Of a stretch of 31,583 nucleotides of DNA, positions 1-31,583 are shown piece after piece. Within the stretch, counting starts at the first letter, position 1. Each line of letters opens with the position of its first letter. The stretch is from the IMG/VR virus record IMGVR_UViG_3300031974_001397, positions 1 through 31,583 of that record; one strand, 5' to 3'. Under the pieces are notes generated by a model. That model saw nothing but the letters and a program-made list of their open reading frames with translations. It did no database searches and was not told where the DNA came from. The DNA comes from a virus. Both the position numbers and the translations under genes were made by a program.

Positions 1-269
1 TGGCAGACGGCGGTGTAACCGTTGCACACTGGCGTGTTACTGAAGAAGAAACTGTTGGTGAAGACACATTCACTGCCTCTGCATACGGCACCTGTGGCTT
101 TACACCTGACGCTTCTGCTGATGACTTTGTTGCTTACGACAGCCTGACAGAAGAAGTTGTTATGGGCTGGGTACACGCAGAGGTAGACCAGAGTGCTACT
201 GAGGCATCACTAACAGCAAACATCGCAGGTCAAAAGAACCCTGTGTCTGCTGATGGTATGCCTTGGTAA
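1..269 (+). CDS. DUF7936-type small phage protein, 3' part
   Basis: Open from the first base (first full codon at position 3) to TAA at 267-269, giving about 88 C-terminal residues. The N-terminus is cut off by the window edge. The features V-x-A-H-W-x-V-T near the start, a Y-G-T-x-G-F-T-P turn, and a C-terminal half ending ADGMPW resemble small (about 90-110 aa) proteins encoded beside tail fibres in many marine phages, which I recall as DUF7936. By that comparison only about 15-20 residues are missing. Function is unknown; a virion-associated role is inferred from position. It sits upstream of the lysis-type genes, and the tail fibre at the other end of the window would fit just upstream of it. 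Confidence 0.7.
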   Translation, partial: ADGGVTVAHWRVTEEETVGEDTFTASAYGTCGFTPDASADDFVAYDSLTEEVVMGWVHAEVDQSATEASLTANIAGQKNPVSADGMPW

Positions 270-448
270 AAACTCTTGTTCTGGTTTTAGTGTTAGAAGG
301 AGGTACTTCAGCATACATAGGCAGACGAGTCGTTTACCACACAGTATGTGAATACAAAGAACTCTACACAGAATCAGATAAGCGGTATCGGTGGTATGTC
401 CAGGGAATTTATGACTGCCCACCGTATGTGAGATTTAAAGATGATTGA
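263..448 (+). CDS. Hypothetical 61-aa protein with hydrophobic N-terminus
   Basis: A TTG-initiated frame of 61 codons that overlaps the previous stop by a few bases and overlaps the next start (ATG at 441) by 8 bases, which suits this tightly packed operon. The N-terminus (VKTLVLVLVL) is hydrophobic; the rest is polar with a Y-R-W-Y-V-Q-G-I-Y core and two cysteines. No family recognised. The start is uncertain: the ribosome site before TTG is weak, while a good GAAGGAGG at about 295-302 lies inside the frame with no ATG in range. It fills an otherwise empty 170-bp gap, which supports it. A role with the neighbouring lysis-type membrane proteins is possible but unproven. Confidence 0.55.
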   Translation: MVKTLVLVLVLEGGTSAYIGRRVVYHTVCEYKELYTESDKRYRWYVQGIYDCPPYVRFKDD

Positions 449-899
449 TCCGGTAACTGCCATCGCTGGAGCAACTAAAGCCTTTACGATGGTGAAGGCA
501 ATGGTAGAAGTCGGAAAGTCTGCTGAAGATACAATGATGCAGATAGGCACATGGTACGGTCATGCTTCAGACATACTGTATGCCGAGAAGAAAGCTAAAA
601 ACGTAAATCCCTTTAAAAGGGTGGTGTTTAGCAGAAGCGTAGAAGCAGAGGCCGTTAAGGCGTTTGCGGCTAAGAAGAAGATGGAGGCTCAACAGAAAGA
701 GCTATTTGCCATCATCGGAATGGCCTACGGTAAACAAGGGTTGCTTGAGTTTAGAGATATCCGCAAGCAAATTATTAAAGAGCGACAGGACACAGTGTAT
801 CGCCAAGAAGAATTGCGAGAACAGTTATTAGCAGGATTTTTAAGTTTAGTAGCTATCGCAATTGTTATTGGCACAGCAGTATTTATAGCGAGTGGTTAA
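441..899 (+). CDS. Conserved phage protein with C-terminal membrane anchor
   Basis: 152 residues. It begins MIDPVTAIAGATKAF, a start pattern common among small proteins of marine podoviruses near lysis and tail genes. Residues about 70-128 are charged and helical (likely coiled coil). Residues about 129-151 are a single strongly hydrophobic segment (LLAGFLSLVAIAIVIGTAVF), suggesting a tail-anchored inner-membrane protein. It overlaps the previous frame and is followed with no gap by the ATG at 900. Next to a holin, a spanin-like or holin-accessory role is plausible, but there is no lipobox or signal peptide, and a structural role cannot be excluded. I do not recognise a characterised family. 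Confidence 0.75.
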   Translation: MIDPVTAIAGATKAFTMVKAMVEVGKSAEDTMMQIGTWYGHASDILYAEKKAKNVNPFKRVVFSRSVEAEAVKAFAAKKKMEAQQKELFAIIGMAYGKQGLLEFRDIRKQIIKERQDTVYRQEELREQLLAGFLSLVAIAIVIGTAVFIASG

Positions 900-1106
900 A
901 TGACACCAGCAGAAGAGGCATTAAAGCGTATCGACATACATCAGGCAGAGTGTGAGATCCTTCGTAAGTCTATTGATGATCGGCTAGACCGTATCGAAAA
1001 AAGACTAGACGATGGCGGCTTACAGTTCAAAAGACTTGAGCGCATGATTCTTGCTAATAGTTTGTTGATCGTGGGTGTGCTTAAAGGTGCGGAGTACCTT
1101 GCATGA
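900..1106 (+). CDS. Small coiled-coil plus membrane-segment protein
   Basis: 68 residues. An amphipathic charged helix at about residues 10-45 (IDDRLDRIEKRLDDG has heptad-like spacing) is followed by one hydrophobic segment at about 49-67. The arrangement resembles XhlA-type haemolysis/lysis accessory proteins: a short coiled coil, then one transmembrane helix. That is a comparison of architecture, not of sequence. The ATG follows the preceding TAA directly, and its TGA overlaps the holin start as ATGA, so the three genes are probably translationally coupled. The inferred role is lysis accessory or antiholin. Confidence 0.7.
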   Translation: MTPAEEALKRIDIHQAECEILRKSIDDRLDRIEKRLDDGGLQFKRLERMILANSLLIVGVLKGAEYLA

Positions 1107-1501
1107 TTGATGCATTGATTGGCCCAGTAACGGGTCTCCTTGATAAGTTCATTGAGGACAAAGATCAAAAGGCTAAGTTGGCACATGAGTTGTCAACAAT
1201 GGCTGAACGACACGCTCAAGAACTGTCCAAGGCTCAACTAGAGATCAATAAAGTAGAAGCGGCACATAAGTCGCTTTTTGTTTCTGGATGGAGACCAGCA
1301 GTAGGTTGGTGCTGTGTGTTAGGTATGACAGGCAATTTCATGGTCATACCCTTTACTAACTTTGTTCTGGCTCTCTTAAACATCGAAGTCATCATCCCTC
1401 TAATTGACTTAGAGACTATGATGCCTGTATTGATGGGTATGCTGGGGTTAGGCGCAATGCGTTCTTATGAAAAAACCAAGGGCGTATCGAGGGAAAAGTA
1501 A
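1103..1501 (+). CDS. GTA-type three-helix holin family protein
   Basis: 132 residues, matching the 'holin of 3TMs, for gene-transfer release' pattern (GTA_holin_3TM). A charged, helical N-terminal half (about 1-55) is followed by SGWRPAVGW at about 57-65, a hydrophobic stretch to about 92, and a last hydrophobic segment at about 108-122 (MLGLGAMRSYEKTKG). Such holins permeabilise the inner membrane so that endolysin can reach the peptidoglycan. The likely partner endolysin here is the M15 peptidase at 22924-23268. The start ATG overlaps the previous TGA. The WRP motif and the length fit the family well. Confidence 0.85.
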   Translation: MIDALIGPVTGLLDKFIEDKDQKAKLAHELSTMAERHAQELSKAQLEINKVEAAHKSLFVSGWRPAVGWCCVLGMTGNFMVIPFTNFVLALLNIEVIIPLIDLETMMPVLMGMLGLGAMRSYEKTKGVSREK

Positions 1502-4500
1502 ATGGCGTATTACGTAGGTACAAAAGAATTTCCTAGCGTCTATGCGGCGGTTAGATACTTAGCTCAAAACCCTCAAGAGGGGGTAGAGATTACGTCTGAG
1601 CCTGTAGAAAGCAAACCTGCGCCTGCAACAAAAGAAGGAATGCTAACTGGAACAGACAGCGATCCAACAAAAAGACAGCCTGGAGAAACTGACTCGATTG
1701 ATCCTAATGCTGAAGCGCCAGTTCCAACAACAGCCCCAGATGAGTATTCAGAGGTAGAACTTCCTCCGCCATCTGCGCCAGAAGAAGCCGAAGCACCTCC
1801 ACCTACACCGCCCCCACCACCTCCGCCTTCAGAACCAGAGGGTGTTACTACCTTTACGTTCTTTGAAGGTGTTGAGTTAGGTGATGCAAATCCTGACTTT
1901 TTATATAAAAGAGGCGATGCCACACAAGTAACAAAAGTTGAACTACGTGAGTACTTTAATGCTCAGGGTTCTGGGATGCTCAAACGAGCCTTCGGTGACT
2001 TTGATAACTATCTTGCTTACATGACTGAGCGAGAGCAGTTAATTGAGTCAGGTGACTACGATGTAGGTAATTGGGATGAGTACACCGGCTCACTAACTGA
2101 AGATGAGTTAATGATTCTTGAAGGCGAGGATCTTACTCAATACTCCGATAGCGATCAGGATGCTTACACCGAAGCTTATGGTCAGCAGATGCAGGAACAG
2201 TCGTCTGCTTATGATCGTTGGGTTAACTCTGAAGCTAATCAAGCACTCTTAGCCAAGTACGGTGTTGGATCTACTATCTATAACAACGATGGCGATAAAT
2301 ACGAGTGGAACGGCTCTGCTTATGTAAAGACAGTTAAACAAGATCAAGCAGGTCTTGTTGACTACGTAAAGATGGGCATCGTTACTGCAATGAGCATTAT
2401 GACGGGTGGCGCAGTATCTGCTGTTGCTCCGTCATTAGGCACTGTTGGCTCTTCTGTTGTAAGCAATGCGATTATTCAAGGAATTACTACTGGCTCTATA
2501 GATCCTGATGAGCTTTTGCAAACAGCCGCCACAGCAGGTTTTAGTCAGGCGCTTAATCAGGTTATTGGCCCTGCTTTATCTGAAGCTATGGGCGGCTTAG
2601 ATATTTCAGAAATAACTGGCATTGAAGAGCTAGACAACGTTCTTAATGCAATGGGTCAAACAGCTATCCGTCAAGCGGTATTTGATGGTGAGCTAGACAT
2701 GGAAGGCATTGTTGCATCGGGATTGCTGACTGGTGCTCAAGAGGTTGTTGAGTTTTTATTTAGCGACCTTGCTGGGCAACAAGCAATTTCTGAAGAGCAA
2801 CAGCGAGAGCTAGAAGAACGCTTTGCAGAATACGCGGCTATTGTTGATGAAGACACGATGGCAGAAGTTAACAGAGTCATGGGAAATACTGTTAACGAAG
2901 CTATAGCCGGACAGCAAAACGAAGCAATGCGTAATCAGCTTCAAGCTTTAGCAGGAAACTTACAGTCTATTTATGAAGAGGCTTACGACGTATCGCCTCA
3001 GCCTAGCGGCCCTTCTTTAGAAGACTTTATGGCTAGTTCAGTTGATGATGCAGATTCAGAGCTTGCAGACACTACGGCTGACTTAACTACTGACACAACT
3101 GTTCAGCCTGAACCTATGGCAGAAATAACAAACCCATTTGAAGGCGATGAGTTAATTAATGGCGTTTACTACAATGATGCTGGATTTCCAGTAGGGATTA
3201 GCCCAGACGCTACACCTGAGCAAATTCTTGAGCAGTTTGTTAATGACAAAAACGCATGGACTACAACGTCTGGCGTATCTGCTCACGGCCTTCCTCCAGA
3301 AGCTATAGCTGTATTAATGCAAGATGGTGACTTGCAAGGTCTTAGTGATCTTCTTGTAGAAAACAATTTAATTTTGGCTCAAGACTCTGGTGGTGGGTAC
3401 ATTTTAATTTCTGGCTCAGAAGCTACTACAGGTTTTCATACCAGTCTTGACCAAGATGCTTTGTTAAATCTTGATCCACCTTCGAACGAAAGAATTGTTC
3501 CGCCTCCTACATCTACAGATCCTGCTTTAGATCCTATGGATACAAGTGATGTTTCTCCAGAAATACGAGACATTTTGCTTGATGTTCAAGAGGCACCAAC
3601 GGCACCGCTTGAAGCAGAGGTAGAAGTAGAGCCGTTTGAGTATGAAGAGGAGCCAGAGTTAACGCCTGAGCCTCCGCCCGAACCAGAACCCGTTGAACAA
3701 GAGCAACCACAACAAAGCCAAGGTGAAGAAGGTGCGCCTGCACCTGCGCCTGCACCTGCACCAGTACCACCACCACCGCCACCTCCACCTGTTGTGCCAC
3801 CGCCACCACCACCGCCTCCTCCGGTTCCGCCACCAGAGCCACCGCCTGAGGCACCGCCAGAAGCACCGCCTGCTGGTGAGGCACCTGCTGGTGAGGCACC
3901 TGCACAACCTCCTGTTGATCCATCTACAGGACAGCCGGTTACTGGACAGCCTTCTGCACAACCAGTTGAAGGACAACCTGTAGAAGGACAACCAGTTACT
4001 GGAGAGCCTACATCTGGTGCGGGGCAACCTGCTGACACAGGAGCGGCAACAGGACAGCCTCCCGTGCAACTGCCTGCGGATCCAATTCAAGAAGCTATTG
4101 ATGCGGCGACACAAACCGATGTAGGTACAGGCCAAGGAACTGGAGTTCCGGCAGGTGAGCAAGCTACAGGTCAGGAGTCAGATACTCCAATTACAGATGC
4201 GTTATTCCCCGAATACGCTACTGAACCTCCACCTGCTCAACCTACCGAGCCTGTGCCATCTACTGAGCCTCCTAAAGATGAAGGAATAGGAGTGCCTACA
4301 CCTGTAGAAACACAGCCTCCAACGCCTGTAGAACAGCCTTCAGGAGTAACAACAGAAGATGTAACCAACATTGTTAATGAGGCAGTTAGTAACATTCCTC
4401 CTGGCATGACATCAGACGATGTTAGAACAATAGTTAATAACGCTATTGGCAACATCGAGTTTCCAGAGGGCATGACTGAGGATCAGGTTGGAGAGATTGT

Positions 4501-5362
4501 AAAGACTGCTATTGGAAACATAGAGTTCCCGCCATCTGTAAGCGAAGATCAAGTCAATGAGATTGTTGGGAGTGTTCAACAAGATTTAAGTGACGCAATA
4601 ACTCTTGGTCAGGAAGCGGCGGCAGAAGAAAGGCTAGAGTTACAAGAAGCCATCATTGCTGTTGGCGGAGATATAACAAAGCTTGACGAGGCAACACAGA
4701 AGCAGTTTGAGGAGTTTGGCGAAAGCATTGATGAACTATTTGAAGGTGTTGGTGTTGATATTGAAGCTTTGCAGGAAGGCCAAATTAGCCAAGCAGAAGC
4801 GTTTGCCCAATACCAAGAAGATGCACTAGCACAAGCTGAAGAAGCGGCAGAAGAAAGAGCTGATCTGCAAGAAGCCATTATTGCTGTTGGTGGCGACATT
4901 ACTGCATTAGATGAATCTACTAAGAAGCAATTTGAAGAATTTGGCGGCACCGTTGATGATCTGTTCTCAGATGTAAACGTCGATATCAAGGCACTGCAAG
5001 AAGGTCAGATCAGTCAGGCTGAAGCACAAGAAGCATTCCAGACTAGTGTTTCTGAGCAGTTTGGTGATGTTACTGGACAGCTAGGCGAAATAGGCGGTGA
5101 AGTCAGCGGGTTAATGTCCGAAGTATCTGGTATCGGTCAAGGCTTAGAGGGTTTGGGCCAAGGTATTGCTGGCATTGGAGAAGGCTTGGGTGCGGGTCTG
5201 TTAGGTCTTGCGGCACAGCAAGCTATGTTGCCTGGTCAAATAGCGGCGGCCACACCTATCCAACCCCAAAAGTTTGAGAAGTTCCAGCGAGGTTTAACAC
5301 GACGTAAGTTGGCTGACCCGTTACGGATTGGAATGTTTACTGGAGGCGCTAGAAGCGTATGA
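1502..5362 (+). CDS. 1286-aa Pro-rich, repeat-containing virion protein
   Basis: This long protein starts at ATG directly after the holin TAA. Visible regions: a Pro/Glu-rich stretch (about 60-115); a hydrophobic Gly/Ala-rich region (about 285-430) that could insert in or cross a membrane; an acidic region (about 690-735); a poly-Pro/Ala block (about 740-810); degenerate G-Q-P repeats (about 812-860); three related repeats with core EDQVxxIVxxAIGNIEFP (about 955-1025); two copies of a roughly 75-residue helical repeat with core LQEAIIAVGGDIT (about 1038-1187); and a Gly-rich tail. Size, order and repeats suggest a virion structural or ejected protein. A tail-associated role fits because the two tail genes follow immediately. 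No enzymatic motif was seen and no named family recognised. Confidence 0.8.
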   Translation: MAYYVGTKEFPSVYAAVRYLAQNPQEGVEITSEPVESKPAPATKEGMLTGTDSDPTKRQPGETDSIDPNAEAPVPTTAPDEYSEVELPPPSAPEEAEAPPPTPPPPPPPSEPEGVTTFTFFEGVELGDANPDFLYKRGDATQVTKVELREYFNAQGSGMLKRAFGDFDNYLAYMTEREQLIESGDYDVGNWDEYTGSLTEDELMILEGEDLTQYSDSDQDAYTEAYGQQMQEQSSAYDRWVNSEANQALLAKYGVGSTIYNNDGDKYEWNGSAYVKTVKQDQAGLVDYVKMGIVTAMSIMTGGAVSAVAPSLGTVGSSVVSNAIIQGITTGSIDPDELLQTAATAGFSQALNQVIGPALSEAMGGLDISEITGIEELDNVLNAMGQTAIRQAVFDGELDMEGIVASGLLTGAQEVVEFLFSDLAGQQAISEEQQRELEERFAEYAAIVDEDTMAEVNRVMGNTVNEAIAGQQNEAMRNQLQALAGNLQSIYEEAYDVSPQPSGPSLEDFMASSVDDADSELADTTADLTTDTTVQPEPMAEITNPFEGDELINGVYYNDAGFPVGISPDATPEQILEQFVNDKNAWTTTSGVSAHGLPPEAIAVLMQDGDLQGLSDLLVENNLILAQDSGGGYILISGSEATTGFHTSLDQDALLNLDPPSNERIVPPPTSTDPALDPMDTSDVSPEIRDILLDVQEAPTAPLEAEVEVEPFEYEEEPELTPEPPPEPEPVEQEQPQQSQGEEGAPAPAPAPAPVPPPPPPPPVVPPPPPPPPPVPPPEPPPEAPPEAPPAGEAPAGEAPAQPPVDPSTGQPVTGQPSAQPVEGQPVEGQPVTGEPTSGAGQPADTGAATGQPPVQLPADPIQEAIDAATQTDVGTGQGTGVPAGEQATGQESDTPITDALFPEYATEPPPAQPTEPVPSTEPPKDEGIGVPTPVETQPPTPVEQPSGVTTEDVTNIVNEAVSNIPPGMTSDDVRTIVNNAIGNIEFPEGMTEDQVGEIVKTAIGNIEFPPSVSEDQVNEIVGSVQQDLSDAITLGQEAAAEERLELQEAIIAVGGDITKLDEATQKQFEEFGESIDELFEGVGVDIEALQEGQISQAEAFAQYQEDALAQAEEAAEERADLQEAIIAVGGDITALDESTKKQFEEFGGTVDDLFSDVNVDIKALQEGQISQAEAQEAFQTSVSEQFGDVTGQLGEIGGEVSGLMSEVSGIGQGLEGLGQGIAGIGEGLGAGLLGLAAQQAMLPGQIAAATPIQPQKFEKFQRGLTRRKLADPLRIGMFTGGARSV
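4616..5065 (+). repeat. Two ~75-residue tandem repeats inside the long Pro-rich protein
   Basis: Two consecutive units of about 225 bp encode closely related helical segments. Each begins A-E-E-R-x-x-L-Q-E-A-I-I-A-V-G-G-D-I-T and continues through K-Q-F-E-E-F-G, then V-D-I-x-A-L-Q-E-G-Q-I-S-Q-A-E-A. DNA third positions have drifted more than the protein, so the duplication is not recent and the protein is under selection. Boundaries are approximate. Confidence 0.8.
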
Positions 5363-6006
5363 CATATTTAAACCTAATGAATAGCGTACTGCGTCGTCTT
5401 CGAGAAGAAGAGACCACATCCGTTACAAGCACTACCTACAACAAGATGGTAGGTGACTTTATTAACGATGCTAAGACCTTGGTAGGTCAGGCGGCAGACT
5501 GGTCTGCACTTCGAGAAACACTCACGATCTCAACGACTGCTTCGGACAACACCTATTCACTAACAGGTGGTGGCGATAACGTAAAAGTCATGTCAATGCT
5601 CAACGATACTCAGAACTGCTTTATGGAGTATCAGACTAAGGATTGGTTTAACGATGCGCTGTACATTTCTAATGCTTCTGAGGGTGCGCCTAAGTACTTT
5701 ACCTACAACGGTCTAGACGGTAACGGCGATACTCAAATCTTGGTTGGCCCTACACCTGATGGCGTGTACAGCATTCGGGTCGATCTTGTTAAGCGACAAG
5801 CAGATCTTTCAGCTAACACTGATTCACTGCTTATTCCTGCTCAACCTGTTATTCACTTGGCGGTAGCGTTACTTGCGCGTGAGCGTGGTGAAACGGGTGG
5901 CACATCGACTGCCGAATACTTCCAGATTGCTAACCAGTATCTATCAGATGCCATAGCAATTGATGCGGCAAAGCACCCAGAAGAGATGGTATTTAGGACG
6001 GTTTGA
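5359..6006 (+). CDS. Head-tail adaptor / tail tubular A-like protein
   Basis: 215 residues. The N-terminus (MTYLNLMNSVLRRLRE), the F-I-N-D-A-K-x-x-V motif near residue 32, W-S-A-L-R-E-T at about 48, and a C-terminal helix with E-R-G-E-x-G-G followed by L-S-D-A-I-A-I match a conserved family of podoviral virion proteins placed just before the large tail protein. It is commonly annotated as a phage adaptor or T7 gp11-like tubular protein. Such proteins form the ring joining the portal to the tail nozzle. The ATG overlaps the previous TGA (ATGA). The exact structural equivalent (T7 gp11 or P22 gp4) is inferred from order, not demonstrated. Confidence 0.65.
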   Translation: MTYLNLMNSVLRRLREEETTSVTSTTYNKMVGDFINDAKTLVGQAADWSALRETLTISTTASDNTYSLTGGGDNVKVMSMLNDTQNCFMEYQTKDWFNDALYISNASEGAPKYFTYNGLDGNGDTQILVGPTPDGVYSIRVDLVKRQADLSANTDSLLIPAQPVIHLAVALLARERGETGGTSTAEYFQIANQYLSDAIAIDAAKHPEEMVFRTV

Positions 6007-6007
6007 T

Positions 6008-7531
6008 ATGGCTCAACAACTGCAAAGCATCAATCTTGTAGCTCCGGCCTTTAAGGGTGTTAACACCGAAGACTCGCCGTTGGCACAGGATCCGTCTTTT
6101 GCTGAGATTGCAGATAACGCTGTAATCGACAAGCGAGGACGTATTGCCGCACGTAAGGGTCATGCGGCTGTTACGACTAACAAGACTGTGCTTGGCACTG
6201 ATTCTTTGCGAGCCATTAAAGAGTTCAGGGATGATGCCGGTAACACTAAGATCTTTTCTGTAGGCAACAACAAGATTATTAGTGGAACGACTACGCTGGT
6301 TGATGAAACGCCTGGTAGTTACACAATTACTGCTGACAACTGGAAGCTTGTAGATTTTAACGACAAGATCTATTTTTTCCAGCGTGGGTTCCAGCCACTT
6401 GTCTATGACAACGCAGGAGGCTCTGTAATCACGCTCAGTAGCGTTTCTGGTGCGGCTGGTGTTACAAGCGCTATGTACGGCAACGAAGTTCTAGCGGCCT
6501 ATGGTCGGCTCTGGACGGCTGACTTTAGCACTAACAAATCTACTATTTACTGGTCTGATCTACTTATTGGGCATGACTGGTCTGGTGGTACTAGCGGCAA
6601 TATTGATATCTCAAAGGTATGGCCTGACGGCTATGACGAGATAGTTGCGCTGGCGGCACACAACGGCTTACTCATTATCTTTGGTAAGCACAGCATCGTT
6701 GCGTATCAGGGAGCAGAGGCTCCTGCCACCATGTCACTTGCCGATACCGTAGCGGGTGTTGGTTGTGTTGATCGAGATACGGTGCAGTATACCGGCACAG
6801 ACGTGCTGTTTTTGTCACATACAGGACTCAAAAGCTTTGGTCGGACAATACAAGAAAAGTCTTTGCCGATTAGCAGTCTGTCTAACAACATCACGAAAGA
6901 CATTATTGCCGCACTACAAAACGAAAGTGAGTTCTTTAGGTCGGTATACAGCCCAGAAGAAGGTTTCTATCTGCTGACCTTTACAGGACAAGACGTAACG
7001 TACTGCTTTGATGTGCGAGGCACGTTAGAGAATGGCTCATATCGAGTAACACGTTGGCCTTCTACAGGCTTTACTGCATACACAAGACTTGATGATGGCA
7101 CTCTTTATGTCGGTACTACTGATGGCATTAATACATACACAGGATACAGCGATAACGGATCTGGCTATCGGTTTAAGTATTACAGCCCAAGCCTGACCTT
7201 TGGCGATAGCTCACGAATTAAGATCCTTAAAAAACTAAAGCCCACATTGGTAGGCGCTAACAACGCGACAGTCTTTATGAAATGGGCGTATGACTTTGAT
7301 ACGACATACGCTACGGCAGAGTTTACGGTAGGTACGCAGATTACTGGGTTCTACGGTGAAAGTGAGTACACAACAGTAGAGTTCACAGGTGGACAGCTAA
7401 CTAACCAACGTAGCTTAAACACCACAGGATATGGCACTAGTGTTCAGGTAGGTCTGGAATCAGAAATTGATGGATCGCCCTTATCACTACAAGAAATTAA
7501 CGTAATGGCTTTGATAGGTAAACTGTTATGA
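6008..7531 (+). CDS. Tail hub/nozzle protein, beta-propeller-like
   Basis: 507 residues. I chose ATG 6008 (MAQQLQSINLV), one base after the previous stop; an in-frame start at 5960 would only add residues overlapping the adaptor gene. The sequence is almost entirely beta with repeated blade-like turns: VDFNDKIYFFQ, AYGRLWTADFS, then YWSDLLIGHDW, then LLIIFGKHSIVAY, then VLFLSHTGLKSF. These resemble P22 gp10 / T7 gp12-type tail hub proteins that plug or extend the connector. Its place directly after the adaptor gene supports this. The specific family is inferred. It ends ATGA-overlapping with the next gene. Confidence 0.65.
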   Translation: MAQQLQSINLVAPAFKGVNTEDSPLAQDPSFAEIADNAVIDKRGRIAARKGHAAVTTNKTVLGTDSLRAIKEFRDDAGNTKIFSVGNNKIISGTTTLVDETPGSYTITADNWKLVDFNDKIYFFQRGFQPLVYDNAGGSVITLSSVSGAAGVTSAMYGNEVLAAYGRLWTADFSTNKSTIYWSDLLIGHDWSGGTSGNIDISKVWPDGYDEIVALAAHNGLLIIFGKHSIVAYQGAEAPATMSLADTVAGVGCVDRDTVQYTGTDVLFLSHTGLKSFGRTIQEKSLPISSLSNNITKDIIAALQNESEFFRSVYSPEEGFYLLTFTGQDVTYCFDVRGTLENGSYRVTRWPSTGFTAYTRLDDGTLYVGTTDGINTYTGYSDNGSGYRFKYYSPSLTFGDSSRIKILKKLKPTLVGANNATVFMKWAYDFDTTYATAEFTVGTQITGFYGESEYTTVEFTGGQLTNQRSLNTTGYGTSVQVGLESEIDGSPLSLQEINVMALIGKLL

Positions 7532-8958
7532 GTTTAAACATGAACCCAACAATAGGAACTCCACTGTTCCAAACTTCACCGGCAGGTTCTTACACAGGAT
7601 CTACAGGTCTTAGCCCACAACAACTAAACACTATGGTTATGGGCGGAACTCCTAGTGCAACCTTGCCTGCTTCTTCTAGCGGATTTGGAAATGTTATTGG
7701 CGGGCTAGGCGATATCTTTGGCGGCTTGATGGGAGCCGGACAACAGGTGCTATCTTCGCCTAACGCACTGATGGGATTGGCTGGCGGCTTGTTAACTAAA
7801 GAAGCCTATGACCGTCTTAGCGACATTGGCGCTCAGGCAAAAAGCGAAGCAATGGGAATTGCAGAGCGTGGTCAAGCAGAGTCGCAGTTTCGACCGTTTA
7901 CGGTAACAACCCCTACGGGTGCTATGTTTACTGCTCGTATGGGTGGTCGGCCACAGCCGTTTACACCAACGCTATCAGGCCCGATGCCGATTAGACCAAC
8001 AATATCGGGGCCAATGCCAGCACCTAGAATTACAGATCAACCCTCTATGGGATTACCGCCAGCAACAGATACTGCGGCAAAACCAGCAGGAAGAATGGTT
8101 GGTCAGCCGGTAGGCATGGGTCAGGCAATACAAGCTCCGATGGTTTCTTCATTGCCAATGACAGGTCAGCCTGTACCAACTGGGTATACAGACGTTATAG
8201 ATATGACTCCGCCTCCTGGGGCATTTCAACCACAAGTACCCGTAGCGCCTGCCGGTGAAGGTCTTGAAATAGGCATGACGCTTTCCCCTGAAGAGCAGGC
8301 ACTGCAACGACAGTTGTTAGGTGGTGCTGGTGGATTCTTCGGCCAAGCAATGCAACCTACCGTAGGTCGTGAGCAGACTGTATTTGAGCGTATACGGGCC
8401 GCACAGCGTCCTGAAGAAGAAAGGCAACGTCTGGCTCTCGAAGAGCGTTTAGCGGCTCAGGGGCGATTAGGAGCGTCCTCAGCGGCTTTTGGTGGTGCTA
8501 CGCCAGAACTCATGGCACAACAAACAGCCATCGGTGAGGCGCGTAATCGAGCAATGTTGAGCGCAATGCAACAGGCGCAAGCAGAACAAGCACAGCAAGC
8601 GGCGCTAGGCCAGCAGTTTTTGGGTGCTGGTTACTTGCCTACACAGCAATTGGTAGCGGCTACTCAGCCTGGTTTGATTCAGCAGGAGCTTGCACAGCAG
8701 GCACAACAGTTTGGTACAGGGCTCTTTGGTGAGACTGCACTGTCAGGTATTGAGGCTCAGTTGTTAGCAGAACAAGCCAGAGCAAACTTGCTTGGCGGTA
8801 TCGGTAGCAATGTGATATCAGGCTTGATTAACCAACAACGTGCGGCTTCAGCGCCTTCAAGTGGCGGTGGCGGCTCAAGCTTAGGTGGTTTGTTTAGTAC
8901 AGTTGCTGGTGGTCTTGGTCAGGTAGGTCAAGGCATTAGAGACCTTTTAAATATTTAA
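7528..8958 (+). CDS. Gly/Gln/Ala-rich virion protein, internal type
   Basis: 476 residues starting at ATG 7528, overlapping the previous TGA. The first 100 residues are Gly/Ser-rich with a hydrophobic FGNVIGGLGDIFGGLMGAG stretch. The middle is Pro/Met-rich. Residues about 260-420 are a long Gln/Ala/Arg helical region with R-x-R-L-A-x-Q-G-R-L-G and E-Q-A-Q-Q-A-A-type repeats. The C-terminus is Gly-rich. This build, together with its place between the tail hub and two further large helical proteins, resembles ejection/internal core proteins of podoviruses. No enzymatic motif is visible. A Shine-Dalgarno AAGGAG follows its stop and serves the next gene. Confidence 0.65.
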   Translation: MSLNMNPTIGTPLFQTSPAGSYTGSTGLSPQQLNTMVMGGTPSATLPASSSGFGNVIGGLGDIFGGLMGAGQQVLSSPNALMGLAGGLLTKEAYDRLSDIGAQAKSEAMGIAERGQAESQFRPFTVTTPTGAMFTARMGGRPQPFTPTLSGPMPIRPTISGPMPAPRITDQPSMGLPPATDTAAKPAGRMVGQPVGMGQAIQAPMVSSLPMTGQPVPTGYTDVIDMTPPPGAFQPQVPVAPAGEGLEIGMTLSPEEQALQRQLLGGAGGFFGQAMQPTVGREQTVFERIRAAQRPEEERQRLALEERLAAQGRLGASSAAFGGATPELMAQQTAIGEARNRAMLSAMQQAQAEQAQQAALGQQFLGAGYLPTQQLVAATQPGLIQQELAQQAQQFGTGLFGETALSGIEAQLLAEQARANLLGGIGSNVISGLINQQRAASAPSSGGGGSSLGGLFSTVAGGLGQVGQGIRDLLNI

Positions 8959-8968
8959 GGAGTCAATC

Positions 8969-10162
8969 ATGGCTAAGTATTCAGCGCAGTTTTTACGGGC
9001 AATGACTCAGCCCTCATATCAAGAGGGTCTGTTTACTGCCGCTAAAGAGTTAGGTGGCTTACGTGGGCGATTAGATGAAGAGCGTCGTCAGGCAGAGCTT
9101 GAAAGGCAAGAAAAAGAAAAGCTTGCCAAGCAACGCCAGTATCAAGCTAACCTGCTTTCTTTGGGTGCCTCAGGTAAATTTGATCCTGAAATGTTAAAGG
9201 GCGCATTAGGTGGTGCGGCAGAGCTAGGGATGTCTCCTGCTGTTGCGGCTCAAGCTATCCAAGCAGGACAGGGATTTAGACCTAAGCCTCGTCTGACTGT
9301 AGATCAAAAAGAAAAGTTACTAGAAAACTTTACCGTTGAAAGCATTGCTGATTATGAAAGAACGGGAAATACAGCCTCTTTTGTAAGGCGACAAACTCTT
9401 CCTGATTATGTTTATGAAACAAAAAATGTAGCTGACCCAGAATCAGGAATAACAAACATAGTTAGATTCGCTTATGACAAAAACAGCGCTAATCCGTCAG
9501 TTCCTGTTTTTGAAAATGTAATAGGCCGCGCTCCCTCTGATGGCGGAGCAGACGCAACAAAATCAATAAGCCAGATGCTTAAAGATTCAGGGTTTGATGC
9601 TGACCTTTCAACAGATGACGGCATAAGGGCGGCAAGAAATTACGCTCTCATTGAGCTTGAGAACGCCTCTCTTGGAAAAGAGCTTGGAGATATGCTTGAA
9701 GCTAGACAGCCTCTAGGCTTGGCTGATTCTTTTAAGCTTTTAGAGGTAGATCCTGCCGTAGCAACAGCAAGAACAGATTTGTTTGATATTGAAAAATATC
9801 GCGCACTTGAGCAGATAACTGAAGCAGATGTTGCTGGTCTTACATCTTTAAAGGAGCGACTCCTTACAAACCTAGCACCTAATGATGTTAAAGCTGTTCA
9901 AGAGCTTGGAAGATTTAGGTCTGACGATGAAGTCATTGACTTAATTAAAAAGTTTACGACTCGAGTATTTGTGGGCGGCCTTGATAAAGAAACAAGGGCT
10001 GAATACAACCAAATTATTGATGTGTTAGAAGCGGCCTCTAAAAGCAGAATTATTAATAGCGCAAGACGAATGATGCTGGTAACTCCATCTAGTAAGGAAC
10101 AGAAGGCATTACAAAATATAATTGATGTTTATGGTGGAAATACCGGACGGGTGATCGACTAA
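8969..10162 (+). CDS. Internal virion-type protein, 397 aa
   Basis: Starts at ATG 8969 after a strong AAGGAG (8958-8963), ten bases after the previous stop. Residues about 1-60 are a charged helix (EERRQAELERQEKEKLAK) predicted as coiled coil. Next comes an Ala-rich helical region, then a mixed domain. It ends in TAATG overlap with the following gene. I recognise no family. Its position in a run of large proteins after the tail genes and its helical composition suggest an ejected core protein, as in T7 gp14/15/16 or P22 gp7/16/20, but no homology is visible by eye. Confidence 0.6.
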   Translation: MAKYSAQFLRAMTQPSYQEGLFTAAKELGGLRGRLDEERRQAELERQEKEKLAKQRQYQANLLSLGASGKFDPEMLKGALGGAAELGMSPAVAAQAIQAGQGFRPKPRLTVDQKEKLLENFTVESIADYERTGNTASFVRRQTLPDYVYETKNVADPESGITNIVRFAYDKNSANPSVPVFENVIGRAPSDGGADATKSISQMLKDSGFDADLSTDDGIRAARNYALIELENASLGKELGDMLEARQPLGLADSFKLLEVDPAVATARTDLFDIEKYRALEQITEADVAGLTSLKERLLTNLAPNDVKAVQELGRFRSDDEVIDLIKKFTTRVFVGGLDKETRAEYNQIIDVLEAASKSRIINSARRMMLVTPSSKEQKALQNIIDVYGGNTGRVID

Positions 10163-12924
10163 TGACAAAGAAGATTAGCAGGGTAGAGCTAGACAATGGC
10201 GAGGTTGTGTCTATAGAGCATCCAGAAGGGTGGACTGATCTTCAGATAACAAACTACGCCCTTCTTAATGCGCCACAAGCAAAGCGAACTAGCCAGCATG
10301 ATGCTTCTGGGCCAGCTAACAAAGATGATGAGATAACAATTTCTGATCTTGTTCAGCTAGGAATTGCAAGATTTGGAATTCAGTTTGTGCCTGATGTTTT
10401 CCTTATGAGTCCAGAAGAGTTTAGAAAAGACATGGACTTGGCGTTTTCTGGAAGAGAGCGAGAAACGATCATGCAGAGAGATGAAAGGCTGGCTAGAGAA
10501 TTTGCAGGAATACCTGCTGATATGCCACTAACTCTAACTCAAGAATTGTTTGCGGCTGGCGGTGACCCTCTTTCTTACATGGGGGTGAAAGCGCCTTTAA
10601 AAGTTGCAGGGGGCGTTGTTCAAAGACAGGTAGTTCCGTTTTTAAAAACCGCAATCCCTGCAATTACTAGTACAGCCGCTGGCTTGCTTGGAGGTATGAC
10701 TGCATCTCAGTTGGCCGCAGAAGCTGGCGCCGGCCCAATTACTCAGGAGATTGCCGCAATAACGGCTGGTGGCGTAGCAGGCGCAACAACCAATGTTGTT
10801 ACAGCACCAGCAATTATGACAGTAGGTAAAGTTGCGGGAGACCTGAAGACAAAACTTACTGGAGAAAAAACAGACATCTTTGGCCCCGCATCTGAAGCAA
10901 TGGCAAACAGCCAGGTTCGAGCAGAGATTAATAGAATTGCACAAACAACAAAGCCTGAAGAAGTGGTTCGTGCTGTTGATAATCTAGCATCACTTAAAGA
11001 AGAAATACCTGGATTAGAGATTGGCGGACTTGTTGGAGCGATGTCTGACAATCCTGTCGTTAGGGATTGGGTAAGAAAAACAACCCAAGCAAACAAAAGC
11101 TTCCAAAAAGAAATGGAAGAAATCTTGGTATCTGATGCAAAAAAATTATCTGAAAGATTTGAAACAATCGCAGGGAAGGTAACTGGCGAAGCGGAAGATT
11201 ACAGCGTTGCAAGAGCGCAGATGGAAAGTATTGCGCGAGAGTCATTTAAGGCCCAAGAGCTTGCCTCAATTAAGAAGTTTGAAAAGCAAAAAGAAAACAT
11301 TGATAAGGCGCTCGTTAAATTGTCTACACGGATAACGCCAGATGAAGATGCTGACTTGATATCCATCGGTGAAGCCGCTCAGAAGCTGTCTAGCAAGCGT
11401 GAGGCTTTAATTAGGGGAGAGGCTGATAAGCTTTATGACTCAACAAAAGCAATCGCTAATAGGATTACGCTAAACCCAGAGTTAGTTAGGGATGTTTACA
11501 GCCAGTTTAGAAACGTCAGATTGTCAGATGTGTTTGGGCCAAACAGTAAGGTTGGCGCACAGCTTGAAGCAAGGTGGATGCCGAGAGAAGTGGAAGGCAA
11601 AGTTACTGTACCTAAAGCTACAGGCACCGACGTAACATCCTTAAAAAAGGCTGTGAACACAGAAATTAACACCCTATCTAACAGAGCAAGAACTCCAGAG
11701 ATTGACCAAAGAATAGAGCGTTTATATAAAACGAAAGGTGTTGTTAACGATATGCTTGCGAAGATGAGGGCAACAGATCCTGAGTTTGTTGACTCTCTTG
11801 CTAACGCAGATAAGTTTTATTACGAACAGCTTGGCCTCCCTATGCGAGCGGAGGGCATGAAGGACTTTACCTCTCGCAGGTTTAAAGCCGAAGCCGCAGA
11901 AACTCTAATGAACTACGAAAAGGCTATGGACTACATTAACTTTGTTGGCGCAGAGGGAATGCCAGTAGTTCGCCACGCTATACGACTAAACGCAGAAAGG
12001 TCTGGGGTCATAGGGCCAGATGGAAACATTCAGCAGAATCAGCTAGGCAGGTTTGTTAGAAGAAACCAACGAATGATTCGTGAGTTCGGAATGGAGGCTG
12101 AGTTTGCAGACATTGCGGGAAGGCTTCGTACCATTAGAAACACTGAGGCGCGTCACCAAGAAGCATATAACGAAAGAGCTAAAGAGCTTTCTAATAGCTT
12201 CTTTAAGAGTATAGAGAACAACAATCTCAGCACTGTAGTTAACAAAATGAAGTCTAATCCTGGCGATAGAAAGCGCTATATAAGCGAGATCAATAAACTT
12301 GCCCCAAAGGAAAAAGAGATCATTATGTCTGGTTTAAGACAGGAGTTTCTTTCTCAGGGGCTTATGACCAAGGGGTCAATGCAGGAGTATGTAAACAGTA
12401 ATGTTGAGGCAGTAAGCGATATATTTGGCGCTGGCTATGCTCAGAACATCAATAAGCTTGCAGGTCTTAGGGATCTCATGGAGAACGTAAGCAAGACGCT
12501 CCTTGATTCTATGGGGTCATCCCCTGTTGTAGATACAGTTCAGGATGTTACCGGCGTTAGTACTGCTGAGTATCTTGGTACATTTAGAAACCAAATCCTT
12601 TCCCCAGAAAGGAAGGCAATTAACCTGGTAGCGAAGGCTTCTATAACAAAAGGCAGAGAGAAGTTCTATGTAAAGTCTGCCGAAATACTCAAAGACCCTG
12701 ATGTTGTTGAAAGACTAGCCAATCCTCCAAAAAGCGAGATGATGCAGTACGTTAGGGAGAAAGGGGTTGGTGCGATTGACTATATAAAAGACATCGGCAC
12801 TTTCTATACAGAAGCACTAAAAGGCACTGTAACCCTATCAACCTTAAAGGCTTTATACGCGGCTCAAGATATACCTGTTGAGCTACAGGAAGGGATTGAT
12901 CAGGAAAGAGCGGCGGCGCTTTAA
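10162..12924 (+). CDS. Large internal virion-type protein, 920 aa
   Basis: Begins at ATG 10162 sharing the A of the previous TAA. Residues about 1-35 form a small domain (R-V-E-L-D-N-G-E-V-V then W-T-D-L-Q-I-T-N-Y) of a kind seen at the N-terminus of other large podoviral internal proteins. Residues about 145-215 are hydrophobic and Ala/Gly-rich (AITSTAAGLLGGMTAS; AAITAGGVAGATTNVV), suited to membrane insertion. From about 290 on it is long, charged and helical. I see no lytic transglycosylase motif. It is the last gene of the rightward late block, and its TAA overlaps the stop of the convergent NinG-like gene. DNA-ejection function is inferred. Confidence 0.6.
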   Translation: MTKKISRVELDNGEVVSIEHPEGWTDLQITNYALLNAPQAKRTSQHDASGPANKDDEITISDLVQLGIARFGIQFVPDVFLMSPEEFRKDMDLAFSGRERETIMQRDERLAREFAGIPADMPLTLTQELFAAGGDPLSYMGVKAPLKVAGGVVQRQVVPFLKTAIPAITSTAAGLLGGMTASQLAAEAGAGPITQEIAAITAGGVAGATTNVVTAPAIMTVGKVAGDLKTKLTGEKTDIFGPASEAMANSQVRAEINRIAQTTKPEEVVRAVDNLASLKEEIPGLEIGGLVGAMSDNPVVRDWVRKTTQANKSFQKEMEEILVSDAKKLSERFETIAGKVTGEAEDYSVARAQMESIARESFKAQELASIKKFEKQKENIDKALVKLSTRITPDEDADLISIGEAAQKLSSKREALIRGEADKLYDSTKAIANRITLNPELVRDVYSQFRNVRLSDVFGPNSKVGAQLEARWMPREVEGKVTVPKATGTDVTSLKKAVNTEINTLSNRARTPEIDQRIERLYKTKGVVNDMLAKMRATDPEFVDSLANADKFYYEQLGLPMRAEGMKDFTSRRFKAEAAETLMNYEKAMDYINFVGAEGMPVVRHAIRLNAERSGVIGPDGNIQQNQLGRFVRRNQRMIREFGMEAEFADIAGRLRTIRNTEARHQEAYNERAKELSNSFFKSIENNNLSTVVNKMKSNPGDRKRYISEINKLAPKEKEIIMSGLRQEFLSQGLMTKGSMQEYVNSNVEAVSDIFGAGYAQNINKLAGLRDLMENVSKTLLDSMGSSPVVDTVQDVTGVSTAEYLGTFRNQILSPERKAINLVAKASITKGREKFYVKSAEILKDPDVVERLANPPKSEMMQYVREKGVGAIDYIKDIGTFYTEALKGTVTLSTLKALYAAQDIPVELQEGIDQERAAAL

Positions 12925-13346
12925 TCCCAGCTAACAAACTCTAACCAACCTGCTACCCCTGAGGCTCGTTCGTTCTCCATACGTGCGGCCTCAGTTTTAT
13001 AGTGTTTAGCGATCAGCTTCTGTTCCTTGTTCATCCTCTTGCCAAGGTTGATGTCCTCTGCCTTTTCCCTAATCAACTCCAAGGCACCTTCGCCATAGGT
13101 GTCAATATAGTGACGTACAAAGTAATCGGGGTTGCTACCGTACTTCTGGTGACAGCCGTAGCAGTGAGCAAAGGCATTCATTGCATCGTACCGGATACCC
13201 TTCTTTGATCGGCTGAAGTAGTGAGAGCAGTGTAGTCCAACACTGTTTGACTCGTACTGTGCGCCACACCCCTGGCACTTGAAGTCATTGCGTAGCCTGA
13301 CGCATCTACTGAACCAATGATCTGCCGCTGTTCTTTTTAACTTCAT
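12921..13346 (-). CDS. NinG/Rap-like recombination nuclease
   Basis: 141 residues. I chose the ATG at 13346 because GGAG with an 8-base spacer precedes it; a TTG eight codons upstream would overlap the preceding gene. Paired Cys/His motifs fit the zinc-binding core of NinG (lambda Rap) proteins: C-x-x-C-G at about 24-28, L-H-C-S-H-Y-F-S-R at 38-46, and A-H-C-Y-G-C-H-Q-K at 60-68. Rap cleaves branched recombination intermediates such as Holliday junctions and D-loops. At 141 aa it is shorter than lambda NinG (about 200 aa), like many marine phage versions. The NinB-like gene and the annealing protein nearby support a recombination role. Confidence 0.75.
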   Translation of the reverse strand: MKLKRTAADHWFSRCVRLRNDFKCQGCGAQYESNSVGLHCSHYFSRSKKGIRYDAMNAFAHCYGCHQKYGSNPDYFVRHYIDTYGEGALELIREKAEDINLGKRMNKEQKLIAKHYKTEAARMENERASGVAGWLEFVSWD

Positions 13347-13359
13347 CTTGATCTCCAAG

Positions 13360-14109
13360 CTATATTTCAAACGATAGCTGTACGTCTACCCTGTCTCTTT
13401 CCTCATCCCAATGCAGTGCGCTGGCTGAGTTAATAGACTCTATTCTTTCCACCAGAATGCTCGCTCTGGTCTCTTTTGATTTCGGGCTATACGATCCAGC
13501 CCATTTGCTATCTATCCCTATGTTTCTTGCTACGTTTGTGGAGTCTGCACTCGACAAAGGAAGGTACTTAAACACGGACTTGTTAAGCATTCTAAGACCA
13601 TGAAGCTTTGCTATTGGCTGTCCGTTGTCATCAACCACATGGCGTATAACGTCTCTCATTCTGCTGACGCACTTACCAGGATTTCGTACATCGTATTCGC
13701 CGCATGATCCAATAGCGACTCTGGGGTATGTATTGCATAGTCTTATAAACCGATCTTCTGGTTCATTCATATGCCATACAGGGACACCAACATAGTTACC
13801 GTGAGGCCATGCCGCCAGCAACTCATCGTTTGCCTGAGAGCCTCCATCAATTACGTCGGGTATGATTGCAAAGTCAAAGCGAGGATGATTCTTCCAGCGA
13901 TCAATAAACTCATAATATCCAGACCAGTCGATAGGCTCCCCTGTTTTCCAGAAAGTAAATGCTCCGTTATCTAAACCAAAAGACTGGCAAATCTCCGTAG
14001 CAAGACCGAGCTGATCTGGCCTAGCAAAGCTAACGAAGGCGTGTCTACTCTTCCATGCTCTGATCGCACAGGTGTCTGGTGTTATTGGGCCTCCATGATA
14101 GTGAATCAT
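13360..14109 (-). CDS. DpdA/TGT-like guanine transglycosylase candidate
   Basis: 249 residues. The motif order fits the tRNA-guanine transglycosylase fold used by phage DpdA enzymes, which swap guanine in DNA for a 7-deazaguanine. LDNGAF (46-51) aligns with the TGT DSGGFQ loop, D47 being the candidate general acid/base. AIIPDVID (81-88) and VPVWHMNE (109-116) are barrel strands. VAIGSCGE (131-138) and LHGLRML (169-175) precede LSSADSTNVARN (185-196), which mirrors the TGT nucleophile segment (FDCVLPTRNAR), making D189 the candidate nucleophile. The Cys3-His zinc site of tRNA-type TGT is not evident. GAGGATCTATC precedes the ATG, and the start overlaps the upstream stop. No preQ0 synthesis genes are in the window, so any deazaguanine would come from the host or from outside this window. 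Confidence 0.6.
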   Translation of the reverse strand: MIHYHGGPITPDTCAIRAWKSRHAFVSFARPDQLGLATEICQSFGLDNGAFTFWKTGEPIDWSGYYEFIDRWKNHPRFDFAIIPDVIDGGSQANDELLAAWPHGNYVGVPVWHMNEPEDRFIRLCNTYPRVAIGSCGEYDVRNPGKCVSRMRDVIRHVVDDNGQPIAKLHGLRMLNKSVFKYLPLSSADSTNVARNIGIDSKWAGSYSPKSKETRASILVERIESINSASALHWDEERDRVDVQLSFEI

Positions 14110-14372
14110 GATAGATCCTCATCCTGTTCGCTTCTTACTGTCCTTATAAAAAAGCCGTGATGGTAAGCTTCCAGCGTTTGCTTCTCGCCAAAGCTTTGAA
14201 ACAAAGCATCGGCCAAATCTTCTTGGTATCCAGAGGTCATGCTTTCGGTTCTGGTTTGAATATCGAATACATTAATCATTCGATGCGACTCAATCGTTAA
14301 CAGGTAACGAATTGGAACTCCATTGTCTGGGCATTCCGCATAAAAAACGTGCTTATAAAAATTCTTATTCAT
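14106..14372 (-). CDS. Hypothetical 88-aa protein
   Basis: Starts at ATG 14372 (overlapping the upstream TGA as ATGA) with AGGA about 9 bases ahead, and ends overlapping the start of the transglycosylase candidate. The N-terminal half is beta-like (KHVFYAECPDNGVPIRYLLT), followed by an acidic helical part and a HHGFFIRTV strand. No family recognised. Translational coupling on both sides puts it in the DNA-metabolism operon. A role as accessory to recombination or base modification is possible, but nothing in the sequence shows it. Confidence 0.7.
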   Translation of the reverse strand: MNKNFYKHVFYAECPDNGVPIRYLLTIESHRMINVFDIQTRTESMTSGYQEDLADALFQSFGEKQTLEAYHHGFFIRTVRSEQDEDLS

Positions 14373-14794
14373 TTCAATTCATCCTTTAGTTGTTGAGGGA
14401 ATGGCACATAGATCTGCTTGTTCTCTGAGAGCCATCTGATTAGCACCTCAGCGGTCTCTGATAGCTCAGCAGGGGTAAGCTTGGTGGTAGTCTCTTTGTT
14501 GAACATGGCCTTTGCAGTGGGCTTGTAGAGCATCTCCTTTACCAGTACCTCAGTAAACGGTATCTCAAAGTTATCACTGAAGGGATGTCGTACCCAGTAG
14601 CCAGCATCGTTTAGCTCAATAGCTATCTGCCTGAACCACAAGTGCATGGCGTTGTTCTGCCGGTCACTACGTGTGGTGTCCTTGATCGAGTACATGATGT
14701 GCTTGCCATCCTCGTACTGCTTTTGCACGAAGCTAATAAAGAACTTCAGTTTGTTTTTGTTATCGACTATCCAGCGATGTGCAGAGTCTGTCAT
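14369..14794 (-). CDS. NinB/Orf-like recombination protein candidate
   Basis: 141 residues, ATG 14794 preceded by TGGAGATGAT. The central motif T-R-S-D-R-Q-N-N-A-M-H-L-W (41-53) resembles the R-S-x-x-Q-N-x-x-(M/L)-x-x-W signature of NinB (lambda Orf) proteins. The C-terminus ends in a helix plus Y-V-P-F-P, as in many phage NinB-like proteins. Lambda Orf binds ssDNA and SSB and helps recombinases load. Same-operon linkage to a NinG-like gene, the classic nin-region partner, supports the call. The N-terminal 35 residues are unlike Orf, so the assignment is moderate. Confidence 0.5.
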   Translation of the reverse strand: MTDSAHRWIVDNKNKLKFFISFVQKQYEDGKHIMYSIKDTTRSDRQNNAMHLWFRQIAIELNDAGYWVRHPFSDNFEIPFTEVLVKEMLYKPTAKAMFNKETTTKLTPAELSETAEVLIRWLSENKQIYVPFPQQLKDELK

Positions 14795-14939
14795 ATCATC
14801 TCCATTCAGTTTGCCCAGTTTGCCCAGTTTGCCCAGAAATCCCCCAATGCCCTTGTTTTAGGGGGCGGGTTGAGTGCCCGAACCTAGGGGTGGGGGGTTA
14901 AACTTGGGCTTCAGGGGCAGACGGGGCATTCTGGGCATT
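14795..14939. other. Repeat-bearing G/C-run gap; possible replication or control site
   Basis: The largest gap inside the minus-strand DNA-metabolism operon. From its left end it holds the TTTGCCCAG tandem array, then runs of C and G (CCCCC, GGGGGCGGG, GGGGTGGGGGG), then two tandem copies of GGGCATTCT (14924-14941) that run into the stop of the next gene. The two repeat families share GGGCA when read in opposite directions, so the gap is flanked by short inverted arrays. Such iteron-like arrangements occur in phage origins and operators. No hairpin with a T-run, hence no clear terminator, was seen. Confidence 0.4.
14807..14836. repeat. Tandem 9-bp repeat (TTTGCCCAG) x3
   Basis: Three perfect head-to-tail copies of TTTGCCCAG (14810-14836), preceded by a partial CAG, lie directly upstream of the NinB-like gene in a 145-bp non-coding gap. 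Read on the minus strand the unit is CTGGGCAAA. The rest of the gap is unusually G/C-run-rich. Confidence 0.95.
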
Positions 14940-14941
14940 CT
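14924..14941. repeat. Tandem 9-bp repeat (GGGCATTCT) x2
   Basis: Two perfect adjacent copies of GGGCATTCT overlap by two bases the TAG of the adjacent minus-strand gene. They face the TTTGCCCAG array across the gap. Confidence 0.9.
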
Positions 14942-15182
14942 ACTCATCCTCATCATCGTAAAAGTAATTTGCATGCCATCTTGATTGACGAAATTCTTCC
15001 TCCGACTCCTCTAAGCCTTCAGCAAAAGTAAGCCACATACATTTAGCTTCAGTTTTAGCTTCGAGATAAATGTCATCAAGAGGCATTGATGGTTTTGCTT
15101 TAAGCAAAATATCAACCGCCTTTAGGTAGAACCTTTCTCTCTCTTTTCTATACGCTAATAAAATTTCATCGTTACGCTTCAT
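14940..15182 (-). CDS. Hypothetical 80-aa charged helical protein
   Basis: I chose ATG 15182 because AAGGAGAGAAGC precedes it; an upstream in-frame start at 15227 would overlap the ATPase gene by 35 bases. The protein is helical and charged (ILLAYRKERERFYLKAVDILL), with W at about 50 and a strongly acidic C-terminus ending DDEDE. No family recognised. It lies 10 bases downstream of the ATPase stop, so the two are probably co-expressed. The acidic tail could mimic DNA or dock on a partner; that is speculation. Confidence 0.7.
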   Translation of the reverse strand: MKRNDEILLAYRKERERFYLKAVDILLKAKPSMPLDDIYLEAKTEAKCMWLTFAEGLEESEEEFRQSRWHANYFYDDEDE

Positions 15183-15192
15183 GCTTCTCTCC

Positions 15193-16347
15193 TTACATTG
15201 GGTTCCATCGGTAATACTTCTTGCCATGTGCGCCTTTGCGCTCCAGCGTTAGGTTGTTTCCTTTCAGTAGGTCGATGCAGTTACGAAGCATCTTCTTTGT
15301 ACAGCCGTTAGGATTCACCTCATGGTCACTCAGCAGATCAAACAACTCGGACTGCGCCCATAGCTTTCCTTCTTTCATAACACTACTCAGCAGGATGTAC
15401 TCATCCTCGTACTTGGACAGAGCCTTACCAATATTGATCTGGCCTCTCTGCTTTTCCTTTAACTCGCTGATGTCATCGGTACTCATGAACTGCACAGAAT
15501 CCACGGACTCTTCGTAGTGAACAACTGCGCTAGTTTGCTTGTACTTGAATCCACCCTCGAAGCTGATCTGGCTCCGATCCTTTTCATTGATTACTAAAAG
15601 TTCTTGATAGGCGGCGAACTTATCGTTCACTGGGTCAAGGCCAAACATATTGTCTACGTCTGACTTTAGATCCCCTACACCTTCGTAGATCAAGCGACCG
15701 TCCATACTTCGGTGCTTGTTGCAGTGGCCCAACAGGATGACCGTACCACCTGCCGCCGCGAACTCACGAAAGACGTGTAGCACCTCCCGCATATCCCCCT
15801 TGTTCAGCACCGGCGCGAACTTCTTGAGGGTGTCACAGATGACGATCTTGCCATCGGCATGACCCTCTTCGCGTATCGCACTGAGTAGGCGTAATGCATC
15901 TTCGGTGTTTCTCAGTAAAGGATCTGGCGAGTTAGCCAAGGTGATCATGGTCATCCCGTGCTTCCTGCCCATCTTCGCCTTCTGGAGTACACCCTTAGCG
16001 CCGTCGTCTTCGTTGAAATAGATTACATCGGAGCCTTTTATCAGGTTATTCCGAATGCTCTGGAAGAGGTTGCCCAGTATCCATACCGTCTTACCTGCGC
16101 CACTAGGTGCGTACACAAGGGTGACTGTGCCGGTTGTAATCATGCCTGGAATCACGTCCCGCTCTTTGGCAAGGCGCTCTTCCATCTCCTCGATGCGGTC
16201 ATTAACTGCCGCGAACATAAGTTTTGATAGTGCTGTAGACGTTCCGTTTTGGTGGGTGGCTCCGTTGATATTCGGGGTGGGTATTTGAGTGGGGTTTACT
16301 TGGATTTTATTGAGTTCTTCGCAGTACATTGCCCAATCATCTTGCAT
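15193..16347 (-). CDS. RecA-fold ATPase, RepA/DnaB-type helicase candidate
   Basis: 384 residues, ATG 16347 after AAAAAAGGAGACACCA. Walker A is APSGAGKT (80-87), Walker B KIVICD (167-172), followed by GTVILLGHCNKHR (201-213), the sensor strand of RecA-superfamily hexamers. This matches AAA_25/RepA-type helicases, which unwind DNA at phage and plasmid origins. The C-terminal 90 residues look like a winged helix (W-A-Q-S-E-L-F-D-L-L-S near 327, then K-K-M-L-R-N-C-I-D-L-L) suited to DNA or origin binding. It is the first gene of the leftward operon, divergent from the annealing protein. A Sak4-like recombinase is a less likely alternative because Sak4 is smaller. Confidence 0.75.
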   Translation of the reverse strand: MQDDWAMYCEELNKIQVNPTQIPTPNINGATHQNGTSTALSKLMFAAVNDRIEEMEERLAKERDVIPGMITTGTVTLVYAPSGAGKTVWILGNLFQSIRNNLIKGSDVIYFNEDDGAKGVLQKAKMGRKHGMTMITLANSPDPLLRNTEDALRLLSAIREEGHADGKIVICDTLKKFAPVLNKGDMREVLHVFREFAAAGGTVILLGHCNKHRSMDGRLIYEGVGDLKSDVDNMFGLDPVNDKFAAYQELLVINEKDRSQISFEGGFKYKQTSAVVHYEESVDSVQFMSTDDISELKEKQRGQINIGKALSKYEDEYILLSSVMKEGKLWAQSELFDLLSDHEVNPNGCTKKMLRNCIDLLKGNNLTLERKGAHGKKYYRWNPM

Positions 16348-16507
16348 TGGTGTCTCCTTTTTTGTCCCAGAAAGCCTTTAACTTTGGCCTAGTTTTGCCC
16401 AACTGTCAAACATGATCTGACTGCTGTTACAAATGTTTACAGATGTTTACATCTTTATACAACTTTAGTACACTACATTGCATCTCAACACAACAAAGGA
16501 GAGAGAG
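16348..16507. promoter_or_regulatory. Divergent control region between ATPase and annealing protein
   Basis: 160 bp separating divergently transcribed genes. Rightward: TTTACA (16446-16451), 17-bp spacer, TACACT (16469-16474), then AAAGGAGAGAGAG before ATG 16508; this is a reasonable sigma70-type promoter (5/6 and 4/6 matches). Leftward: a perfect TTGACA on the minus strand (16409-16404) but only a weak -10. Two direct copies of ATGTTTACA start exactly 10 bp apart (16433-16441 and 16443-16451), and GATGTTTACATC (16442-16453) is a near-palindrome covering the rightward -35. This looks like an operator for coordinated control of both DNA-metabolism operons. Confidence 0.5.
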
Positions 16508-17113
16508 ATGACAGGAACCGTCAAGATTCATGGCAAGGAATACAAGACTGTAGCCTTGCGTATTCAGGAGTTCAGGGAGAAGCATCCCGACTTTACTATT
16601 CAGACAGAGCTGGTTGAGGCTAACGACACCTTGGTCGTCATGAAGGCCACGATATCTGCCGGTGGCATGGTCATTGCTACAGGCTATGCCGAAGAGGTTA
16701 GAACAGCCAGCAAGATCAACCGCACCTCAGCGTTAGAGAATGCAGAGACCAGCGCAGTAGGAAGAGCCTTAGCGTTCTTCGGATTGGGTGGCTCTGAAAT
16801 AGCTTCAGCGGATGAGGTAGCCAACGCTATCCAACAGCAAAACAATCAGGGTTCTAGCGAAGAAGTAGAAAAGTTGATGGCTCATAACGAAGCATGGCGC
16901 AACAACTCAGCCTCGATTTACTTCATCAAGGAATACATCAATATGGATGAGCCTAAGTGGGACAACATTGCTGAAGCATGGGGTGAGATTTCAACCGAAG
17001 ACAAGCAAGCCTTGTGGCTGGCTCCTTCAAAGGGCGGGGTATTTACTACGGCTGAACGTGCCGCGCTCAAATCCGATGAGTTCAATGCCGCACGTAAAGT
17101 AATGGGAGAGTAA
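16508..17113 (+). CDS. Erf/Rad52-type single-strand annealing protein candidate
   Basis: 201 residues. ATG 16508 is preceded by AAAGGAGAGAGAG; a start ten codons upstream has no such site. The core E-F-R-E-K-H-P-D-F (21-29), I-A-T-G-Y-A-E-E (56-63), then N-R-T-S-A-L-E-N-A-E-T-S-A-V-G-R-A-L-A (71-89) and G-G-S-E-I-A-S-A-D-E-V (94-104) matches a widespread phage family with an Erf/Sak-like G-R-A-L-A signature. Members anneal complementary ssDNA in phage recombination and end repair. The C-terminal half (about 115-201) is a separate helical part, perhaps for partner binding. The SSB-like small gene next door and the nin-type genes opposite fit. Confidence 0.6.
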   Translation: MTGTVKIHGKEYKTVALRIQEFREKHPDFTIQTELVEANDTLVVMKATISAGGMVIATGYAEEVRTASKINRTSALENAETSAVGRALAFFGLGGSEIASADEVANAIQQQNNQGSSEEVEKLMAHNEAWRNNSASIYFIKEYINMDEPKWDNIAEAWGEISTEDKQALWLAPSKGGVFTTAERAALKSDEFNAARKVMGE

Positions 17114-17115
17114 CA

Positions 17116-17394
17116 ATGAGCAACCAGCAATCAGAAAAGGTCTTTACTGAAGGCATGATCGTTAAGCCCGGCCCCGGAGAGCAAGCTCCTTGGGTAAAGG
17201 CGAAAGTTTCAATCAAGCTCGATGAGTTTGGCGCATGGGTTGCCGCACAGAAAAAGGCAGACCCTAGCCTTGAGTGGATAAACATTGATATCAATGAATC
17301 CCGTGGCGGCAAGTGGTATGCAGAGCGTGATATGTGGAAGCCCACCGCGCCCAAGGCGGAAGCGCCAACACAAAGCGACGACATCCCTTGGTAA
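17116..17394 (+). CDS. Small protein with SSB-like acidic tip
   Basis: 92 residues, beginning two bases after the annealing-protein stop. Residues about 8-75 are beta-rich: G-M-I-V-K near 13, K-A-K-V-S-I-K near 28, E-W-I-N-I-D-I-N at 53-60, G-G-K-W-Y-A at 64-69. This resembles a small conserved phage family of compact, possibly OB-like domains. A flexible Pro/Ala linker then leads to the terminal S-D-D-I-P-W, very like the acidic tip with which bacterial SSBs recruit replication and repair proteins. An ssDNA-binding or replisome-docking role with the annealing protein is inferred. No catalytic motif is visible. Confidence 0.65.
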   Translation: MSNQQSEKVFTEGMIVKPGPGEQAPWVKAKVSIKLDEFGAWVAAQKKADPSLEWINIDINESRGGKWYAERDMWKPTAPKAEAPTQSDDIPW

Positions 17395-17432
17395 GTTAAG
17401 TCCGTTGGTCTGGTTCCGTACCAACGTCCATT

Positions 17433-17457
17433 GCCCCGTCCAGTGCGGGGCTTTTTT
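17433..17457 (+). terminator. Intrinsic terminator after the annealing/SSB-like pair
   Basis: Perfect 6-bp stem GCCCCG/CGGGGC (17433-17438 with 17446-17451), 7-base loop, immediately followed by TTTTTT (17452-17457). A weaker upstream hairpin GTTGGT/ACCAAC (17404-17409 with 17420-17425) could interact. The next gene starts only 12 bases after the T-run, its Shine-Dalgarno AGGAG touching the T-run, so readthrough or attenuation probably sets its expression. Confidence 0.9.
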
Positions 17458-17468
17458 AGGAGATTAAA

Positions 17469-17651
17469 ATGACAGAGCAAACTGAATACCTGTACTACCG
17501 CGACCTGTTTGACATCTTTAAGGTGTACCAGGTGCCAAAGCTGATCCGTATCTTGGATGATCAGGGCATTAATTACTTTAAGGATGCGAGCGAGAAACCC
17601 TTTACGACAAGGGCCGCCATTGATGGTGCGTTAGAAGGGAGTAGTAATTAG
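17469..17651 (+). CDS. Small DUF4224-like protein
   Basis: 60 residues with AGGAGATTAAA just before ATG 17469. The core Q-V-P-K-L-I-R-I-L-D-D-Q-G-I-N-Y-F (21-37) and K-P-F-T-T-R-A-A-I (43-51) resemble the DUF4224-type short winged-helix or excisionase-like proteins common in phages, where a residue ladder x-x-L-x-x-x-G-I precedes a small strand and a final helix. DNA binding is therefore possible. It sits right behind an intrinsic terminator, so it may be expressed at low level or from readthrough. Assignment is by pattern only. Confidence 0.6.
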   Translation: MTEQTEYLYYRDLFDIFKVYQVPKLIRILDDQGINYFKDASEKPFTTRAAIDGALEGSSN

Positions 17652-17653
17652 CC

Positions 17654-17845
17654 ATGAGCAAAGTCTATCGAATATCAAACATTCAAAACAAAACTCTTGC
17701 GCTAATTGAGTTTGTTGAAATGCCTACCGAAGACGACATTCAAGACATTCTTGAGGGCTTCTTTGAGTTCTGGCATGACGCCGATGGGTGGCAGAGAATT
17801 CATAATGGAGAAGAGGGAGTGCAGGAAATGCATCTTGATCTCTAG
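17654..17845 (+). CDS. Hypothetical 63-aa acidic protein
   Basis: Starts at ATG 17654, two bases after the preceding stop, with GGGAG upstream. The first 25 residues are beta-like (KVYRISNIQNKTLALIEFVEMP); the rest is strongly acidic and helical with F-F-E-F-W-H-D-A-D-G-W-Q-R. No family recognised. It is the last gene of the short rightward operon, before a convergent gap. Confidence 0.65.
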   Translation: MSKVYRISNIQNKTLALIEFVEMPTEDDIQDILEGFFEFWHDADGWQRIHNGEEGVQEMHLDL

Positions 17846-17923
17846 ATAGGGGTGCCGCGATTCTGTCTACCGGAACGCGGCCAACCGGCCAACAGGCAAG
17901 AGAATGCCTCAGACTGCATCATC
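17846..17923. other. Convergent gap with GC-rich hairpins
   Basis: The two flanking operons point at each other here. Stems visible: GCCGCG/CGCGGC (17854-17859 with 17876-17881) and AGGCA/TGCCT (17894-17898 with 17905-17909). Neither is followed by a T-run on either strand, so a classical intrinsic terminator is not evident, although the hairpins may stall polymerase or protect transcript ends. Confidence 0.4.
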
Positions 17924-18208
17924 TTAGCAGTCACCATGCTCTCTTATATACTGTTTTTCGTATCGACAGTCTTGATATCCCTGCATATACGCATCAGACG
18001 CACATAGATTTGAGCGATTCTTCATACAATCAGCCCAGCCATGCTTGTAATCACGCTCGATCATGTCGAGATAATCGTTCATGTAGAACTCGCACGATCC
18101 TAGTTCTGGCTTCTGATCTACTTCATTGACTACCTTGATGTCTCTTAACATCTGAAGCGACTGCTCCAGCGAATCCATCGGTAGTTCTTTTGGAAGTTTA
18201 ATTTTCAT
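17924..18208 (-). CDS. Hypothetical 94-aa protein
   Basis: I chose ATG 18208 (MKIKLPKELP), which overlaps the end of the upstream gene by 11 bases and has AGAGG about 12 bases ahead; a longer frame would overlap far more. The protein is helical and acidic, with G-W-A-D-C-M-K-N and G-Y-Q-D-C-R-Y in the C-terminal third, an internal similarity (Y-x-x-G-W/Y-x-D-C). No family recognised. It is the last gene of the leftward early-type cluster. Confidence 0.65.
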   Translation of the reverse strand: MKIKLPKELPMDSLEQSLQMLRDIKVVNEVDQKPELGSCEFYMNDYLDMIERDYKHGWADCMKNRSNLCASDAYMQGYQDCRYEKQYIREHGDC

Positions 18209-18503
18209 AGTGGTGCAACCTCTCGCATACATCTTCAAAGTTAATGATGCTGTAACCATTCCACGTACAGCTAATCACGTCGATCCATTCCTCGCGGAAT
18301 ACCGCAACCTGGCCCCACGCCTCGTCGGTGTAGACCTCTTGGCGCGTGTTCATCTCTGCCTCGATCTCATCGAGATTAACGATCAGTGACGCGACACCAG
18401 TATCTCTGTCGAAGTCGTCGATCTGTGCGCCCATAAAATCGTCAGCGTCGTCATGCACTAACGCCACGATGTTGATCAGTGCTTTATCTCTTGGTAGGTT
18501 CAT
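18198..18503 (-). CDS. Hypothetical 101-aa acidic protein
   Basis: ATG 18503 is preceded by GGAGG with a 7-base spacer. Very acidic: D-D-A-D-D-F near 18, V-N-L-D-E-I-E-A-E-M near 42. It ends W-N-G-Y-S-I-I-N-F-E-D-V-C-E-R-L. Such high net negative charge is seen in several phage anti-restriction or DNA-mimic proteins, but that is not evidence of function here. The start overlaps the previous gene by 20 bases. Confidence 0.65.
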   Translation of the reverse strand: MNLPRDKALINIVALVHDDADDFMGAQIDDFDRDTGVASLIVNLDEIEAEMNTRQEVYTDEAWGQVAVFREEWIDVISCTWNGYSIINFEDVCERLHHYEN

Positions 18504-18681
18504 CGACCTGCCTCCGTTTTATGTAGTCCGTAACAATCTCATGATGAGGGCCGGTCTTGTAGTTTGTGGAGATATCCTGAGCAAACTCATTCAACCCTTC
18601 CCATGTTGGCCTCTCGTCGTAGCTTCTACAGGTATTGAAGTAAAGCTGAAGAAGTGTCTCAGGATATAGCCGTTCCATCAT
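18484..18681 (-). CDS. Hypothetical 65-aa protein
   Basis: ATG 18681 overlaps the upstream TGA (ATGA), so translation is probably coupled. Contains L-L-Q-L-Y-F-N-T-C-R-S-Y-D-E-R-P-T-W, then a polar helix ending K-R-R-Q-V-D-E-P-T-K-R. No family recognised. Confidence 0.6.
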   Translation of the reverse strand: MMERLYPETLLQLYFNTCRSYDERPTWEGLNEFAQDISTNYKTGPHHEIVTDYIKRRQVDEPTKR

Positions 18682-19007
18682 TTAACCCCGTTCTCTCTTT
18701 GAAGGTACACGACGTTATTGCGTATCTCTAGCTGTGTACGGGCCACTTCATCCGAGGCATCCGGTACGTTAGCCAGAATCTGATCGACTCTCTGGAGCAA
18801 TTCTACGGCCTCCTGAATGGCCTCATGCGCCTTGGATGCCCTCCATCGGTACAACTCAGGGAACAATCCACGAGAGGTCGTGCGTACTAGCTGGTCGTAG
18901 ATGTCGTTCGGGTGGTGCATATCCAGCAGATGGCTCTTCAGTATCTGGACTTCCCACTTGCCCAACTCAGGACAAAGTTCGCTGATGTACTTATCACTAA
19001 ACTTCAT
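18678..19007 (-). CDS. Hypothetical 109-aa helical protein
   Basis: ATG 19007 follows GAGGAGCTATAGCC, a strong ribosome site lying inside the end of the upstream 55-aa gene. Mostly helical with H-P-N-D-I-Y-D-Q-L near 32 and a coiled-coil-like stretch A-I-Q-E-A-V-E-L-L-Q-R-V-D-Q-I-L. The N-terminal third (L-G-K-W-E-V-Q-I-L-K-S-H-L-L) could be a helix-turn-helix, but this is not convincing by eye. No family recognised. Confidence 0.65.
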   Translation of the reverse strand: MKFSDKYISELCPELGKWEVQILKSHLLDMHHPNDIYDQLVRTTSRGLFPELYRWRASKAHEAIQEAVELLQRVDQILANVPDASDEVARTQLEIRNNVVYLQRENGVK

Positions 19008-19009
19008 GG

Positions 19010-19177
19010 CTATAGCTCCTCTTTTAGTAGATCAATGATTTCATCGGAGTCCATCCCGACACGCTCGCACCAGTAGATTAGTGCGAGGATGTTTTGTTTT
19101 TCGGAATGAACGAAGTGATCGACAGCATCGCGCACTTGCTCACCCATTTCGCCGTAGGCATATCTTGGTGTAGTCAT
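19010..19177 (-). CDS. Hypothetical 55-aa protein
   Basis: A short frame read directly from the minus strand: ATG 19177 preceded by GGAGGTAGAAAA, ending TAG at 19010. It begins MTTPRYAYGEMGEQV, has a central helix with L-A-L-I-Y-W-C-E-R-V and an acidic tail D-S-D-E-I-I-D-L-L-K-E-E-L. The excellent Shine-Dalgarno, the ATGA overlap with the upstream gene, and the way it exactly fills the space between neighbours make it a credible gene. Function unknown. Confidence 0.7.
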   Translation of the reverse strand: MTTPRYAYGEMGEQVRDAVDHFVHSEKQNILALIYWCERVGMDSDEIIDLLKEEL

Positions 19178-19305
19178 TTTTCTACCTCCGCGTCATGAAC
19201 CTCAAAGTCAAGACAGTCATTGTCAATAAGCTCGTTTAAATAGTTGATTACGTCAGCGCTCGTAACCTCTTGGCTTTCAAATTCAAGTTCGATTGTTACC
19301 TTCAT
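19174..19305 (-). CDS. Hypothetical 43-aa acidic protein
   Basis: ATG 19305 preceded by AGAGGGTAACAAT; TGA overlaps the next ATG. Starts MKVTIELEFESQEVTS and is very acidic throughout, with one Cys in N-D-C-L-D-F-E-V. Short, but with a ribosome site, coupling and no competing frame. Function unknown. Confidence 0.65.
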   Translation of the reverse strand: MKVTIELEFESQEVTSADVINYLNELIDNDCLDFEVHDAEVEK

Positions 19306-19387
19306 ATTGTTACCCTCTTTCGTTGATGTTTAATAAAGTTTACTTAGGTTGGATAGTGATGTCTCTGCATTGTGACAATTGAGACGG
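19306..19387. other. AT-rich gap in the small-gene cluster
   Basis: 82 bp, AT-rich, splitting the leftward cluster in two. On the minus strand TTGTCA is followed 17 bp later by TATCCA, a weak promoter match that could restart transcription of the downstream genes. No terminator hairpin with a T-run was seen. Confidence 0.25.
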
Positions 19388-19618
19388 TCATTCAACGCGC
19401 CAGACCACCACACCCTCAGCAGTCGTTTGTGATTTGACCTTGTGCCCCAGTGTAGTCGCCGCTGTGCGTAGACTTCGGGCCGCGTTGCTTCGCGCTGTCT
19501 CGCCTTTTAGGAGTACGCCCGGGCCGTTTACCTCCATACCCTGGGCAATCTCTTTCCAGCGTCCTAACTTGCCGACCTTTTCGGGGATCGGCACTCCCGT
19601 CTCTACTTCTACTGACAT
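19388..19618 (-). CDS. Small conserved phage protein ending in VVVWRVE
   Basis: 76 residues, ATG 19618 after GGGAGGTGTAATCA. The order G-V-P-I-P near 8, A-R-S-N-A-A-R-S-L near 42-50, G-H-K-V-K-S-Q-T-T near 58-66 and a final G-V-V-V-W-R-V-E is shared with a family of small phage proteins I have seen in cyanophages and other marine phages. There an Arg/Ala helix precedes a basic strand and a terminal WR. A small nucleic-acid-binding fold is plausible; function is not established. Confidence 0.6.
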   Translation of the reverse strand: MSVEVETGVPIPEKVGKLGRWKEIAQGMEVNGPGVLLKGETARSNAARSLRTAATTLGHKVKSQTTAEGVVVWRVE

Positions 19619-19621
19619 TGA

Positions 19622-19816
19622 TTACACCTCCCATGTTTTGGTTACGTCTTCTAGACTCTCATCCCATAGCCACACTTCGAGACTGCCGCCGTTCAAATCG
19701 CACAGTGAGTGATCACCGGCGCGTTCTGCTTCCTTGTAGCTGGGGTATTCAGGGTCTGACGTGAACATCTCGCCGCCATCGCGATCGATGACAGTAAAGC
19801 CGAATAATTCATCCAT
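19622..19816 (-). CDS. Hypothetical 64-aa protein
   Basis: I chose ATG 19816 (MDELFGFTVID), with GGAGG upstream inside the end of the membrane-protein gene. Acidic with Y-P-S-Y-K-E-A-E-R-A-G near 33 and S-L-E-V-W-L-W near 50, reminiscent of short phage proteins that display a user-input-like beta hairpin and helix, but no named family. The longer upstream extension is rejected because it overlaps the neighbouring gene without a ribosome site. Confidence 0.6.
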   Translation of the reverse strand: MDELFGFTVIDRDGGEMFTSDPEYPSYKEAERAGDHSLCDLNGGSLEVWLWDESLEDVTKTWEV

Positions 19817-19818
19817 GA

Positions 19819-19977
19819 TTAAAGCCCTCCATTGATAGCTTCCAGGCTGAATAAGCCCAAGAGTCCGCCGGCAAGGAACGCAAACGCTCCCAGCCATTCG
19901 AAGTTAAGCGCTAACATTGCGCCGGTTAGTAGTAGGGTCGCCGTGATAGCGGCTAGAATGATGTCTGCTTTGTTCAT
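19819..19977 (-). CDS. 52-aa protein with two membrane segments
   Basis: Read from the minus strand: ATG 19977 (overlapping the upstream TGA as ATGA), TAA at 19819. Two hydrophobic stretches fill nearly the whole protein: I-I-L-A-A-I-T-A-T-L-L-L-T-G-A-M-L-A-L (about 6-24) and L-G-A-F-A-F-L-A-G-G-L-L-G-L-F-S-L (about 29-45), separated by a short N-F-E-W turn. A helical-hairpin inner-membrane protein is likely. In an early cluster this could be a superinfection-exclusion or membrane-modifying protein rather than the lysis holin; its function is unproven. Confidence 0.7.
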   Translation of the reverse strand: MNKADIILAAITATLLLTGAMLALNFEWLGAFAFLAGGLLGLFSLEAINGGL

Positions 19978-20177
19978 TGCGTCATAACCTTAGATAGCTG
20001 ATAGCCATCGCCGTCGTTAACTAGGACATGGCATTCGCCCGTCGTTTCAGATCTAACCTGAACGCAGTACCATCCCTTGATTTGCGCCATGTCTAACCAC
20101 TCTTGCAACTCATCCAGGTTATTTAAAACCGCTTTATCCGATAGCCCATCGGCTAGTCTCACTCGATAACAGATCAT
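19974..20177 (-). CDS. Hypothetical 67-aa protein
   Basis: ATG 20177 overlaps the upstream TGA (ATGA). Contains L-D-E-L-Q-E-W-L-D-M-A-Q-I-K-G-W-Y near 22-38 and a beta hairpin C-H-V-L-V-N-D-G-D-G-Y. No family recognised. Coupled on both sides in the cluster. Confidence 0.6.
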   Translation of the reverse strand: MICYRVRLADGLSDKAVLNNLDELQEWLDMAQIKGWYCVQVRSETTGECHVLVNDGDGYQLSKVMTQ

Positions 20178-20392
20178 TGCGTCACCTCCATTTTGTTTGT
20201 CGCTCTCATCGCGTGTTCACGCGCTCTCTTTTCTGTTTTAAAACTGATGTGATAGACAGCGTGCCCCGTTTCAGTGTCTTTATAGTGGACGCAATAGGGC
20301 ATACGTCCGCCTTGTCTATACCAAATCTCAGCGGTTAACCCATCGGGATCGTAGTCCGCCAGTATGTCGATGATTCCTACCCATTTCGCCAT
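20174..20392 (-). CDS. Hypothetical 72-aa protein
   Basis: ATG 20392 follows GGGGTTAATC and starts two bases after the upstream stop. A beta-rich first half (D-P-D-G-L-T-A-E-I-W-Y-R-Q-G-G) is followed by basic residues (F-K-T-E-K-R-A-R-E-H-A). No family recognised. Confidence 0.6.
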   Translation of the reverse strand: MAKWVGIIDILADYDPDGLTAEIWYRQGGRMPYCVHYKDTETGHAVYHISFKTEKRAREHAMRATNKMEVTQ

Positions 20393-20394
20393 GA

Positions 20395-21138
20395 TTAACC
20401 CCTTGCAATAATTGCCGTATTGAATTTATTGGAACGCGACCCATGTACAGCGATTGCGATATTCTGAGATACCCCGTCGCATAACTTGCAGTCTACGCAC
20501 TGAATACCGTCCGAATCTGCCAGGCATTCGATCTCACCAGGTAATAAACCATCGCCTTCCATTGCCACGCGGAATGTTTTAGCGCCTTGCTTTTGATATT
20601 TGGTCGCTTGTTTGGGGGAGTCAGCCGATACCTGGCATAACGTGAAATACCGCTGATCAAAATTCTTGTGATTGGCCTGGTGCGTGTAGCCGGTATGCGC
20701 TCTAGCCAATCTTGCGATGATGTGGAATACCTCAAAGGGTACAGCGGCGGGATCACCATACGCGCCCAATCTCACAACACGCGACCGAAAGTAATCAGCG
20801 TGGAGCTGGTGATCATATTGTTCATACAATCCGCGCTTGTAGCTTTTCCAAATCTGATTAGGTGCCTGGTAAACGCTCACATAACACGCGCCATTATTGA
20901 AGTGACGATGGGGACAGCTACCACAGATCGATGAATCCTCGCCGGTCTTTGTAGCTTCCACGGGGTTGATATCGTCGCGGAGTATCCAGGTTTGGATTGC
21001 ATCGCCGGTCTTTACGTTAGACGTTGATAGCGTAGCGATAACCACAATCGGAGCGCCGTCTAGTACCGATGGGCCCTGGTATAGAATAAAGCCACGTCGT
21101 TTAGGTAATGCTTTAGGGGGTGTCTTTTTGCCTAGCAT
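20395..21138 (-). CDS. Conserved Cys-rich phage/plasmid protein, function unknown
   Basis: 247 residues. I chose ATG 21138 with AAAGAG 8 bases ahead; the frame stays open upstream but without a ribosome site. Landmarks: G-P-S-V-L-D-G-A-P-I-V-V-I (22-34), T-G-D-A-I-Q-T-W-I-L-R-D-D-I (44-57), C-G-S-C-P-H-R (72-78) with C85, L-G-A-Y-G-D-P-A-A-V-P (124-134), A-H-T-G-Y-T-H-Q (147-154), and a terminal cluster C-V-D-C-K-L-C (214-220) with C205. This set recurs in a family common on phages and plasmids (I recall DUF7227). The Cys motifs imply metal or Fe-S binding, and the barrel-like strand motifs suggest an enzyme. It is the largest gene of the leftward cluster. Confidence 0.65.
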   Translation of the reverse strand: MLGKKTPPKALPKRRGFILYQGPSVLDGAPIVVIATLSTSNVKTGDAIQTWILRDDINPVEATKTGEDSSICGSCPHRHFNNGACYVSVYQAPNQIWKSYKRGLYEQYDHQLHADYFRSRVVRLGAYGDPAAVPFEVFHIIARLARAHTGYTHQANHKNFDQRYFTLCQVSADSPKQATKYQKQGAKTFRVAMEGDGLLPGEIECLADSDGIQCVDCKLCDGVSQNIAIAVHGSRSNKFNTAIIARG

Positions 21139-21220
21139 GTCGATATCTCTTTTTGTTTGATTGGTTGATGGTGCAAAGCGCACCCGAAAGGACACCCGCA
21201 GATGTCCGATCGGCTGAGCT
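21139..21220 (-). promoter_or_regulatory. Structured leader upstream of the Cys-rich gene
   Basis: 82-bp gap holding two tandem hairpins: GGTGC/GCACC (21170-21174 with 21180-21184) and GGACA/TGTCC (21190-21194 with 21203-21207). On the minus strand the GGACA hairpin is followed by TTTC, only a weak terminator. This may be an attenuator or transcript-stability element for the largest gene of the cluster. Confidence 0.35.
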
Positions 21221-21409
21221 TTAATCCCATTGCTTAGGATATTTTTCTGTCCAGTAAACGCGCTCGCCGTCATCGCCGCCACTCAGCTCGTGACATAGCG
21301 GGACAATGTATCTGGCCGCATAATCCTCGTATGAGAGGCGCGTATCGTGTGATTTGACTTCACAAACGATATCGCCGTTTTCCTCTACCAATTGATATTC
21401 GTGATACAT
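21221..21409 (-). CDS. Hypothetical 62-aa protein
   Basis: I chose ATG 21409 (MYHEYQLVEENGD), preceded by GAGGATCAAACC; the upstream extension overlaps the neighbour. Starts with a beta hairpin, then S-Y-E-D-Y-A-A-R-Y, ending E-K-Y-P-K-Q-W-D. No family recognised. Confidence 0.65.
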   Translation of the reverse strand: MYHEYQLVEENGDIVCEVKSHDTRLSYEDYAARYIVPLCHELSGGDDGERVYWTEKYPKQWD

Positions 21410-21436
21410 GGTTTGATCCTCTTTTAGTTGAATAGT

Positions 21437-21454
21437 GGGGGGATTGCTCCCCCC
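21437..21454. other. Perfect 6-bp G/C hairpin between two small genes
   Basis: GGGGGG (21437-21442), loop ATTGCT, CCCCCC (21449-21454). It lies between the stop of the 76-aa gene and the ribosome site of the 62-aa gene. No T-run follows on the transcribed strand, so it may be a pause or RNA-processing element rather than a full terminator. Confidence 0.45.
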
Positions 21455-21461
21455 GTTTGAT

Positions 21462-21692
21462 TTACTGCTTATCGACATCGTCGAGCCACAATTCCAGCTC
21501 GTCTATCATGTCGGAGACTGACATCTGTCCAGGCGCTAAATTGTCCCGACCAAATATCCACATCGTCTCGCCGTATGTGGTGGAGATGTAGCCATCTTTT
21601 AAGATGACCTCAAAGCACTCGGAATCGCTGGCGATCTCGAGAATTTGGTTTTGATATGGGCGGCAAGCCCGCTTGATAGCTGATAGAGACAT
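21462..21692 (-). CDS. Hypothetical 76-aa protein
   Basis: ATG 21692 follows AAGGGGGGACAT. A short N-terminal helix with Cys (A-I-K-R-A-C-R-P-Y) leads to a beta region (C-F-E-V-I-L-K-D-G-Y-I-S-T-T-Y-G-E-T-M-W) and an acidic helix ending L-W-L-D-D-V-D-K-Q. No family recognised. Confidence 0.65.
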   Translation of the reverse strand: MSLSAIKRACRPYQNQILEIASDSECFEVILKDGYISTTYGETMWIFGRDNLAPGQMSVSDMIDELELWLDDVDKQ

Positions 21693-21729
21693 ATGTCCCC
21701 CCTTGTTAGCTAGTGAATGATGGGCCGCG

Positions 21730-21954
21730 TTATGCGGCCTTCTCCAGTCTTTCTGCTAATACGCTTGTGAGATTTGGGAGCTCAATTCCGAATTCCTTGT
21801 ATAGGTCGATCATTGCATCGTTTCTCCACTCTCTATATTGCTCATGCTTTTTATAATCCCCCGCATCTATTGCTCTTGTCGCGTCTCTGCTCCATGTCTC
21901 GTATGAGTTGATCAGTGATGCGATTCGCTTTGCTGTTGCGTTCTCTAGTTTCAT
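21730..21954 (-). CDS. Hypothetical 74-aa protein, first of the leftward cluster
   Basis: ATG 21954 preceded by GGGAGGGCAAAGAC. Helical and charged: A-S-L-I-N-S-Y-E-T-W near 12-21, then E-Q-Y-R-E-W-R-N-D-A-M-I-D-L-Y. Ends in a short V-L-A-E-R-L-E-K-A-A helix. The first gene after the divergent control region, so probably expressed earliest of the cluster. No family recognised. Confidence 0.65.
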   Translation of the reverse strand: MKLENATAKRIASLINSYETWSRDATRAIDAGDYKKHEQYREWRNDAMIDLYKEFGIELPNLTSVLAERLEKAA

Positions 21955-22052
21955 GTCTTTGCCCTCCCTGGGCGTTCGTTGTTGATGTGTTCATTATGGA
22001 TAGATAGAGGATAGATGGAAGAGAATGTGACAAAACTTTTTTATTATTTTTG

Positions 22053-22065
22053 AAATGTGACATTT
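22053..22065. promoter_or_regulatory. Perfect 13-bp palindrome AAATGTGACATTT, operator candidate
   Basis: AAATGT, central G, ACATTT: perfect arms. A second half-site AATGTGACA lies 30 bp upstream (22024-22032), about three helical turns away. The form is typical of a dimeric repressor or activator site between divergent phage operons. No obvious regulator gene with a clear helix-turn-helix is seen in the window. Confidence 0.5.
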
Positions 22066-22128
22066 TGAGCTGAATATTCTCTTGGGGTATTGGTGTCCAG
22101 CTTATGGGGTACTTCATCCATCCTCACT

Positions 22129-22152
22129 CTCCACATTTCTCTCCACATTTCT
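22129..22152. repeat. Tandem 12-bp repeat CTCCACATTTCT x2
   Basis: Two perfect adjacent copies followed by a degenerate TACCACATCT. On the minus strand the unit reads AGAAATGTGGAG, sharing GAAATGTG with the palindrome at 22053, so the four sites may bind the same protein. Confidence 0.85.
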
Positions 22153-22472
22153 TACCACATCTATTGGCATTCTCAGTGCCACAATCTAACGACCGAATAT
22201 GTAGCCAGAGGATCAGTGTAAAACCGACAGAAACAGGCAAATGCAGACAAAAAAATAGAGGGGGGAGGGGTAGTTGTAGTTGTTAGGTGTATATAGTACC
22301 CCCCCAGACACAAAAAAGAGTCATTTACGCCTTATTCCAAGTCCTTGATCCACCTCATGTTTTTATAACCGTTTTGCATTAGCATTCTTATCAGGTAAGG
22401 TGGGGGTTGTAGAGTCCGTAGTATATATATAGGATAGGGAGGGCGGGTTGGTTAAGTAACCTGTGTTTTTTT

Positions 22473-22937
22473 ATGACAGACAAGAGAGTGGAAGTACCCG
22501 AAGACGACAGTTTGACTTACAAGCAACGTCGTAAAGCGCAGATAAAAGAAGAAAAGAAGCGCACTAAACCCAGTAGACAAGCATTAGCCGCTAATTCTAA
22601 AGGTGGTAGAGTTAGCAAAGGCCGTCCTAAGGGTGATGCGGCCATTATCAATGAGTACAAAGCAAGGATGTTGTCGTCTCCTAAAAGTAAACACGTACTT
22701 AATACAATATTTGATGCCGCGTTAGACAATGACCACAAGAATCAAGCCGCCGCATGGAAGTTAGTCATGGATCGGATATTGCCCGTAGCCGCATTTGAAA
22801 AAGATGTCGTGCAAAATGGCGGCAAATCTGCTATTCAGATCAACATTACTGGGGTTGGCACGGCAGATGTTAAAGAAATCGACCCTAACACTATCCAACC
22901 TACGGTTATTGATGGGGATAACGGTGAAATACTTTAA
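22473..22937 (+). CDS. Terminase small subunit candidate
   Basis: 154 residues. First gene of the packaging operon; ATG 22473 follows a T-run with no good Shine-Dalgarno. Basic N-terminus (Y-K-Q-R-R-K-A-Q-I-K-E-E-K-K-R) and G-R-P-K-G near 50, then a helical core (about 57-110: S-K-H-V-L-N-T-I-F-D-A-A-L-D-N-D-H-K-N-Q-A-A-A-W), and an acidic C-terminus. Length, basic DNA-binding front and helical middle fit phage TerS proteins, which recognise the packaging site and stimulate TerL. Only the endolysin and one small gene separate it from TerL. The call rests on position and composition rather than a clear signature. Confidence 0.55.
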   Translation: MTDKRVEVPEDDSLTYKQRRKAQIKEEKKRTKPSRQALAANSKGGRVSKGRPKGDAAIINEYKARMLSSPKSKHVLNTIFDAALDNDHKNQAAAWKLVMDRILPVAAFEKDVVQNGGKSAIQINITGVGTADVKEIDPNTIQPTVIDGDNGEIL

Positions 22938-23268
22938 ACGAGAAGAGTTTAACTGTACGCACACCAACAAAAACGAAATGGATGACGCATTTCTGGAGAA
23001 ATTGGATCAGTTGCGTGAGTTATGTGGTTTTCCCTTTAAGATTACGTCGGGTTACAGGGATGAAACCCACCCCAACGAGGCCCGAAAAGAAGTTCCTGGC
23101 ACACACAATCAGGGTATCGCGGCTGATATTGCCGTATCTAACGGTGCAGAACGCATGAAAATCGTAAAGATGGCAGTTGCTCTACGATTTAATGGCATAG
23201 GTGTTGCCAAAACATTCGTACACGTGGATACCCGTACAACAACTCCCGTTTTGTGGACATACGCATAA
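22924..23268 (+). CDS. Peptidase M15 endolysin (D-Ala-D-Ala type)
   Basis: 114 residues from GTG 22924, with GGGG just upstream; an ATG at 22912 is the alternative. The GTG start gives MKYFKREEFNC, a standard M15_3 opening. Zinc ligands: H61 and D68 in G-T-H-N-Q-G-I-A-A-D-I, H100 in F-V-H-V-D, D102 beside it; T-S-G-Y-R-D (41-46) is the conserved substrate loop. These enzymes cut peptide cross-links in peptidoglycan. No signal peptide, so it depends on the holin-type gene at 1103-1501. It overlaps the end of TerS by 14 bases and ends overlapping the next ATG. Confidence 0.85.
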   Translation: MKYFKREEFNCTHTNKNEMDDAFLEKLDQLRELCGFPFKITSGYRDETHPNEARKEVPGTHNQGIAADIAVSNGAERMKIVKMAVALRFNGIGVAKTFVHVDTRTTTPVLWTYA

Positions 23269-23630
23269 TGCTTCATACAAAACATATTACGCTAACAAAC
23301 GCTACTGAGCAGACACTGTTTACTATACCGACAGGCTACACGATACATATTGTGTATATCTTTATTGCTAACCACGGTGGCAGTACAAACCAAGTAAGTC
23401 TTTGGTGGGAGACAGGTGGCGTAGATCAGATGTACTTCTTTGATAGCACTAGCATTGGTGCAGGTAACAAAGAAATCATAGGTGGTCAAAACGACAACGG
23501 TATCTTTGTACTGCATAATGGAGACACTGTAAAAACTCAAGCATCTTCATCAACAGGGCAAATGGAAGTAGCAGTTACCTTCCAGCTACTAGAAAGGTCA
23601 CAAGCGTTTAGTAACTTCAATGGATCTTAA
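23268..23630 (+). CDS. Beta-rich 120-aa virion protein candidate
   Basis: ATG 23268 shares the last base of the endolysin TAA. All-beta pattern: L-F-T-I-P-T-G-Y-T-I-H-I-V-Y-I-F-I-A-N, then V-S-L-W-W, L-H-N-G-D-T-V-K-T-Q-A-S, ending M-E-V-A-V-T-F-Q-L-L-E. The order (V-P-x-G-x, then x-x-x-N, then G-D-x-x-x-x-x-A-S) recurs in small phage proteins thought to be head decoration or tail accessory proteins. Function inferred from fold and place. Its end overlaps the TerL start by 11 bases. Confidence 0.6.
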   Translation: MLHTKHITLTNATEQTLFTIPTGYTIHIVYIFIANHGGSTNQVSLWWETGGVDQMYFFDSTSIGAGNKEIIGGQNDNGIFVLHNGDTVKTQASSSTGQMEVAVTFQLLERSQAFSNFNGS

Positions 23631-24870
23631 TATTGAGCTACTGCCTTGGCAACAACAGGTCTGGGCAGACGATACTCGTTTTAAAATCGTAGCCGCCGGT
23701 AGACGGACAGGTAAGTCACGTCTTGCGGCATGGATGTTGATTGTTAATGCGCTTCAAGCCGATAGGGGTCATGTATTTTACGTCGCACCTACTCAAGGAC
23801 AGGCCAGAGACATCATGTGGCAGACCCTTCTTGAGCTTGGTCATCCTGTTATCGCTGGTAGTCACATCAATAATCTACAGATCAAACTGGTCAACGGAGC
23901 AACCATCAGTCTCAAAGGTGCCGACCGACCAGAAACCATGCGAGGTGTCTCGCTAAAGTTCCTTGTTCTAGACGAATACGCGGATATGAAGCCCGAAGTA
24001 TTTGAACAGATACTTAGACCCGCCTTGGCGGATCAAAAAGGATGTGCAATGTTTATAGGCACACCTATGGGAAGAAACCATTTTTATGAATTGTACAAAT
24101 ATGCGGAGTTAGGGGATGATCCGACGTACTGTGCCTGGCACTTTACTTCTTATGACAATCCACTATTGGACAAAAATGAAATTGATATCGCTAAGAGGAG
24201 TATGTCTAGTTATGCGTTCCGTCAAGAATTTATGGCATCGTTTGAAGCTCGTGGGTCAGAAATGTTTAAGGAAGATTGGGTTCGGGTCGAAGCTGATAAA
24301 GATCCGACCGGAGACTACTACATCGCAATCGACCTCGCCGGTTTCGAAGAAGTCAACAAAAAGCGCACCAAAAGCTCGAAGCTCGACGAAACGGCAATCG
24401 CCGTCGTCAACGTCTCGGAAGAAGGCTGGTACGTCGAAAACATCATCCACGGCAGGTGGACGCTCGACGAAACCGCGATCAAAATCTTCCAAGCGGTAAG
24501 AGACTACAAACCCGTATCGGTGGGTATTGAAAGGGGTATAGCCAAGCAAGCGGTTATGTCCCCTTTGACTGACCTACAAAAAAAGTATGGCACGTTTTTT
24601 CGGGTGCAAGAACTCACCCACGGCAACAAAAAGAAGACCGATCGGGTCATGTGGGCGCTACAAGGTCGTTTTGAAAACGGTTATGTCACATTAAACAAAG
24701 GCGATTGGAACGTAAGATTTCTTGACCAACTGTTCCAATTCCCTGATCCTTTGACCCATGACGACTTAGTGGACGCTTTGGCGTACATTGACCAATTGGC
24801 TCAAGTAGCTTATGACTACGAATACGAAATAGACGACCACGACATCTTAGACATAGTGGCGGGATACTAA
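23620..24870 (+). CDS. terL: Terminase large subunit (packaging ATPase and nuclease)
   Basis: 416 residues. ATPase: Walker A G-R-R-T-G-K-S (27-33), Walker B F-L-V-L-D-E-Y (114-120), coupling motif G-T-P (147-149). Nuclease (RNase H-like): Y-I-A-I-D-L-A-G with D238, V-G-I-E-R-G with E304, and T-H-D-D-L-V-D-A-L with D381/D382/D385. All key residues are present. It drives ATP-dependent DNA packaging through the portal and cuts the concatemer. ATG 23620 overlaps the preceding gene by 11 bases. The segment 24301-24495 has sharply different codon use (mostly C-ending) from the rest of the gene, suggesting a recombined block. Confidence 0.95.
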   Translation: MDLNIELLPWQQQVWADDTRFKIVAAGRRTGKSRLAAWMLIVNALQADRGHVFYVAPTQGQARDIMWQTLLELGHPVIAGSHINNLQIKLVNGATISLKGADRPETMRGVSLKFLVLDEYADMKPEVFEQILRPALADQKGCAMFIGTPMGRNHFYELYKYAELGDDPTYCAWHFTSYDNPLLDKNEIDIAKRSMSSYAFRQEFMASFEARGSEMFKEDWVRVEADKDPTGDYYIAIDLAGFEEVNKKRTKSSKLDETAIAVVNVSEEGWYVENIIHGRWTLDETAIKIFQAVRDYKPVSVGIERGIAKQAVMSPLTDLQKKYGTFFRVQELTHGNKKKTDRVMWALQGRFENGYVTLNKGDWNVRFLDQLFQFPDPLTHDDLVDALAYIDQLAQVAYDYEYEIDDHDILDIVAGY

Positions 24871-24871
24871 T

Positions 24872-26884
24872 ATGGACGAGATATACGAGCAGGATCCTTT
24901 GATGGTTGAACAATCCGTAGAGGATTGGGTGATAACAAAGTGCGAAAACTGGCGGGATTACTATGAATCTAACTATGAAGCGCGTTTTGAAGAATACTAT
25001 CGGCTTTGGCGTGGGATTTGGGATCCTGCTGATAGCGAGCGTCGGAGTGAGCGTAGCCGTATTATTTCTCCTGCTCTACAGCAAGCTGTTGAATCCAACG
25101 TGGCAGAGCTGGAAGAAGCTACATTCGGTAGAGGAAAGTGGTTTGATGTCTCCGATAATCTAGGCGATACCTCTAGGGACGACGTTCTTTTCCTAAGAAA
25201 CAAACTCACCGAAGACTTTGAAGACTGCATGATCCGCAAGTCTGTTGCGGAATGTCTTATCAATGCCGCCGTATTTGGTACAGGCATTGGCGAAATTGTC
25301 ATTGAAGAAATGAAAGAAATGGCACCTGCCACCCAACCGATTATGGATGGGGATCTTCAGGCAGTAGGTGTCAATGTCCAAGATCGGGTCAAAGTAAAAC
25401 TACGCCCTGTCCTACCTCAGAACTTTTTGATTGACCCTGTAGCCACTAGTGTTGATGAGGCTATGGGTGTTTGCATTGATGAGTTTGTTAGTAAGCACCA
25501 AGTCGAGCTATTGCAGGAGCAAGGTGTATACCGTGATACCTATGTAGGATCTGCGGCTCCTGATACTGACCTCGAACCCGATCAAGACATTACGATCTAC
25601 AACGATGACAAGGTTCGACTCACTAAATACTACGGCCTCGTTCCTAGAGAACTTCTTAGCGAAGCTATGGATGAGGAAGTTGAGGAAGAAGGTAAGTATG
25701 TAGAGGCCGTTATTGTTGTTGCTAACGGTGGCACACTTTTAAAAGCGGAAGCTAATCCGTACATGATGGGCGACAGACCTGTCGTAGCATTCCCGTGGGA
25801 TGTAGTGCCTGGACGTTTTTGGGGAAGAGGCGTCTGCGAAAAAGGCTATAACAGCCAAAAGGCTTTGGATACAGAACTCAGGGCGCGTATTGATGCACTG
25901 AGCTTAACGATTCACCCAATGATGGCGCTTGATGCAACTCGATTGCCACGAGGCGCAAAGCCAGAAATCCGTCCTGGCAAGATGATTCTTACGAATGGAG
26001 ATCCCCGTGAAGTGCTTCAACCGTTTAACTTTGGTCAGGTTAGCCAGATTACGTTCGCGCAAGCCGGAGCGTTACAACAGATGGTTCAACAAGCCACCGG
26101 TGCAGTTGATTCTGCTGGCATCGCTGGACAAGTTAATGGGGAGTCAACAGCGGCTGGTATTAGTATGTCTCTTGGCGCTCTTATTAAGCGTCATAAGCGC
26201 ACCCTTATTAACTTCCAACAGTCTTTCCTAATCCCATTTGTTAAAAAAGCCGCACATCGGTATATGCAGTTTGATCCTGAGAACTATCCGGTTGCGGACT
26301 ACAAGTTCAATGCAAGCAGTACACTAGGCATTATTGCTAGGGAATACGAAGTTACTCAGTTGGTACAGTTATTGCAGACTATGGGTAAAGATTCACCGCT
26401 CTATACAACGCTAATCCAGTCAGTTGTAGACAACATGAACCTGTCTAACCGTGAAGAATTGTTAGCGGCAATGTCTCAGGCTATGCAACCCAATCCACAA
26501 GCACAGCAGATGCAGATGGCGGCTCAACAAGCACAGTTGCAGTTCCAGCAGTCACAAACTGCGGCCCTATCTGCACAGGCACAAGAATCTTCGGCTAGAG
26601 CGCAGAAGCTTGCGGCTGAAGCGGCGGTCGTACCGCAGGAGCTTGAGATTGACAGAATTAACGCTGTTACACGAAACTTGCGTGAAGGCGACCAAGACGA
26701 CAAAGAGTTTGAACGTCGTATGCAGGTTGCTGATCGCTTAATCAAAGAAAAGCAAATTCAAGGAAAAGAGAATGTTAACCGACAGAGAATTCCAAATGCT
26801 ACTGAACAGGCTCAACGCCCAAGTGGAGCCGCTCCAACGCCAAATCCAGGAACTCCAGTCCAAGGTGGAGGCCTTAACCAATGA
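24872..26884 (+). CDS. Portal protein
   Basis: 670 residues, starting one base after the TerL stop. W-R-x-Y-Y-x-S-x-Y-E-A-R-F near 27 and R-S-R-I-I-S-P-A-L-Q near 61, then F-G-T-G-I-G-E near 132, P-Q-N-F-L-I-D-P near 182, and the A-F-P-W-D-V-V-P-G-R-F-W-G-R-G core match the long podovirus-type portal family. Twelve copies form the ring through which DNA is packaged and ejected and to which the tail attaches. Residues about 540-600 are Gln/Ala-rich coiled coil, as in the barrel of P22-like portals. The last 35 residues are Pro/Gly/Gln-rich and overlap another reading frame (26772-26963). Confidence 0.9.
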   Translation: MDEIYEQDPLMVEQSVEDWVITKCENWRDYYESNYEARFEEYYRLWRGIWDPADSERRSERSRIISPALQQAVESNVAELEEATFGRGKWFDVSDNLGDTSRDDVLFLRNKLTEDFEDCMIRKSVAECLINAAVFGTGIGEIVIEEMKEMAPATQPIMDGDLQAVGVNVQDRVKVKLRPVLPQNFLIDPVATSVDEAMGVCIDEFVSKHQVELLQEQGVYRDTYVGSAAPDTDLEPDQDITIYNDDKVRLTKYYGLVPRELLSEAMDEEVEEEGKYVEAVIVVANGGTLLKAEANPYMMGDRPVVAFPWDVVPGRFWGRGVCEKGYNSQKALDTELRARIDALSLTIHPMMALDATRLPRGAKPEIRPGKMILTNGDPREVLQPFNFGQVSQITFAQAGALQQMVQQATGAVDSAGIAGQVNGESTAAGISMSLGALIKRHKRTLINFQQSFLIPFVKKAAHRYMQFDPENYPVADYKFNASSTLGIIAREYEVTQLVQLLQTMGKDSPLYTTLIQSVVDNMNLSNREELLAAMSQAMQPNPQAQQMQMAAQQAQLQFQQSQTAALSAQAQESSARAQKLAAEAAVVPQELEIDRINAVTRNLREGDQDDKEFERRMQVADRLIKEKQIQGKENVNRQRIPNATEQAQRPSGAAPTPNPGTPVQGGGLNQ

Positions 26885-26963
26885 GCAACAGGGATCCCCG
26901 ACTAGAACGCGCAGGCGTAAGCGGGTACAACAAGCCGAAGAGAACCCCCAACCATCCCACTAA
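26772..26963 (+). CDS. Overlapping 63-aa coiled-coil protein (+1 frame in portal end)
   Basis: ATG 26772 is preceded by AAGGAAAAGAGA, a good ribosome site. It overlaps the last 113 bases of portal and the first 83 of the next gene, in a third frame. The product looks like a real protein: L-T-D-R-E-F-Q-M-L-L-N-R-L-N-A-Q-V then Q-I-Q-E-L-Q-S-K-V-E-A-L (clear heptads), a basic T-R-R-R-K-R-V and a polar tail. The portal residues encoded here are low-complexity, consistent with the +1 frame being the constrained one. I recall similar short coiled-coil genes after portals of related marine phages. Not certain. Confidence 0.5.
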   Translation: MLTDREFQMLLNRLNAQVEPLQRQIQELQSKVEALTNEQQGSPTRTRRRKRVQQAEENPQPSH

Positions 26964-27165
26964 ATCGCACGTTGTCGTTGCAAAATGTGAAGATGGTTCG
27001 ATTAAAACAATTCGTTTTGGTCAACAGGGTGTAAGCGGTGCAGGCAAGAATCCTAAAACCGCTAAAGAAAAGGCTAGACGCAAATCATTTAAAGCTCGTC
27101 ATGCAAAGAACATTGCAAAAGGTAAGTGTTCTGCCGCATATTGGGCCAACAAGGTTAAGTGGTGA
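26881..27165 (+). CDS. DUF6321-type conserved small phage protein
   Basis: 94 residues. ATG 26881 overlaps the portal TGA (ATGA). Hallmarks: R-A-G-V-S-G-Y-N-K-P-K-R-T-P (10-23), I-R-F-G-Q-Q-G-V-S-G-A-G-K-N-P (44-58), R-R-K-S-F-K-A-R-H-A-K-N-I-A-K-G (66-81), and A-A-Y-W-A-N-K-V-K-W at the C-terminus. This highly conserved basic protein sits near portal and capsid genes in many podoviruses (I recall DUF6321). Strong conservation and high basicity suggest a nucleic-acid-binding or head-assembly role, but none is established. Confidence 0.8.
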   Translation: MSNRDPRLERAGVSGYNKPKRTPNHPTKSHVVVAKCEDGSIKTIRFGQQGVSGAGKNPKTAKEKARRKSFKARHAKNIAKGKCSAAYWANKVKW

Positions 27166-27169
27166 CAAT

Positions 27170-27322
27170 ATGAAAGTACCAGCACCTAAAGGCTATCACT
27201 GGATGAAATCCGGTAAAGAGTATAAGTTAATGAAAGATCCTGCGGGTGGTTACAAGCCACACAAGGGTGCATCTAAGTCAGCAGACTTTGCAGTTCAAAA
27301 AGTACATGGAGGTAAGAAGTGA
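27170..27322 (+). CDS. Small basic 50-aa phage protein
   Basis: I chose ATG 27170 (M-K-V-P-A-P-K-G-Y-H-W-M-K), four bases after the previous stop; a longer frame lies within that gene. Very basic, with Y-K-L-M-K-D-P and H-K-G-A-S-K-S-A-D-F-A-V-Q-K-V. Similar short K/G/H-rich proteins recur in head-gene clusters of marine podoviruses. Function unknown; DNA binding or head assembly possible. Confidence 0.7.
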   Translation: MKVPAPKGYHWMKSGKEYKLMKDPAGGYKPHKGASKSADFAVQKVHGGKK

Positions 27323-27501
27323 AAGACAAAGACCGCACGGTTAGTTACACACCTCTTGAGTATTACTCTATGTGCGAATCGTCTAAGCGTCGTATTAAGG
27401 AAATGCAAGATCAAGGCATTCCTACTAAGTACGATGCAAAAGACAAGCCAGAAGATGTTGGTAAGATGGAATCGTTTACTGTAATGATGTTTGGTAAATA
27501 A
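27319..27501 (+). CDS. Hypothetical 60-aa protein, GTG start
   Basis: GTG 27319 overlaps the preceding TGA, with GGAGG inside the end of that gene at a good distance. Sequence includes S-Y-T-P-L-E-Y-Y-S-M-C-E and R-R-I-K-E-M-Q-D-Q-G-I-P-T-K-Y, ending M-M-F-G-K. No family recognised. Coupled within the small-gene run between portal and scaffold. Confidence 0.65.
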   Translation: MKDKDRTVSYTPLEYYSMCESSKRRIKEMQDQGIPTKYDAKDKPEDVGKMESFTVMMFGK

Positions 27502-27516
27502 ACTAAGGAAAGCGTC

Positions 27517-27585
27517 ATGGGATATGGAAGCAGTGCATACGGCGGTAAAAAGAAAAAGAAAGTAAAAAAGCCAAAGGGTAAGTAG
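27517..27585 (+). CDS. 22-aa Gly/Lys-rich microprotein
   Basis: ATG 27517, TAG ending 27585, with AAGGAA nine bases upstream. The product starts M-G-Y-G-S-S-A-Y-G-G and continues with ten lysines among its last 12 residues. Comparable Gly-Tyr then poly-Lys microproteins appear near capsid genes in many phages and are usually missed by gene callers. Extreme basicity suggests binding to DNA or to the acidic scaffold; this is inference. Confidence 0.6.
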   Translation: MGYGSSAYGGKKKKKVKKPKGK

Positions 27586-27650
27586 TAATGCCTGACATTT
27601 TTTAAAAATCGTGCTACAAGGCACATAATCAACCAAAGAGAGATAGGAAT
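27586..27650. other. Short gap with a five-codon frame
   Basis: Between the microprotein and the next gene. A five-codon ATG frame (MPDIF, 27588-27605) overlaps the previous stop and ends inside a T6A5 run; it could be a broken gene remnant but is too short to support. The rest holds AGAGAGATAGG, the ribosome site for the gene at 27651. Confidence 0.3.
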
Positions 27651-27905
27651 ATGACACCTGAACTTGAGGAGTACTTTACTAACTACAATGAACTGTTTAA
27701 CCATGCTGGGTTTAAGCAGTTGACAGAAGAGTTAGCTAACAACGCAAGACAGTTAGCAGATCTTCAAACAGTTAAAGATCAGGAGGAGTTGTTCTATCGC
27801 AAAGGCCAGGTTGCCGCTCTAGCTACAGTAATCAACTTAGAAGCAACGATTACTGCGGCGCGAGACCAAGCCGAAGCGGAAGGGCAAGAAGAGTTAGATG
27901 TATAA
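27651..27905 (+). CDS. Conserved small acidic helical protein of head clusters
   Basis: 84 residues, ATG 27651 after AGAGAGATAGGAAT. Starts M-T-P-E-L-E-E-Y-F-T; middle Q-T-V-K-D-Q-E-E-L-F-Y-R-K-G-Q-V-A-A-L-A; ends in an acidic helix. The L-x-x-R-K-G-Q motif is common in small helical proteins beside scaffold/portal genes of marine podoviruses. Possibly an assembly cofactor. Ends overlapping the next gene by 8 bases. Confidence 0.7.
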   Translation: MTPELEEYFTNYNELFNHAGFKQLTEELANNARQLADLQTVKDQEELFYRKGQVAALATVINLEATITAARDQAEAEGQEELDV

Positions 27906-28128
27906 GATATATGACTTCCGTTGTGAAAACGGTCATGTATTTGAAAAGATGGTAAGCAAAGGCATTACAACCAGTAGGTGCGGTTGTGGTGCCAATGCTA
28001 CTAAAATGCTGTCAGCGCCTAAGTGCGTACTCGACGGATCTAGTGGGGACTTTCCAGGTCGCCACATGAAGTGGGTACGGGAACATGAAGAAGGTGGCAG
28101 AAAACGTAAATCTCCAAACGGAGTTTAA
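27898..28128 (+). CDS. FmdB-like zinc-ribbon protein
   Basis: 76 residues, ATG 27898 overlapping the preceding gene. Opens Y-K-I-Y-D-F-R-C-E-N-G-H-V-F-E-K (2-17), then C-G-C-G (28-31) and M-L-S-A-P (37-41), the standard layout of the short FmdB/CxxC zinc ribbons. The first knuckle keeps only one Cys (C9) with a nearby His13; C43 follows. Such ribbons are frequent between portal and capsid genes in marine podoviruses, where the role is unknown. Basic tail K-R-K near the end. Confidence 0.75.
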   Translation: MYKIYDFRCENGHVFEKMVSKGITTSRCGCGANATKMLSAPKCVLDGSSGDFPGRHMKWVREHEEGGRKRKSPNGV

Positions 28129-28130
28129 TT

Positions 28131-28946
28131 ATGTCTAGAGCAACGATGATTGATCCTCACCTCGAAGAAGAGGGGAATGCGGAAAACATCGAAAACGAAG
28201 CCGAAGAGACTCAGCAGGCTGAAGCCGTTGAGCAGACTCAAGACGCGGTAGAGACCGACACTAACAACGATATTCCAGAGCAATACCGAGGTAAATCTCT
28301 GAAAGAAGTTGTTCAGATGCACCAAGAAGTTGAAAAGGTGATGAGTCGGCACTCTAACGAGGTCGGGGAGCTTCGTAAGATAGTGGATGAGTACATTACG
28401 ACTCAAACACCATCGCCAGCACCTCAACAGAATGTTGAGCCTGAAAGCGATATTGATTATTTTACGGATCCTCAAGGGGCTGTTAATAGGGCAATTGAGA
28501 ACCATCCTAAGATTAGGGAGGCTGAGAGATACACTGAGGACTATAGGAAACAAGCGGCGTTAGCATCTTTGGGTAACAAACACCCAGATATGCAAACAAT
28601 TCTTAAAGATCCTAAGTTCGCAGAGTGGATATCAGGTTCAAAAATTAGGACTCAATTATTTGTAGAGGCTGACCAACGGTATAATGCTGACGCGGCTGAT
28701 GAACTCTTTTCTCTCTGGAAAGAAAGAAAGGTAGTTGCTCAGCAAACCGCTAATGTTGAAAAACAGGTGCGTAAGCAACAACTAAGGGCGGCTAATACAG
28801 GTAAAGCTCGAGGCAGTGCAGAGTCAACCGCAAGAAAACAGTATCGCAGGGCCGACATCATTAAACTGATGAAAACTGACCCCGAGCGTTACCAAGCCCT
28901 GTCAGGTGAAATCCTTCAGGCATACGCAGAGGGTCGAGTCAAATAA
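28131..28946 (+). CDS. Scaffolding protein
   Basis: 271 residues, directly upstream of the major capsid gene. A strongly acidic first 60 residues (E-E-E-G-N-A-E-N-I-E-N-E-A-E-E), then E-Q-Y-R-G-K-S-L-K-E-V-V-Q-M-H near 50-65, a signature of podoviral scaffold/capsid-assembly proteins. Then a helical middle and a basic C-terminal part (K-Q-V-R-K-Q-Q-L-R-A-A near 215; Y-R-R-A-D-I-I-K-L-M near 240) like the coat-binding helix-loop-helix. It templates procapsid assembly and leaves before or during packaging. Confident from order plus composition. Confidence 0.85.
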   Translation: MSRATMIDPHLEEEGNAENIENEAEETQQAEAVEQTQDAVETDTNNDIPEQYRGKSLKEVVQMHQEVEKVMSRHSNEVGELRKIVDEYITTQTPSPAPQQNVEPESDIDYFTDPQGAVNRAIENHPKIREAERYTEDYRKQAALASLGNKHPDMQTILKDPKFAEWISGSKIRTQLFVEADQRYNADAADELFSLWKERKVVAQQTANVEKQVRKQQLRAANTGKARGSAESTARKQYRRADIIKLMKTDPERYQALSGEILQAYAEGRVK

Positions 28947-28963
28947 TCCTATAGGAGATTGAC

Positions 28964-29938
28964 ATGGCTACTGCAACATACCCAGGCGCGGCTGGTAATA
29001 CCGCGAAGACAGAAGCGGCTACGTTTATTCCAGAGATCTGGAGTGATGAAATCATTGCCGCTTATCAAAAGAACCTGAAGATGGCTCCGCTTGTTAAAAA
29101 GCTTGCTATGTCAGGTAAGAAAGGTGACAAGCTTCACATTCCAAAGCCCACTCGTGGCGATGCGAATGCTAAAGCGGCTGACACTGCGGTTACTATCATC
29201 GCAAACACCGAAAGCGAATTGACAGTTGATATCGACCGTCACTTCGAGTACTCACGTCTTATCGAAGACATCGTAGAAGTTCAGGCTCTTTCTAGCCTAC
29301 GTCAGTTCTACACTGAAGATGCGGGTTACGCGCTTTCAGTGCAGGTTGACAATGACCTTCACGCGGCGGGTACTGGTTTTGGTGATGGTGGCGCTGTGGT
29401 ATTTAGCCCAGCGGCTACTGACTATCAGCACACTGGTTGCTTCTTTAATGACAACGGTACTACTACTCAGTACACCGATGACACTATGGATGCAAGCGAC
29501 GTGTTTACTGATGCTTTCTTCCGCGACATGATCCAGAAGCTTGATGACAACAACGTACCTATGGACGGACGTTCGCTTGTTATTCCTCCTTCTGTTCGTA
29601 ACACCATCATGGGTATTGACCGATACGTGTCTTCTGACTTCGTAACTGGTCAAGCTGTGAACTCCGGTCTTATCGGAAACTTGTACGGTGTAGACGTTTA
29701 CGTTTCAGCTAACTGCCGAACTATCGAAGCGGCGGCTGACAACACAGCGTCTTCTATCGACACTCGCGCGGCACTTCTGTTCCACACTGACGCTATCGTT
29801 ATGGCAGAACAGCAGGCTGTACGTTCACAGACTCAGTACAAGCAGGAATACCTTTCGACTCTGTATACGGCTGACTGCCTGTACGGTGTTCAGGTATACC
29901 GTCCTGAAGCTGGTTTCGTACTCGCAATCGCTGAGTAA
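28964..29938 (+). CDS. Major capsid protein
   Basis: 324 residues, with TAGGAGATTGAC before ATG 28964. F-I-P-E-I-W-S-D-E-I near 21-30, K-K-G-D-K-L-H-I-P-K near 53-62, and V-D-I-D-R-H-F-E-Y-S near 88-97, then S-L-V-I-P-P-S-V-R near 204 and G-N-L-Y-G-V-D-V-Y-V-S near 238-248, match the HK97-fold capsid family found in marine podoviruses (I would place it with Phage_capsid_4). It forms the icosahedral shell. Followed at once by a strong terminator, consistent with very high expression. Codons are strongly biased to efficient C/T-ending forms compared with neighbours. Confidence 0.9.
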   Translation: MATATYPGAAGNTAKTEAATFIPEIWSDEIIAAYQKNLKMAPLVKKLAMSGKKGDKLHIPKPTRGDANAKAADTAVTIIANTESELTVDIDRHFEYSRLIEDIVEVQALSSLRQFYTEDAGYALSVQVDNDLHAAGTGFGDGGAVVFSPAATDYQHTGCFFNDNGTTTQYTDDTMDASDVFTDAFFRDMIQKLDDNNVPMDGRSLVIPPSVRNTIMGIDRYVSSDFVTGQAVNSGLIGNLYGVDVYVSANCRTIEAAADNTASSIDTRAALLFHTDAIVMAEQQAVRSQTQYKQEYLSTLYTADCLYGVQVYRPEAGFVLAIAE

Positions 29939-29947
29939 TGATACCTG

Positions 29948-29970
29948 GCCCCCTTCGGGGGGCTTTTCTT
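29948..29970 (+). terminator. Intrinsic terminator with UUCG loop after capsid gene
   Basis: Stem GCCCCC/GGGGGC (29948-29953 with 29958-29963) closed by a TTCG tetraloop, followed by TTTTCTTCTT. A strong rho-independent terminator that would isolate the abundant capsid transcript from the tail fibre gene. Confidence 0.95.
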
Positions 29971-29995
29971 CTTCTATCTGCTATAGGAACCTCAG

Positions 29996-31583
29996 ATGTC
30001 TAACTACACTAAGACCACAGACTTTGAAGCTAAAGACTCGTTGCCGACGGGTGATTCGGGAAAGATCATTCGGGGTTCTGAATTTGAAACCGAGTTCGAT
30101 GCAATCTCTACAGCTATTGCAACTAAAGCAGATACCGCAGGGCCGACATTTACCGGAACCCTGACCTTTGAAACTATTTCTGATGGAACCATTGGTGTCA
30201 CTGCATTCGTTGACGAAGACGATATGTCGTCCGACAGTGCAACTCTGGTTCCTACACAGCAGTCCGTAAAAGCTTACGTTGACGCGCAAGTCACTGCACA
30301 AGACCTAGACTTCCAAGCTGACACTGGCGGTGCGCTTAGTATCGACTTGGACTCTGAATCACTGACCTTCACAGGCGGCACTGGTATTGATACGTCTGGT
30401 TTAGGTAATGCTGTTACCTTTGCTATTGACTCTACCGTTGCCACACTAACTGGCACTCAGACGCTTACCAATAAGACTCTGACTACGCCTGTTATTTCAA
30501 GCATTAGCAATACAGGTACACTAACGCTCCCAACATCAACAGATACACTAGTTGGTCGAGCGACTACAGACACTCTTACAAACAAAACATTAACGTCACC
30601 TGTTATCAGCACAATCAGCAACACAGGTACGATTACACTTCCGACCTCTACAGATACGCTGGTAGGTCGTGCAACCACTGACACACTAACTAACAAAACG
30701 TTGACATCTGCTGTACTAAACACAGGTGTATCAGGTACGGCTGTACTTGATGAAGACAACATGGCGTCTAACTCAGCTACACAACTAGCTACTCAGCAGT
30801 CAATCAAGGCGTATGTAGATTCTCAGGTTGGTGCTAATAACGAACTGTCTGAAGTTCTTAGTAACGGTAACACTACTGGCGGTACAGACATTGCTGTAGG
30901 CACAGGCGATGATATTACCTTTGCTGATTCTTCTAAGGCTATCTTCGGTGCTGGCTCTGACCTACAGCTTTATCACTCAGGAAGCCACAGTTACATCATT
31001 GATAACGGAACTGGCGACTTAAAAATTTATGGCGCAAATATAGAAATAGGCAATACTTCTGGTGTTAAAAACCTGTTTGCAACAAGTGGCGGAGCAACAG
31101 CTCTTTATTATAATAATGCCGCCAAACTAGCCACCACCTCCACAGGCATCGACGTAACGGGTACTGTGACTGCTGATGGTTTGACTGTTGATGGTAATGC
31201 AACATTTACTACTGCGGACAACACTGCACAACTTACTTTAGTTTCTACAGACACAGATGCCTTAGTAGGGCCACAGCTTAATCTTTGGAGAAACTCAGGT
31301 ACTGGAACAAACGGCGACTTAATTGGTGAAGTTACATTTACTGGTGAAGATACAGTCGGTTCTACAAACACCTTTGCAACTATTTCTGCTATTGCAGAGC
31401 AGACCAACAATGGTGCTGAAGATGGGTCGCTTCATTTTAAAACTCTTCTTAACGGTACACTAGCAAATCGACTTTCTATAGGGGGTTCGGCTGGCGACAT
31501 CAGCTTCTACGAAGACACGGGTACGACTGCGAAGTTGTTCTGGGATGCTTCTGCGGAGTCGTTGGGTATTGGTACTAGCAGTC
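29996..31583 (+). CDS. Tail fibre protein, N-terminal part (runs off window)
   Basis: At least 529 residues, open to the last base; ATG 29996 has AGGAACCTCAG upstream. Starts M-S-N-Y-T-K-T-T-D-F-E-A-K-D. Two copies of D-E-D-x-M-x-S-x-S-A-T-x-x-x-T-Q-Q-S-x-K-A-Y-V-D-x-Q-V (near 73 and 251) bracket 37-residue repeats (T-N-K-T-L-T-x-P-V-I-S). The rest is beta-helix-like with typical fibre segments (D-L-Q-L-Y-H-S-G; S-T-G-I-D-V-T-G-T-V; A-E-S-L-G-I-G-T-S-S). These are standard for marine phage receptor-binding fibres. The receptor-binding C-terminus is outside the window. It lies after the capsid terminator and needs its own promoter or readthrough. Confidence 0.85.
   Translation, partial: MSNYTKTTDFEAKDSLPTGDSGKIIRGSEFETEFDAISTAIATKADTAGPTFTGTLTFETISDGTIGVTAFVDEDDMSSDSATLVPTQQSVKAYVDAQVTAQDLDFQADTGGALSIDLDSESLTFTGGTGIDTSGLGNAVTFAIDSTVATLTGTQTLTNKTLTTPVISSISNTGTLTLPTSTDTLVGRATTDTLTNKTLTSPVISTISNTGTITLPTSTDTLVGRATTDTLTNKTLTSAVLNTGVSGTAVLDEDNMASNSATQLATQQSIKAYVDSQVGANNELSEVLSNGNTTGGTDIAVGTGDDITFADSSKAIFGAGSDLQLYHSGSHSYIIDNGTGDLKIYGANIEIGNTSGVKNLFATSGGATALYYNNAAKLATTSTGIDVTGTVTADGLTVDGNATFTTADNTAQLTLVSTDTDALVGPQLNLWRNSGTGTNGDLIGEVTFTGEDTVGSTNTFATISAIAEQTNNGAEDGSLHFKTLLNGTLANRLSIGGSAGDISFYEDTGTTAKLFWDASAESLGIGTSS
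30467..30688 (+). repeat. Two 111-bp in-frame repeats in tail fibre
   Basis: Units 30467-30577 and 30578-30688 each encode 37 residues, from T-N-K-T-L-T to R-A-T-T-D-T-L; a third, truncated unit starts at 30689. The two full units differ at only three residues by eye but at many synonymous positions, so the protein is conserved while the DNA has drifted. Confidence 0.9.

Follow-up and report, generated by a model that had tools for sequence, protein, structure and literature searches.

A predicted DNA 7-deazaguanine transglycosylase of the DpdA-only group is encoded with a candidate QueF-like partner in a phage recombination operon

Introduction

Phages that encode the DNA 7-deazaguanine transglycosylase DpdA without precursor genes were described in 2019 as a group of 76, gammaproteobacterial cluster included, and that description regarded the base in the DNA of such DpdA-only phages as difficult to predict (PMC6884629). 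dADG has been measured in the DNA of phages 7-11 and MED16, both of which encode only dpdA, the origin of dADG in MED16 being left open (PMC8306585). In phage 9g, dpdA is accompanied by phage-encoded FolE, QueD and glutamine-amidotransferase genes, and dG+ is the predicted end product. A histidine at position 196 of the 9g protein separates DpdA from DpdA2, which has none (PMC6884629). Among T-fold enzymes, QueF and QueF-Like (QueF-L) share a cysteine thioimide chemistry in which the intermediate is resolved by hydride for QueF and by ammonia for QueF-L (PMC5485725).

Here we describe a related locus in a 31,583-nt stretch of viral DNA (hereafter the window). An earlier note on this DNA had proposed that one of its genes encodes a DpdA-like enzyme and that the phage may modify its DNA using host preQ0. 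As DpdA-only phages have been described and two of them carry dADG, that hypothesis is well founded and, for relatives, no longer new; the window gene is a further member of the group. The new element of this analysis is a cassette consisting of dpdA and a small gene that we term mini-QueF; among the few papers found by full-text searching for DpdA and QueF, no title or abstract mentions such a partner.

The window encodes a member of the DpdA family

The dpdA gene is located on the minus strand at 13360..14109 (ATG at 14109, stop codon at 13362-13360) and encodes a protein of 249 aa, predicted to be a DNA 7-deazaguanine transglycosylase from its PHROG_887 membership, tblastn matches, invariant residues, AlphaFold model and pN/pS. 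Both motifs highlighted by the earlier note, D47-N-G-A-F51 and S187-A-D189-S-T-N-V-A-R-N196, were found in this reading frame where it had placed them.

Analysis with hmmscan assigned the protein to PHROG_887 (E 2.3e-88), which also contains the known DpdAs of phages 9g (E 2e-98), 7-11 (E 7e-74) and SW9 (E 8e-95). The 7-11 DpdA was 33.6% identical to the window protein over 85% of the query (tblastn, E 8e-24) and is similar in length at 234 aa, as are others in the family. Furthermore, comparison of the 9g and window DpdA profiles using hhalign gave P 1.4e-9 over 151 columns, both aspartates included. The proposed DpdA identity was therefore upheld. With tblastn, relatives (E<=1e-3) were identified in 142 phage records, and many of these carry the annotation queuine tRNA-ribosyltransferase; 331 IMG/VR stretches and 15 bacterial genomes also contain relatives. 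The Pfam TGT profile PF01702 did not match the window DpdA, a shallow host TGT profile of 6 sequences gave no significant alignment (hhalign, P 0.31), and searches of Pfam, NCBIfam and PDB sequences returned nothing useful.

Alignment of 39 diverse DpdA homologues (identity down to ~27-33%) revealed D47, G49, D85, P110, H113, H170, P184, D189 and S190 to be invariant. In the alignment with 9g DpdA, the window residues D47, D189, H113 and H170 are all matched, and the homologous 9g enzyme thus has its D72, D215 and H196 represented in the window. The sequence KLH170G lies opposite KVH196G of 9g, making H170 the equivalent of H196. As D47 and D189 are both invariant across diverse homologues and aligned with 9g DpdA, we conclude that the motifs containing them did not arise by chance. 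The pN/pS of the gene was ~0.01-0.09 against close relatives.

The AlphaFold model of the window DpdA (pLDDT 91) shows a barrel-like alternation of strands and helices, with D47 and D189 situated in strands E43-47 and E187-190, respectively. The model is confident, but Foldseek comparison with the PDB returned generic TIM barrels only (best E 2.7e-3), with TGT absent from the top 50. Assignment to DpdA is therefore based on sequence and conserved residues, and the link to TGT runs via the published DpdA-TGT relation, the MED16 DpdA having been linked to 2ASH by HHpred (PMC8306585).

As noted previously, the zinc site of tRNA-TGT is not evident: the C-terminal CxCxxC...H is absent from the window DpdA, the last cysteine of which is C147. 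Missing zinc ligands are, however, normal for the DpdA family and common to its members. The window protein shares PHROG_887, the aspartate pair, the histidine and the lack of precursor genes with the DpdA-only ('singleton') gammaproteobacterial phages (Hutinet 2019; MED16 DpdA/TGT_1 cluster). Thus, it belongs to a described group whose members share the lack of zinc ligands, and the suggestion that it represents a divergent subfamily is not correct. Taken together, the window protein is very probably a DpdA acting on DNA.

A small QueF-like protein is encoded upstream of dpdA

The earlier note had found no visible precursor genes. This held for folE, queC, queD and queE, but an overlapping gene for a QueF-like T-fold protein had been missed, and the final base may therefore be more than preQ0. 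This gene, mini-QueF (14106..14372, minus strand), encodes 88 aa, and its 3' end overlaps the dpdA start by 4 bp (ATGA). The product belongs to PHROG_37496, a function-unknown family, and is predicted to be QueF-like on the basis of AlphaFold, Foldseek, hhalign and the invariant residues C14 and E51.

The AlphaFold model of mini-QueF (pLDDT 93) has the order E-E-H-H-E-E of a T-fold (beta2 alpha2 beta2). Its best 12 Foldseek matches in the PDB were all to the archaeosine synthase QueF-Like (5K0P/5JYX), with E values from 1.3e-4 and TMq up to 0.80, followed by GTP cyclohydrolase I. Among viral structure models, two unnamed proteins ranked first (the top one, at 35% identity, is likely a family member) and an annotated archaeosine synthase ranked third. 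Comparison with a QueF profile of 22 sequences using hhalign gave scores of 25.6-29.1 (P 4e-4 to 2e-3), the best of 60 column shuffles reaching 18.2; the match is modest. A bimodular gamma QueF profile from only 6 sequences gave no significant match. QueD was ruled out as the identity of the partner (profile P 0.19). Sequence searches of Pfam (PF14489), NCBIfam and the PDB did not detect mini-QueF, and no family member scored above the PF14489 cut-off.

C14 and E51 are each conserved in 64/64 family members. The profile match places C14 on the catalytic cysteine of QueF and (H/Q)E51 on the FHE motif, such that mini-QueF and the bacterial QueF nitrile reductase (PF14489), which has the same T-fold, are colinear in catalytic Cys, VE and HE motifs. 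Unlike bacterial QueF, mini-QueF falls below Pfam detection and has no NADPH-binding motif of the form E(S)K(S)xK(L)Y, which was found in 0/64 members and in 16/22 QueF sequences by the same pattern. Near C14, where the acid/base aspartate of QueF sits, position 17 is N in 35 and D in 29 members and position 16 is D in 2/64; in the mini-QueF Cys loop, no strictly conserved residue corresponds to the acid/base aspartate of QueF and QueF-L.

Possessing the cysteine without the NADPH motif, mini-QueF should resemble QueF-L. The best structural match, QueF-Like of Pyrobaculum calidifontis, likewise has a single conserved cysteine and no NADPH motif. It differs from mini-QueF in that identity is only 13-16%, its length is about 100-109 aa as opposed to 88, and mini-QueF is a bacteriophage protein whose presumed substrate is DNA rather than tRNA. 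Action of mini-QueF on a 7-deazaguanine nitrile appears somewhat likely, while the assignment of G+ specifically as its product is tentative.

The window copy departs from two residues held by most members, carrying F for E36 and Q for H50. Against the homologues of three other loci (L010, L011 and L005), its pN/pS was ~0.3-0.55, compared with 0.08-0.09 for dpdA, synonymous sites being near saturation. Lacking E36 and H50 and evolving faster than dpdA, the window mini-QueF could therefore be weakened.

The two genes are paired across lineages

In 78 loci belonging to three dpdA groups, the gene immediately upstream of dpdA is a member of the mini-QueF family, with a stop-to-start distance of -3 in 57, 0 in 20 and -9 in one. 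When the search was seeded from mini-QueF, dpdA adjoined it in 79/80 IMG/VR loci, 70 times downstream and 9 times upstream, and these dpdA genes fall into several clades. The sole locus of the 80 without a detectable dpdA, YhhQ or QueD-like gene (L327) is a sequence of 4.3 kb. Among annotated phages, mini-QueF was present in 4 records representing 3 phages, with dpdA as its neighbour every time. These are Pseudomonas phage Epa33 (two records), Rhizobium phage RHph_X2_30 and Microcystis phage Mae-JY30, the last having the two genes in reverse order.

A tree of 154 non-redundant DpdAs was used to follow the association. Given its well-supported branches, the distribution of the mini-QueF neighbour requires 10 or more gain or loss events, and the window dpdA falls in a three-row island with mini-QueF (100% support) inside a fully supported clade of 55 rows that is otherwise without it. 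This pattern suggests an exchange of partners, as opposed to simple shared ancestry of the region. Conversely, 70/154 non-redundant dpdA loci are without mini-QueF, YhhQ and QueD-like genes alike; many dpdA loci thus lack mini-QueF, which is therefore not required for DpdA. The overlapping mini-QueF is what the window adds to the DpdA-only arrangement, since 7-11, SW9 and most enterobacterial lambdoid members do not have it.

Supply of preQ0

The 7-11 and MED16 phages, carrying dADG with dpdA only, provide good support for the earlier proposal that host preQ0 is used (PMC8306585; PMC6884629). Other neighbours of dpdA occur instead of or besides mini-QueF: a Vut_1/YhhQ (preQ0-transporter) gene adjoins dpdA in 17/154 non-redundant loci and a PTPS/QueD-like gene in 6/154, always on the same strand. 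These assignments were Pfam-confirmed in examples, the second QueD-like protein and the PS25B.1 transporter lying slightly under the Pfam cut-off. In two loci (L208:4702-5001; L205:4252-4710), the PTPS/QueD-like small T-fold gene is directly upstream of dpdA, replacing mini-QueF, and is not accompanied by the remaining preQ0-pathway genes. PS25B.1, Pam5 and X2_30 are the named phages counted toward the preQ0 link.

QueF was present in 6/6 named gammaproteobacterial genomes carrying a relative, from which it follows that these six handle preQ0. TGT was present in 7/7 tested genomes carrying such a relative, an acidobacterial MAG among them. Within the window record, FolE, QueC, QueD/PTPS, radical-SAM (queE type) and YhhQ families gave no match, consistent with host preQ0 supply, although this absence is weak because only 31.6 kb are available, as a piece in which no terminal repeat is present. 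The terminase and capsid of the window gave distant matches only, to phages of mixed hosts. The capsid is distantly related to those of cyanophages A-4L and Pf-WMP3.

Proposed pathway and alternatives

We propose that DpdA would exchange guanine in the phage DNA for host preQ0 (7-cyano-7-deazaguanine), with either D47 or D189 expected from homology to serve as nucleophile and the other aspartate as general acid/base, as in TGT. Cys14 of mini-QueF would then attack the nitrile of the base to form a thioimide, the purine being held by Glu51. Without an NADPH motif, mini-QueF may, like archaeal QueF-Like acting on tRNA, resolve this thioimide with ammonia and so yield archaeosine (G+); phage DNA modified in this way would be expected to resist host restriction. 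In this analysis the scheme is founded on family membership, conserved residues, fold prediction and strict gene pairing, from which we infer DNA as the substrate, preQ0 as the donor, the order of the steps and G+ as the product. As a whole, a two-gene DNA-modification cassette of dpdA and mini-QueF inside a nin-like recombination operon is the explanation that we favour, with moderate confidence. The broader generalisation, that phages of several lineages carry this compact cassette and that an 80-90 aa QueF-like enzyme turns preQ0 in DNA into deoxyarchaeosine, we advance more cautiously, as a plausible suggestion. Compared with 9g, for which the predicted end product is the same, one T-fold protein of 88 aa would take the place of the amidotransferase, and preQ0 would come from the host.

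It is unlikely, in our assessment, that DpdA works alone as in 7-11 and MED16, leaving dPreQ0 or dADG, with mini-QueF as a degenerate or non-catalytic T-fold accessory (for example, a preQ0 carrier or DpdA adaptor). Such a role would fit the absence of the partner from many relatives, the occurrence of dADG in dpdA-only phages (PMC8306585), and the loss of E36 and H50 from the window mini-QueF together with its weaker constraint relative to dpdA. Yet the residues needed for QueF-type chemistry, C14 and E51, are conserved throughout the 64 members, and the gene pair is kept in either order. We also consider it improbable that mini-QueF performs other nitrile chemistry, whether by hydrating preQ0 to give the amide (dADG) or by reducing it to preQ1. 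The absence of the NADPH motif from every member, set against its presence in 16/22 QueF, argues against reduction despite the homologous bacterial QueF being a reductase (PMC5485725). Hydration draws on the finding of dADG in phages of the same dpdA group, for which there is no known enzyme making it (PMC8306585), but mini-QueF is not near dpdA in 7-11, where dADG was measured, nor in SW9, a relative of MED16.

Modification of host tRNA, with the 249-aa protein being a tRNA-guanine transglycosylase not acting on DNA, is highly improbable. While many phage homologues carry the queuine tRNA-ribosyltransferase annotation and the natural substrate of QueF-L is tRNA (PMC5485725), the protein has the DpdA-specific histidine, no PF01702 match and no zinc site. 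Additionally, its closest proven relatives modify DNA (PMC8306585), and bacteria carrying relatives already own a TGT.

If the cassette reading is correct, mini-QueF would represent a QueF-Like enzyme that acts on DNA, and would offer a different solution from the large phage archaeosine clusters, one that draws its entire precursor supply from the host. A conserved, overlapping QueF-like neighbour would predict which DpdA-only phages complete the base and what the product is, and the DpdA-only group would split by partner into those with mini-QueF, QueD-like, YhhQ transporter or none. PHROG_37496 would gain a predicted function, and mini-QueF would be an unusually small base-modifying T-fold enzyme that could be studied or used in nanopore or restriction tests.

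Operon context

The dpdA and mini-QueF genes are framed by a lambdoid nin-type operon spanning 12921-14794 of the window, with successive overlaps of 4, 4 and 11 bp. Upstream, a NinB/Orf-like recombination mediator gene (14369..14794, minus strand; PHROG_72, E 5e-9) overlaps mini-QueF by 4 bp. Downstream, a NinG/Rap-like HNH endonuclease gene (12921..13370, minus strand; PHROG_5034, E 1.3e-25) shares 11 bp with the 3' end of dpdA. The former is probably context, outside the modification step, and we treat the latter as context.

Several further observations were made. A C5-cytosine methylase gene follows dpdA in one Epa33-like locus (L086, 3740-5830) and in others of this kind, which suggests stacked DNA modifications. 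The 1.7 kb GenBank record OR850331.1, named Staphylococcus phage SA 1298 Kay, contains an enterobacterial-phage-like dpdA that is 67% identical to that of the window; the record is probably a mislabelled or contaminating sequence. Elsewhere in the window, a minus-strand gene at 20395-21282 encodes a 295-aa protein of the function-unknown family PHROG_2554 with the cysteine motifs GSCPHR and CVDCKLCDG. Finally, a plus-strand gene at 1502-5362 encodes a proline-rich protein of 1286 aa and contains an imperfect 188-nt direct repeat at 4613 and 4838.
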